A program made the position numbers and the translations under genes. This document shows positions 1 to 64,000 of a stretch of DNA of 64,000 bases, piece by piece. Below the pieces are notes generated by a model. The model saw nothing but the letters and a program-made list of their open reading frames with translations, had not been told where the DNA came from and did not search any database. The stretch's first letter is position 1; the number at the start of each line of letters is the position of its first letter. Source of the stretch: Porphyra umbilicalis (taxonomy: Eukaryota; Rhodophyta; Bangiophyceae; Bangiales; Bangiaceae). The stretch lies in assembly GCA_002049455.2 (NCBI GenBank), contig KV918809.1, positions 1 through 64,000 on the forward strand, in the 5' to 3' direction.

Positions 1-51
1 GAGCGTGCCACCGCCCTGAAGGCCAGGGTATTGCACGCACGTGCCTGGAAT
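1..51 (+). repeat. end fragment of the CCCTGGCC repeat family
   Basis: The window opens inside the right end of a repeat whose full units lie at 61402-62874. It shows the same subterminal AAGGCCAGGG block followed by a GCACGTGC-type palindrome and stops at GCCTGGAAT. The rest of the copy lies outside the window. Confidence 0.75.
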
Positions 52-239
52 CTTCCACAGATGCTCCGGATGTGATGCCAGGATCGTCGTAAGATTGGCG
101 CACGTTGTTTCTTCCGGAAATTACTTGGAACTCTCTCAGGGCGACTTCAGTCATTTTCTTCGGGATAATCTTCCGCAATGTCGTGGGATCAGAAGCGGAC
201 TGCTTCGTGGATAGTCCGTGGAATCAAACGAAGAACGTA

Positions 240-635
240 TTGCTGATCCCCGAATTTTGTCCTGGTGGACAGAGACTGACTTGCGGACCGACTCTCTCCA
301 CCAATCAGATGCGCCCCTGGGACTGACTTTGTGCTCCTGATTGCTTACATGTGCCCATGCAGCCTGGAAATCAACATCAGCTCCTCTCCTTTTCTGCACT
401 TCTGGCGAGGAGACAGTAGAAAATCTCAAGATCTCGCGTGGGCAGCTTGCTCCGTGCCAAGAACGGATCAAGCGGCAACAAACAGTGAGTTCTGCTCGAT
501 GCAAGGTCCTGGCACAGAATGCGGGCTTTCTATTGGCTTCGATGCCTTCTTACTGTCGTTTAAAACCAATAGAGTGTTCTTATTCAGAGTCAGTCTATGT
601 CTCTGTCCCCCGGGACAAAATTCGGGGATCAGCAA
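240..635. mobile_element. TA-flanked DNA transposon copy, TTGCTGATCCCC family
   Basis: The copy begins TTGCTGATCCCCGAATTTTG and ends with its inverse; inverted repeats of more than 20 bp are visible. A TA dinucleotide lies directly outside each end (238-239 and 636-637), the signature of Tc1/mariner-type insertion. No transposase is encoded, so it is a 396-bp non-autonomous element. Relatives lie at 17775-18215, and truncated ones at 25065-25370 and 29402-29671. Confidence 0.8.
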
Positions 636-856
636 TAACAGCAGAGTACATTACCATTGGGATGATCTGTGAGATCTTCAGTCGGCCGTTTTTGAGGGCG
701 ACACTCGTCCCAGTTCTTGGATTGTTCGTCACACGGCCGTGTAAGACGCTGCATGGACGGTTCGCGAGCTCAAGCATGCTGCCAGCTTCTGGATTCAGTA
801 GATTTTAACGAATCAGATCCTCGTGTGCATCGAGCACACGCGGCAGGGCGGTTTTA

Positions 857-1400
857 GAGCATCTCCACCAATGGCTCCAACCGTCCAAACAGCCAAACGT
901 GGCACCGTTTGGCCAACGGGGGCATTGGTGGAGAAAGCGAGGTCCAAAACTAGTGTGTGACGGTGGTGTGACGGCCCAAAAATAGCACTCCTCACATTTT
1001 CGAATCCCTTAATACATCTCGTGGTGGCCTCGCGGGATCGCTCTTCTCTTGGAGGTTAAACGGCAGCGCCACTCCAAACAGGCCTGTTTGGAGACGCTCC
1101 GAGTCGTTTGGCCAACCCCTGGTTCCCTGTTCGGACCACGAAAGCCAATGGAAAGCGTGACCCGTGGCTTGCAGACAGTTGCGAGACGATCTGGCAGTCA
1201 TGGAGATTCTCTGTAGTGCATCTGTGGGAATACTGGCGTGCCACAAAAGAGGCCCACCGCCAGAGACGTCGAGGCGAGCCCAAGTTTGAGACGTGATCTG
1301 CTTAGTTTTGGCTCTGCCTTTGGAGAGCCAGTGACAGCGCCACACGTTGCGCACACGTGGCCGTTGGGTTGGACGGTTGGCTCCATTCGTGGAGATGCTC
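857..1400. mobile_element. PIF/Harbinger-type MITE with TTA target duplication
   Basis: Termini are GAGCATCTCCACCAATGG on the left and an imperfect inverse on the right (GAGCATCTCCACGAATGG on the other strand). TTA is duplicated at 854-856 and 1401-1403, matching the TWA duplication known for PIF/Harbinger elements. The 544-bp interior has repeated GTTTGG/CCAAAC motifs and no protein I trust. Confidence 0.8.
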
Positions 1401-1497
1401 TTACGCTCTTGCCATGCCACAACTCGGATGATGTGCGCGGGGACGTTTTCTGTCAGAGCGGAGGGTCTCGAATACCTACCATGAGTCAAGGGGTCAA

Positions 1498-1557
1498 GGA
1501 TGGCATCCGGAGGGATCATCCCTCCGGATGCCATCCGCGACCATGATGGTCGCGGAT
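1498..1557. repeat. two overlapping near-perfect hairpins
   Basis: The first hairpin has 19-bp perfect arms (1498-1516 and 1518-1536) around one base. The second has 12-bp perfect arms (1533-1544 and 1546-1557) around one base and shares four bases with the first. Either could extrude as a cruciform. I see no relation to a gene. Confidence 0.85.
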
Positions 1558-1696
1558 CAGGGGGGGTTTATTCGACCGGTTGGGCAATCAAGAGGGCTAC
1601 TTGCCAACCAACCGGGATCTTCAATATTTTCTCAGAATGGACGTTTCCTTGGATTCTGGCACCGGTTGCCCAGGTTGAATCACTCAGTGACCTGCA

Positions 1697-1770
1697 GCAA
1701 TCACTCGGCAATCACTCGGCAATCACTCCGCAACCACTCGGCAATCACTCGGCAATCACTCGGGAATCAC
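1697..1770. repeat. 11-bp tandem repeat (CAATCACTCGG)
   Basis: About seven imperfect copies of an 11-bp unit run head to tail. It lies 325 bp upstream of the candidate start codon at 2095. Confidence 0.85.
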
Positions 1771-2094
1771 GGAGCTTGCACCGTGATCCGCACGAGCGCG
1801 CTCCATTGCTAGAGGCGGACTCGGACTTCCCACTCTGATACAGCCCAGGTTGGATCGTCCCCCACCGACTGCGCGGCCAACCCGCCTTGTCTCTCCTCCG
1901 CTCACGGTTGAGTGCGGCCAGGCGCGGCCGTTCATGACACCCCCATCGCCGACACCCTCTCGTCTTTCTCTTCTTTCGGTCGCTGCTGCCCCCGCCCCCC
2001 TCCGTTGTTTGGCCCCCGCCATCGCGCTCCGGTCTTAGCGCCATCCCTCCCCCCCCCCCACCCTTGCCTTTTCGTCGTCCGCCGCGCTCGGGCT

Positions 2095-4159
2095 ATGGCG
2101 AGTGGTGGGAGGCCCCCCACCGTACCCGAGCAAGTGGCACCAATTATTGAGGCCGCGCAACATTGCTGCAAGCATGCAAGCATGCAGGGTGGCAGTGACT
2201 TTTCGGTCGCCCTGCTCGTGCGGCGTGGGTCAAGCACGCCCCTGATCGTGTATGCCACGGGGCTAACGTCCGAAGCCGAGAACGGCACCCGCAAGGCTCT
2301 CAAGGCCGCCGCGATGCTGTTCTTTCGGTCGCCTCCCGTCGCGCCCAGCCCTCAAGCTGCTGTGCAGCGCGATCTGTCCACCGGCCTTGTTTGGGGTGGC
2401 GCCTCGGCGGTGGGGGGGATGATGCGCAACCCAATGTCGTCGGCGGGCTCAACTTTGCAGCTGCCTGGAAAACCGGGGGAATCCCCGGGGTCCACAGCGA
2501 GTGTGGTGCCAGCGACGGGAGGCGGCAGTGGCGGGGGTGGCGGGGGGGTCGGCGGTGGTGGGGGCGACCAATCATGCTCCCAAGGGGCTGTGTCAGCAGC
2601 AGGGGCGGCACAGGATTCTGTTGAAGCAGCAACGACGCCACCCCCGGGGGTCGTGGCCTCGGACGAGGCAACAGCCACGTACGGAAGGCTGCCAGACCTC
2701 CCGCAGATCATCGGCACGGCGGCAGTGACAGGAGAGCGTGCATTGGGGGCCGAGGCGACTTCCCTTTCGAGCCCACTCCCCGGCGTGACGCCCCGAGAAT
2801 TTGATGTGACACCCGCCATGGCCGAAGGCATGGGCAAGAAGTTCTCCGATGGAAACCTGTCCATCACTCGGGAGCACATGAGCGGCATCATGGCGCTGCT
2901 CAAATACCTCTACGACATCCGCCTGCCACGATTCGGCACCACGACGCCGTACGAGCCGCTGTTTCCTGTGGTCGCCCGCGGGGTGATTGTCGACTTTGAG
3001 GCGGTGGACGCGACTCATCATGGCAAGATCCAGCTGGACCTGAAAAACGTGAGCAGCCAGAAGAAGTACACCACATTTGCGCTCCTACTCTTCATGATCT
3101 ACTATCAGAACGATAGCGCCTACGAGTGGATCGTGGACCGGTATTGCGGGGGAATGCGCGCAAGCACCAAGTCCAACACGGCGGGGAAGGCGCGTCGCTC
3201 CAGCAAGAGCAAGACAAAGACGGCCGGTGCTATTGCGGCAGCGGCAGCCGCTCAGCCAACCACGTGGCTACTGCCGGCGTTGCCGCTGCAGCCGCCGCCG
3301 CAGCTTCACCGGCAGGCGCGGCCGCTGCAGCAGCCTCTACTAGTGGAGATGCGGCACCGGGTGCGCGGGGTCCCCGTGATGTGGTTGTCACTGTCCACAA
3401 CGAACTGCCGCCGGTTGGAAAGGACCTGTATGTGGGGGAGCAGAGAGTGGGCAGTGCCGAAGTGCACCTGGAGTTCGACGAGCACCACGGCCATCGTCTA
3501 CCTAAGGGCCATGTGTCGGCCTTCCTGCAGGCCGCTGAGCCTGCGGCCTCTGACGTTTTGTAGCAGTATGGGACGGACAGCGCGTTCTGTTTAGAACGCT
3601 CCGACCCGCGCCCCACGACGGTCGCTCAGTGCCTTCGGCAACGCGTGGTGTGGCCCATCGAACAGATCGGGTACGTCTCATTCGCTTTGATCACGCTGGC
3701 GTTTCTCATGCTATTATTATTCTTCTTGGTGTGCATGTATACTCGGGGCATCCTCTGACTGCCGTTCGGTTCCCTCGCTCTGTTTCTGTTCCCGATGAAC
3801 TGTTCCACAGACCACGCGTGGAGTTGTGGACGGGACCACCCGGACGGTCTGCACGGGTGGTGGGCTCTGCATTGATTGCTCGTATGGCTCCCGTCAAGAA
3901 CAGTAGTGGAATCGCCGTTGGCCGTCCCGCTCCTGCCGTGGAGGTGTATGGCGCGGTGTTTGAGGTCGGCGTCGGCCGAAAGGACTACGAGGCGTCAGAC
4001 TTGCTGTACCAATCTGATGCATACAGCGGGTATGTTACAGAGCACTTTGGTAACATGGGACTGCCTACGACTCGGATGCAGCTGGGTGACTTGCAGCAGC
4101 TTCACGATTCGCCTGTACGCTTTTTGTGGAGCGCCGTATGTACAAGACTAAAGAAATGA
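2095..4159 (+). pseudogene. unidentified protein gene, frame-broken
   Basis: I do not recognise this gene. From ATG 2095 a frame runs through an N-terminal block ending near LLVRRG, a Gly/Pro-rich linker and a folded-looking segment (about 2790-3170, with GIMALLKYLYDIRLPRFG and YTTFALLLFMIYYQNDSAYEW). In an alanine-rich stretch near 3230-3260 the sensible frame shifts by one. The shifted frame runs on with LPPVGKDLYVGEQRVGSAEV, meets TAG at 3561, then continues sensibly to about 3666. A GTACGT donor-like site lies there and a CAG acceptor-like site near 3812. More protein-like sequence follows at 3894-4130 (VYGAVFEVGVGRKDYEASD). It could be an intron-containing gene with sequence errors, but a frameshift plus an in-frame stop favours decay. 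Confidence 0.45.
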
Positions 4160-4170
4160 CTTATCGTCTC

Positions 4171-5560
4171 CTACTCCACCATCGACATCCAGAAAGCAAG
4201 GCAAGACGGGTTCGTCCTCATGTGCGCCAACGTAAGGCCGCGTACAGACAAAGAGCCAAAAGAGCGCACACGGGAAACAGCAGCGTATACCAAACCGTCA
4301 CAAGCCCACGCCCTATCCAAAGAAAAATCAATGCAAACCCAATCCATCTCCGACCCTTGTGCTCGGTGGATGGTCACTGCCCATGCGAGTATGATGGGCA
4401 GCTGCAACCGTCGACCCTCGACGCGCCCAGCTTGATCAAACACCTCCCAATGTACGGGCACGGGTAGTACCCGCTGGTTCTTAAACAAGCACTCAACCCC
4501 GTCAGCCGATAATCGCACGACCACGCCGATCGTGCCAGTGGGAACCGAGGGTGAGAGGCGACGCGTTGCGATGATCGGCGCGCCGACTTTGATGCAAACT
4601 TGGTTGGGCGCGGCGCGGCTCAACCGGGCCGCCACGTCCGCCTTCTTGTCTGGTGACACCATCAACTCGTCGATGGCGTTGGAGACGGAGACGGACCCGA
4701 CGAGCTGATCCCACGTCTTTTTGATCGCGTCAATATCCTGCTGGTTATGGAAGCCTTGCCGCATCCGCTCCAGCATCGCGCCAAAGGCCGCGTCGCCAGA
4801 GTAGCGGTGGGAGCCACTCAGGGCGTGGATAGCGCCACGGCCGCCTCGGAACAATGAACGCCATTGCAGGCACTGGAAGACGAGCGAGCCGGTTGGGGAG
4901 GCAGCGAGCTCCACCGGTAGCGTCTGCAAAGGGTCACCCGCGACTGTGTGAAGCTCAGTAGAGCAGCGAATGGAAGAGCAGGAAGCGCAAGAAGTCAGAA
5001 TGTGGCCAAGGCATGCTCCCCATTGTAAAAAGGGACACATACGCCGAGGGGCCACCACAACACACACAATGCAGATATGAAGGCACGTACATACAACCTG
5101 CAGACCACCCGCTGGCAGGGCTTGGAGCTCCACTGGGCGGATGCCCCGCAGCGATCAGAGGAAGACTGCCAGGGCCCCGGACGTAATTGTGAAGACCTCA
5201 TCCACAATGAGAATCCGGAGCCTCCGCAGCTTCTCAGTTGCCCTGGTACGGGTGAGCAGCGCCCGGAGGAAGCTCTAGGGCGTCCCCAGGAAGATACCGC
5301 ATGAGAAGGGGGAGTCCATAGTCACACCTCCAATCAAATCTACAGCCGATCCGTTCCAGGAGCGCACCCCAACGGCGGCAGGTCCGTAGCGGGTGGTAGC
5401 ATCGCCAATGACGGCACGCAATAGAACGGACTTGCCGCAACCAGCGCTCCCAAAAACCCCCAGGTTCTTCCCCGCTCGACATTCCAAGAAGCACTCCCTC
5501 TGCCCAGCGTCCAGCGTCACCGCACCACGAGTCATTGTGCCCCCACACTAACAGCTCCCC
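4171..5560 (-). pseudogene. PIF1-like DNA helicase, broken
   Basis: Motifs of the PIF1/RRM3 superfamily-1 helicases occur in order on the minus strand. The P-loop GSAGCGKS lies near 5420-5445 after a Q-type lead-in (LDAGQRECF). IGGVTMDSPFSCG follows near 5290-5335, then the Walker B LIVDEV near 5200. A domain-2 segment contains LPIILAWAVTIHRAQGSEMD near 4390 and GLVYAAVSRVRSFGSL near 4260; these match the conserved helicase motifs around the final Arg finger. Family members use ATP to unwind DNA in the nucleus and are also carried by several kinds of transposons. The gene is not intact: the frame changes between 5285 and 5220, TGA interrupts shortly after Walker B, and 5090-4970 reads like intron or junk. 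The stop is at 4171. A second remnant lies at 7740-8060. Confidence 0.7.
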
Positions 5561-6080
5561 CAGTTGCCGCCACCAGACCACGTCGCACAGCCTCGCCGTA
5601 AAAGACACCAGCATGCCCGCATGCAACGCGACTGGCCGTCACGACAAATACAGAAGCAAGCCAGGCGGAAAAGGCGGGCACAGACAGCGCCCCGCGATGC
5701 GCCCTGCAGATCACGCTGCGCGGGGAGGCGCGTGCTCACAAGCTCTGGTCCGCTCTCCAGGACCAGTAGAGACAAGTGGCTGCCCTGGGCGCGAGGAGCC
5801 ACCCAAAAAAGCTGGCTGAGAGAAAGGGAAAGAACGCGCGCACACAGCGCTCCCGCTTTGACGCGATGGGCGGGAAACAGGGAACTCGCACGACCGTTGC
5901 GCCGTTAAGCAGATGCAAGACGGATCACGTGAAGATCATAATGGAGGCTACTGTGTCGGCTCAACTCTCATGCTTCTGAGAAGAATTGAGGTGACGGATA
6001 AGAGTCAAGTACACCGACATATGAGTTCCCGCCTTCCTGGCAGCAGCTCACGCGGAGTCGTCAAGCGGCTCATTTGCTTG
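5561..6080. other. intergenic, no gene seen
   Basis: This stretch upstream of the helicase remnant holds only short overlapping frames on both strands. I see no motif, repeat or structured RNA. Confidence 0.5.
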
Positions 6081-7700
6081 TGCCTGCGGGCCGCACTCGG
6101 CTGCGCCCGCCGACCCCAGCCTCGTGCAGCCGCCATCCGCAGACGCCACGGGCAGACCCTCTGAAAGCGACGGACGGTGTTGTCGTCATGATGGGCGGAC
6201 GCGCCTGCCATCCACGTCCCGCCGTGACAGATGGTCGGTGACAGCAGCACCGCTGGGAACGCAGCGCCCCCGCGCCCCGTGGTCGGTGCGGGCTGCGACG
6301 CGGCGGCAGCGGAGCGGTCAGGGCCGCCTGTGCCGGCGGCGGTAGCGGGAGCCGACTACGAGCTGTCTGCAGGCCGTGCCGCGCATACGGCGCAGCGGCC
6401 GCCGCGGCAGTCTTCGTTGCCGCGCCCTGCCCACTGGCGGCGGAAACGTGCGGCCGGAGGGGCGTTTCTGCCGCCTGCGCGGCAGGTTCCGCGTCTGCAG
6501 CCCGAGCGGGCGGCGTCGCCCGGCGCACCGGCGGCGCCGGTGGCGAAGGCGACCAAAAGGTTGGTGTCATCGCCGCGGGTGACGTCGATGGCAGCAAACC
6601 GGTGGGTGAGTCCGGCGCAGCGCGAACAGGGACCCGCGCGGCGCACACGCAGGCACTGGTAGCTCCCTGCCCCGACCGAAATCGGCGGGCGAGGCGTGCC
6701 CCTCCCCGAGCGCTTCTTTTTGAAGGGTGGCGGCGCTATCGCCTTGGCAGGTGGGGCGGGGGCGGCGCGGTGCGTCGGCCACCGCGGCTCGGCACAGACT
6801 GCCTCCGCCCCGAGGGTGATGGCGAGCGAGAGCGCCAGTGGCGGCGGTGCCGAGTTGGTTAAGGCGACGACAACCCCGGACCACGACGGCAGGCAGGCCG
6901 ACCGCGTCGCGCAATAGCTGTCTTCGACGGCGGGAGACCCGGCGTCCAAGCCTCTGGCGGCGGCGGGCGTCGGCGGCGCGCGCAGCGGGGCGGCTTGCTT
7001 GTGCGAGAGTCGCCAGCCCCCTCCAGCAAAAGTGGCACGCGCGGTGGCCAGCGACCGAGCAGCGGCGGTGCCGACTGACGGTGCGACGAGCGCAGCGGCA
7101 CCGGCGCCCCGGTCCCCGCGGGAGGTGCCGTCCATATCGGCTACGCCGCGGCCAGCGGCATCTCGGCGGCGGCGGAAGGCAGCGTCCAGGCGGTCGTCGA
7201 CGGCACCCTCCCTCACCAAGCCAGCGGGGGGGGCGATGGCGGCCCAGCCGAGGACTTCGAGGCGGCGCGCTGCCGGCCCACGGACTGGATCGTCGTCACG
7301 TTGGTGCGGCACCATGTGAGTGGCCGGCCCGCAGCCCCTGACTACAGCGGCCATGGGGGGGGCAGTGGGATGCCCCGCGCGGGCCCCGCCCCTCCTCGCC
7401 GCCGAGGACGCCTCCCTGTCGTCGCCGACCGCCTTGTCGCCGTCGCCGCCGTTGTTTCCTGCGGCGCCTCCCGCCGCTTGGACGTGGTTCTGCCGCTGCC
7501 CCCGCTCATCGAGTCGCAGACGCGCAGCGATTGGCGACGCACAACGTAGACACCTATCGGCGCAGGGCGACCCGATGCTGCGCCTGTGGTGGCTTCAACA
7601 CTGCGGGGCGTCGAGCCAACGTTGGAAGTGGCGGCGGGGGGGAAGGGGGGGGGCGCCAAATTCGCGCCCAGGCGTGTGAGCCTGGCGGCTCACACGGGGG
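6081..7700. other. GC-rich low-complexity block without a credible gene
   Basis: The block is dominated by GGC/GCC and CGG triplets. Many long frames on both strands are by-products of GC content and read as Ala/Arg/Pro/Gly with no recognisable motif. Similar blocks lie at 13.1-17.4, 27.7-28.5 and 35.7-37.0 kb. Confidence 0.6.
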
Positions 7701-7739
7701 TAATCAAGAGCAAGGCTCATGCCGCGAGAGATCAAGCCA

Positions 7740-8060
7740 ATAACTTACGTATGACGTGTACCCCACCCGCTGGCAAGGATTGCATACCCAGCGGGTGGAC
7801 GCCGCGGAGCGCACGGAGAAAGACTGCAAAAGCGCTTGACACGATGGTGAATACCTCGTCGACCAACTATAGTCACAGGCTCAGAAGCTTTTTCGCCACA
7901 CATTTGCGCTGCCGCAGGTCTTGGAGGAAGTAAATAGTCAGGCATCTCTAGGTAGACACCGCACGCGAAGAGGGAGTGGAGCGTCCGGCCGCCAATGACG
8001 TCGGCGGCCGCAACATTCCAGGATCGTGTGACCGCAGCGACCCCGGCGATCGATGGGCAT
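7740..8060 (-). pseudogene. PIF1-like helicase fragment, second copy
   Basis: On the minus strand this fragment reads ADVIGGRTLHSLFACGVYLE (the segment after the P-loop, compare the IGG block of the helicase at 4171-5560). After a frame change it continues VDEVFTIVSSAFAVFLRALR (Walker B) and SLPAGGVHV. Both segments align with the first remnant at protein and DNA level, including the DNA of the PAGG region (CCACCCGCTGGCA). The P-loop and the whole second helicase domain are missing. It is therefore a separate, shorter relic of the same helicase family and not part of the 4171-5560 gene. Confidence 0.6.
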
Positions 8061-9690
8061 GCGATACCTGACGCCCGCGTCCGCAGAGAAAGCCTAAGAG
8101 GTGGGTTGATAAATTTAGCTCGATTGCAGGCATGTGCGTAGTGAAGATGTGGGCGTCAGTGGTAGTGGAGGTGCAACCAACCGCCGGTGCGCCTGTATCG
8201 GGCCGCTGGTGCGTATGCACCCCATCGTGGGGCGCACGTCTCCCGCGCGGCCTCGCTCATCGTGTTTGCGCTGGCCTGCTGCGCTTCTTGTGGCGTCGGC
8301 CGTCATGGTGGTGGGGGCTGCGACGCCCGCGCCCTCATCGGCACACGTGGCGCGCTGGTAATGCTCACCGGCAATACCGCAGTAGCGCCGGTAGGTAATG
8401 GCGACGGGGGAGAATAGATGCGAAGTGTAAGAGGCGGAAGAGCGCTGCCAGCTGGAAAGTGGAATGGAAACCACGCCTGACACGCCTCGGTGCCGTCCTG
8501 GTCTGAATGTCGTGTCTTCCTTCCGACGTTGGTAACACCCGGCTGGTGGTTCCCTCTGAGGAAACTGGGACCTTTCGCGTGGGTCACTTGAAATCCACGC
8601 GGGACATGAATTCACCGACGCTGGCTCGGTGTGCTCGCTGTCCAGCACGTCCAATCGATACTTCACGAGTTGTGGCAAGAAAGAGCCTCTTCTGGGAACG
8701 CTAAAAAGCTTAATGACGGCGTCAGCGTGCGGGAGAGTCCCTCAGCATCGACAGGTACCACGAAGGAAGGGCTGTTCGGCGTAGGTAGACCCCACCACTT
8801 GGGCATAGCAAATGGTGCTGCTGCGCACTGCCAGGTGCAACAATATATATCTGTGGTCCAACAAAGTGCTGAGCAGCAGTGTCGCCGCCGATGCGCAGGA
8901 CGAGTGTCAAAGCTGATGGATACTGACTAGGTAGGCGGCGAGGGGGTTCAGACTCAGTCCCAGCGAAACGGCTACAGTGCCAGACAGCGGCCTCTTGACG
9001 AGGGTATCAGCTGTGATTTGCAACCTGCGGCAGAAGCACACACGTCGGCAGCGCAGCGGATGAGGCCACGCAACACGTCCACCTTTCCATTGCAGAATCT
9101 GATGGAAGCGCGGCCTGAGAGCACACGCCCATTGAGGCCTGTGTCATGCTGCCCCGCTACCCCATGACGCGGCGGGAACAAGTACAGGCTGGCCTCCTGT
9201 GATTTGTGAGGCATTTCGCCGATCTTGCGCGTCTTCTTCGGCACACTGTTTTTGTTTGTGGCCTCCCCGACCTGTGATTTTTTCGAATTCAAACAACGCG
9301 CACCCATAAGGCAGTGCAGCTTTGGAAAGAGCGGGACGCCCTCCGTGACTTGCTCCCCCCTCTGTTTGAACATGTGCCCCATTTCTTCCCGCCGAGCGTC
9401 AGAGTCGCCGGCAGCGCCCTGCACAACAGCTGGCCGCCTGGTTAAAACCCGTCCACTGCTGGGCCGCGACGCTCCTCCCACCTTTCTTGTGGCGTCGGCT
9501 CCGGCTCTACCCCGTCCCCTACCGGCCATCCACGTACCCTTACCACCGCCTCGTGCCTGGATCCTACCAACTTGGCGAGAGCACTGCCTGACCACCCTCA
9601 CTTTCCCACACGTCATCCCTCGCTTTGTGCTGTGCGCGTCCCCCCCGCTGGATCGGTCTTTCACTACCCCCTTGGTCTTCGTGCTTCTCC
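8061..9690. other. no confident gene; weak minus-strand reading frame
   Basis: A frame on the minus strand (8972-9847) contains protein-like text near its 3' end (RFCNGKVDVLRGLIRCAADV). It has no family I recognise and overlaps the 5' part of the gene at 9701. I do not call it. The rest shows nothing distinctive. Confidence 0.35.
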
Positions 9691-9700
9691 ACAACTCACC

Positions 9701-10468
9701 ATGGACGCAGGTTCCGCGAAGACCTGCGCACCGGGCGGCTTTGCACGCCGCGTTCTCGAATACTTTCTGCAGTCGCCCTCCAAGTCGGTAGAAATGCGGT
9801 CGGGGAGCACCCGCTTGGCTATCGTACCTGGCTCGCACCCTCTTCATGACAACGATTCGGGAAAGGACCGCGTCCCCCCGTCGTCTGACACAACGGCGCT
9901 GGGTGTGCCGTCAACGAAGCACATTCCTCTCCCGCCTGCGAGTGGCACTGAAGGCGGGGCCACGGACAATTTGGACAGCCCGGACGACGGCGGCGCCGAT
10001 ACAACTGTGGCCTTGCCGCAAGTGAAGGGCGCTGCCAACAAGGTTCCGGCTGCTGTTTGCGTGTGCAAGTTAACGGCGGGCGGCCATCGTCTCCGAAAGC
10101 GCCAGCGGGAGGGGTCGGTTTTTTTGTCGCGCGCGACCGTGCAGAGTTTGGCGGCCCTTCTTTGCTCTGTGTTTACGTGGGACTCTCTCTCGCTGTGGCG
10201 TCGGGAGCTGACCATGTGGGCGTGGCGCTACCAGGCATCATGCTGAACGCGTCGCGCTTTTGTATCCGTCTTTGCTGATGACATGGTGTGGTCATGCCCG
10301 CCCCCCGAGTCAATCGTCCACCGGTGCCGTGCAAGCATTGCCCGTATCGTTGGAGTCTTTTTTAACGAGTGTGACGTCCACGAGGTGCGCCGATGCGAGG
10401 AGCACTCCCCGGAAGCGATGGACCAGGACGACGCCTACGAGGAGAGCCACCCCTTTTTCTACGAGTGA
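9701..10468 (+). pseudogene. unidentified gene with frame breaks
   Basis: ATG 9701 sits in a good eukaryotic start context (CTCACCATGG) and opens a frame of 182 codons (MDAGSAKTCAPGGFARRVLE) that reads on to 10246. From about 10065 the better-looking sequence is in another frame (GADHVGVALPGIMLNASR, ending 10278). From 10260 a third frame carries FVSVFADDMVW and an acidic tail (EAMDQDDAYEESHPFFYE) to TAG at 10466-10468. Three joined frames with no clear GT-AG borders suggest small deletions in an old gene, although unseen introns are possible. No domain is recognised. The next gene remnant begins 1.05 kb downstream on the same strand. Confidence 0.4.
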
Positions 10469-11520
10469 CTTGGGCTGAGGTCATCTGCACTCCACTACCG
10501 CAAAGACGTTTGACTGATTTTTTTCTTCTTCTCTCCATCCTTGGTGCAAAAGCCCTCTATTGCTGCTGACTCGCTCAAAAATTTCATCCTCAATCATACC
10601 CGCAGCCCTGCTTACGGTACAGGCTGGAGCCCACTTCTCCTGCTAGTAGGCTGGCCCCACAAAGCAGCCGAGCGACCGTTTGGCGGGCGACCGCCTCATT
10701 GGAGACAACAGCTGAGAGGAGCAGCCTGCGCCGCCCAACATCTTCATGAAGCGCCGTCGGCGCTGAGCTACCTCCGCTCCCCTCGCCACTCGTCCGCACA
10801 CCCTACAGTTCGGCACCAATGATTGCGCACGGGGAACTGGGAGCCCCTGCCAGCGGCATCGGTCGACTCGCAGGCCGCCGACGACCGTGATACGTCGCCT
10901 CTGGATGCTTCTTTCTGAGTGAGGGCCAACCTCACCGCAGATAAAGCCGTCTGGTGCGGGAGCCGTTGCTGCTGAGGTAGGCGGCGCGGGATTGCGAGTC
11001 ATCCACGTAGCGGCTGTGTGTCTCTGTCTCAGCCCTGGCATGTGACTTCTTGATTGCCGCAAAGCAGAGCCAGGTGCCAATAAAAGTATCCACTGATTTG
11101 GCTGACGACCAAGAAACTGCCACTGCTTCCCGTGCTCCTGCAGGTGCCGATCGAGCGCCGTCGTCGGCGCGCCCGACTACGTCACGGTCTCTCTTTGCCT
11201 CCTCGCACGCTCCTTCGTCTTTCGTTTCCTGTCTGATTTTTTTTCGGCGCCACGCTCTACCTCTGCTCACTGGGGGAGACGGGTGTCGAGCGACTCTGTC
11301 GCCGGACCGACTCCACCTGCGAGTAGGAACGGGATTCGAGCGACTCCGTCGCCGACCCGCCGCTTGCTGGGGGAGACGGGTGTCGTGCGAATTCATCGCC
11401 GGACCGCCTCCCTCTGTGAGGAGGAACGGGAGTCAAGCGACTCAGTCGCCGGACCGTTCCCTCGGTGATCAACCGCGGGAGTTGAGCGCCTCTCGCTCTG
11501 ATCTTGTCTTGTCGGCCACA
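10469..11520. other. intergenic, CT-rich upstream region
   Basis: No gene is visible. Between 11260 and 11470 the phrase GGGGGAGACGGGTGTCG and the words GCGACTC(T/A)GTCGCCGGACCG recur three or four times, forming a degenerate tandem repeat of about 65 bp just before the next start codon. Confidence 0.5.
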
Positions 11521-13024
11521 ATGGGTGCGAGTGGTGAAGCGATACAGAAGCGGCGACCTCCCCGCGGTGGGCTGTCGCGGGCGACCCGCAGGCGCAAGAA
11601 GCGGCTAGCCGCCCTGACCGTGGCAGCGGATGCTTCATCCACTGTTCTCTTGCAGTCCGCGGCCGACATGTATGCTGGTGACCTGACGGTGCCGATCGAG
11701 AAAGCTGCAGGTGGGGCCGTGGCAATCAAGACCGCGGCGGTGGACACGGCGGCGGTGGCGGAGTTTTCGTCTCAAGTAAATGGACAGGACGACTCGTGGC
11801 GCCAGGCGGGGACCACAATGGCGGTCCGTGAAGCTGCATCTGGGAATGAGGAGGAGGAAGAAGCTGATTGGGTAACCGAAGAGGAAGTCGAGGGTGGAAT
11901 CGTGTCCTTCCCGGGCAAGATAGCCCTCTCTTTCTCGCACACCTCCCCCTCGACGACAAACCGGTCCCCCACCTTACTCCCGGCCTCTCCCGCCTGGCCT
12001 GCGCCTGCACCTGGTCCTTCCCAGCCCCCCCCGACTTGGAAAATGTCTGCACCGGCTCGGACCTTCTCAGGGAGCTCGAGCGCCCCGTCGACGCTGATCC
12101 CTCCCCCCCCGTCCCAGCTGCTCCCAACACTACCCCCTTACCACCCACTCCGGTACCTGCGACGTCGCCACCAGCGGCCGCCTCTCCATCGATGACGACC
12201 TCCCCGCCAGCGCCAACCCCCCCCCTCCTCCCCCGCTCCTGGCCCTCCAAGGCGTCGTCCACAAGATTGTGTCGTCGGCAGCCGACGTCACGGCCGACCT
12301 CAGCCGCTCCGGAAGGGGCTTCCACATTGTTCACGAGGCCGTCAGCCACGCGCTGACGGGCGCCGTCGACGGGGCGTGCGCCGACATTCCCTCCAACGAG
12401 TTCTTCGTGATGATCAACCACGCGCGGGTGGAGACATTTGAGCAACAAGGTAAGCTCTTGCCGTCGGTCTTGGGCGGGAAGGACGGGCCTGGCGGCCGCG
12501 TGATGCTGAAATGTGGGGGTACGCATCCGGTGACCCCTGCGCGCTTCCGGGGACCTCGCACGGCGGCTTTTTGCGAGCTCGCTTCACTCGGGGCTGCCGT
12601 CATGCATGCGCTCAACTATGTCTTTCCCGGCGCGTGCCACATGGTTACGGGACCCACGATGCTGCGTTGCTTCGGGCGCTGCCGCCGGCAGCTTGTTCAA
12701 GTGGACAAGCTGCGTCCAAAGCTAATGGACGAAGCGTGCCCGGCCGTGTCGGTGCTGGTGGCGCTACGCGACGCTAAGCTTATCATGTACCCCGGCTCAC
12801 AGCGCTATCTGCCTGAAGAGAAAGGAGGAAAGCTGACGGCGTGCATTTCGCCGGTGACAGTGTTGCTGAAGGCTGGTGATTTGCTGATTTTTCGCCAAGA
12901 TGTCGCACACGCCGGTGCGGCCAGCGTTGGGACCGAACTTCGCCATCGTTAGCATTAGTATGTCGACGGCGGGGTGCCCGATGAGAAGGAGGGCGTCTTC
13001 ATTGTCCGCCCGCTGACCTCTTAG
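11521..13024 (+). pseudogene. 2-oxoglutarate/Fe(II) oxygenase-like gene, broken
   Basis: ATG 11521 starts a basic N-terminus (QKRRPPRGGLSRATRRRKKR) and an acidic stretch. The sensible frame then changes near 11930 (DDKPVPHLTPGLSR) and again near 12215 (LLALQGVVHKIVSSAADVTA). The last part reads like a double-stranded beta-helix oxygenase of the phytanoyl-CoA dioxygenase or TET/JBP kind: SVLVALRDAKLIMYPGSQRY, then LLKAGDLLIFRQDVAHAGAA with the distal His, then an Arg-containing segment. Two TAG codons (12950 and 12956) break the final strand, after which the same frame continues with YVDGGVPDEKEGVFIV to TAG at 13022. Where the family has an HxD metal motif this copy reads QVD (near 12697). That fits loss of function. 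The family call is inference from motif order. Confidence 0.5.
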
Positions 13025-15730
13025 TGTATTCAGGAGGATGCGGGCGCTACGAGTGGCGCAAGAAGGTTTGGGTGCTGTGGGGGTTGGCTAGGGCAGTGTA
13101 GTTACACTTTTTCGTGCAAGACACGCGGGCGGCCTGGCAGCCGAGACACGGGCAGGGAGGAGCACTCGTGACGGCTGGAGGTAGGGTACCCTTTAGGTTG
13201 GGGGGGCTCGGGAAACGAATCAACTGCTGGCACCGGGGGTGGTGCATCGCCACGCTCACCCCCGCACAAGCCGGCCGCGCCGCCGAGCCCCCACCCTATG
13301 CCTCTCCCCTCCTTGCCAAGGGGCACTTGGCGTCTGTCCCGGTGCACCTGATGAGACGATAGGGGTGCCGTTGCCTGCGAGCGGCAGCAAGCCCGACCGG
13401 GCGCTGCGCTCCGCGGCGCTGAAACACGGAGAGTCACAGACCAGGCTGTCACCCCCCCCCCCTCCCCCGCGGCGGATGTTGGCCTCGGCCGTGTGCGGCT
13501 CGATCGCGCCGCACGGCGCCGTCGCGTCGTCAGTCACGCTAGTACGTTCCGGCGACATGGCACCTCACAGGTCCCTGTTTGCTCACAGTCGGACTTTCCT
13601 TCCGCTGCTGGCGCTGCGCGGCATTCTGCACCCCCTGGCCTCCGCAGTTGCTGTCGCCCGCGGCCTACGAGGCCACCTCCTCCCCAGCGGACAGACAGGT
13701 CACCGACGTCTCCTCCATCTTTCTTCCCCCTGAATCCTCGCGGCCGCCAACGGGATGCCGTGCCGTCTCACCCCCCACCCGCTGCAGCGCCCTCACGGTG
13801 GCTACTGCCCGCCGCCGCCAACGGTGGCTTGGCCGCCGGCGCGGCTGTCGCAGCTAAGGCATCACAGATGGCATTCACAGCGGGCTGGGGCGGTCGCCGA
13901 GCCGAGCCTCCGCAGGGCAGGCGGGCCACCCGCCGCGGTGAGCGTCGGGCGGTGCCGTCTGCGTGCCGGCAACGGACTCGCCGTCCCCCCCCTGATGTGC
14001 CAGCGGGCGACCAACCGGATGACCTCACGTAGGCGGGCCTCCCGACTCGAATGGCCGAGCGGGACACCCCGCGCGTCGGGCGGTGGCAAACGAGGATGCC
14101 CGTCGGCTGGTGGCGGGGCGTCGACACTGTCAAACCGGCCGCCGCTCGTTTAAGCGCCTGTTTCGGGTTGTCCACGCTGTTTCCCCACCGCCCCCACACG
14201 ACGGATATCCACCTTGGGGGCCACCTCGGCGGTGCTCTGCGGCAGCATGCCACGTGTTCGCTGGCCGCAGCATGCCTGCGCCACCGCTGGCAACCGCGAC
14301 GGACAGACAAGCCGCCCAAAAAGCGTTCAGAATGAGTCACGGTAGGGTGCGGGGGGCGCGAGTGGCCGCGCGTACAGACTGGTCTGAGAGCCGCAGCTGA
14401 AAGCAACCGCACTAGGTAAGCCAGGATCAGAGGGCGGCCGACGTAGGGCCGGTCCGCCGCCGGGCGAGCCCACCCGCCGGTAGGGCGGCGGCGACAGCGG
14501 CGGCCGCGGGGGAGGAGAAAACTTTAGGGCGGAGCACGCGTCGCCGGGTGCGAGGGACGCACGGGCCGCCGGCTGTCGGTGCATGCGGGCCGTACGACAG
14601 CGATGACGTAGTGGTGTCTGTGGTTGCACTAGCGGCGCCACCGCATTCGTCGGAATCAGATAAGAGTGACGTCGGCTCCGCACGAGTTCTCGGTAGCCGA
14701 CAGCGTCGGCACCCCACGGACATGCACGGATGAGGTGGCGGCGAGGTGACGGTCGCGGCCGCCTGTGCTGACACCGCCGCTGGCGGTGACGCGGCCCACG
14801 ACGTCGGCGCCTACCGAAAGCCCGGCCATGTGGTCGGCCGCGCGCAGGCGGTGGAGATTGAGGTCGCGCTGTGCAGTGGCGCTAGCGTCATCAACTCGCC
14901 AGCGGCCAGCGCCGCCTTCGGCGCGTCGACAGGCCGTGGGGCGACAGGGGCCGGCGTCGACTCCCGGCGTGTCGGCGACGGAGCGGCACGGGCGACGGAG
15001 AGATGGTCGTCTTTGGCGCGGACGGCGGCATCAGCGGTCACAGGGAGAGGCTGAGGGCGCGGGGCTGCGGTGACGGTTGCCCCCGCCAAAGTAGCAGGGA
15101 CACCCCCCCCCCTCCCCCCAGCAGCAAAGTCGTCTGGAACACGCTGGCCCTCATCGGCGCCGGCCAATTCCGTGGGCGACTGGAATCCCCCCCCCCACTG
15201 CCGCTGGTCATGGGAATGGGCGCCCCCCCCCCCCACTGAGAGACGTGGGGCGGCACGGCAGCAGGCCAGCGGCGGAAGCCGCAAGGGCCCGCGCTGGTGA
15301 CCGTCTGACAACGCCAAGCGAGCACGCCCGCAGCGGCTTCACCACGCCACGGCGGCGGTGGCGGCGGCGGTACAAGTGACGGCGGCGGCGGCGGCGGCAC
15401 CCGCGTCGGCCGCAGTGACCACCACCGACGGTTGGCATGCGACGGTGGCCGCGGCCGCGGAGGCGACGAGCTCACGGCACCCAATTGCCGGTAGGATCGA
15501 GCCCGCCGGCGGGCACGACCAACGCCCGCCCTCAAGTTGGCAGACGGCCGCGTGCCAGGTAGGTGGGCGCCGCAGCCGTGCCCGCCGCCGCCGCGGCGGT
15601 CACCAACGGACCAAAGCCCTAGGTGTCGGCGCCACGCAGCCGGAAACGCACAAAGCTGTCGTCAGCGTTCCCTGCCGTTTCGATCCGGCGCGGCCGCAAC
15701 CGCCGTACCCGGAATAGCTGCGCCATTTTC
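13025..15730. other. GC-rich block, no gene called
   Basis: Long frames exist on all six readings, but all are Ala/Arg/Pro/Gly-rich and overlap each other on both strands. Runs of C or G of 8-10 bases recur. I see no conserved motif or splice pattern. Confidence 0.5.
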
Positions 15731-15739
15731 AGAGAAAGA

Positions 15740-15895
15740 GAAGGGGGCAGGAGTGCTGGACAGGGAGGTTGGACAGGGAGGTGGGACAGGGGTGTTGTAG
15801 AGGGCTGTGGGGCAGGGGTGCGGGGCAGGGGTGTGGTGCAGGGGTGCCGAGCAGACGTGGGGAGCGGGGGTGGGCTCGGCGACGGACGCGGGCAT
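15740..15895. repeat. G-rich minisatellite
   Basis: Degenerate copies of GGGGCAGGGGTGC/GGACAGGGAGGTG run in tandem on the plus strand. The regular G-runs could form quadruplexes. Confidence 0.7.
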
Positions 15896-17433
15896 ACATG
15901 ATGAAGGCAACGCGGCTCACACTGATCTGCTTGCATCAAGACCAAAGCGCACAACTGCATAGAAATCGGGGGATACCCCACCAAAGGCGCAGCAAAACTG
16001 CATTCGATTCTACATGACAGCTACACACACATGGGGTGGAGAGCGCGGCGGCTGGCACGCCCGACGCGCGCCCGCCGGCCTTCCGATGTCTACACCAGGG
16101 GGGGGGTACGGATGCGTGTCGCCACCATACGGCGGATTCCGTCCGCCTTTGCCACCGTTCGCATTGGTATGCCGAAATCGGCCGCACGGCATCCAAGAAG
16201 GGCACTTGTTACGTCCTGCCTTTCGGCACTGAGACGGTCACTGATGGTCCTTCCGCTCGGCGGCAGTCGTCCCGCAATAAATAAAATTTAGCCTCACTCT
16301 TGCAACGTCGCGTTCCAAGCGGCACACAGGCCAAACAACGACGACGTGATCACCAGCGTCGTTGCCCCAGGCGACAAGAGGGAGGTCGGCGGAACCCCCC
16401 CCCCCTGAAGATGGTCGCGGATGGCGTGCCCCCGCCCCCGTCGGCGCGACCGTCGGCGTGGAAAGCGGCGCGGCGGGGGCCAAGTGGCGGTTGCCACCGG
16501 TTGCAGTACGGAATGCGGCGGCCGCGGTAGCGGCGGCGCTGTCGCGCGGGGCCGCCCCGGCGGCGTCAGTGGACCTCTTGGCGCCAGTGGCGCTGGCCAG
16601 CCGCGGCGCCCGCGTGGCGGCAACCACCGTGACGCTGAGTGTCGGCGGCGAGACGAGAATTGCGGGTGTGGGCGGCCGCCCCTTCGACGCCCCATGGATC
16701 CGCAACGACGTCATCAAGGGCGAGAGCGTCGGTGAGGACAGCGTCGGCGAAAAGACGGCGGCGGGGGACGGGGGCATGGCGGCGACGACGACCCGCAACG
16801 CCGTCGCCCGACCTGCTCGCCCTCCCCCCTTTGGAATGAAAGAAGAGGAGCGCGCTCCGCCCGTCCTCAGTGACGCATTCTGTGCGGGAGGAGGCATAGC
16901 GGCAACCAGGTGCCAAGAATCGTCCATGGTGTCACGTGCCGCGGAGGCAGCAAGAGTCACCGCACTGTCACAGGCGCACCCCGTCCCTATCCTTCCCCAC
17001 TGCACCGCTGTCCGCCCCCCCCGCCTTCAATTATGATGAGCACGGTGCCTTCCACTGCCTGGTGCGCCGCTCCTGGACTCTCCCACGCCACCCGCGGCTT
17101 GGCCAGCACTCTCGCGCGTGCCCGCAGACCCCCCCCCCCCACCGCCTCACCATCACCCCATCGGAAGCCATGCTTTTTTTCGTCCCCATCGCTGTTTCCT
17201 CTTGCCTCTTCGTGCGGCAGCTCTCCAGCCTTTGCTTCAAGAGACAGGCCATCGCCCCTCGCACACTCATCGCCCCCCCGGTGGACCTCTCTGTGGCCGC
17301 CACGCCGCTGACGGCGGCCCCTCCGGCGCCCTTCACCCGCGGGTCGGGGGAACTGAAGCGTCTCCCCGGCTCGAGGGAGGTCCGCATCGGCCCCTGCTGC
17401 CCGCCGGCGTCGGTTGAACGCGGGGGGGGGGGG
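15896..17433. other. GC-rich block, no gene called
   Basis: Two long overlapping frames on opposite strands (plus 16362-17036 and minus 16238-17005) exist only because stop codons are rare in this base composition. Neither shows a recognisable motif. The block ends at the hAT target site at 17434. Confidence 0.45.
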
Positions 17434-17566
17434 ATCACTTGCAGGGGTTGTCATGGATATATCCCTGAGGAATATATCCATGCATTATATCCGTATCCAC
17501 TTCGGATACGCGCCGGGGACGCATATTCTAAATGCATTATGAGAAAGAGAGGAGAGGATATATATA

Positions 17567-17697
17567 CAGTGCGTTCTCGTTATAAGAGAATCGTTTACAA
17601 AAGAATATGGGTCGCGAGTCTTCCATTCCAGTCCGTGTGGGCCACGTTTTGTTCATATTGAGCCGAATCAGCTGTCTCTTATAACGAGAACGCCCTG
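17567..17697. mobile_element. 131-bp TA-flanked MITE, CAGTGCGTTCTC family
   Basis: Ends are CAGTGCGTTCTCGTTATAAG and the inverse; TA lies outside both ends (17565-17566, 17698-17699). A longer relative is at 28549-28852; they share the block around TCGCGAGTCTTCCATTCC. Confidence 0.85.
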
Positions 17698-17774
17698 TAT
17701 CCTGTCCAACAAAAAAGTGCAAGATTATATCAGATCCGTAATCCAGATATGAAAGGGCAGGATACAGGGATATA

Positions 17775-18215
17775 TTGCTGATCCCCCAATTCTGTCCTCA
17801 TCGCCCCGGAACGGTAGTGGAACGGCAATGAATGCAGATCTCTCATTGGTCGAGCAGTCCGACAGCAGTGCATGTCCGGCCCGATCTTTACAGAATGTGC
17901 CCGTACGGCCCCCAATCGCACAATCAACGCCTTCGTTTTTCTGCACTTTTCTGCGTATCTCCCAGAAAATCCCGATATCTCAACGATTGCGGGCCAGTTG
18001 CTCCCTTGACACGGAAGGGATCGGAAGAAAATCTCAAGAAAAAGAAGGATCTCGGTTCTGCACGGAAGTGGCGGAGAGAGAGCCAATAGGACGCCTCAGA
18101 TTCGTGCTGAGCAGCTGTTTACGGCTGCGTTTAACCAACAGATGGCCAGTTCCACAAGAACCGTACCGCCAGGAACCGTTCCTGGTCGACGAGGACAGAA
18201 TTGGGGGATCAGCAA
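17775..18215. mobile_element. TA-flanked element, TTGCTGATCCCC family
   Basis: Ends TTGCTGATCCCCCAATTCTG and its inverse, flanked by TA on both sides (17773-17774, 18216-18217). It is 441 bp with no protein. It is nested in the hAT element 17442-19161. Confidence 0.8.
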
Positions 18216-18311
18216 TACAAGATTATTAAACTTCTCGGGCCGACAGAATTCCGGTACAACGCAGTCCACCTCTCTTTTCCCAATCCGACCATCGGGAGAT
18301 TCATGTGCAAG

Positions 18312-18693
18312 TAGGGCTGCACACGACGCCCCTATTTCGGGGGCGTCAGGGGCGCGCGACGGATATGACGCCTTACTGACGCCCCATGAGGCAGCCAAAA
18401 CGCCCTCACGACGCCCCAAGTAGCACCCTCAATATTCGCCATATCCTTAAAGTAGTACCCATATCGTGCTCTCATATCCCTTTTTTGTGTCCAGACTGGG
18501 TGCCTGTCCCCAACCAAGGTGCACAGCCGCCACCTGCTGAATCATGTGGACCCCCACGAAAACTTGCTTTTCGCGACGCCTTGTTGACGCCCTTTTGAGT
18601 TGGGGCGCTAGGGGCGCACGACGCCCAAATGACGCCCTGGTGACGCCCTTAACGACGCCCTTAATGACGCCCCGGGCGTTCTGAGCAACCCTA
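18312..18693 (-). mobile_element. 382-bp hAT MITE, TAGGGTTGC family, copy 1
   Basis: Termini are TAGGGCTGCACAC and GAGCAACCCTA. The 8-bp duplication TGTGCAAG lies at 18304-18311 and 18694-18701. The interior is rich in GACGCCC words. Copy 2 at 39911-40292 has exactly the same length in the opposite orientation. Confidence 0.9.
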
Positions 18694-19207
18694 TGTGCAA
18701 GCATGTTGCAGCGACAAGCGGCAATCCCGCCCGACCCGGAAGAAACCGTTCAAGCACGCGACTCGGCCCGCTTACGATATCAGCAAAGTGTGACACGAGT
18801 TTCAGAACGGTCTATCTGACGACCGTTTACAAAAACGGCGGAGAACTGCCTGGACCGCGCCCGTTGGGGCGCACACATCAAATGTGAATATCACGTCGTA
18901 CTTGACGTCCATTTAGCACTCAACAAGTGTCTGAATGGCGTCTTTCTCTGGCCCAAATTGTGCGGCCTGACAGACTTGCAGGAATAGAATCGGATAAGAT
19001 AATCGTACTCAGATACGGATATAATCTACGTAATAATCCGGTTTCGGAGGCAGATATCCGCATCCGGATCTTAGTCAGCGATTTATCCGTAATCAGATAC
19101 ACCGCATCGGCGTGTATCCGTATCCTATTTCGCCTCGAAATGCATATCCTGACAACCCCTGATCACTTGCCACCTTGCTTTTTTTGTCACCGCCTTTCGG
19201 GCTAACC

Positions 19208-19750
19208 CTAACCCCCTTTTCCCGCAAATCTCCGTCCGCGGCCGGCCGTGCAACCGCCGCACGCGCATGAGCAGCGCGGCGGCGCGCGGCGCCCGCTCCG
19301 CCGGTGATAGCAGTGCGTGGTGCGCCTGCGCGGCGGCGACAACGGGGGGAGGGTGACCACCAGCAGGGGTAACTGCCGGCGGTGCGGCAGCAACACCGGC
19401 AGGTCCCCCAGCGGCAGCCGCCGAAACACCCACAGGTCCGCGCCCACGACGACGCCCACCACGAAATACCAGCGTCCAATGCCCGCTAACAAGAAGCCGA
19501 GTAGCAGCAGGGGGAGGAGCGGCAGCAGGGAGAGCAACCCGCCCCGACGCAGGAGCACCAGCAACACCGGCCACCGCAGCACCGACAACACCCCCGCCGC
19601 CGACACGCGCACCAACACCAACCGCACCGCCCCCAACACCCCCACGACCGCCGTCTTGAGGGGCATATTGAGGAAGTCGAGGTCGAGCACGACCCTGTCC
19701 TTGGCCGCCGTGAGGTTGAGCGCCGCCACCGCGACCACCAGGAAACCCAC
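19208..19750 (-). other. hydrophobic reading frame of unclear status
   Basis: The minus strand has a frame rich in Leu/Val with several potential membrane segments (e.g. GLLSLLPLLPLLLLGFLLAG). It starts only at a non-ATG codon and has TGA eight codons upstream. The plus strand of the same stretch is Thr/Ser/Arg-rich and open into 19880. Neither is recognised. It may be an exon or simply composition. Confidence 0.2.
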
Positions 19751-21777
19751 AAACCGCCAAGGACGTCATGGCGTTGGCAAGCCGGGGATCACCCGGGGGA
19801 TCATTGCGGAAGGGACAGACGTCGACGGGGCCTCGAGGCCTCTCGGTCAACCAGCTCCACTCCCCGTGGGAGGAGGATGACACGGCGACGTATGACACGG
19901 TCGCGGTGCTGCCGCCGGGTACCCCGGGGTTTCTCACGGCCGAAGGAGCGCCCGAAGCTCGGCGGGAGGCCCCGACGGGTCCCCCGCTGTGCTTTATGTG
20001 ATAGACGCGCGGACACCGGGTTCCTGATTGCAAGATTCTGACGAATAAACAGCGGGACCTCGTGAAAGCCGCGCGGAGCACCTTCCTTCGACAGAGGAAC
20101 GCGTGGGCGGGCGCCGTAGCTGATTGCACCTCCGTTGTGACCCCGATGTGGGACGACCTGTTGTGCGGCGCGCAGTCAACGAGGACGGAAGCGGGGGACG
20201 CCCCGCCCGTGGCAACCCCGGCCAAGGGGTGCCGCGGGGCGGGAAACGCCTAGAGGGGGGTGGCATCGCCATCCCCCTCCATCCCCCCTGTCCGCTCCAA
20301 CTCCCCGGTCGCCCCCCGTCACGTCACGTTTGCGTCCCCGGGGGTAACCGCGAGGTGCTGTGTCCCAGCCCGATGCCCCTGCCGTCGTGGGCGATACCGC
20401 CCGCGGTTAAAGAGGACGCTGTTGCTGTTACGGAAAGAGAACTTTGAGATTAGCGCGTCGTACCAGTTGGCGCTGCGGCAGACCCCCGTGCCCACGAGGG
20501 CGGTGGTCGACACTGGCGCCGGACCAAGCGTGATCCGCGCGGATATGTTGCCCGAGGGGTGGACCCAGTATGCATCGCGGGCGCCGCCCCGGACCCAAGT
20601 GAGTGACGCCTCGGGGCAGTTGCTCAAGGTGAACGCGGAGGTGTCGCTGACGATCTGCGTCGGGGGGGCCGCTATGGAGTATGAGTTCCTCGTGGGCACG
20701 GCACTGTCGGTACCGCTCATCCTCGGATGGGACTTCCAGCGCAACTACGTGGACACCATCTCTCCCAAGACGCAGAAGATCATGTGGGACAACGGCACGT
20801 CCACTGTGGCGGTGCGGAGCTGGACGGGGAACACGCGGCCCGCGCCCCCACGCCGAGGAAACAAGGCGAAGGCCCAAGCTGGGGCTATCCGGATTCGGCA
20901 AGGGGTCACCGTGGGCTCGCGGGGCATCCAGGCGGTCCAGGTGTGCTGCAACGTCAAGGGGGTCCACCTGGTACGGGAACGCCCTGTCAAAATGAGCCGA
21001 CGGAAGGTACTGTTGCACAACGCCGTCGCAGAGTTCTCCCCCAATACCCCGCGGTCCCTCTACCTGACTAACATCGGGGACCTACCGGTGCACCTAACGA
21101 AGGGGCACATCATCGGAACCGCGACGGACTGCAATGGACCGCTGCACGTCGTCGAGGAGGAGGAGGAACTGTGGGAGATCCTAGCGATGGGGGCGCATCC
21201 CCGTGACAAGCCCGACGAGGAGGTCAAGACGAGGCGACAAGCCGAAGAGGGGATCGACGAGGGACAACCTCCACCCCACCCGCCGGACAAGACGTGTCCC
21301 AAACCAGAGGTCCACTGGGAGGGTGTCCCCGGTACGCTCCGCGGTGCCGTAGACGACCTCCTCGAGGAATACGAGGCGCTATGGGCGGGGTAACTCGGCA
21401 AGGTCAACGTCACCCCGCACCGGATCGAGGTGACCCCCGGGGCACGACCACAGCGGGCCCAACCCTCTCGGGCGAGCCACGCTTGTAGGGACATCATCGC
21501 CCAGGAGGTGCAACGCCAACGGGACCTCGAGGTATTCGAGCCCTCGAGTGCCGAGTGGGCCTTCCCTGTGGTCCTGGTCCCAAAACCCGACGGGAAGATA
21601 CGGTTCTGCGTGGATTACCGCCGACTTAACGAGGTAACGGTTCGGGATGTGTACCCGTTGCCACGTACGGACGATTGTTTTGACTTTCTCGGGGACGCCA
21701 AGGTGTTTTCGACGCTTGACTGCAACTCGGGGTATTGGCAGATCCCCGTGGCGGACGAGGACCGGGATTCGGCCTGA
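19720..21777 (+). pseudogene. Ty3/gypsy-like gag-protease-reverse transcriptase remnant
   Basis: One frame carries three retroelement modules in the order gag, protease, RT. A gag tail ends in a CCHC zinc knuckle (Cys 19990, His 20014, Cys 20029), but the second Cys position is TGA (19999) followed by TAG (20002). An aspartic protease follows with VVDTGAGPSVIR (catalytic Asp codon 20509) and LILGWDFQ near 20720. The N-terminal part of reverse transcriptase then has VLVPKPDGKIRFCVDYRRLN and VFSTLDCNSGYWQIPV (21570-21756). Further stops lie at 20251 and 21391, and RT is cut off at 21775 before the YxDD box; RNase H and integrase are missing. I found no LTR pair. The element is dead, and all five stops are in one frame, so it originally encoded a single gag-pol polyprotein. 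Confidence 0.85.
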
Positions 21778-21957
21778 CGAACAAGGGGCTTTCCAAAGGG
21801 TGATACGCAAACGACCCGCGTGGGGTTTGTTGGTCGCTGACGCGCCCTACGGCACCGTCGACACTATAAGACCCCCTAAACTACTACGCGCTACGACTAC
21901 GACCCCCGAGGGCACTACCCCCCCCCCCATTCCGTCATCACTACCCCCCATCCCGGG
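21778..21957. other. end of the retroelement remnant / gene tail
   Basis: About 60 bp after the RT stop still resemble the RT continuation in a shifted frame (AACAAGGGGCTT, as in TNKGLF). The sequence then becomes C-rich and leads into the 3' end of the minus-strand gene. Confidence 0.5.
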
Positions 21958-23447
21958 TCAACCGCTGGCCGACGAAGGTCCGCCCAACTCGGGACCGGGT
22001 AGACCGCGTGGGCGCTGCGCCGCCGGCTCCTCGTGGTAGACGTCGCGGTCGCGGTGATGCTGCTGCCAGCGGTTGGCCCCACCGGCGGCCACGCCGACCC
22101 CGCGAAGGAGAACCGCGTGGATGCTGCGCCGACCGACCAACTGGAGCAACTCGTCCAAGTGACGGGGCGGAACCCCGGGGTGGTCGCGGGCCCATTGGGC
22201 GATTAAGTCGCCAAGAGACACCGCGGTGTGGCTAAAGTCGGTCAACAGGGTCCCCGTGGTGTAGCCGCGGAGTTCCCCGGGGTCACAAGCCACGACGCGC
22301 GCCAACCCCTGCGGGACACGGTCCAAGGGAATGTGGTCGAGTTGGTCGAAGGCCACGTCGAGGATGTCGCGGTGCTGGGGTAACGTGGGCTGCGGGCGGC
22401 CGAGACGGCGGCGACCCAACCCACACGAGCAGGGCCGTAGCCGCGCGCCTCGACGATGTCCGCAGTGTACGGCAAGTCGAAGGGGCGAAGGTCCTCAGCG
22501 ACCTTGGCGCGGGTTCCGTCGTCGTCCACCTCGAGGGATGCCCAAATCCAACCCTCGCTGTCCCAACGGTCGGTGCTACGCGCGCGGAGGCGCTGACGGA
22601 AGGCCTCCGTGTCGGGAAGCTGGTCCGCGAGGTCCAACAACGCCCCAAGGGTGGCGGCCGCCCCCGCGTTGGGACCCGCGGAGTTGACGCGGATCCTGGA
22701 CACCCCGAGGGAGCGGATCCAGTCGAGGAGACGCGGGGGGTAACGCCACAAGACCCGACGGGTGCGGAACGTTTCTAGGAGAACGACGGCCGCCGCGAAA
22801 GCCAACTCACTACAAAATATAGCCCACGAGGCGCGCCGCCCCGCGTAGAGGTCGTCCGTGGCGTAGGCGTGCACCCACGGGAGTTCCACCATGCTGCCGT
22901 ACGGGACCTCCACCCCGGACCACCCCGCGGGAGTCGGCAAGTAAAACCGCGAGCGGGTCGCCGTTGCACAGCTCGAGTACTCCGACTGGTGCCAAGCCAC
23001 GAGGTGTCCGGTGAGGCCGCCCCGGTGGTTGCGAGCCGTAGTCAGCTGGACCGTCGTGGGGCCTTCCGCGTCCGACACGTCGATGAAGGGCGGGCACGTG
23101 AGGATGAACTCGAAGGTCGGCACCAACGGCGGGTTCACCGGGGGGTCGTCCATGAAGCCCACGTAGGAGCGGCAGTACCTCACCTCGCGGCTGCGCCGCA
23201 CCACGGTGATCGACGAGGCGCGGTCGTCAAGGGAAGGCACTAGGGCGTGCGGCATCGCCGCGATGTGCTTGGCGAACGGATTGGAGGGGCGCGTCCAGTC
23301 GATGCCCCGGAACGTCGCGTGGACCAGCGATCCCGCCACGCCCATGCGGGCCTCCTCACGGGCCCACGCGGGCGCCCACGTCGACGGGTTGGACAACACG
23401 GGCAGGGAACCCACGACGGTCGAGTAGCGCATCTCTTCGTCAGCCAT
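21958..23447 (-). CDS. unidentified protein, one apparent frameshift
   Basis: From ATG 23447 (MADEEMRYSTVVGSLPVLSN) a frame of about 350 codons reads like an ordinary soluble protein: mixed composition, Trp/Tyr-rich segments (WSGVEVPYGSMVELPWVHAY) and a helical part (LGALLDLADQLPDTEAFRQR). Near 22400 the sensible text passes into the next frame (DILDVAFDQLDHIPLDRVPQ, then DLIAQWARDHPGVPPRHLDE) and ends at 21958. A single-base indel or a sequencing error would explain this; I see no intron borders. I recognise no family. It lies tail to tail with the gypsy-like remnant, the position in which some LTR elements carry an antisense gene, so it may belong to that element or be a host gene. Its codon use matches the GC-rich retroelement. 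Confidence 0.45.
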
Positions 23448-25064
23448 CGCGGAGGTCGACGCGGGCACGGGCGCCCCGTTGACGGGCGGCCGCCGGGTCC
23501 TCGGTCCGACGAGGGGGGGGAAGGGGTGGCGAAGGTTACCGCATGGTGGAGGGGGGGGGGGGCGGAACCCTCGAGGGCCGACAGAATCAAGAAGCGGCGG
23601 GAATCACGGGGGGGGGTGGACGGCACGACGTGGGGTGGGCGTAGGAACGAGTCGGCGAAGACCGCGTCGCAGCAAGCGCGGAGGGTTACGTCGTGGGGTG
23701 GCGTGGAGGAGTCGTGGAATCGCCTGTGAGGGGGGGGGTGAGACCGGGGTGTGCATGTGGGCCCACGGGGAGGGGTGGGGCCAACGTGCGTCTCGGGGGG
23801 TGTGGGGGCCGCGAGACACCGGTGCGGGCCGCACGCCACGCCACGCCGGTGTCGCGTGGGGCCAATCCCGTCCGCGGACCGACCTCGACAACCCCTCTGG
23901 GGCGAGGATCGGGGGGGGGGGGGGGTCGCGGTTGTGGCCGGCACCCGGCAAGGGGGCCGGGCCGGAACCCCCTCCTCAGGGGTCGTCACGGGACGGGCAG
24001 GGACGCCACGTCACGCGACGAGGGGGCTGTGTGGCGGTCGGGGTTCCCCAGTTGGAAGGGGCGTGGCTCCTCAGCTGTGGACAGCACACCCCCGGGGGCC
24101 GTCCCAAAATATCCCGATCCGGGCCAGCAAGGGAATGACCTGTCCAGATCTCGGGGAGATTGGATTCGGTCGGGGGCGGGGCTTTTCCCCAGTGGTTTTC
24201 CCAGCCCCCCTACTACTTGTTTGAACTTTTTGCTTTGGAGGGATTTATCGGTTTGGCGCATTTGGGGTGGCTACTTTGGCCATCGGCGTTCGGGTTTGGG
24301 ACGGGTTCATTGAGAGCGGGGACGCCGTCCCCATCGCCGTTTGATAAAATCAACTGTGCTTCGGACTACGACTCCCCCCTGGGCTTTGCCGTGATCCTCT
24401 CCTCCCGTTGGGGGAATGCTGGGCTGTGGGTCGATTTCCGGGGCAGTTCCTTCGACGGACCGAGCTGATCAAGAGGTCACTTCGGCAAGACGACGAACCA
24501 ACGTGGTGGTGCTTAGAACTGCTACACTAGCCACACAGACGCCGAAGGCTGCCCACAGGGAGCATCTGCAAAGCGGCTGCTTTGCACTGCGCGCGGACAA
24601 ATCAGCAACGTCAACAAACGAAGCACAAACAGCAATGCGGGTGGCATACGGTAACCCTAGAATACGCACAGAGACTTGCATGGATGCGGACACAACGATG
24701 CTGCCGAGATGTTCCCAGGTGGGGTCGGGGGAGCCGTACCACTGGACGACAGCCGTGCCAATGCAGTCGAAAGGGAACCCCAATCAAGGTCCCAATCGCG
24801 CGGGCAAATGGTCGGGGGGGGGGGCGGACGGGGGGGGGGGTGAAGCGCGGCATCACACGGGGATGCGGACGAAAGCAGCCATCCTCATCGGGGTGGTCGG
24901 CGGTGGGCGTGATGAGTTGCCCGAAAGCACCTCCTCGATGCGCGGGTGACTCCAGATGGTCGCGGCTGGTGTCGTGAGTGGTGGCGTGTGCCTCAGCCTC
25001 GACTGTCCGAGGAAACGCCGAAACGCAGTCGCGGGACAGCAACGGGAATTGAAACTTCTGCAAT
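23448..25064. other. intergenic, no gene called
   Basis: 23470-24110 is G-rich with several G-runs of 8-11; it would be the promoter side of the minus-strand gene. 24110-25060 has mixed composition. I find no long credible frame, LTR or RNA gene. Confidence 0.45.
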
Positions 25065-25370
25065 CTTTCCTCGGCAACGGCGCCACCTCTATTCTCTGCA
25101 CTTCTCAGCGTACCTCCCACAAAATCTCGATATCGCAACGATTGCGGGCCCGGTGCCCCTCTGATACGGACTGGAACGGAAGAAAAACTCAAGAAAAAGA
25201 ATTTTCATGAATCTGAACGGAACTGGCCGATGGAGAGCCAATAGATCGTCTCAGCTTCGTGATTATCAGCTGTTTGCAAGTCTTTTTGACCAGTGCCTGG
25301 CCAGCTCTACAAGAACCGTACGTCCAGAAACCGTTCCTGATCGATGAGGACAGAACTGGGGGATCAGCAA
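25065..25370. mobile_element. left-truncated TTGCTGATCCCC-family element
   Basis: The right end (GGGGGATCAGCAA followed by TA at 25371) and about 300 bp of interior match 17930-18215 at roughly three of four bases. The left terminus is missing. Confidence 0.65.
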
Positions 25371-25582
25371 TACCGGCTCAGCAAATGCCATCGCTCTCAT
25401 CCAAAATCTATTGGTTCTGGGTCACACACGTTGCCAGTGAAGATTCACCCTGTCGAAGTATTCAGGTACCAATTGGCCTACTGCACGCCTCCACGGAAAA
25501 ATATGGACTAATTCATCTTTCTCTGATGCTGAATCTCTGCACTAAGTCCATCGCACTCCTCGGCACCGCCGCCCTCCCACCT

Positions 25583-25912
25583 GCAAAGAACGCGCGAAGC
25601 GCAATGAGCACCTCGGAGCATGCAACCCCAAAATGCCGAGGTAAGGCAAGTGTCGCACAGAAGCAAAACCCGCCAGAAACGCCGGAACTGCCGATACCTG
25701 ACCGCCCGCCGCCCAACGCGACTCGTGCCGTGCCCAGCGCCGCCGCCGCCGCCGCGCGGCGGTTCCGGCGGCCGCCACAGTGGCGGTGACGGCGTCAGCG
25801 ACGGCGGCGGCTTCGCCGCGGATACCGCGCCGTTCATGGTATGGGAGGGGAGGGGGGCGGGACTGAGCACCGGGTGAGTAGGGGGCGCAGAGGGCACCAC
25901 CGCCACACACGG
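25583..25912. repeat. GC-rich dispersed repeat, 5' part
   Basis: This matches 35697-36000 (GCGCGAAGCGCAA, CTCGGAGCATGCA, GCCACGGTGGC-type words) with moderate divergence. The alignment stops near 25912 and resumes at 27730, so roughly 1.8 kb of foreign DNA interrupts this copy. Confidence 0.65.
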
Positions 25913-27729
25913 CCGTACAAGAGAATACAGTGCCTCCTCGCGTCTGTTCACCGACTGCCCCAAACAGTAGCCTCAAACACCATCACGCACTGCGAGGGGA
26001 AAAAGAAAAAATCGACGTGGCCGGCGGATGGCAGGATGGCTCTTCCACATGTTGCTATCAAATGGATGTTGAAGTCGTTGTAGACATGTGAAAGTACGGT
26101 ATCGATTCCCATCGTGAGCTGCTTCGCCGCAGAACGACCGCCCCGGAAGAGGCCATTCATCCGGCGCCCCGTCCTGAACCGCCATCTCCCCCCCGCCCCG
26201 TCCCACTACACATGATGCTGCCGTTCTTGGGGATGTGTCACCCTTCCCCCAATGTCTCCTTCTTCATTTCTACTCCCCCGCCACCCCTCCATTGACGTTG
26301 TAGCCTGTTGTCCCAGTCCTGGACAGCCGTCGAGGCGGTCGGCCGAGGGAGAAGTGGGGGTCGTCTTCTCGCGCCGGAGTCGCACACACTGTTTCCTCCT
26401 CCCCCCCTGGAGCCGGGCGTTGACAGTCTGTGGCCATCGTGGCCTGCTTTGGCAGTCTGGTCGGCCGCGCCGACGCGACGGCGTCAGATTGTGCCCTCTA
26501 TTTGCAGAAAATACAGTGTTAAAATTACAAAGCGAAAGAAAACCACAAAATCCGGGGGGTATCTTCAACTTCATGACCACAAGCTGGCCGTACGTCCCTG
26601 TCAAAGCATGTCTTCGACGGTGATAGTTTCTCGAATACCTCTCAGCTGAAATGTTGCCAGTGCGAACAGATGCGAGGAGGCCCTGTAGCGACTGAGAATG
26701 TCAGATTTCGCATCGCAACATCCCGGGCTATGCGTCCCAACATTTCGGGCTCGTCGGACAGAAACTACTTCCAGACGGTCACAAGTCACCCTCAAAATAC
26801 CGGCCTTTCCGGAATATACATGAATTCAGGGTGCTCCACAGGCCTCCATGGGAGCCATTGCAACCTGGGATACTTTGGACTGCAATTCACTCGTAAGCCG
26901 CCACGTTGAAATCATGATGGGCTGAGAGTGAATGTAAGTGCAGTGTAAGACTTGACAAAAATCCGAACTATCGCATCCTCTGATGCGGGGAAGGTTGAAC
27001 ACCAGCGAGTCTCCAGGTGAGGACATCGTCGAGTAACCTAAATGCATGACTGTGTTTCATAAATCCTACCCCTCTGTCTCACTTTTGTCCCATTGGTTTA
27101 TTCAGCGGTAGAGAATGACCTCCCCCTCAAACAAACTTTCGGGGGTGGCCCACCTCACTCAACAAAGTGCGCACCCTAAGAATTTGGACCAAGTGGCCCC
27201 CCCTCACCCTCACCCACAATCTCTGCGGCGGTTCCCCAACGACCGACTGCACCCAATGGCTACAGCGCGGGAGTGGGACCGCCATGACGCCACCGACACC
27301 TGCCACAGCAGGGTCGCGCGCGCGCCAGCGCGCAAAGTCCAGCCGAGCGCGTCGCGCAGCCACCGCCGCGTAGCAAGGCCGAAGCAGGCATACGCCTCCG
27401 ACACCCCGTGTCATGTGTGCGTGTGGAAACATGTGTAGGGACGTCACTATGAAAGAGAATCAGCGGGGGGCTGGCGGACCTCGAGTCTTGTGGGGGGGCG
27501 GAGGGGATCAGGCCGGGGCAGCAGTGACGTTCACAATCACAGGCAAGCGCGCCCAGAGCACCAATGGGGGCCGGGTTGTTGAAAATACCGGGCCGATCCG
27601 CATCAGCCGATTTCCAGTGCCTCGGAATTCCGGGTAAATTGGGCTCTGACGGCCGATTTAGTCCAGAATCCCGGGTATCCCGGGATTCAGGAGCAGGAAA
27701 CCCGGGATGTCCCGTGTTTTTCTTGAAAT
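25913..27729. other. 1.8-kb insert of unknown nature in a GC-rich repeat
   Basis: It lies between the two halves of the repeat shared with 35.7-36.6 kb. It has more balanced composition, no long reading frame, and near 27650-27700 clustered CCCGGGA/TCCCGGG palindromes. Its outermost bases (CAAGAGAATACAG and the inverse of a similar string) could be a weak inverted repeat. I cannot name it. Confidence 0.4.
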
Positions 27730-28510
27730 GCGGCGACGCGGCGCCTGAGGGCGAGCGTTCACCGGCCATCGCGCCACTCGATGACGAGCGCGGCACCACC
27801 ACCGCACACGTTACCACAGGTGCGGTGTGAGTTTTTGACGCCGCCCCCCTCCGTGGCGCGGCCGTGGCCGCCCAGCGACTCCCGAAGAAGGCACGTTGTG
27901 CGCTGCGTCGGGGGCGGCGTCGGCGGCGGCACCCCCGGCCGCACAGTCACCGGACAGTGACGACCAACCGGCGGCCGCGGCAGCGGCGGCACCAGCCCCG
28001 GACGGCAGGTCTCTAGCGTCCTCACCTGCATACCCGTGCCTTCCAACGCGCCGCCGCCACGGGCAGAAGCACCGTTGTCGCCACGGATACACCCGGCCGG
28101 ACGCCCCCCCCCACCCCCTCGCCCTCCCCTTCAAGTGACCGCGCGCCGCCACGTCGCGTGCCGCCCTGGTATTGGCGGCGGCGTCGCCGGAGGGTGGGTA
28201 CCTCGCGCCCGTCGCAGACGTCAGCCACAGCGGCGGGTGTGGCCGACAGCGGCCGCGTCGCCTCCGCCCGCCCGGACTCGCAGTGATCGCAACGGCCGCC
28301 ACGACCGGTTACGGTGCGCGCGTCAGTGCCCCGCCACCAGGGTCCACACACCCGCACGGCGCGGAGGCACGGTCAGTGCAGCCTCATGGCGGCGCGACGC
28401 GGCCGTGGCCGGCCGCCACGCCCCGCCCAGCGCACCCCGTCTGTGTGTCACCCGGAACCGACCCGCGCGTGCGGCGGCGGCCGCGGCGGCCATCTCCCTG
28501 ACCGTGACTC
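27730..28510. repeat. GC-rich dispersed repeat, 3' part
   Basis: This matches 36011-36640 (CGGCGACGCG..GAGGGCGAGCG, GTGGCGCGGCCGTGGCCGCC, and a conserved GACGTCAGCCACAGCGGCGG-type region). Frames here are compositional. Confidence 0.65.
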
Positions 28511-28548
28511 CACCGTCCGCATTAGAGCTTTGTCAACAACTCAGGCTA

Positions 28549-28852
28549 CAGTGTGTTCTCGTTTCTGCTGTCTTCCCAATTTTGACCGATGTGGTCAATG
28601 TCAAGAAGGGGTCAGGGTCAACTGCCTATTCGTCAATCGACTTTATCCGGCTGAGGGGATGGCTGAGACGCTGTTTCACACTGTTGATCACCCCTCTTGA
28701 CATCGACGGGATCGGCCAAAATTGGGAAGACAGCAATACAAGAGAATCGTCTGCAAGGGAATATGGGTCGCGAGTCTTCCATTCCAGTCCGTGTAGGCCA
28801 CTTTTATTCATATTGAGCTGAATCCGCTGCCTCTCGTAAAAAGAACGCACTG
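28549..28852. mobile_element. 304-bp TA-flanked element, CAGTGTGTTCTC family
   Basis: Ends CAGTGTGTTCTCG and CGCACTG inverted, flanked by TA (28547-28548, 28853-28854). It shares the TCGCGAGTCTTCCATTCC block with the 131-bp element at 17567. It is inserted at a TA of the Harbinger-like copy 28525-31909. Confidence 0.85.
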
Positions 28853-29401
28853 TATCTCTATCGGTTATGCCATTCTAGAACCAAGTTCGCGTCCTTAGAC
28901 AGCCACATGTACGTCAGCGGTTGGCTGCTTTGCTTTCATGAGTTTAAGTACCTGCAGGATCCCTTACACCACGTCCTTTCTGGGCCCGATCAAGACGATA
29001 TTTTCCGCCAGGTCTTGATTCACTGCAGCGGCAGTTGAAAACTGTGGGGAGCAGCCGTAGCAACCTTAACGAAGGCGCAGAGAACGCTCGTCGGCAGACG
29101 GAAAACGAAACAGGTCAAAAAGTGCAGCGCTTGATGACGTCCACGCCTAGAAGGGCGTCGCTGAAGGACCATTGCCATGTGCGACAGCTCATTCGGACTT
29201 TCCAGAACAGCGACCATCTCTGCCCTGAAGGAAGTGGCAGTCAATCTGGCAGACGTGGCGCACAAGTTGCAGCCGCATGCTACTGTTTGCTGTGAAACGG
29301 GTCGTTGATCCATCACATGGGCCAATCAGAGGCTCCTGTGAGATAGCCTCGGCTATCCTACAAACTATTCCAACTCGAAATAGAAAAGCGATAGCCACAC
29401 A

Positions 29402-29671
29402 GCTTGCATCGAGCAGAACTCACTGTTTGTTGTTGCTTGATCCGCTTTTTTTGGCACGGAGCAAGCTGCCCACGCGAGTTTTTGAGCTTTTCTATTGTCT
29501 CCTCGCCAGAAGTGCAGAAAAGAAGAGAAGCTGATGTTAATTTCCAGGCTGCATGGGCACATGTAAGCAATCAGGAGCACCAAGTCAGTCCCAGGGGCGC
29601 ATCTGATTGGTGGAGAGAGTCGGTCCGCAAGTCAGTCTCTGTCCATCAGGACAAAATTCGGGGATCAGCAA
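29402..29671 (-). mobile_element. truncated TTGCTGATCCCC-family element
   Basis: Nearly identical to the inverse of 240-508, ending in GGGGATCAGCAA next to TA. About 125 bp at the other end are missing. It sits in the Harbinger-like copy 28525-31909. Confidence 0.8.
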
Positions 29672-30550
29672 TACTAAGGAGTTGTCAGCCAAGAACGCAT
29701 CGGGAGAGGCTCTTTCCATGGAGGCCAGTCAAGAATTTTCTCGTACCCCCCCCCACCTGCCTCCGTGCAGTGATGTGTCAGTCCTTCAGAAAACGCGCAT
29801 GTCTCATTTTTGGGACACGTACTATAGGTAGTTCGATTTTCATGGCCCGAACAAAAAAAGGGCTTCTTCGTCTAAAAAGTGTTATTGCGTTGGACTTCAG
29901 GTGCTGAATGGCACACGTTGTGCATCGTGGCGTGAATATGGCGGTAGCATCTCATTGCTAACAATAGAGAGCGTCGGCATGTCGAATGTGGGTCGGCTGC
30001 GTGGATCGGAGACACGTTTCGTGCCACGTACCGGCCGCTGCCCACATTAAGAACCCATTTGTGGCTACTGTATCTGGGTCATCCGACCCACGCCAAATAC
30101 CGGTCGGTGAAGACCGCGTGGCCACACACGTGGCGCTGGTTGTGCCACCACCGCTCGTCTCAGCCCGGGCTCGCCGCCCACGACGGGCGCTTGTGTCTCC
30201 AGTTTCGTGTGTATCGAAAAGACGCATCATCTTGCACCGTACAAGCTGCCTTTGTCAACCGGCACCATACCCCCCCGATGCCGTCACCTCCCCCCCCCCC
30301 CACGCCCTGAACTGCCGGCGCCCCTCCATCCAAAACTCGCACTATGCCCACTGTATGCCATCTCCATCGACCGCCGCCCTGTCATATGGTCGGCCGAGGC
30401 GTCTCCCCAAGGGAGAAGGTATGATGGTGCTTGGGGTGGAGGTCAATTGGGAGGTGTTGCTCGCACAGAGGTCGCTGCTGTGCCGTTGCGGTAGATTTGG
30501 AGAGCTCAAATCATGTCGACCGTCATTTGGACACTTGTCGACGCTACAGT

Positions 30551-31505
30551 AATTCCAGGCACGTGCGTGCAATACCCTGGCCTTCAGGGCGGTGGCGCGC
30601 TCGGCGACGCATTGACACCGGGCACGCCGGCCGGCTCTATGGCCGCGAGCGCGCACGGGGGCACGTACAGCCACGTTGCCGTGGTGGGGGGGGCTTCGGG
30701 CGGGGAAAGGGGTGCCGCCTCCGCCACCGCAGCGGCGGCGGCCCGCCGGCGTCGCGCGGCGCCCGCGGGCGAGGCCGTCACTCCGCCGCGCAGCGCACCT
30801 GCGCACGGCGGGCAGGGCGGCCGACACGGCGCACGGGCGGGCGGGTGGGACTGATCGCCGCGCGACGAGGCGCCTGTAACCGCGCCACTAGATGGCGTCA
30901 GCAACCGCCGATGCGCCGCCGCAACAGAAGACGGCGCGCAGGCACGATCACCCGCGGGTCATCGTGGGCGCGTCAAGCCCCGGAAGTCGCTGCGCGCGGT
31001 CAACGCGCGCAACTCGGGGCGGTAGAGGGGGCACGGGGGCAGGCGCCGTCCGGGCCCAGTGACCCCTGTGGCAGTACAGTCCTTCTCAGCCACGTAACTC
31101 CATTCGCTTTTAGCGTCATCGCGACCCTTCCAACGCTGACACGCCCTCAGATCCCTGAGGACACGAATGCAGACTGCCACCTCTGAAACGGAGAGCACGT
31201 TATGGCGCGTCGCCAAAGAATGATCGGATCTGAGAAACGCTCACAGCAAGTCACAGCAGTTCACAGCTGCTCACAGCACAGAATTTAAAATTGCTGTGAT
31301 CGTCCTTGCCTCCCACAGAGCCATCCAGGAGCCCTCAGCATGCAATTTTAATTCAAAGCACAGTCACAGCACGGTCACAGCATGCTGTAACTTGCTGTGG
31401 AACTTGTTCGGATCCGATCATTCTTCGGCGACGCGCCATACTTGATCTAAGTATATGTGAGCATCACTACACTTTGAGAGCACCCTGTCCTAAAGGCCAG
31501 GGAAA
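30551..31505 (-). mobile_element. CCCTGGCC-family element, interrupted
   Basis: This is the inverse of the units at 61402-62874. It begins AATTCCAGGCACGTGCGTGC, continues with the CCCTGGCCTTCAGG end and finishes with CCTAAAGGCCAGGG. The two ends form a short inverted repeat (CCCTGGCCTT/AAGGCCAGGG). A 236-bp MITE at 31203-31438 splits it. Confidence 0.7.
31203..31438. mobile_element. 236-bp TA-flanked MITE, TGGCGCGTCGCC family
   Basis: The ends TGGCGCGTCGCC and GGCGACGCGCCA, extending through GAATGATCGGATC, are nearly perfect inverted repeats of about 28 bp with TA on each side. The interior is built of CACAGC/GCTGTG words. It is inserted into the CCCTGGCC-family copy. Confidence 0.85.
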
Positions 31506-31810
31506 TGTGGCCGTTGACTTTAGAAATCTCATTTTTTTGAGGTCGGTCGAACCGAGATACAGGGCTTTGAATATTCCGCTTTCTAAAGTCATGGGCGCGG
31601 AATCGCCGCCTACGGCCCTGCTGCGCAGTGTTTTCTAAAGTCGTGAGAATGTGCAGAATCAGTTGACACTGGATAATGTTTTTTCTGAGATTAGCACTTA
31701 GGATTCCGACATGCACGTTCGAAAGATCTCGGTGAGCCCGATCGATTGGCGTGCCTCACGTCGATTTGTTCAATGCCAAAAAAATGAGATTTCTAAAGTC
31801 ATCGGCCACA
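31506..31810. mobile_element. 305-bp MITE, TGTGGCCG family
   Basis: Inverted repeats of about 32 bp run from TGTGGCCGTTGACTTTAG to its inverse (CTAAAGTCATCGGCCACA), including a shared ATTTCTAAAGTC/AGAAATCTCATTTTTTT block. A clear target duplication is not resolvable because another repeat ends at the left border. Confidence 0.75.
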
Positions 31811-31912
31811 AATGTGGGTAAGCTGTGGCTACATCCGACGTGGGTCGGCGACCCACATTCTACCCACATTTGATACCCACGCCCGACTTGCCGACGCTCT
31901 CTAATGCTCTTA

Positions 31913-32299
31913 CATTTCTTCCTCGTCTGTCCCCGATGGCTAGTCCACACCTGGCAATCAAGAAACCCATCTCTACTACTCCCCCTCTTTCACCATAGGC
32001 GGTGCCCCACGGGGCCCCCTGCACAGCTCCACTCAGAACTCCGAGGTGGCGCTTTCCCACGCATCGCCGCCGCACCACACAAAGCGTTTCACGACTACCG
32101 CCGAGTGGTCGCGTCCGTATGGCGCGCGACGGACACCGCCGGTCCGTTCGCTTCGAAGCAAACGAACAAGTGTGACCTTCTGAGACTTCTACAGGAATAT
32201 TGGAACAGATTTCTTAAACACGTGTCAACTCCACAAATACACTAAAACCACGCGGAAATCAAACTGAAGTCTGCCCTAGGAAATCAAAGAAAAAAAAAG
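31913..32299. other. intergenic, no gene seen
   Basis: Between the Harbinger-like copy and the duplicated segment that carries the Cys/Lys-rich gene I see no gene, repeat end or RNA feature. Confidence 0.5.
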
Positions 32300-33410
32300 C
32301 GACCCATAGCATGGAGACCGGGCCCCCGCCGCCGGTGCTCCGCCGCCCAGCAGGCGCTGGAGCCATCTGGGGCTCTCCGTTTACTGCGTCCTTCTCGCTG
32401 TTTCCCCAGACGGCTTCGTCTGATTTTCTGTGCGACTGCTGCCGTCCTCGGGCGATGTGTCACTGCACTTTTGTCTACTTCCGTATTATATGCTGGCAAT
32501 GACATGGACATCATGTCAATGGTAATGTATTCCTACTGGTCGCCTCCTTCCTGTCCCATGCGCCCAGGTGAGCGGGGCACCGAAGAGGGGGGGATCACCG
32601 ACACGCCGTTGCCCCGCGCGCGCCCCCAGCGCCACCGTCGGGAAGCGCCGCATCGGCGCCATTAACCCCCGCCACAGTGGCGGCGGGGGCCACGCCGGGC
32701 CGTCGCGCGGACGCTCTGTTGACCCCCCACCCCCACCCCACGGGTGGCGGCACGTGGGCGAGTCGGCGCCCTGCCAGTGGCGCGGCGCCCCCTTCCCGGC
32801 GGGCGGCTGACGGTCGCCCCCCCCTGCGGCCGTCGCCGTTGGCCTTCCCCCGACCGCCACACTGTCGCGTCCAGCAGTGCGTTGACGCGTGAGCGGGCGG
32901 CCGCGCCCCCGGCGGCTTTCGTCCGCGCGCGCCTCGGCAGCGGTGCGGAGGGGGGGAGGGGGGGTGGGGGGGTCACCACGGTGGGCAAACCCACCCAACG
33001 GGTGGTGCGCCCGCTGGAAGCGCGGTGCGGCTCCCCCACCCCCCCCGCACGCGTGGCCGACGCGGCCCCGCGGCATTGGGCGCCGACCCCCGGGGGGGGG
33101 GGGGGGGGGATCTGGCGTCGTGGCCGCCGGCCCGCCCCGGCCAGCGGGTACAGGCGCGGGCAACGCAGCTTTCCGCGCGGCGCCCGTGCAGTTGCGTGCT
33201 GACGCCTCGAGCTCGCGGGGGGGTGCGTGGCCCCCGGGCGCGGCGGCGGCGCGCGCCGCGACGATGCGGGGGGGAGGGGGGGTCACCGCACTGACACGCG
33301 TGCGCTTTCCCCCCCGCACGTGCGGCGCGCGCGTGCGGCGGGGATCGGCGGCCGCCGGCCGCGGCGGCCGCGTCCCGCGTCGGTCCCACCGCCGCGCGGC
33401 CGCCCCGTCT

Positions 33411-33418
33411 GATAAAAG
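33411..33418 (+). promoter_or_regulatory. TATA-like box of Cys/Lys-rich gene 1
   Basis: GATAAAAG lies 248 bp before the start codon and is followed by a CT/CA-rich leader typical of a 5' untranslated region. The same octamer stands at the same distance before gene 2. Promoter role is inferred. Confidence 0.5.
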
Positions 33419-33658
33419 GACTGCCGGCGCCGTCCCCAGGTGCCCTCTCCTCCCATCATCCACATTCGCAACCTCCACACCACACACACACACAGCGTCC
33501 GCCTCGCCCACTCCACCGCCGCCGTCGCCGCCGACCCGCTTCTACGGCCGTCGCGTCGCACCCGCCGCTGCCGCCGTTGCCGCTTCGCGCTCGCCGCGGC
33601 GACTTTCCGCACGCTTCCCTCCCCCCATCCGCACCCTCCGCCGGCTCCCGCCGTCGCC

Positions 33659-34714
33659 ATGGGTGCCGCCAAGATCCTCGCCGCCGTCGCGGCCGTGTCG
33701 GCCATTGTGACCGTCGGCGCGTCGGCCGCTGACGTGTCCACGTCGGGCAAGCAGTACACGTTCACCCCCCCCGCGCCCTCGGGCGGCGCCACCGCCCGCT
33801 CCGGCTGCACCGTCCGCAAGGTCAAGTGTGGTCAGGACTGCAAGACGGAGAAGGGCGTTTGCGTCAAGTATGGGTGCAACAAGGAGGCGGCGTACGCGTG
33901 CAAAAAGGACGTGACGGTCAAGTTTGACTGCAAGAAGACGTCCGAGTATGACTGCAAGAAGCAGGTGTACAAGACGTACGATTGCGATAAGGTCGTCCAG
34001 CAGTTGGTCAAGAACGGCTGCGAGAGGACGGAGAAGCAAACGTACGGCTGCAACGTCAGCTACAAGGCCAAGTGCGACAAGACGCGGGAGGTGACCAAGA
34101 AGTGCACCAAGACGCAGAAGGAGCCGTGCAAGAAGGAGGTTGACGCGACTTGCACCCGCACCGTCAAGAAGCAGTGCACCAAGACGGAGAAGAAGGAGGA
34201 GGATTGCACCAAGACTTACAAGAAGGAGGTGCGCTGTGAGAATGCTGGCAAGTACGGCTACGACGGCAAGCCGTGCTTTGAGACCATTGCCTACCCGGCC
34301 AAGTGCACGAAGGACGTCAAGACCCCCTATGACTGCAGCTACAAAGAGAAGTATGGCTGCAAGAAGCAGATTGACTCGACGTGCGAGCGCGAGGTCGAGT
34401 CCCTTTGCAAGTCTACGGAGAAGTACCAGGTCGACTGCGACAAGACCCGCTATGACCCCAAGGGCTGCACCCGCGACGTCAAGGTCAAGTTCGACTGCAA
34501 GAAGGACGTCACGGTCAAGTCCAAGTGCGGCAAGAACGAGACCATCGACGCCAAGTGCACCAAGACCGAGCTGGTCAAGAACGGCTGCTCCAAGACGGAG
34601 AAGCAGGACTCCCTGTGCAAGCGCACCACCTTTGACAAGAAGTGCTGCGCCGAGAAGAAGGACGTGACCAAGTGCACGGACAAGTTCTGCGACAAGCGCG
34701 AGTGCACCTACTAA
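33659..34714 (+). CDS. secreted Cys/Lys-rich repeat protein, gene 1
   Basis: A 351-residue protein from ATG 33659, chosen because it opens a signal peptide (AAKILAAVAAVSAIVTVGAS) with a likely cut after ASA at residues 24-25. After a short spacer (about residues 26-60) the rest is a chain of imperfect 11-13-residue repeats of the type YDCKKxVxxxYxCxK. It has 36 cysteines, very many Lys, Asp, Glu and Thr, and two N-glycosylation sequons (NVS, NET). There is no transmembrane segment after the signal. Such composition suggests a disulphide- or lysine-cross-linked extracellular matrix or cell-wall protein. That is inference; I recognise no named family. The gene has no visible intron, strong GC3 and a TATA-like box 248 bp upstream. 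Gene 2 (58989-60044) encodes the same protein with Gly-to-Asp and Lys-to-Thr changes. Confidence 0.93.
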   Translation: MGAAKILAAVAAVSAIVTVGASAADVSTSGKQYTFTPPAPSGGATARSGCTVRKVKCGQDCKTEKGVCVKYGCNKEAAYACKKDVTVKFDCKKTSEYDCKKQVYKTYDCDKVVQQLVKNGCERTEKQTYGCNVSYKAKCDKTREVTKKCTKTQKEPCKKEVDATCTRTVKKQCTKTEKKEEDCTKTYKKEVRCENAGKYGYDGKPCFETIAYPAKCTKDVKTPYDCSYKEKYGCKKQIDSTCEREVESLCKSTEKYQVDCDKTRYDPKGCTRDVKVKFDCKKDVTVKSKCGKNETIDAKCTKTELVKNGCSKTEKQDSLCKRTTFDKKCCAEKKDVTKCTDKFCDKRECTY

Positions 34715-35695
34715 GCGCTGGCGTGGGTGCGCGACGCGAAGTGGGGGGGGGGGGGGGAGGGGGTCTGGTCGGCCACAGGCTGCCGAGGTCGGACGCGGCG
34801 CTGAGCAAGTGACGTAACAGGTGGGGTGGCCCGGCCCGGTGTCTTCTGCTTTTTTGGGGTTTGTGTAGGTGGTAGGACCTGGCTGCAGTGCGGCTGGGAA
34901 CGGCGCGGACTCGTCACTGGGCGCGTAGTCGGAACATATACATATTTATTCGCTTGAATGCCTATCCCCCCGCCGGTCGCCGGTACCCGCTCCCACGACG
35001 GCGGCTGCGGCCAGCGCAGCCACGTCGCCCTCGTCGGCGGGACGTTATTCATCTACCGCGGCGGCCGCGTGCGACGGTGGGATGGCACCATCCAGCGACA
35101 AGCACAGGGGCCACGAGCGGCCGTTCACGGGGCCCGACCGAGACCGCGCCCGGGCAGCCACAGCTCTACGGACGTTTGCCCCCCGCCCGTGGCGACATCG
35201 ACGACGCGCAGCGGCAGCGGCATCCACAACGGCCGCGACGGCACGCTGCCGAGCCGCCGTGACGGGCAGCCGACCACCCCCGTGCGTCGTGGGGGCGGCG
35301 CCGGCGGGGCGCCACGCCACCCCGGTCCGCCCCGCCGAGGGGCCCCGCACGCCCCGCCACCCGCACGGGCGAGCCGGCCAGTGCCGGCGGGGGGCTCCCC
35401 CACCTCGTACCACCCCTCCCACCCGGGCGCGCAGCCGCCCGCAGCCGCCCCCCGCCGACGACAGCCCGCCGGCTCGCGGCGGCGTGGCGGGTCCCGCCGC
35501 ACCGTCGCACCCCCCCCCGCCGCAGCCGGCCCTCCTTGGCGGCAGCCACTGCCCCCTCACGCGCGCGCTGCAGCCAGCCGCCGTCCCGCGCGTCCCCGCC
35601 GCCGGTGCTCCGCCGCCCAGCAGGCGCTGGAGCCATCTGGGGCTCTCCGTTTACTGCGTCCTTCTCGCTGTTTCCCCAGACGGCTTCGTCTGATT

Positions 35696-37000
35696 AAAGA
35701 AGGCGCGAAGCGCAACGAACAGCCTCGGAGCATGCACCCCCAAAACGCCTGGGCAAGGCAAGCGCCACAGAGAAACAACAAGCGCTCGACACGCCGGGAC
35801 CGCGGACGCCCGACCGCCCGCCGTCCGACGCGGCTGGTGCCGTGCGCCGCGCCGCCGCCGCCGCAGTGCGGCGGTGCCGGCGGCCGCCACGGTGGCAGTG
35901 ACGGCGGCAGCGACGGCGGCGACGCCGCCGCCGATGCAGCGCCACTCGCGGTGCGGGGGGGGGGGGGGATTGAGGGGCGGGGGGGTAGGGGGTACGGATT
36001 GCACCGCCCCCACAGACGGCGACGCGACGCCCGAGGGCGAGCGGCCGCAGCGCGCCGCGCCACCGGACGACGCGCGCGGTGCCACCGCCGCGCACGTTGC
36101 CGCAGGAGCGCTGTGCGTGTGCGACTCCGCCCCCTCCTGTGGCGCGGCCGTGGCCGCCCAGCTACACACGGGGGGGACACGCTGCGCGCTGCGTCGGCAG
36201 CGGCGTCGGCGGCGGCACCCCCAGCCGCGCCGTCGCCGGCCAGTGACCACCCACCGGCGGCGGCGGCGGCGGCGGCGCCCGCCACCGGCGGCAGGTCGCG
36301 CGCGCCGTCATGCGCGCGCCCGTGCCAGACGACGCGCCGCCGCCACGGGCAGATGCGCCGCTGCTGCCACGCGTAAGGGCTGGGGGGCGCCCCCCCCCCC
36401 CCGACCCCCCCTCCCAGTGACCGCCTGCCGCGGCGCCGCACGCCGCCCTGTAATTGGCGCCGCCGACGCTGGCGGGCGAGCGCTGCGCGCCAGTCGTCGC
36501 CACCAGCGACAGCGGCGGGTGTGGCCGACGGCGGCCGCGTCGCCGCCGCCCGCCCCGCGCACCCGGTCCGCGTGCCACCCGACGCCGACCCGCGCGTGCG
36601 ACGGCGACCGCAGCGGCCATCCCCCCGACCGTGACCTCACCGTCCCCGCCCACGATAGTCACATCACCGCGGCTCCGTCGACCGTCAGAGCCGCCGCCGC
36701 GGCGGCGGCCGACGCGGCGAGACGCACCGCCACCGCTCGCCGCAGCCGCAGGGCGGGGGGCGGGGGGGGGGGAGGGTGCACCGCCGGCGGCAACGCCGAT
36801 GCCACCCCCGTCGCCGGCGTGGGTGGAGGCGGCAGAGGCGCCGCCGCTCACGACTCTTGAGTCATCGACGGCCGGTGGCGGTGGTGGTGGTGGGGGGGCG
36901 GTGGGCGGCGTCGGAGGTGGGGGCGGGGGGGGGGGGTGCGGCCGCGCCGCCGCGGCGGGCGTGGCGGGCAGTCCCGCCGGCGCCCCCTCCACAGACCAAG
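35696..37000. repeat. GC-rich dispersed repeat
   Basis: It starts abruptly inside the duplicated phrase of the upstream segment (after CTTCGTCTGATT). It matches 25583-25912 plus 27730-28510. Many long Ala/Arg/Pro frames are compositional. Confidence 0.65.
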
Positions 37001-38061
37001 AAAGTGTGTTGACGAAGCATGTCGGATGGATTTCGAGCCACGGCGATCGTCATCGTTTCCGGCCCATTAGAGAGGGGTCCGACCCAACCTGGTGACCTTC
37101 TCTCTTCACCCCTACGGCCTAGTGTCAGCAGAAGTGTGGAGTTCCTTTAGTGTACTTGCTCTGGACACATCAATCTCAGCTATGCATGTTTGGGAATACC
37201 GCACCTTCAAGAATACCTATTGTCATGCCGACACCCCGTCTCCATCGTCGCCCATCCACAGGTCCCTCTCCCTGCTACCCCCCGCCTCCCCGCTAGCCCC
37301 CCCCCTACAACTAGCATGTACTGTAGCCCTATCTGGACGTCCCCATCGTCCCCCTTCGTCCTGTAGCTGCTGTCCGGCAGGCTTGCTTCCGCCACCGGGT
37401 GAGAGGGGGGAGCGGAGGAAACCATAGAAGCAGAGGATGGGTGCGGTGCGGCAAACGTAGAGGCGGACAAGGGGGGGAGGAAGAGGGGAAAAAAAAGAAC
37501 GGCGACAGCAAGGGGAGGGGGAGAAGAAGGAAGGAGCGACAAGAAAGATGGGAGTTCCTGGAAAGAAAACATGGCAGGTGGAGTCGGTCGGCGGGGGAGT
37601 CGGGGGGCGACAGTGTGGAGAACTGGGTGGGCATCATGCCTGTTGCGAGGTGAAGCGATGGATAGGCCACAAGAGCGTCATTGGTCTGATTGGTTGGCAG
37701 GGCAACAGCTGTGGCTGCTGACAAGAAAAAAGGCACGCTCGCGGAGCTCATTAAATCAGTCAACTTGAGTTGATCCAATCAGGGCGTGGATCTGTTCCAC
37801 AAAAAGACCCCCCGGCGTCGTTGGACCAATCATGTATCAGATTGGGTGGGGTCTGATCCATCTCTGTTGCCCGCCCAAGCGCTCCTGGGGACTTGAGGAC
37901 TACAGTCATTATTTGCTTATGTGCCATTCACTTGGAGAGCATGCTCTACAAGTGAATGGCCCCTACTAGAGCCTCAGGACCGCGATCTCTCGCGATCTCG
38001 GACTGAAAGAGGGTGCTACTTTTGTGGCGCACCCCTGCCATGAAAACGCATAACGACTGTA
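37001..38061. other. intergenic, mixed composition, one hairpin
   Basis: No gene is seen. A purine-rich tract lies at 37390-37560. At 37922-37959 GCCATTCACTTG and its exact inverse flank a second small palindrome around AGAGCATGCTCT, giving a 38-base hairpin. Confidence 0.5.
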
Positions 38062-39676
38062 CTCTACACCAGGCCTCACCAAGAGTATTTCGGGAAGGGT
38101 ATCACTCGAGTATATTTTTCGGGTATATACTTATACTCGCGGGATTTTTCGGTTCTTCCCCAATACCCATACTCGGTGAATGAGCAGTGGTCAGATACCC
38201 GCGAAACCTGACGTCCAAGGGTATCAAGAGTGTTACTCGTACTCTCGATTCTAGATAATTCGACACTTTTGACGGTGAATTGACCGGATACTCCCACATC
38301 AAATCGATGCCTGGCAATCTGAGCAGAGGCAGAGCGTGCGATTCGGGCCAACATCACGCATCTGCATGCGTGCGAAGCGAGTGACAGCCCACCATCCACC
38401 CTCTTGCGCCCTTAGGCGTCCGTCATCCTTCTCTGCTCTCCCCGTTCCTCCGCCCCGATCTTCATCCTCGCCCACCACGCGGCGCGGCGGCGGTCACCTT
38501 CCCAACCCTCCCGTTCGTCTCGCCTTTCGCGAGCCTCTCACTCGCTCCTTGCACTTCCACCGAGAGTTCCAATCGGTCCTTGGGGTGGACGCATTCGACA
38601 GGGCCTGTAGCCCTGATCGCCGCCCGTTCGGACCCAGTGACAATGCTCGTTCGGCCCGAGGAGCCAACGGAGGTCCGGCACCACGACGACATTAGCCGCT
38701 TAACGAATAAATTGGTATCAAAACCACAAACTTAGCTGCACGAAGGAAATATGCATTCCTGTGAAAGGTATACGCATACCCGCGCCTCGGAACGACATTG
38801 GATACCGACGTCCCAAAACGTCAAGGGTATGTACTCTTGCTACCCGCTCTGTCAGGTTTGAGCGATACTCATACCACGCCCAGTTAAGGGCGGACATGAG
38901 GATGCGGACACGTTGCATCATTACAGCGTACACGTGAAACTCGTACCGTCTCCACGGTACCAAGAGGCTTACGCATAAGAAGCGCAAAAAAGCAGGTAAA
39001 AAGCAGATACTTCTGTTACTGATCGTGACGTACAATGATAGAGAAGCTCGTGGTGAACAATGCTACGTGGTTTGCAACCCACTTTTGACAGCCTCGTTTT
39101 CTTGTGGCTGCTGCTCCTCTCACGCTACCTCTGATGAAAAGATTGTCCCACCTTGACGCATTGATGTCACCTCGTTCCCCATCCGTATCGTAGAACCCAA
39201 GCCACTACCCCCCCCGTCCTTCGATCATAGGCTCATCCAAAAAAGAAGACCATCCAGAGTCATCATAGTGCTCAGCATGGCCCGGTCTGCAACAAGCGTG
39301 ATGGCGATCCGGCTTGCTCCAGATCGACGCGATTCGCATAGTTCAGCAGGTAGACTTTCGATTTGTCGCATATTGGAAGAAACACGTGTGCTGTGAATGC
39401 CCCGAGACGCCCTGATGCGCCTGCTGCCAGCTACGGTTGGGACACGTCTTCAGAAAGCTGGTTCCAACCGCTGGACAAGTGAAAAGTGTCTGACACCTAC
39501 CAATCTGGCCAATGAACGGCCGGAAATCCTAATGTCCGCCTGAGGGGTGTCTTAACTGTAGGCTTGTTGAGTGCGCCCCGATTTTCGGGGCGCTGGTGCA
39601 TAATGCGCCCCTGAACGCCCTTTGAGCGCTCAGTGCGCCCTGAGCGCCCCTCGAGCGCCTGTTGTAGCACCCATAA

Positions 39677-40806
39677 GAGCATTGCCAACAACTCAGGCAA
39701 TCGCTATTGGCTATTCCATTCTAGAACCAAGTCCACATCCTTAGACAGCCACATGTACGTCAGCGGTTGGCTGCTGTGCTGTCATGAGCCTAAGTACCCG
39801 CAGGTTTCCTTACACCAGGCCTCGTCTGGGCCCAATCAAGACGATATTTTCTGCCAGGACTTGATTCACTGCAGCGGCAGATGACAACTGTGGTGAGCAG
39901 CCGTATCAACTAGGGTTGCTCAGAACGCCCGGGGCATCGTTAAGGGCGTCGTTAAGGGCGTCACCAGGACGTCATTTGGGCGTCGTGCGCCCCTGGCGCC
40001 CCAACTCAAAAGGGCGTCAACAAGGCGTCGCGAAGAGAAAGTTTTCAGGGGGGTCCACATGATTCAGCAGGTGGCGGCTGTGCACCTTGGTTGGGGACAG
40101 GCACCCAGTCTGGACACAAAAATGAGATAAGAGAGTGCGATATGGGTGCTACTTGAACGATATGGCGAATATTGAGGGTGCTACTTGGGGCGTCGTGAGG
40201 GCGTTTTGGCTGCCTAATGGGGCGTCAGTAAGGCGTCATATCCGTCGCGCGCCCCTGACGCCCCCGAAATAGGGGCGTCGTGTGCAACCCTTGTATCAAC
40301 CATAACGAAGGCGCAGAGAACGCTCGTCGGCAGACGGACAAAGAAACAGGTCAAAATGTGCAGCACTTGATGACAACCACGCCTAGAAGGACGTCACTGT
40401 AGGACCATTGCCATGCACGACAGCTCTTGCGGACGTTCCCACCACCTCTGCCCAGAAGAAACTGGCAGTCAATCTTGCAGACGTGGCGCACACGTTGCAG
40501 CCACGTGCTACTATTTGCTGTGAAACGGGTCGTTGATCCATCACATGGGCCAACCAGAGGCCCCCGTGAGATAGCCTCGGCTATCCTAAAAGCTATTCCG
40601 ACTCGAAATAGAAAAGCGATAGCCGCACAGCTATTCTTGGTCAGCGGAAGCCAGAATCAAGCAGGTAGTTCGATTTCCATGGCCCGAACAAAAAAAGGGC
40701 TTCTTCGTCTAAAAAGTGGTGTTACAGCGGACTTCAGGTGCTGAATGGGACACGTTGTGCAACGTGGCTTGAATATGGGGATAGCATCTCATTGTTGGCA
40801 ATGCTC
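39677..40806 (+). mobile_element. Harbinger-like element copy 1, interrupted by a hAT MITE
   Basis: Ends GAGCATTGCCAACAACTCAG and GTTGGCAATGCTC; TAA is duplicated at 39674-39676 and 40807-40809. Without the 382-bp insert and its 8-bp duplication the element is 740 bp, the same as copies 2 and 3. A 105-codon frame near the 3' end is shared by the copies but resembles no protein. Confidence 0.9.
39911..40292 (+). mobile_element. 382-bp hAT MITE, TAGGGTTGC family, copy 2
   Basis: Ends TAGGGTTGCTCAG and TGTGCAACCCTT; GTATCAAC is duplicated at 39903-39910 and 40293-40300. Removing one duplication and the insert restores the uninterrupted sequence seen at 42219-42233. It is the innermost of four layers. 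Confidence 0.92.
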
Positions 40807-41074
40807 TAAAAGATCAGGTAGCCCCATCTTGTTCTTACGTTTTGACTGTGTTTCGTGGAAACTAGCGACCATCTGTGAATTTCTGTATGCATGTGAAAGA
40901 AGGACTGTTGACGGTCATCCGCAAGCCCCAATGTGTCTGCGTGCCGCCCACAGCGGCAGCTCCCAAGGACATACAAGAGAACAGCTGAATTTGTTTCAGG
41001 TGGTGTTGTAGACAACCAGACCGTCCGGCCATGAGGACAAGAAACACACGCACACCATACACAGTCACGCTCAC

Positions 41075-41280
41075 CTATTCACGTCTGCGGCCTTGGCCAA
41101 GTAGATATCCTTGCCAAAGATGTCTTGCAGTCGCGGGAGGTGGTTGAGAAGGATGCTGCTGCTCTGGCGCCAAGACGAGGGCCATCGCTGCTGCCATGGC
41201 CACCTCCTGACGGGCCCTTCCCGCCTTACCTCTGGGGCACCTGCAGCCAGGGCTGCGCGCCCGTAGAGGCTGCAGACAGA
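41075..41280 (-). other. possible captured gene exons inside a hAT element
   Basis: On the minus strand a CAG acceptor, a short open stretch (LYGRAALAAGAPE) and a GTAAGG donor near 41245 are followed by an acceptor at 41164-41165. The 89-bp open exon at 41163-41075 then encodes ILLNHLPRLQDIFGKDIYLA and ends at AG|GTGAGC. Exon borders with strong splice signals inside a non-autonomous transposon suggest a captured host gene fragment. The source gene is unknown to me. Confidence 0.35.
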
Positions 41281-41583
41281 GTCGTCGGGCACTCGGTCGA
41301 CCACGTAGTTAAAATGTTACGACAATCATTATTCAGAGCGCCCATCAAAGCGCCCAGGAAACCGTGGGCGCTGGGCGCTCGAGCGCCCTCTGAGCGCCCA
41401 TTGAGCGCCTAAAATGCGCCCAAAAAGAGCGCCCTGGGCGCACTCAACAACCCTACTTAACTGGGCGTGATACTTGGACGTCTAGAATCCGGCTCCCTGT
41501 CAGCCAATACTCGGTGGCTGGATCCGAGCCACATACCGTACTCGTGGCTGAAACTGATACCCTTGGTGAGGCCTGCTCTACAC

Positions 41584-41987
41584 AACGACACTCTTTGGCC
41601 GAGCGCACCACCCTGCACAGCACTCCGCAGAACCGTCGCCACGATGGAATTTTACATCTTTGCTCGAAATTCATTGTCCGGACCTCTTTGTGAGATCATT
41701 TTTTTTGTCCACCGACGGTTCGCTGTCAAATGCGAGCGGGGCTCCTGTCTGCTTCTTCAGAGATCTAGGGCTACTTTGCCAACGGACAGGGACGCTGAAA
41801 TAATTTCGGACCCGTCCATCCACTTGCACTCAGATGCTCTGCACGCAGACGGCCGTTGTGCGCCTCGTGCACGCCCTGGCATGCTCCAAGCAAACAGAGC
41901 ACGCGGAGCGCGAGCTACCCTGCTCGTCCTCTGTCGCGCTCCTTCCAAGACCACCGCCTGCTGCGGCTCTTCCGCGCCGGGTGGCCG
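41584..41987. other. intergenic, no gene seen
   Basis: About 400 bp between the hAT nest and the next Harbinger-like copy. No credible gene, repeat end or RNA is seen. Confidence 0.5.
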
Positions 41988-41990
41988 TTA

Positions 41991-42730
41991 GAGCATTGCC
42001 AACAACTCAGGCTATCGCTATCGGCTATTCCATTCTAGAACCAAGTCCACATCCTTAGACAGCCACATGTACGTCAGCGGTTGGCTGCTGTGCTGTCATG
42101 AGCCTAAGTACCCGCAGGTTTCCTTACACCAGGCCTTGTCTGGGCCCGATCAAGACGATATTTTCTGCCAGGACTTGATTCACTGCAGCGGCAGATGACA
42201 GCTGTGGTGAGCAGCCGTATCAACCATAACGAAGGCGCAGAGAACGCTCGTCGGCAGACGGACAAAGAAAGAGGTCAAAATGTGCAGCGCTTGATGACGA
42301 CCACGCCTAGAAGGACGTCACTGTAGGACCATTGCCATGCACGACAGCTCTTGCGGACGTTCCCACCACCTCTGCCCAGAAGAAACTGGCAGTCAATCTT
42401 GCAGACGTGGCGCACACGTTGCAGCCACGTGCTACTATTTGCTGTGAAACGGGTCGTTGATCCATCACATGGGCCAATCAGAGGCCCCCGTGAGATAGCC
42501 TCGGCTATCCTAAAAGCTATTCCGACTCGAAATAGAAAAGCGATAGCCGCACAGCTATTCTTGGTCAGCGGAAGCCAGAATCAAGTAGGTAGTTCGATTT
42601 CCATGGCCCGAACAAAAAAAGGGCTTCTTCGTCTAAAAAGTGGTGTTACAGCGGACTTCAGGTGCTGAATGGGACACGTTGTGCAACGTGGCTTGAATAT
42701 GGGGGTAGCATCTCATTGTTAACAATGCTC
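41991..42730 (+). mobile_element. Harbinger-like 740-bp element copy 2
   Basis: Uninterrupted copy with GAGCATTGCCAACAACTCAG at the left, AACAATGCTC at the right, and TTA duplicated at 41988-41990 and 42731-42733. It is nearly identical to copies 1 and 3. The preference for TAA/TTA is that of PIF/Harbinger transposases. Confidence 0.92.
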
Positions 42731-42733
42731 TTA

Positions 42734-43479
42734 TCGTGCAAAAGTTTCTGTGGGGTGTCTTTGGTGTGGCAGGCGCGACAAGGGGGGTGGAAGAGTTGGT
42801 GTTTCAAGCATGTATGTAGCTAAGGGGGGGGGCGTAGCGCGGCATGTGCTGAAACTGAGGAGAGGAGGCGACGACAACCTGCAATGACCGTGATGAGCGT
42901 GGATGGGAACGACATGACTGGCGAGCGGTGGCCACTGCCTGCGGGCGAGGAGCGTTGACTAATTTCCGGTAGGAGCCAAACGCTACTTGCGGGCGGAAGG
43001 AGGCGACAACCTGCCAGAGGGAGGTGGCGACAACCTGCCGGCGGGGCGGCTGCTACCTTTGGGCATTAGGCGGTGGCGACCTGGGGGCAGGGGGCGTGGA
43101 CTGTTCCGGGTGGGAGCCGTAGACCAGTTGCGGCCGGAGCGGCTACTACCTGTGGGCGTTGGCGACTACAACCGGTGGGCAGTGGGATGCGACGACGTGT
43201 GTGTGGTGCGTCCCTTGGTTGCGGGCTGAGGGTGGCACTCACCAGCGGGGGCTGGCCAGTCCCGGTGGGCGGGGGGTGGCGACAACCCGTGGGCTGGGCG
43301 ACTACAACTTGTGGGCATGGGGTGGTGACGACCTGTGGGCCTGGGGCCCTTGTACCTGTGTTGAACATGTTTTCTGAGAATGGTTTTTCCATATGATGAG
43401 CGAGTCAGATGAAGATGGCTTTCTCAAACGAGTCCGGCGGATCTGCACGCATATCTGACGAAGGCGAGTCAAAAACACA
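42734..43479. repeat. degenerate minisatellite spacer between inverted element copies
   Basis: From about 42855 to 43360 variants of GGTGGCGACAACCTGTGGGC recur at irregular 20-60-bp spacing. The rest of the spacer is unremarkable. It would be the loop of a large hairpin formed by copies 2 and 3. Confidence 0.6.
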
Positions 43480-43482
43480 TAA

Positions 43483-44222
43483 GAGCATGGTAAACAATGA
43501 GATGCTATCCGCATATTCAAGCCACGTTGCACAACGTGTCCCATTCAGCACCTGAAGTCCGCTGTAACACCACTTTTTAGACGAAGAAGCCCTTTTTTTG
43601 TTCGGGCCATGGAAATCGAACTACCTGCTTGATTCTGGCTTCCGCTGACCAAGAATAGCTGTGCGGCTATCGCTTTTCTATTTCGAGTCGGAATAGCTTT
43701 TAGGATAGCCGAGGCTATCTCACGGGGGCCTCTGGTTGGCCCATGTGATGGATCAACGACCCGTTTCACAGCAAATAGTAGCACGTGGCTGCAACGTGTG
43801 CGCCACGTCTGCAAGATTGACTGCCAGTTTCTTCTGGGCAGAGGTGGTGGGAACGTCCGCAAGAGCTGTCGTGCATGGCAATGGTCCTACAGTGACGTCC
43901 TTCTAGGCGTGGTTGTCATCAAGTGCTGCACATTTTGACCTGTTTCTTTGTCCGTCTGCCGACGAGCGTTCTCTGCGCCTTCGTTATGGTTGATACGGCT
44001 GCTCACCACAGCTGTTATCTGCCGCTGCAGTGAATCAAGTCCTGGCAGAAAATATCGTCTTGATCGGGCCCAGACAAGGCCTGGTGTAAGGAAACCTGCG
44101 GGTACTTAGGCTCATGACAGCACAGCAGCCAACCGCTGACGTACATGTGGCTGTCTAAGGATGTGGACTTGGTTCTAGAATGGAATAGCCGATAGCGATA
44201 GCCTGAGTTGTTGGCAATGCTC
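43483..44222 (-). mobile_element. Harbinger-like 740-bp element copy 3, inverted
   Basis: Inverse of copy 2, 740 bp, with TAA duplicated at 43480-43482 and 44223-44225. The end at 43483 reads GAGCATGGTAAACAATGAG, slightly diverged. Confidence 0.92.
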
Positions 44223-44225
44223 TAA

Positions 44226-45258
44226 AGGATCTCAACATTATCGTGTATTCTTTGGTTATGATCAACCATTGTTATTCCCTGACAGGGACGATTTGACGGA
44301 GTGCTGTGTGGGCCTTTCGTCCTGCAGACTCCATCGCCACCGGTCCGCCCCCTCCCTATACGCCCGTCTGCTTGCATTGCACTCTGTGACTACTGCCACC
44401 CTCGCGGGTCCTCTCCTCTCTCCTTGTACGCCCCCACCGGTCCCCCAACCCTCCTCCCCCCCCCCCCGCCCACCCACTCCGCCAACGACCTCGCCGTCTT
44501 TGCTTTTCTTCCCCCAATTTCGGCCCCACTTTCCGCACCTTGCCCTGTATCATCCTCTTTTCCCTGCCTTCCCCCCTCCACGGCACCTTCCATGTATATA
44601 TCGTTCCTCCTGCTCGTTGTGGGCAGCGGCCACGTTTGAGTGCCCGTCGCCCCATGGTCGGCACCCCCCCCCCGCACCCTCCTCCCCACCGCCGCCACTG
44701 CCGTTTAGGTGACCTGTGGACACCGGCCACTCCCAATGCATTCTGGTCTGTGGAGGGTAGGGGTGGGGCGGTGGCAGCCAGTTGCAGGGCGGGAGGGGGG
44801 TTGGCAGTAGCGGCGGCCGGGTTGCAGGTGCAAGGAGAGGGAGCGGCGGTGGTGGTAACAGGCGGCGATGGGTGCAAGCAGAAGCAGGGGAGGGGGAGGT
44901 AGTGGGGTGTGGATGGCGTGGTGAAGCGCTGGGGGGGGGCGGCACGACTCTGACCCAGAGGTTGAGTTCGCAATAGGTAGGATAATCAGTACATGGGTGT
45001 GTGCTGTCACTAGAAGGAATCAAGTCCGACAACTCCATCAAGAGACGCCTGGCCAGAGAACGGACATGTGACACATGGGTGACGGTACTGTAGTGCAACT
45101 CGGCGTTCCCATTGGTGGAATAGCAACCCCGCCAAGACCCCCCGGAATCGATGAAATTCGAGCAAGGCCCAGCCAGTCAGGCCTCGTTTGGACTGTGAAA
45201 AACGGACATGTTCACTGGGGCTGTATTCCATCCGACAGGCTTCGTCGATTCGCTTCCT
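44226..45258. other. intergenic, pyrimidine-rich, no gene called
   Basis: 44390-44700 is C/T-rich on the plus strand and 44740-44940 is G-rich. The frames present are compositional. Confidence 0.45.
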
Positions 45259-45260
45259 TA

Positions 45261-45392
45261 CAGCCGTTCTCTCAAAAACCTCGCACGCCAACTGTTGCAC
45301 CACTCTGACAAATCGGCCTCTGCGACCCCGTAACGGCTGATTTGTAAGAGTGGTGCAACAGTTGGCGTGCGAGGTTTTTGCGAGAACGGCTG
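45261..45392. mobile_element. 132-bp foldback MITE, CAGCCGTTCTC family
   Basis: Almost the whole element is an inverted repeat with arms of about 60 bases from CAGCCGTTCTC to CTGTTGCACCACTCT and back, around a GC-rich loop. TA flanks both ends (45259-45260, 45393-45394). The same termini bound the 2.3-kb element at 61354-63639. Confidence 0.88.
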
Positions 45393-45394
45393 TA

Positions 45395-46128
45395 TGCCTC
45401 CACAAGGGTGAAGAACAAAGCGCCGCGGCACCCACCGCCGACGCGAACTTTCGTACGGGTCCGAAAGTAAACACACACACGTAGGTGCACACACAGTTTT
45501 GGCCATGCCTGCGGCGCGCACGCGGGCCAGAAGGCCCTGAGCACGCCCCCCAGTTTCCAACTTTGACGCGGGCCTGGCGGTGGGCGTGATTGCATTGCTT
45601 TGGCAGCAAAGGTTGTTGGGTTTGTCGGGCCAGCAGCAAAGCCCTCGACCAAATCATCTGGCCATCGTGGCACTTTTCATGCTGGGAGCACCCAATATAA
45701 GCGACACGTTTGCGATGATCTCTCGTCCGTCATACCAATGAAGACGCGAACCGCTTCATGCTCACCGGCCCCACGGCCCGCTCCACAAACAAACTGCATA
45801 GGGACTCTGCAGACGCCATATGAAAGCATTCTACAACAAAACACACGACGGGGAACGCTCGAGAGACGCCTATGACCCGGACAAAGACGGCTAGGCCTCG
45901 CAAGCGAGATTCGTGCACGATCGCGGGGCGTTCGTTGACGTGGCATGGCTTCTGGGACCCTTCCGGGCAACGTTGCGCAAGTGACAGTTCCCACAACCAA
46001 TAGGATCACGTCCTTGGCTCGATTTGAAAATCTGCTGGCCGGCAGATTGAAATGCAACACACATTTTCACGCGTGCGCACACATTTTAGTTTTGGCCATC
46101 CTGACCAGTACAGCCTTGTAACTTCGGC
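45395..46128. other. intergenic, no gene seen
   Basis: Mixed composition. A phrase around CACACA(C/T)..TTTTGGCCAT occurs twice (45475-45510 and 46055-46102). No gene or RNA recognised. Confidence 0.45.
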
Positions 46129-47136
46129 GACCCATAGCATGGGGACCTGGCCCCCGCCGCCGGTGCTCCGCCGCCCAGCAGGCGCTGGAGCCATCTGGGG
46201 CTCTCCGTTTACTGCGTCCTTCTCGCTGTTTCCCCAGACGGCTTCGTCTGATTTGCTGTGCGACTGCTGCCGTCCTCGGGCGATGTGTCACTGCACTTTT
46301 GTCTACTGCCGTATTATATGCTGGCAATGACATGGACATCATGTCAGTGGTAATGTATTCCTACTCCTTCCTGGCCCATGCGCCCAGGTGAGCGGGGCAC
46401 CGAAGAGGGGGGGATCACCGACACGCCGTTGCCCCCCGCGCGCCCCCAGCGCCACCGTTGGGAAGCGCCGCATCGGCGCCATTAACCCCCGCCACAGTGG
46501 CGGCGGGGGCCACGCCGGGCCGTCGCGCGGACGCTCTGTTGACCCCCCACCCCCACCCCACGGGTGGCGGCACGTGGGCGAGTCGGCGCCCTGCCAGTGG
46601 CGCGGCGCCCCCTTCCCGGCGGGCGGCTGACGGTCGCCCCCCCCTGCGGCCGTCGCCGTTGGCCTTCCCCCGACCGCCACACTGTCGCGTCCAGCAGTGC
46701 GTTGACGCGTGAGCGGGCGGCCGCGCCCCCGGCGGCTTTCGTCCGCGCGCGCCTCGGCAGCGGTGCGGAGGGGGGGAGGGGGGGTGGGGGGGTCACCACG
46801 GTGGGCAAACCCACCCAACGGGTGGTGCGCCCGCTGGAAGCGCGGCGCGGCTCCCCCACCCCCCCCCGCACGCGTGGCCGACGCGGCCCCGCGGCATTGG
46901 GCGCCGACCCCCGGGGGGGGGGGGGGGGGATCTGGCGTCGTGGCCGCCGGCCCGCCCCGGCCAGCGGGTACAGGCGCGGGCAACGCAGCTTTCCGCGCGG
47001 CGCCCGTGCAGTTGCGTGCTGACGCCTCGAGCTCGCGGGGGGGTGCGTGGCCCCCGGGCGCGGCGGCGGCGCGCGCCGCGACGATGCGGGGGGGAGGGGG
47101 GGTCACCGCACTGACACGCGTGCGCTTTCCCCCCCG
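46129..47136 (+). repeat. upstream half of the second duplicated segment
   Basis: Nearly identical to 32300-33316. It stops exactly at the left target site (CCG, 47134-47136) of the 11.5-kb transposon and continues at 58644. Confidence 0.92.
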
Positions 47137-47610
47137 CACAGTAGATCTTAGACCAGGTACCTGGAAGAACTTGAATTTGCTTGTATCTGGCTTGCACCGG
47201 TTGGTGCAAAGTGTCGATTCCGACCCTCTGAGGGCCTTTTTCTCGTACAAGCGCCGTACAAAGGGGGGCTCCTGGGCGCGCAAAACGGTGACCAGAGCCC
47301 ATTTTGGCATCGTTCGCACCGCAGAAGAGGTGCATGTGAGTCTATAAAAAACGAGCCCTGTCCGTCGTTTTGCTCACCGATAGCGGCCGTAAACGTGTTT
47401 CTTGCATCCAGAAACTTGTATCTGGGACACTGCCTTCGTGCAAGCAGCTTGCACGAGATCTGTGCGGATTCGTGCAGAGATCTTGCACCAAGTGTGCCGA
47501 CATTCAATACAAGCCGGTGCAATGTTCGTGCACGAGCCCGACACCGGTTGCACCACATCGGTACAGCCCGATGCAGCGTGCCTGTATCCAATCGACGCAC
47601 ATTGAGCGGG
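47137..47610. repeat. left terminal and subterminal motif array of the transposon
   Basis: After the inverted repeat, TTGCAC occurs about four times and GTGCAA about three times in both orientations, together with CTTGTATC words. In CACTA elements such arrays bind the element's own accessory protein; here that role is inferred. Confidence 0.7.
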
Positions 47611-47783
47611 CGCCCGGCGCCCGGCGCGGCGCCGGCATTTTGCTACTGGAAGCGCGACAAGCGCGCCCATTCACTCTCACTATGCTCCCATCAGCCACGC
47701 CACACCCCCCCATCCGCCCCCCCCAGGCTGCCGCGGCCGCCCCAGCGCTCTTTCGCCCCCCGCGTTCCGTCCAACCTAACCAG

Positions 47784-50700
47784 TCACGCATCTACCGGGT
47801 GTCCACCAGCCTCACCCCACTCCTCTCGTGCCGCGCGGACGCCTTTCAGACGGCGAAGCAGCGCCACGGCCGCCTCGCAGATGTCCACCCCGTTGACGGT
47901 GCCACTCGTTGCCCACTTGGAAAACTCGTACGTCTTGGTGCGCTGCCGGAAGAGCCGGAGGATGGCCACCTGCTCGAGCAGCTGCCTGTCCACTTCCACC
48001 GACAAGCGCGCGGCGGCGCCAGGGAGGGGTGCTGCCGCGTCGCACGCGCTGTATACCGCGGGGTCGGGGAAAACCAGCGGCAGCAAGGCAGGGGGGGGAA
48101 GAAGGAAGGCAGCGACGCGAGCAGCGCCCGCCGCCTCGATCGGCTGGTATTGTCGACCGGGGCGGTGCCAGCGGACGACGCCGTGGTCGACCCTTGCGGC
48201 AACGACGGTGCGGGAGTAGGGACCTGGTCCGTGCCCGCCCCCGACGCGCCGCCGCCGTCCGCCGAGGCGGCCGGCGCAAGGGCCGCAGCTACGCCAGCGC
48301 TAGATGACGCTCCCGCCGTCCGTCCGCCCTCTCCCTCAGCGTATGCGCTCTGGCCGTCAGCTCCAGCTGTCCCTGTCGCGGCGGCCGCCACGGCGGCGCG
48401 CACGGCAGCGGCTCTGCGGGCGGCGGCGAGCTCGACTATTGCACTCTTCGGCCGGCCCTGCAGCCGACCACACACGCAGACACAAATTTCCCGCTGCCGT
48501 ACTCGCAGGCCACGTCGGAGGGCCTCCTTTTTTCCGAGGACCCTCGTGCCGTCGGGGCGGAACCGCGCCGCGCCATTCGCGTCGACGGCCGCTCGAAGAG
48601 GCGCGAGGGTGATTCGCAACTCGTCGCCGCCACGGAGCTCCTCCAGCTCTAGCGCCGCGTCGTCGCGGGCCAGCGCGCGCACGGCCTCTACGTCGGCTGG
48701 TCCGTCGCGCCCGAAGGCCTTCCAGCATCGGCACACGCGGACGACCTTCGTGAAGACGAGGGAGGAGGGGTGTGAGCGCGGGGTAGAAAAGCCAATGGTC
48801 GCCTTTTGCACCGCCGCCATGTTGGAGAGGAGCTCCGCTGGCGACGCGTTGTTGCTGTGATTGTGCAAGTAGCGCCCGACGCCGCGGATGTGGCCCTCCA
48901 TATTGTCGTCCGACACGAAGGCCACCTCGGCGCGCGCCGCCCCGCTTTGCCCCCGCACGTGCACAATAGGGGCGTGCAGGTGGAGGGTTGACACCTTGGC
49001 GTCCTTGGTGACCGGGTCCAGCGGCTTCACGTCCTCCCACAGGGGCCCTAGCAGGGACGCAGCCAGTTGCGCGGCGGCGGCCGAGCCCTCCCGCACGGCG
49101 GCGCCCGGGCCCGTCAGGGCGCCCCGCCACGCGGCGTTCATCAACTGCGTCAGCTGCAGGAGGATAGAAAACGCCGGGTCGAGAGAGTTGCTGAACACGG
49201 CGGGGTGGACGACAGCAGCAGCGACCAGCTCCCGAAACTCCCGCAGGTAGAGGCTGCCCATCGAGCCCTTGCCAGAGATGGCGAGAAGGACCCGTCTGGC
49301 CTTGTCCTGTAGGCCTGCGGGTTGGCACGCCAATATAAACAGCACCACCCGCTTGGCGTAATTGCCCGTGCAGTGCAGCACGGGCAGTTGGAGGGACACG
49401 GGGGCGCCGCGCAGGGGCGGGTAGCCGCACACGCCGCCGGCCAGGCGACGGAAGCCGTTGAAGCACTCGGTCATCGTCGTCATAGCGATCGAGCGCCCGA
49501 CGTGTAGCGGCACGTCTGCCGCCAGGCAGTGGGCTCCCCGACAGTAGACGATGCCGCTGTCCTGCACCGGCTCGGAGGAGTAGGGGACGAGACGCTTGCA
49601 CATCGTGCAGGTCGTGTACAGCTCGCCGCCGAAAATCGTCACGTCAGCGTGGTAGCGGACGGAAAAGTTTGCTAGCGCCCACACCGCTAGCTCCCACTGA
49701 CCGCCGACGACAGCGACGGTGCGGTCTTGGTTTGATGAGACGTTACGGCTCAGCCGCAAAAAGGTCGACAGCCGACACAAGGCGCTGATAGGGCAGCGGC
49801 CGGCGTCGCTGCCGCCGGTCAGACCCCAAAGGATGTGTCCCATGGAGAAGTCGGCTGCGATAAGTGGGGGAGGGCGGAGGGGGGGGAAGAGGTGGTGGGG
49901 GGGGGGGGGGGGCACGTGGCGTTAAGCATGAAAAGGGTACCTGACATCGCGCTTTGGCCGACGCAGAGGAGGGCGTTAGTTTCCGTCGCTGGAAAGCGTG
50001 CTCCCCGCCCGGCCCAGTACACGCCCCGTGGCGGCGCCCCCCACACCCTGCTCGTACCCTCCATGGGCTCGCTGACCTACCGCAGACAGAAATGGTGGGG
50101 CAGAGCCGCAGGGGTCGGCGCCCGCCGCAGGCGTCGACGCTCTGAAGTGCCTGGGATCCTTCCACCTCGGGCGTGGCAGCCACAGTGAACGTGTGCTGGA
50201 CGAGCGTCTTGAGGGTGTCCCGCACAAACGCCCACAGGCCGCGGTCGACGACTTTCTCCCCCGAGAGCACGTACGCGACGGGGGTCAGGTTTGTCCGCCC
50301 GTGCGCGAGCAGGGGCGACGACAAAGAGACTGTGAGGGCGGTCAGCTGCCGCCGCTTGATGGTCCCTCCGTCAGCTGCAAACGTCAAGACCGCCGGCGAA
50401 GCGGTGGCAATCCGGGAGACGGTGGCCCCGGCGACCGCCGCCTGGTCAATGGCCAACTGGAGCGCCTCTTGCACGTCAAAGGCGACCGCCAAAATCTTGA
50501 GGGGGCTGCCCCCGTCGAGGTCCTCCAAGTAGGACTCGGCGTGCACCTGCAGCGCCGCCAGCGCCTTCGGGTCGTCCGGCACCTCCGCGTAGCACCCCTC
50601 CGTCTCGGCGCTGGCGTTGAAAAAGAAGATGCCCCCGTCTTCGTCCTCCGACACGACCTCCTCGCTCCCGCCACGGACCTCAACACCGGTGCCGCCCGTC

Positions 50701-51860
50701 GCGCCGGCGTCCTCCCAGTAGGTGTTGGCGGGGCTCTTAAGGCTCCTCTGCTGCCCCCATCGGTTCTGGTACCGCCGTACACCCGCCGCGCCGCTGCCAC
50801 CAATGTAGTCCCATCGCAGGAGCCCCCCCATTACCGCTCGCGTGAAGAAAAAGTGGCCGACGCCATCTCGCTCAAATGCGACACGCCGCTCCTCCCGCAG
50901 CTCCGCGCGTGTCGGGAACAGATGCATCTGCGAGAGGCCGTGTGATAGCCTCAGCCGGCCGGCGCGGGAGCGGCCACTTCGGTCGCCTCGGTGGACGAGC
51001 TCCACCCACGCACGAGTGCGCGCCACGGAGCCAGCCGAGTGTCCGTCCCGCAGCAGCTGCGCCCACCGGCCGCGGGCAGCCTCCTCGCCCTTTCGCTTGT
51101 AGGTGCCGGCGCCGACCCGCGACGCCCGCCGCTTTGCCGCCCTCGTGGCGGCTAAGTAGACGGGGTCGACTGTCACGTCGCGCCGCTGCACAAATGACAC
51201 GTGGCCGTGCGCGACCGCCGAGCGGCTTGTCGCAGTGGCCGTCGCCGCGCGCCTCGCAACGTCTTGCAGGTCCTCCGAGCTCAAGGCCTGTCCTTCGCCC
51301 AGCCCCCGAAAGGAAGACCACGCCTCCCCCGTATGCCACCCACCAGCTTCCTGAGCGCACGCCGACGCGACGAAAGCGACCGACTGAATGGCATCAGCAC
51401 GGGAGCCATACATGGCAGGTACCAAGTGCGACAGAGCCCGCACGTAGACCTCGAGGGGCGGCATCCAGGCCGCCGCTCTGACGACCACGACCGCTGATAG
51501 GCGCTCCACATCATCCGAACAGCCCGACAGTGGCCCGCGGATGATCCAGCGTCGACACTGTGTGCCGCGGTGGGCGGCGCAGCGGATTGCGGCCGCACAG
51601 CCCGACGGGTGGGCATTGGTGGCTGCCGCCGAGCAGGCTGGCGGCTCGACGCCCTCCACCTCGACGACCCGAAAAGCTGGCGCCTGACACCTGCGCCGGC
51701 CTTGGCTGCCGGAGGTGTACTGGCCGCGCTCGTTGCGCTTCCGCACCAGGGCGGCCCCACGAAAATCGACGGAGGGGTGAGTCGGCGCTGCACCGCTGCT
51801 CTCCGACGATGCGGAAGAGGCGTCGGTCAGGTCATCGTCGTCCGTGGGGGAGTCCGGCAT
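47784..51860 (-). CDS. putative DDE-type transposase of the 11.5-kb element
   Basis: Start ATG 51860 has a purine at -3; another ATG lies at 51977 in weaker context. Exon 1 runs to 50081, intron 49855-50080 has a GTAGGT donor and a TTATCGCAG acceptor, and the joined frame (VC-A-DFSMGHILWGL) stays open. Exon 2 continues to about 48160. The best C-terminus (VEVDRQLLEQVAILRLFRQR) is in another frame, joined through an acceptor at 48049 or a frameshift, and ends at 47784; total about 1240 residues. Motifs suggest a DDE nuclease like those of CACTA and KDZ transposons. There is an early Asp in LTFAADGGTIKRRQ (about residue 497) and VVGGQWELAVW (about 643) followed by a CTMC zinc pair (about 675). 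A late acidic segment VSDDNMEGHIRGVGRYLHNH (about 913) is followed by NNASPAELL. In relatives the second motif carries Asp where GG is seen here, so catalytic competence is uncertain. Confidence 0.6.
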
Positions 51861-52322
51861 GGCCGGGATGGTGGGGGAGGGGGGGGTCCGGCGTGTGTGA
51901 GACAGGGAGGAAAGACAGCAGTCGGGGCACGACGATCCGCTGCACGCGCACCACCAACAGCGGTGCGTAGCAGACATTGACACTGCGGCCGCTCAATTGG
52001 TCAATGCCATTGGGGCATGTCCTTGAAACTCCCCCTCCGCTCCGTGGCGATTTGGTGCATCCCGCGAGCCTCGTTAACATATCTAACCGCACTACAGGCC
52101 TCATTCGCAGGCTTGGACCTAATCTCTCCTCCGTGGGCACGCTTCAGGGGACGGGCGGGAAAAGGTCGGCCATACAGGGAGCCCCGCATGAATGTTTATG
52201 GTCGGCCAGCGCTTTTTATGGGGCGTACCCATCGCTTTTCCGAATGAATGAGCCAGAACCCAACGCGTCGGTTGCCGATACTGACAATTTCCGTCACCGC
52301 TTCACACACACGACGGACGGCC

Positions 52323-52412
52323 ATCGCCGTCCCCGACCCCTCGATCGTCCCCACCGCTATCGTCCCCATCGCCGTCCCCAACCCCTCCATCGTCCCCACC
52401 GCTATCGTCACC
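52323..52412. repeat. 45-bp tandem duplication inside the transposon
   Basis: Two full 45-bp units (ATCGCCGTCCCC... ) and the start of a third. In one plus-strand frame (52248-52628) they encode a 15-residue repeat (IAVPDPSIVPTAIVP). I do not consider that frame a proven gene. Confidence 0.7.
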
Positions 52413-53529
52413 ATCGCCAAGACCGTAAACACCGTCAACGTCCTCCCCAGCGCCCTCTCGAGCGCCCCTCCCCCCTGCAAGGCTGGCCATGACGTGGGTG
52501 GCGGGCGCCAGCGGCGAGCGACACTGCATGGGTGTCGTGATAGCAGTCGCCACCGGCTGCTACGGGGCAGCGCGGCCGTGGTTGTTCCGCTGAATCCTCG
52601 CCCCATCATGGTGGCCCGCGGATGTTGACGCCCTCCCCGACACGGCACCCGGAAGGTCACTCCCTGCCGCGTGGTGTCGCCCCGTGCCTCCCCCCTCCTG
52701 AGCCGTCACCCATGTCGGAGCCTATCGCTCCTGGATCCTCTGTGCGTGTGGAGGAGCGCAGTTTATCTGTGGCTCGGAGCATAGTGACGGGGTACAATGG
52801 TCGGATGAGCTTGTAGAGCGCTGGCAGGGCTGGTGGACTGTTGCTAACGGTTGCTATCTCTCATGACTGTGTTTTAGGGCGCCCTGGATATCCTGCTGCC
52901 TGTTACATTTGCGATTCTTCCATTGATGGCCTGGGCAGTACTACCGCTTCCACGCTGTGCCTGTGGGATCACGGCAGTCGCAAAGACCTGCAGGACCCAA
53001 GAGGGGCATTTCTCTTGGCCGGCGCGTCGGCGGGGGGCGGCTCATCCTCCTCCTTTTCGCCACAGTCGCCGCCGCGCTCTCGAAAGGCGGCGTTCCGGTC
53101 ACCCTTGGGCAGCCGTCCTCCCTCTTGTGGATTTGAGGGGGCTCCTGGCGTCGGCACCGCGCGGGTGGCGGGCGCCAACGACGCCCGCGGGCGACATGCG
53201 GGCGCTCGGCGCCCATTCTGGGTCAACGCCGCCACCGCCTTCACCGCAGCCGTCGCCGCACCAGCGTCGGCGCGGTTCACTATGTAGGGGGCGGTGGCTT
53301 TACCGCCGCGCTTGGGCCGGCCTCGGAGAGCACGGCGGCAGGATGCGTGCGGTGAGAAAGTGTGGGGAGCTTGAGCAACACGAAGGCATCGTCAGTCCAG
53401 CGTCGGGAAAGACATGGAATACCACCAGCAACGGAAAGATATGGAATGCCACCAGCAACCGTAGCCAAGAAGCAAAACGTGCTGAACGGGCATCCTTGTC
53501 GCCGCGGCTCAAAAAAAAATAAATAAACC

Positions 53530-53636
53530 AGGTGATTGCAGGGAATCGAACCCCCAATTTTCGGACCGTGGGCACTATGGCCCACGCTTACGTCTTACAC
53601 GTCAGGGGCCTCTTCTACCACTAGGCCACCCATGCG
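53530..53636 (-). other. tRNA-like sequence with Pol III A and B boxes
   Basis: The minus strand has TGGCCTAGTGG (A box) with a perfect 4-bp D stem (GCCT/AGGC) and, about 65 bases on, a perfect GGTTCGATTCC (B box). The 3' side runs into a T-rich tail. The acceptor ends do not pair and the anticodon region is longer than standard, so it is more likely a tRNA-derived SINE or pseudogene than a working tRNA. Confidence 0.4.
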
Positions 53637-53871
53637 ATTTCCTCGCGGTTTGGCACTCGGCTGCATTCTGCATATTTATACTGTGCCGTTTCTTTTGAAA
53701 TGTTCGATTCGTCTTGATCCTAGTGAGGGATTCCTTGGGCTTCTTCCCCCACGACCGAAAATATGAGACCGGTGCATAACAACGACATTTGCGCGAGGTC
53801 GTGGTGTATGGCGAATCCATTCAATGCAGACTGTACTGTACAGTGAGACACATCCCTCTCTGTCGACCACC

Positions 53872-54620
53872 ATGAGCCGCCGCCAACCCTGCAACAGCAG
53901 AAGTCGCAACCGACAGACTCCGTCAAAGTTACGGAGGACAAGCATTGGCCTGCCCCCCCACCCCAAGCGCACCCCCCCCCGGCAACCCCCTCCCAGGGAC
54001 CCCTCCCCCAGGCGCGCCCGCGCCCCCACTGGCACCCCCCACTTCCCGCACCCGCCTCACCGTGACGGGCAACCACAGCCTCGCCGCCGACTACTCGCGT
54101 CTGGTCAACGCCAGATCCGCTGCGCTTGCGTTTTCTCCGGCCGGCAGCACCCACCTGCTCCTTATCTCCCTCTCCGGCGGCCGCGTCGACGTGCTCCACG
54201 TTGCCGCGGAGGAGTGGGCCGCCGCCCTTGACAGATGGGAGCGGGTCGTTGGCTCTGTCGCCTCCTCGGCGTGCGGGGGGCAGGTCGCCGTCGTCCACGC
54301 CGACGGCCTGAGCGTGTGCGTGTGACGGCTGGCGTCGGGGTTGTGCGTGGAGGAGCAGTAGCGCATCAACCTCGTCATGCCACCGCCGCGGCTGGTGGGA
54401 GGGGTGGCGCGGGCGGGGAGCGCCCCCGCCGCGGCCGCCTGAGCAGTCTTCGTACGCAGACGGGCGACAAAGCGCAGACGCCACAGCCGCAGTCGTCGCC
54501 GTCCCTTACAGGTGTCGACGTCACTCAAGCTCGGGGTCCCCGCCCTGGTGACGGCGACACCCAAGGTTGTCACAGGCCGCCGCCACCCACGCGATGACGA
54601 CCTTGGGCGGGGCAGGTTGT
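53872..54620 (+). pseudogene. decayed gene inside the transposon
   Basis: A Pro-rich leader is followed, in the frame open from about 53945, by protein-like text (LTVTGNHSLAADYSRLVNAR, then ALAFSPAGSTHLLLISLSGG and GGQVAVVHADGLSVCV). This has the feel of beta-propeller repeats, but I cannot assign it. The frame is cut by TGA at about 54323, TAG at about 54359 and another TGA near 54440, yet the same frame remains protein-like between them (RLASGLCVEEQ, RINLVMPPPRLVGG). Successive stops in one frame indicate a dead gene. It lies between the transposase and the accessory gene. Confidence 0.4.
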
Positions 54621-56083
54621 CAACGCCACGACACTCACGGCCGCCTTGTGGTCGGCCAAGAGGGATGAAACGCAATCGACCGTAGAGCGGAATGTGGCAA
54701 CAGGAGGGCAAACGAGCGAAAAGCACACACCATCCAACACGAGCGGGGAGAGTTAGAAAGCAGATGTAGGACACCAGCATGCCACCACCCGTCCACCTAC
54801 CCTCCCACCCGGCCGCGCATACTGACCAGAGAAACACGACAAGAGCAGACAAGAGTAGCTGCCCAGCATACAAATACATGTGTGGGCCAGCGGCACAAAG
54901 AAGGTCCCCCCAACCACTCGCCACCTACCAAATCGCAGCTCGTCCACCCACAGCCAGACAGCGCATCAGGCTCTTGCGGCCAGCGGAGTGACTATGGACG
55001 TCTTCAGTGCGGCCACGTCGGCTGCTACCAACTTACCGACTGCTGGAGGTGAGCGGAGCAGGGGAGTAAGGGCCGAGGGGGGAGGGGGCGGTGGTGGTCG
55101 GGAGCAGGACGCGAGGGTGACGGCGGGTGGCGGTGCGGCGTCGCGGTGGCGACGACAGCGGTCCGTCGCGGAGCAGCGAACGTGGCGGCCAGTGGACGTT
55201 CCCACCGCGGAATCGAGTGTCGGTTGGCAGGGAGGCTACGGGTCTTGAAAAGCGATAGGAACGGATCTCAAAGTGCCGAGAGGTGCTGTGAAACCCCGGC
55301 CTGAGGAGGCAGAGACCTCCCCTTTTGCCCAAGCCTCCCGGCTTACGATGTAAAAAGTCCCAAGGGACACACTTAGGGACGCAAAAGCAGCGTACATGGC
55401 ATTAATAGAGGTTTGTAAGCGGGGCCACCTTTGGGACTTGGTTCAGTGGTAGGTGTGGCCGCGACTTCGCGGTTCTAATTCGAGGTTACCGTACGACGAC
55501 AGGTGGATGGCGTAGCGTCTTCTCCCTTTTCTCTCGCTCGGCGCTACGAGGATCTGTGATTGTCATTGTCGTTTGCAGTGCGGGCGCTCACGCCAGCAAG
55601 GCGGGCCCGAGCGCAACGGCCGCTTTCCGGGCACGCGGTAGGTACGGTGGTTCCAATGCCATTCCCTGCCGTGTACGGCTAGCGGTGGCCCCTGAGCACG
55701 CGGTGGTGTGGCGGCTGGCGGAAGAGCGACCGCCGGGCTACGGGCGTACCTGCCTGCAAGAGGCGGGCATTTAGTTGCTGGTACGTCTTGGTCGAATCTG
55801 TGCAGGGCACTGGCTGTGGCGCTTGTGGAGGGCGATGGTGGAGAGCGCTGGTGGAGGGATGTGAGGGTGAGTAGGGAGGCGGAAAACAGAAGCCGGCCGC
55901 CGGGCTACGAGCGTGGCCTGTTCGGTCGGCGGCCGCCTTCTGGGGAACGGGACATGCAAGCCATTCTTTCGATTGTCAAGAGACAGAGGGCAGCCCCAAG
56001 CGACGATCAGCCAACTGCCGACGGACCGAGTGCGACGGCCAGTGACCGCTTGTGTTACGTTCTCCCCCTCCTCCCCACCCGCC
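54621..56083. other. internal transposon spacer
   Basis: No credible gene. A tRNA-like phrase (TTGGTTCAGTGGTAGG) occurs at 55437-55453 without a proper B box at the right distance. Close upstream of 56084 the sequence is CT-rich, as expected for a leader. Confidence 0.45.
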
Positions 56084-58077
56084 ATGACGCCCGCCGAGAC
56101 ATTCTCTGTCGCCCTCCGCCTGGCCTTTGAGGTAACCCCCATTGATTCTGTGCACGGGTCCAATGTCCCGATGCTCTACCTTCTCCACATCGTCATGCAC
56201 TTCCGCAACTTGGTCAAGGTGCACTCGGCCGCCGACACGGCGGCCCTGGCCAAGTACATGCAGGAGCTCTTCGAGAAGTGCAACGTTAAAGGAGCTGTTT
56301 CCGTCCTTGCCGGTGCCCTCGGGGTCGAAGCCGAAAATTTGGACGTCAAGGAACGCGTGGTGGTATGTTGTGCCACTCCTGTTACCCCCGCACCTCCCTT
56401 CCATCTCTCCTTTTCTTGTCGAGCTTGTAGAGTGATACCTGTGCCCCATGATCGTCCACGTGGGCAGACGCTGACCACAGCTTACCGCTTCTCATTTGCA
56501 TACTGCTCGTTTGTCGGGCGCCTCTGCTGTGTACCGCGTCCCCTCGGGGCCTGGTGTGTGAACAGATTGGCAAGCACGTGCAGCACCAGCCCTTCCTCTT
56601 CAACAGCATCGAGGCGGTGGCGCTCGTCAACCCCGGCAAGAAAGAGCGCGCATGGGTGTGCAAGAACATTCGGGGGCGAGAGGGCTGGCTGCTCCCCGCG
56701 CCCGCCGGCCGACCGGCAGCGACGCCGGCGCTGACCGCGGCCGAGGCGGCCGCGGTGGCTAAGAATGTGTCTGAAATTCTAGGCAACAGCGGCACGGGGC
56801 TCCCCGGCTGTTGCAAGGCAGAGCGGATCGAGGCCTCTGTCGACGACTCGTCGGGCGACGGCAGTGCCCCGGTGGCAGGGAGCACCCCCCCCGCTGCCAT
56901 CAAGGTCGCCTTTAACCGGACAGATGCCCACAGGGCGGACCCTTGCTCCACGCCACTGCTGGACACCCTTCGCCCGCGTATGATTCCCGGCGGGGCGACG
57001 ATCGACGCGGCGTCGTCGGCCACCGCGGGTGGCCGCGGCCGCCGCGGTCGCACCGCTCGCGGTGGGGGAGCGCCCGCGGGTGGCGCTGGTGGCGCCCGCC
57101 CGCCACCCACGCCACCGGTGTCAGGTGTGGCCAAGCCCCGCCGGGGCAGGCGGGGCGCCGGGGTGGCCAAGTCTGTCCGCTCCGTGCGCACCGAGGAGCA
57201 GAACGCGCAGCTGGTGGCGGCCGAGGAGATGGCAACGGACGCCTTTCTGCAGGGGCAGGCAGCGGCCGACGTCGTCACGCCGCCCTACACGGTCAGGGAG
57301 GTCGAGCCCAACAAGGCGTGGGCCCACGGCGGCGTCTTGGTGGTCGTCCAGTTTCCCTTTGCCATCGACGACTCGTGGCGCCAGTCGCTGACTCACTCGC
57401 ACGCCAAGTGTCGCCTCGTCGTTCCTGCGGGCACCGCCGTCGGGGGCGGCCTGTACCTCGCCGCGGTGGGGCTCTACAACCCCAACGCCATCCGAGCGGT
57501 GGCTTCGGGAGACGCAGAGCATGAGGCCGCCCGTACCGACGACGGGGCTGCCGAGAAGGACGGTGTTGAGGGTGACGACGCGGGGGAGGGGAGCGGAGAC
57601 GAGGGGAGTGGGAGCAGCGGCGTTGGTGATGGCTCCCAGGATGGGGGGCCACAGGGAGGGGACGGCGGCACGCGCGAGGGTGGTGCCGGCGACCACGGCA
57701 CCAGCGGCGGCGGCGGTGGTGACGGCGGTATCGGCGGCCCGCCCCCCTATGTGGGGGACAAGCGCGACACGTCACCGTCTCGTGCGGCTACCCGCTTCCT
57801 GCCCGTCTCTATCGGCCTCCACGACGTGTACCTGAGCGCGCTCGGCATGACCAATGCCCAAGTGGGCGTAGCAGCGGGGTCGGTCGTGCGGATGCGCCTT
57901 ATCAAGGGCTCGGCGCCGTCCCCGTTTGAGCTAGAGTTGCCGTTCTACTACCCAAAGGACCTGGACGTGACCGCACAGGCGTCGTGCGTGTTCCAGGATC
58001 GCAACCAGATTGCAGTTGGCTTCCCCACAGTCGCACCATTGGCGGGCGAGCAGCACTCCTTTGTGATGAAGGATTAG
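56084..58077 (+). CDS. accessory protein of the 11.5-kb transposon
   Basis: ATG 56084 stands in CCGCCATGACG. Exon 1 (56084-56362) ends at a GTATGT donor and exon 2 starts at 56566 after AACAG; the 203-bp intron is phase 0 and the spliced frame gives about 597 residues. The N-terminus (residues 1-130) looks helical (LLHIVMHFRNLVKVHSAADT, MQELFEKCNVKGAVSVLAGA). The middle carries Arg/Gly runs resembling AT-hooks or RGG boxes (GGRGRRGRTARGGG, KPRRGRRGAG). A beta-rich region follows (VLVVVQFPFAIDDSWRQSLT), then a Gly/Asp/Glu-rich linker and a conserved-looking end (ELELPFYYPKDLDV). I know no family. By position and basic centre it could be the subterminal-repeat-binding partner of the transposase, as TnpA is in Spm; this is inference. 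Confidence 0.7.
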
Positions 58078-58249
58078 TGTCCCCACTGTTGGTGTTGTGC
58101 TTCTTTGCGGCGCGCGTTTTTTTCTGGGCTTTGTGTTGTGCTCTGTTGGCTCCACTGTCCGTTGCCACGGCGGACAAACGTAAACGTCCCTGTTGTAGCA
58201 ACCGTGGGCACACCCTGCTACGGGTTGACTCGACTCTGTCGCTGTCACA

Positions 58250-58643
58250 CGCACCCTCCGAGCAACTGGCGCCACTGTGCACGCGCGCCGCGCAGACTGT
58301 ACCGGCCGCGGCACGACTTGTGCATGGCGCCTGTACGGCCGCTGCACGATTTGTGCATGGCGCCTGTACGGCCGCTGCACGATTCGTGTACGGCGCCTGC
58401 ACCGCCGCCGTGCAACCAGATACAGACAGTCTGCACGGCACCGGTGCAAGGTTGATGCATCGAATCGATGCAATTTCCCCGTCGCAAGCCTGCCTCCGTG
58501 CAAGTGTCGTACATGTGTCATACAAAAACTTTGTACCAAAACCACCCGATCCGTACAAGAAATCGAGGCTTGTATCAGCTTGTATCCAATTGTATTCAAG
58601 CAGATACAAGATCTTCCAGGGACATGGTCTAAGCCCCACTGTG
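58250..58643. repeat. right subterminal motif array and terminal repeat of the transposon
   Basis: Copies of TTGTGCATGGCGCCTGTACG and related GTGCAA/TGCACG words repeat at about 36-bp spacing between 58315 and 58420. More GTGCAA sites and CTTGTATC words follow up to the terminal repeat. The composition mirrors the left end. Confidence 0.75.
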
Positions 58644-58740
58644 CCGCACGTGCGGCGCGCGCGTGCGGCGGGGATCGGCGGCCGCCGGCCGCGGCGGCCG
58701 CGTCCCGCGTCGGTACCACCGCCGCGCGGCCGCCCCGTCT

Positions 58741-58748
58741 GATAAAAG
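58741..58748 (+). promoter_or_regulatory. TATA-like box of Cys/Lys-rich gene 2
   Basis: GATAAAAG, 248 bp before the start codon as in gene 1, and only 97 bp from the right end of the 11.5-kb transposon. Any promoter element farther upstream has been replaced by transposon DNA. Confidence 0.5.
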
Positions 58749-58988
58749 GACTGCCGGCGCCGTCCCCAGGTGCCCTCTCCTCCCATCATCCACATTCGCA
58801 ACCTCCACACCACACACACACACAGCGTCCGCCTCGCCCACTCCACCGCCGCCGTCGCCGCCGACCCGCTTCTACGGCCGTCGCGTCGCACCCGCCGCTG
58901 CCGCCGTTGCCGCTTCGCGCTCGCCGCGGCGACTTTCCGCACGCTTCCCTCCCCCCATCCGCACCCTCCGCCGGCTCCCGCCGCCACC

Positions 58989-60044
58989 ATGGGTGCCGCC
59001 AAGATCCTCGCCGCCGTCGCGGCCGTGTCGGCCATTGTGACCGTCGGCGCGTCGGCCGCTGACGTGTCCACGTCGGGCAAGCAGTACACGTTCACCCCCC
59101 CCGCGCCCTCGGGCGGCGCCACCGCCCGCTCCGGCTGCACCGTCCGCAAGGTCAAGTGTGGTCAGGACTGCAAGACGGAGAAGGGCGTTTGCGTCAAGTA
59201 TGGGTGCAACAAGGAGGCGGCGTACGCGTGCAAAAAGGACGTGACGGTCAAGTTTGACTGCAAGAAGACGTCCGAGTATGACTGCAAGAAGCAGGTGTAC
59301 AAGACGTACGATTGCGATAAGGTCGTCCAGCAGTTGGTCAAGAACGGCTGCGAGAGGACGGAGAAGCAAACGTACGGCTGCAACGTCAGCTACAAGGCCA
59401 AGTGCGACAAGACGCGGGAGGTGACCAAGAAGTGCACCAAGACGCAGAAGGAGCCGTGCAAGAAGGAGGTTGACGCGACTTGCACCCGCACCGTCAAGAA
59501 GCAGTGCACCAAGACGGAGAAGAAGGAGGAGGATTGCACCAAGACTTACAAGAAGGAGGTGCGCTGTGAGAATGCTGGCAAGTACGACTACGACGGCAAG
59601 CCGTGCTTTGAGACCATTGCCTACCCGGCCAAGTGCACGAAGGACGTCAAGACCCCCTATGACTGCAGCTACAAAGAGAAGTATGGCTGCAAGAAGCAGA
59701 TTGACTCGACGTGCGAGCGCGAGGTCGAGTCCCTTTGCAAGTCTACGGAGAAGTACCAGGTCGACTGCGACAAGACCCGCTATGACCCCAAGGGCTGCAC
59801 CCGCGACGTCAAGGTCAAGTTCGACTGCACGAAGGACGTCACGGTCAAGTCCAAGTGCGGCAAGAACGAGACCATCGACGCCAAGTGCACCAAGACCGAG
59901 CTGGTCAAGAACGGCTGCTCCAAGACGGAGAAGCAGGACTCCCTGTGCAAGCGCACCACCTTTGACAAGAAGTGCTGCGCCGAGAAGAAGGACGTGACCA
60001 AGTGCACGGACAAGTTCTGCGACAAGCGCGAGTGCACCTACTAA
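58989..60044 (+). CDS. secreted Cys/Lys-rich repeat protein, gene 2
   Basis: A 351-residue paralogue of the protein at 33659-34714, with the same signal peptide, 36 cysteines and two sequons. The coding sequences differ at two bases as far as I can see, both amino-acid changing: Gly to Asp in KYGYDGK (59586) and Lys to Thr in FDCKKDVTV (59829). Just before the start codon CCGTCGCC of gene 1 is CCGCCACC here, a better eukaryotic start context. The frame is intact, so the gene was either duplicated very recently or homogenised, and the upstream transposon insertion has not led to decay. Role as an extracellular structural protein is inferred from composition. Confidence 0.93.
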   Translation: MGAAKILAAVAAVSAIVTVGASAADVSTSGKQYTFTPPAPSGGATARSGCTVRKVKCGQDCKTEKGVCVKYGCNKEAAYACKKDVTVKFDCKKTSEYDCKKQVYKTYDCDKVVQQLVKNGCERTEKQTYGCNVSYKAKCDKTREVTKKCTKTQKEPCKKEVDATCTRTVKKQCTKTEKKEEDCTKTYKKEVRCENAGKYDYDGKPCFETIAYPAKCTKDVKTPYDCSYKEKYGCKKQIDSTCEREVESLCKSTEKYQVDCDKTRYDPKGCTRDVKVKFDCTKDVTVKSKCGKNETIDAKCTKTELVKNGCSKTEKQDSLCKRTTFDKKCCAEKKDVTKCTDKFCDKRECTY

Positions 60045-61178
60045 GCGCTGGCGTGGGTGCGCGACGCGAAGTGGGGGGGGGGGGGGGCTGAGGGGGTCAG
60101 GTCGGCCACAGGCTGCCGGGGTCGGACGCGGCGATGAGCAAGTGACGTAACAGGTGGGGTGGCCCGGCCCGGTGTCTTCTGCTTTTTTAGGGTTTGTGTA
60201 GGTGGTAGGACCTGGCTGCAGTGCGGCTGGGAACGGCGCGGACTCGTCACTGGGCGCGTAGTCGGAACATATACATATTTATTCGCTTGAATGCCTATCC
60301 CCCCGCCGGTCGCCGGTACCCGCTCCCACGACGTCGGCTGCGGCCAGCGCAGCCACGTCGCCCTCATCGGCGGGACGTTATTCATCTACCGCGGCGGCCG
60401 CGTGCGACGGTGTGATGGCACCATCCAGCGACAAGCACAGGGGCCACGAGCGGCCGTTCACGGGGCCCGACCGAGACCGCGTCCGGGGAGCCACAGCTCT
60501 ACGGACGTTTGCCCCCCGCCCGTGGCGACATCGACGACGCGCAGCGGCAGCGGCATCCACAACGGCCGCGACGGCACGCTGCCGAGCCGCCGTGACGGGC
60601 AGCCGACCACCCCCGTGCGTCGTGGGGGGCGGCGCCGGCGGGGGGCCACGCCACCCCGGTCCGCCCCGTCGAGGGGCCCCGCACGCCCCGCCACCCGCAC
60701 GGCCGAGCCGGCCAGTGCCGGCGGGGGGCTCCCCCACCCCGCACCACCCCTCCCACCCGGGCGCGCAGCCGCCCGCAGCCGCCCCCCCGCCGACGACAGC
60801 CCGCCGGCTCGCGGCGGCGTGGCGGGTCCCGCCGCACCGTCGCACCCCCCCCCGCCGCAGCCGGTACTCCTTGGCGGCAGCCACTGCCCCCTCACGCGCG
60901 CGCTGCAGCCAGCCGCCGTCCCGCGCGTCCCCGCCGCCGGTGCTCCGCCGCCCAGCAGGCGCTGGAGCCATCTGGGGCTCTCCGTTTACTGCGTCCTTCT
61001 CGCTGTTTCCCCAGACGGCTTCGTCCGATTTTCTGTGCGACTGCTGCCGTCCTCGGGCGATGTGTCACTGCACTTTTGTCTACTGCCGTATTATATGCTG
61101 GCAATGACATGGACATCATGTCAATGGTAATGTATTCCTACTGGTGCCCTCCTTTCTGTCCCATGCGCCCAGGTGAGC

Positions 61179-61351
61179 GATGAACCAGGTGTGTGATGAA
61201 GACGGGGGGGGCTGACAAAGGGAGGGGGACCTGCTGAATGGGGAGGGAGGCGAAGGAGGGGAACTGGGCGAAGGAGAGAAGCCCAAGCCGCTGTCCAGGT
61301 GCCTCCAGAGGGTGGATGTTGGGGGTCGTTGCGGGACACCAGCTGGTTTTC
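61179..61351. other. intergenic
   Basis: Purine-rich GGGAGGG-type sequence with no gene. Confidence 0.5.
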
Positions 61352-61353
61352 TA

Positions 61354-63639
61354 CAGCCGTTCTCAGAAAATATCCGGCACTCCAACAGTTGCAAAAGAAT
61401 TCCCTGGCCTTTAGCACAGGGTGCTCTCAAAGTGTAGTGATGCACACATATACTTAGATATAGGAACTTGATCTCCGTTTCAGAGGTGGCAGTCTGCATT
61501 CGTGTCCTCAGGGATCTGAGGGCGTGTCAGCGTTGGAAGGGTCGCGATGACGCTAAAAGCGAATAGAGTTACGTGGCTGAGAAGGACTGTCCTGCCACAA
61601 GGGTCACAGGGCCCAGACGGCGCCTGCCCCCCTGCCCCCCCCCCCGCCCCGAGGTGCGCGCGGCGACCGTGTGCAGCGACTTCCGGGTTCGACGCGCCCG
61701 CGAAGACCCGCGGGTGATCGTGCCTGCGCGCCAGCTTCTCTTGCGGCGGCACGTCGCCGGTTTCTAACGCCATCTTGCCGCACGGTTAGAGGCGCCCCGT
61801 CGCGCGGTGGTCGATCCCATCCGCCCGCCCGTGCGCCTTGTCGGCCGCGCGCAGCTGCGCTGCACGGCGGGGTGACGGCCCCGCCCGTAGGCGTTGCAGC
61901 ACGCCGGCGGGCCGCCGCCGCCGCGGCGGCGGCGGCGGCACCCGTTTCCCCGCCCCACGCCCCCCCGCCACGGCAACGTGGCTGCACGTGCCCCCGTGTG
62001 TGCTCGCGGCCATGGAGCCGGCCGGCTTACCCGGTATCTATGCGTCGCCGAGCGCGCCACCGCCCTGAAGGCCAGGGTATTGCACGTACGTGCCTGGAAT
62101 TCCAAATCGGCCTCTACGACCCCGCAGAGGCCGATTTCCCTGGCCTTTAGGACAGGGTGCTCTCAAAGTGTAGTGATGCACACATATACTTAGATATAGG
62201 GACTTGATCTCCGTTTCAGAGGTGGCAGTCTGCATTCGTGTCCTCAGGGATCTGAGGGCGTGTCAGCGTTGGAAGGGTCGCGATGACGCTAAAAGCGAAT
62301 AGAGTTACGTGGCTGAGAAGGACTGTCCTGCCACAAGGGTCACAGGGCCCAGACGGCGCCTGCCCCCCTGCCCCCCCCCCCGCCCCGAGGTGCGCGCGGC
62401 GACCGTGTGCAGCGACTTCCGGGTTCGACGCGCCCGCGAAGACCCGCGGGTGATCGTGCCTGCGCGCCAGCTTCTCTTGCGGCGGCACGTCGCCGGTTTC
62501 TAACGCCATCTTGCCGCACGGTTAGAGGCGCCCCGTCGCGCGGTGGTCGATCCCATCCGCCCGCCCGTGCGCCTTGTCGGCCGCGCGCAGCTGCGCTGCA
62601 CGGCGGGGTGACGGCCCCGCCCGTAGGCGTTGCAGCACGCCGGCGGGCCGCCGCCGCCGCGGCGGCGGCGGCGGCACCCGTTTCCCCGCCCCACGCCCCC
62701 CCCGCCACGGCAACGTGGCTGCACGTGCCCCCGTGTGTGCTCGCGGCCATGGAGCCGGCCGGCTTACCCGGTATCTATGCGTCGCCGAGCGCGCCACCGC
62801 CCTGAAGGCCAGGGTATTGCACGTACGTGCCTGGAATTCCAAATCGGCCTCTACGACCCCGCAGAGGCCGATTTCCCTGGCCTTTAGGACAGGGTGCTCT
62901 CAAAGTGTAGTGATGCACACATATACTTAGATATAGGGACTTGATCTCCGTTTCAGAGGTGGCAGTCTGCATTCGTGTCCTCAGGGATCTGAGGGCGTGT
63001 CAGCGTTGGAAGGGTCGCGGTGACGCTAAAAAGCGAATAGAATTACGTGGCTGAGAAGGACTGTCCTGCCACAAGGGTCACAGGGCCCGGACGGCGTCTG
63101 CCCCTCTGCCCCCCCCCACCGCCCCGAGTTGCGCACGGCGACCGCGCGCAGCGACTTCCGGGGTTCGACGCGCCCACGATGGCCCGCGGGTGATCGTGCC
63201 TGCGCGCCGTCTTCTGTTGCGGCGGCGCGTCGGCGGCTGCTGACGCCACCTAGCGGCGCGGTTAGGGGCGCCCCATCGCGCGGCGATCAGTCCCACCCGC
63301 CTGCCCGTGCGCCGTGTCGGCCGCCCTGCCCGCCGTGCGCAGGTGCGCTGCGCGGTGGAGTGACAGCCCCTCCTGTGGGCGTCGCTCGACGCCGGCGGGC
63401 CGCCGCCGCTGCGGTGGCAGCGGCGGCACCCCTTTCCCCGCCCCACATTCTCCCGGCCACGGCAGCGTGGCTGTACGTGCCCCCGTGCGCGCTCGCGGCT
63501 ATGGAGCCGGCCGGCGTGCCCGGTGTCGATGCGTCGCCGAGCGTGCCACTGCCCTGAAGGCCAGGGTATTGCACGGACGTGCCTTGAATTGAAACTCTTT
63601 TGCAACAGTTGGAGTGCGGGATTTTTGGGAGAACGGCTG
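61354..63639. mobile_element. 2.3-kb TA-flanked element, CAGCCGTTCTC family, filled with tandem repeats
   Basis: Ends CAGCCGTTCTCAGAAAA and its inverse, with the CCAACAGTTGCAAAAG block inside on both sides. TA lies at 61352-61353 and 63640-63641. The termini are those of the foldback MITE at 45261-45392. Almost the whole interior is CCCTGGCC-family sequence in three consecutive units. Confidence 0.85.
61402..63590 (+). repeat. tandem CCCTGGCC-family units (737 bp)
   Basis: Unit borders fall at 61402, 62138 and 62875. Units 1 and 2 are almost identical; unit 3 is more diverged (about 85-90 per cent by eye). Each runs from CCCTGGCCTTTAGG to AAGGCCAGGGTATTGCACG. Units 1 and 2 end with a hairpin whose arms AAATCGGCCTCT/AGAGGCCGATTT lie on the unit junction. 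No coding capacity is credible. Confidence 0.88.
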
Positions 63640-63764
63640 TAGTGTCTACGTATTCTACCGCAAAATCGCATCAATTGATGCTCGGTCGAGCATCAAATGA
63701 TGCGGAGCCGGAATCGGCGTTTTTGAGGCATCTGAGTGGAAAGTCGAGCTCTTTAGCACCTACG

Positions 63765-64000
63765 AATTCCAGGCACGTGCGTGCAATACCCTGGCCTTCA
63801 AGGCGGTGGCGCGCTCGGCGACGCATCGATGCCGGGCACGCCGGCCGGCTCCATGGCCGCGAGCGTGCGCGGGGGCACGTACAGCCACGTTGCCGTGGTG
63901 GGGGGGGTGTCGGGCGGGGAAAGGGGTGCCGCCTCCGCCACCGCAGCGGCGGCGGCCCGCCGGCGTCGCGCGATGCCCATGGGCGGGGCCGTCACTCCGC
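63765..64000 (-). repeat. CCCTGGCC-family copy cut by the window end
   Basis: Begins AATTCCAGGCACGTGCGTGC and follows the 30551 copy closely, in inverse orientation to the tandem units. It continues beyond 64000. Between 63642 and 63764 lie only two short palindromes around ATCAATTGAT and CATCAAATGATG. Confidence 0.75.

Follow-up and report, generated by a model that had tools for sequence, protein, structure and literature searches.

A transposon of 11,507 bp in the red alga Porphyra umbilicalis is very probably a complete two-gene cut-and-paste element with a RAG1/Transib-type core, representing a separate lineage of the CACTA-Mirage-Chapaev-Transib (CMCT) clade with CACTA-like ends and a CACTA-like footprint. 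It occupies positions 47137-58643 of the stretch of DNA analyzed here (the window, 64,000 nucleotides), and its borders are exact. RAG1 is the enzyme that rearranges vertebrate antibody genes, and the red-algal transposase is predicted to fold alike. The origin of V(D)J recombination has been traced via RAG-like and Transib transposons, to which CACTA transposons are tied mainly by short common motifs. The present element, from a deep algal group, unites CACTA-like ends and footprint with an RSS heptamer and a predicted fold like that of RAG1. This combination of features, together with the presence of young, nearly identical copies, makes the element a practical subject for the question of RAG-type hairpins in CACTA-type transposons.

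Borders, ends and copies of the element

A sequence-only reading of the window had proposed a complete DNA transposon of about 11.5 kb, and each of the marks on which it relied was confirmed: both ends, a 3-bp CCG duplication and an empty sister segment at 33314 (Table 1). The joined flanks of the element align to this second copy of the flanking segment with nothing inserted there, and since the empty copy carries a single CCG, borders and duplication can be read directly. The left end begins CACAGTAGATCTTAGACC and the right end, read inward (inverted), begins CACAGTGGGGCTTAGACC. The right end matches the RSS heptamer consensus CACAGTG at 7 of 7 positions and the left end at 6 of 7; the two are nearly symmetric and show no spacer difference of the 12/23 type. 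The subterminal arrays are real: the motif TTGYAY reaches a density of 28 per kb at both ends, compared with 1.0 per kb elsewhere in the element and 1.6 per kb over the remaining window, and its counts at either end were reached in 0 of 2000 Markov simulations. In the central region, two stretches look tRNA/SINE-like by eye; Rfam at gathering scores and ARAGORN gave no matches over the window.

Table 1. Coordinates of the element's features in the window.
Feature	Positions	Strand	Details and basis
Paralogous empty site	32309..34316	+	single CCG at 33314-33316; 98.9% identical to joined flanks
Left target-site duplication	47134..47136	.	CCG; flanking sequence read
Left terminal inverted repeat	47137..47181	+	begins CACAGTA; 37/45 identical to right end
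Left subterminal array	47181..47600	.	TTGYAY motifs in both orientations; 13 in first 464 bp
Transposase exon 2	47784..49854	-	splice site inferred from sequence
Catalytic E codon	48896-48898	-	transposase exon 2
H-x4-H codons	48974-48976 and 48959-48961	-	transposase exon 2
LHC His codon	49373-49375	-	transposase exon 2
CxxC codons	49607-49609 and 49598-49600	-	transposase exon 2
Second D codon	49850-49852	-	transposase exon 2
Transposase intron	49855..50080	-	GTAGGT...CGCAG; inferred from sequence
Transposase exon 1	50081..51860	-	ATG 51858-51860; first catalytic D (FAADGG) codon 50370-50372
Central region	51861..56083	.	between the two divergent genes; short tandem repeats
Second gene exon 1	56084..56362	+	open frame and splice-site sequence
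Second gene intron	56363..56565	+	GTATGT...ACAG; inferred from sequence
Second gene exon 2	56566..58077	+	basic Arg/Gly-rich stretch and acidic Gly-rich linker
Right subterminal array	58255..58600	.	TTGYAY motifs in both orientations; 11 in last 389 bp
33-bp tandem repeat	58297-58408		within right subterminal array
Right terminal inverted repeat	58599..58643	-	begins CACAGTG; 37/45 identical to left end
Right target-site duplication	58644..58646	.	CCG; flanking sequence read

The genome search with terminal sequence that the earlier reading had proposed was run with the terminal 164 bp of each end. It found at least 30 places for the left end and at least 40 for the right, the weaker right-end matches (76-80%) looking like sister families, and it yielded further full-length and short copies with 3-bp duplications. 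Differing borders would have spoken against the element; those at 47137 and 58643 are common to other genomic copies. Two further copies are complete (C145, 11,533 bp; C71, 11,531 bp) and agree with the window copy at about 99% each. The C192 copy, 22,133 bp long, contains three inserted stretches as well as a short gap, and those parts of it that align are 93-97% identical. Among the 18 copies read, twelve are short (1,091-1,097 bp). One of these (C196) has 353 bp on the left and 251 bp on the right in common with the large element around a middle of its own, and the other eleven match it over their full length at 93-99%. These copies of about 1.09 kb, with the element's ends, were probably moved by its transposase.

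Duplications were counted in 17 two-ended copies, C69 having been left out of the 18 for the absence of its right terminal bases. All 17 have the end pentamer CACAG at both ends, and 16 are flanked by identical 3-bp duplications, which read CNG in 15 cases and ATG in the remaining one (P about 1e-14, given that CNG occurs in the window at a frequency of 0.098). The seventeenth copy, on C155, has CAG and CGG flanks, a mismatch attributed to an insertion of 6.8 kb, with a KDZ match in it, that splits this short copy.

The element is recently active, with young, nearly identical copies: between any two of the three complete ones, 76-94 of about 11,500 sites differ. Their coding changes are few and mixed, and strong constraint is not evident among them (exon 1, window against C145: dN 0.0077, dS 0.0063; dN < dS in the remaining young-copy comparisons). 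Against five diverged sisters, the exon-2 core has a dN/dS of 0.15-0.39, which supports constraint and, as synonymous sites are saturated, gives no exact measure of it.

Two genes and a predicted RAG1-type fold

The transposase gene lies on the minus strand and is predicted from splice-site sequence to consist of two exons. Two or three had been proposed; two stand, and the third is rejected. A C-run near 48090 is one base shorter in the window copy than in C145 and C71, and the apparent third exon results from this one-base difference, which breaks the frame of the window copy past the codon for the catalytic E, within the C-terminal tail. In C71, a single frame reads through the C-run, whose length is the same in C145. 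A relative in the protein database labeled as P. umbilicalis BU14_0072s0018 (P0040) is identical across 679 aa to the copy that contig C27 carries, which assigns the genome to this alga or a very close one; two other relatives are labeled Pyropia yezoensis.

The conserved motifs have distinct roles: FAADGG and xADFSM contain the first and the second D, respectively, CTMC is the CxxC and SDDNMEG contains the E. Counting alignment rows with a residue at the position, the first D is kept in 39 of 41, the second (xDFSM/xDFAM) in 50 of 52, the two cysteines of the CxxC (357/360) in 55/55 and 54/55, the H-x4-H in 57/57 (H567) and 56/57 (H572), and the catalytic E593 in 56/56. The motif VLHCTGN, which contains LHC, presumably resembles a RAG1 motif. 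A further Cys pair follows the CxxC (C378 in 55/55 rows, C383 in 54/55) and could form with it a separate four-Cys zinc site, so that the zinc site may differ from that of RAG1.

What fold does such a protein adopt? The model is that of a Pyropia relative about 47% identical to the window's own transposase; a first model, built from 18 sequences for P0017, a more distant relative, was discarded as too poor (pLDDT 51.9). In the retained model, each D is located within a strand or at its end, and the E belongs to a helix. Foldseek comparison of this relative with RAG1 and BbRAGL gave moderate values (TM 0.36-0.42 by query length, 0.43-0.55 by target length, rmsd 6-8). Its significant matches were RAG1/ProtoRAG only, within a compared set that held no CACTA, Chapaev or Plavaka structure, and a second structural aligner placed Transib next after RAG1. 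The viral structure library gave no match at E <= 0.001. The transposase fold is predicted to be of the RAG1 type, as is characteristic of the CMCT clade. At the sequence level, no match to RAG1 or CACTA was detected in Pfam, PDB-sequence or profile-profile comparisons. The transposase profile reached at best E 0.13 against PDB sequences, which is chance level; the RAG1 profile PF12940 did not appear when 18 relatives were scanned with Pfam at E <= 5, and it had no match in the genome at E <= 10, but none in control genomes either.

The second gene, located on the plus strand, is predicted to encode about 596 aa. Its two exons follow from open frame and splice sites and its product has a basic Arg/Gly-rich stretch, which bears out the separate two-exon basic protein of the sequence-only reading; we take this stretch to be AT-hook-like. 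The protein has no Pfam match, and its PDB sequence matches are at chance level only. An 80-residue query from it matches 14 places in the genome. Twelve of them share their contig with a transposase match, at a distance of 7.4-18.1 kb and in divergent orientation in 12/12 (window, C71, C145, C192, C27, the second copy of C49, C14, C51, C30, C17, C89 and C123); a C192 fragment and one place on C126 have no neighboring transposase match. The pairs include eight diverged sister copies, in which the second protein is partly conserved and which are 37-71% identical to the window transposase where aligned. Compared with each other, C27 and the second copy of C49 are 98% identical, C14 and C51 84% and C89 and C123 75%, the other listed pairs 34-62%, giving six groups at most 75% identical between groups. 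Because the second gene is oriented divergently to the transposase in all eight sisters and six groups, the two-gene layout is old.

Alternatively, the second gene may be a captured host gene or passenger outside the transposition machinery. The lack of a known Pfam domain and the two matches with no adjoining transposase would fit this, as would the similarity of distant sisters, which spans only part of the query, down to 34 residues; but the gene sits beside the transposase, divergently in every case, in eight sister copies of six groups, and we think a passenger quite improbable.

Placement among transposon families

To which family does the element belong? The CMCT clade (Kojima), to which RAG1 also belongs, is described as having a D-D-E triad with C(2)C and H(3-4)H between the second D and E, TSDs of 2-5 bp and, in most cases, CA..TG termini (PMC12730594, cited from excerpts throughout). 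The element has D-D-E with CxxC and H-x4-H, CA..TG termini and a 3-bp TSD. Since its ends and footprint are CACTA-like, its predicted fold is RAG1/Transib-like and its sequence matches neither detectably, it is best filed as a separate CMCT lineage, neither CACTA nor Transib/RAG. The idea of a CACTA/KDZ mixture had to be given up, because the motifs cited for it are the D, D, CxxC and E of the CMCT group and the predicted fold is that of RAG1. The accompanying suggestion of a possible new lineage fared better, as no Pfam model names the transposase family.

The proposed check was made with the Transposase_21 (CACTA), KDZ and Plavaka profiles: all three match elsewhere in the genome and none at this transposase. 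Running them over the same genome and comparing the results with the transposase's 40 places provided a built-in control. Transposase_21 (PF02992) gave at least 150 scored matches (176 candidates), with none at the 40 places and the nearest, on a shared contig, 22 kb away; KDZ PF18758 gave at least 34, again with none there and the nearest at 15 kb; Plavaka PF18759 gave at least 123 scored matches (169 candidates) and none at the 40 places. Comparison by hhalign with profiles of six KDZ and seven CACTA ORFs from this genome found no match, those profiles being shallow. A Pfam search of the element's proteins and 18 plus 4 relatives gave nothing credible, the best value, found for a single member, being a chance-like E of 0.012. 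A precomputed PF11775 label is attached to the relative P0002. Among viral contigs there were 7 pattern matches, none of them to a relative.

The CAC termini, 3-bp duplication and subterminal arrays had been read as pointing to CACTA/EnSpm, and these features were upheld by the end sequences, the duplications and the TTGYAY counts. Subterminal arrays of a short motif are a CACTA hallmark, CACTA elements carry a second gene, and the CACTA/EnSpm terminal pentamer is CACTA or CACTG. It is conceivable, if rather unlikely, that the element belongs to an ordinary but divergent CACTA/EnSpm family, too far from Transposase_21 for recognition. CAC...GTG ends and a 3-bp TSD are what EnSpm assignment rests on, and C(2)C and H(3-4)H motifs are common to CACTA transposases (PMC12730594); yet the ends here read CACAG, PF02992 misses the transposase in a genome where it scores so often, and the shallow profiles of the seven CACTA ORFs give nothing.

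Less likely still is a lineage on the RAG1/Transib side whose TSD changed from 5 to 3 bp. The restriction of Foldseek significance to RAG1/ProtoRAG, with Transib next by the second aligner, would agree with it, as would the exact CACAGTG of the right end and the presumed RAG1 resemblance of VLHCTGN; but the structural comparison was made with no CACTA competitor in the set. Moreover, RAG, ProtoRAG and pelagophyte RAGL have 5-bp TSDs and bipartite unequal ends (PMC9435367, PMC8289069 and PMC6941560, in excerpt), against 3 bp in 16 of 17 copies and near-symmetric ends here, and the second gene is divergent, not convergent, and not recognizably RAG2.

A KDZ (Kyakuja-Dileera-Zisupton) or Plavaka transposon, suggested by the motif impression of the sequence-only reading and by an H-x3-H before the E in the genome's own KDZ proteins (alignment, by eye), is contradicted by profile, TSD and end tests and can be dismissed as highly improbable, since neither PF18758 nor PF18759 matches the transposase, hhalign finds nothing, KDZ duplications measure 7-8 bp and Plavaka ends read TGT..ACA or CATCA..TGATG (PMC12730594).

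Proposed mechanism and comparison with known systems

As a separate CMCT lineage, the element would be mobilized by a D-D-E transposase with an RNase-H core and a long, mostly helical insertion, bearing conserved Cys and His, between the second D and E. Most likely, the transposase would pair the two CACAGT ends, nick the DNA adjoining CAC and then flip the nick into a flanking hairpin, by analogy with RAG1 and HzTransib, which are described as cutting in this manner (PMC6941560, in excerpt). Hairpin cleavage would leave the element with blunt ends, and a 3-bp stagger during strand transfer into CNG sites would account for the duplications observed. The second protein would most likely bind the TTGYAY arrays and help to assemble the ends, in the role of RAG2 or of TNPA.

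A more far-reaching reading, which we hold tentatively and at slightly less than even chances, is that of an ancient unrecognized red-algal RAG1-fold two-gene lineage, with RAG1-type catalysis, a perfect RSS heptamer, a CACTA-type 3-bp footprint, a strong CNG preference and an accessory protein of its own. If true, this branch would show how the CACTA and RAG/Transib halves are related. The element also offers a concrete template with which an overlooked group can be traced in the genomes of red algae. Within the CMCT group, its branch appears to be undescribed; among the papers listed by searches of the open-licence PMC literature, none is on a transposon of the RAG1-like, Transib or CACTA kind from Porphyra or Pyropia. 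The main risk to novelty is an undocumented match in Repbase, which in 2015 comprised 1,181 families from the red alga Chondrus (PMC4455052, in excerpt).

Among known systems, CACTA/EnSpm resembles the element in its CAC..GTG ends, 3-bp TSD, C(2)C and H(3-4)H motifs and subterminal repeat arrays, and differs in its terminal pentamer and in the profile that recognizes it. Transib has a 5-bp TSD and a single transposase gene, whereas the element has a 3-bp TSD and two genes, and the structural match to HzTransib is weaker than that to RAG1. The RAG1 core and ProtoRAG (BbRAGL) are alike in predicted fold, with sequence-level similarity not detected; they combine a 5-bp TSD and unequal ends with convergent genes and RAG2, in contrast to the 3-bp TSD, near-symmetric ends and divergent genes, with no recognizable RAG2, found here. 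Plavaka, ESTA and Lanisha (the last a Repbase report cited in PMC12730594) are placed in the same proposed clade, with 2-5 bp TSDs and mostly CA..TG ends; the Plavaka profile fails to match the transposase, and ESTA makes TA duplications (PMC12730594) where the element makes 3-bp ones. RAG-like elements have already been reported from a pelagophyte alga: the RAGL of Aureococcus is likewise a two-gene RAG1-type transposon in an alga, but one with a 5-bp TSD, asymmetric ends with 4/13-bp spacers and recognizable RAG1L and RAG2L (Tao et al., 2022; PMC9435367, in excerpt).

The duplicated host segment and features in and beside the element

The host segment is present in two copies, window 32299-35695 versus 46127-47139 / 58644-61030, which share about 98-99% identity, and the element sits in only one of them. 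An open frame adjoins the element, and the segment surrounding this frame has its second copy in the sister segment. Within the central region of the element, two stretches were seen by eye to resemble tRNAs, and both are possibly SINE heads; ARAGORN found no tRNA at either of them.

Features within and adjoining the element
Feature	Window position	Location	Character
tRNA-like stretch 1	53527-53626	central region of the element	A-box and B-box-like sequences, by eye
tRNA-like stretch 2	about 55430-55500	central region of the element	A-box and B-box-like sequences, by eye
Open frame	58920-60044	adjoining the element	Lys- and Cys-rich repetitive protein, secreted-looking

Long copies elsewhere in the genome

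In the copy on contig C71 (L049 4957-9153), the transposase intron is free of stops and in frame, and the entire transposase gene lies within a single stop-to-stop frame of 1,398 aa. The copy on C192 (G000:C192:105128-127260) extends over 22 kb because its sequence is interrupted at three points, by inserts of 9.4 kb, 0.64 kb and 0.76 kb. Read by eye, TCAAGACC apparently stands at both flanks of the 9.4-kb insert, which hints at an 8-bp duplication.

Short copies and other transposons

Both end queries, the terminal 164 bp of the element, also match a minus-strand short copy (G000:C49:64214-65297) at 88-90% identity; it lies immediately outside the window on the right, at a distance of about 5.6 kb from the element. 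Two further short copies of 1,092 bp each lie in the same orientation at G000:C640:8316-10542, separated by 43 bp and carrying different target duplications (CGG versus CCG). The Porphyra umbilicalis genome is rich in other transposons, and the profile matches number at least 150 for Transposase_21, at least 123 for Plavaka and at least 34 for KDZ.
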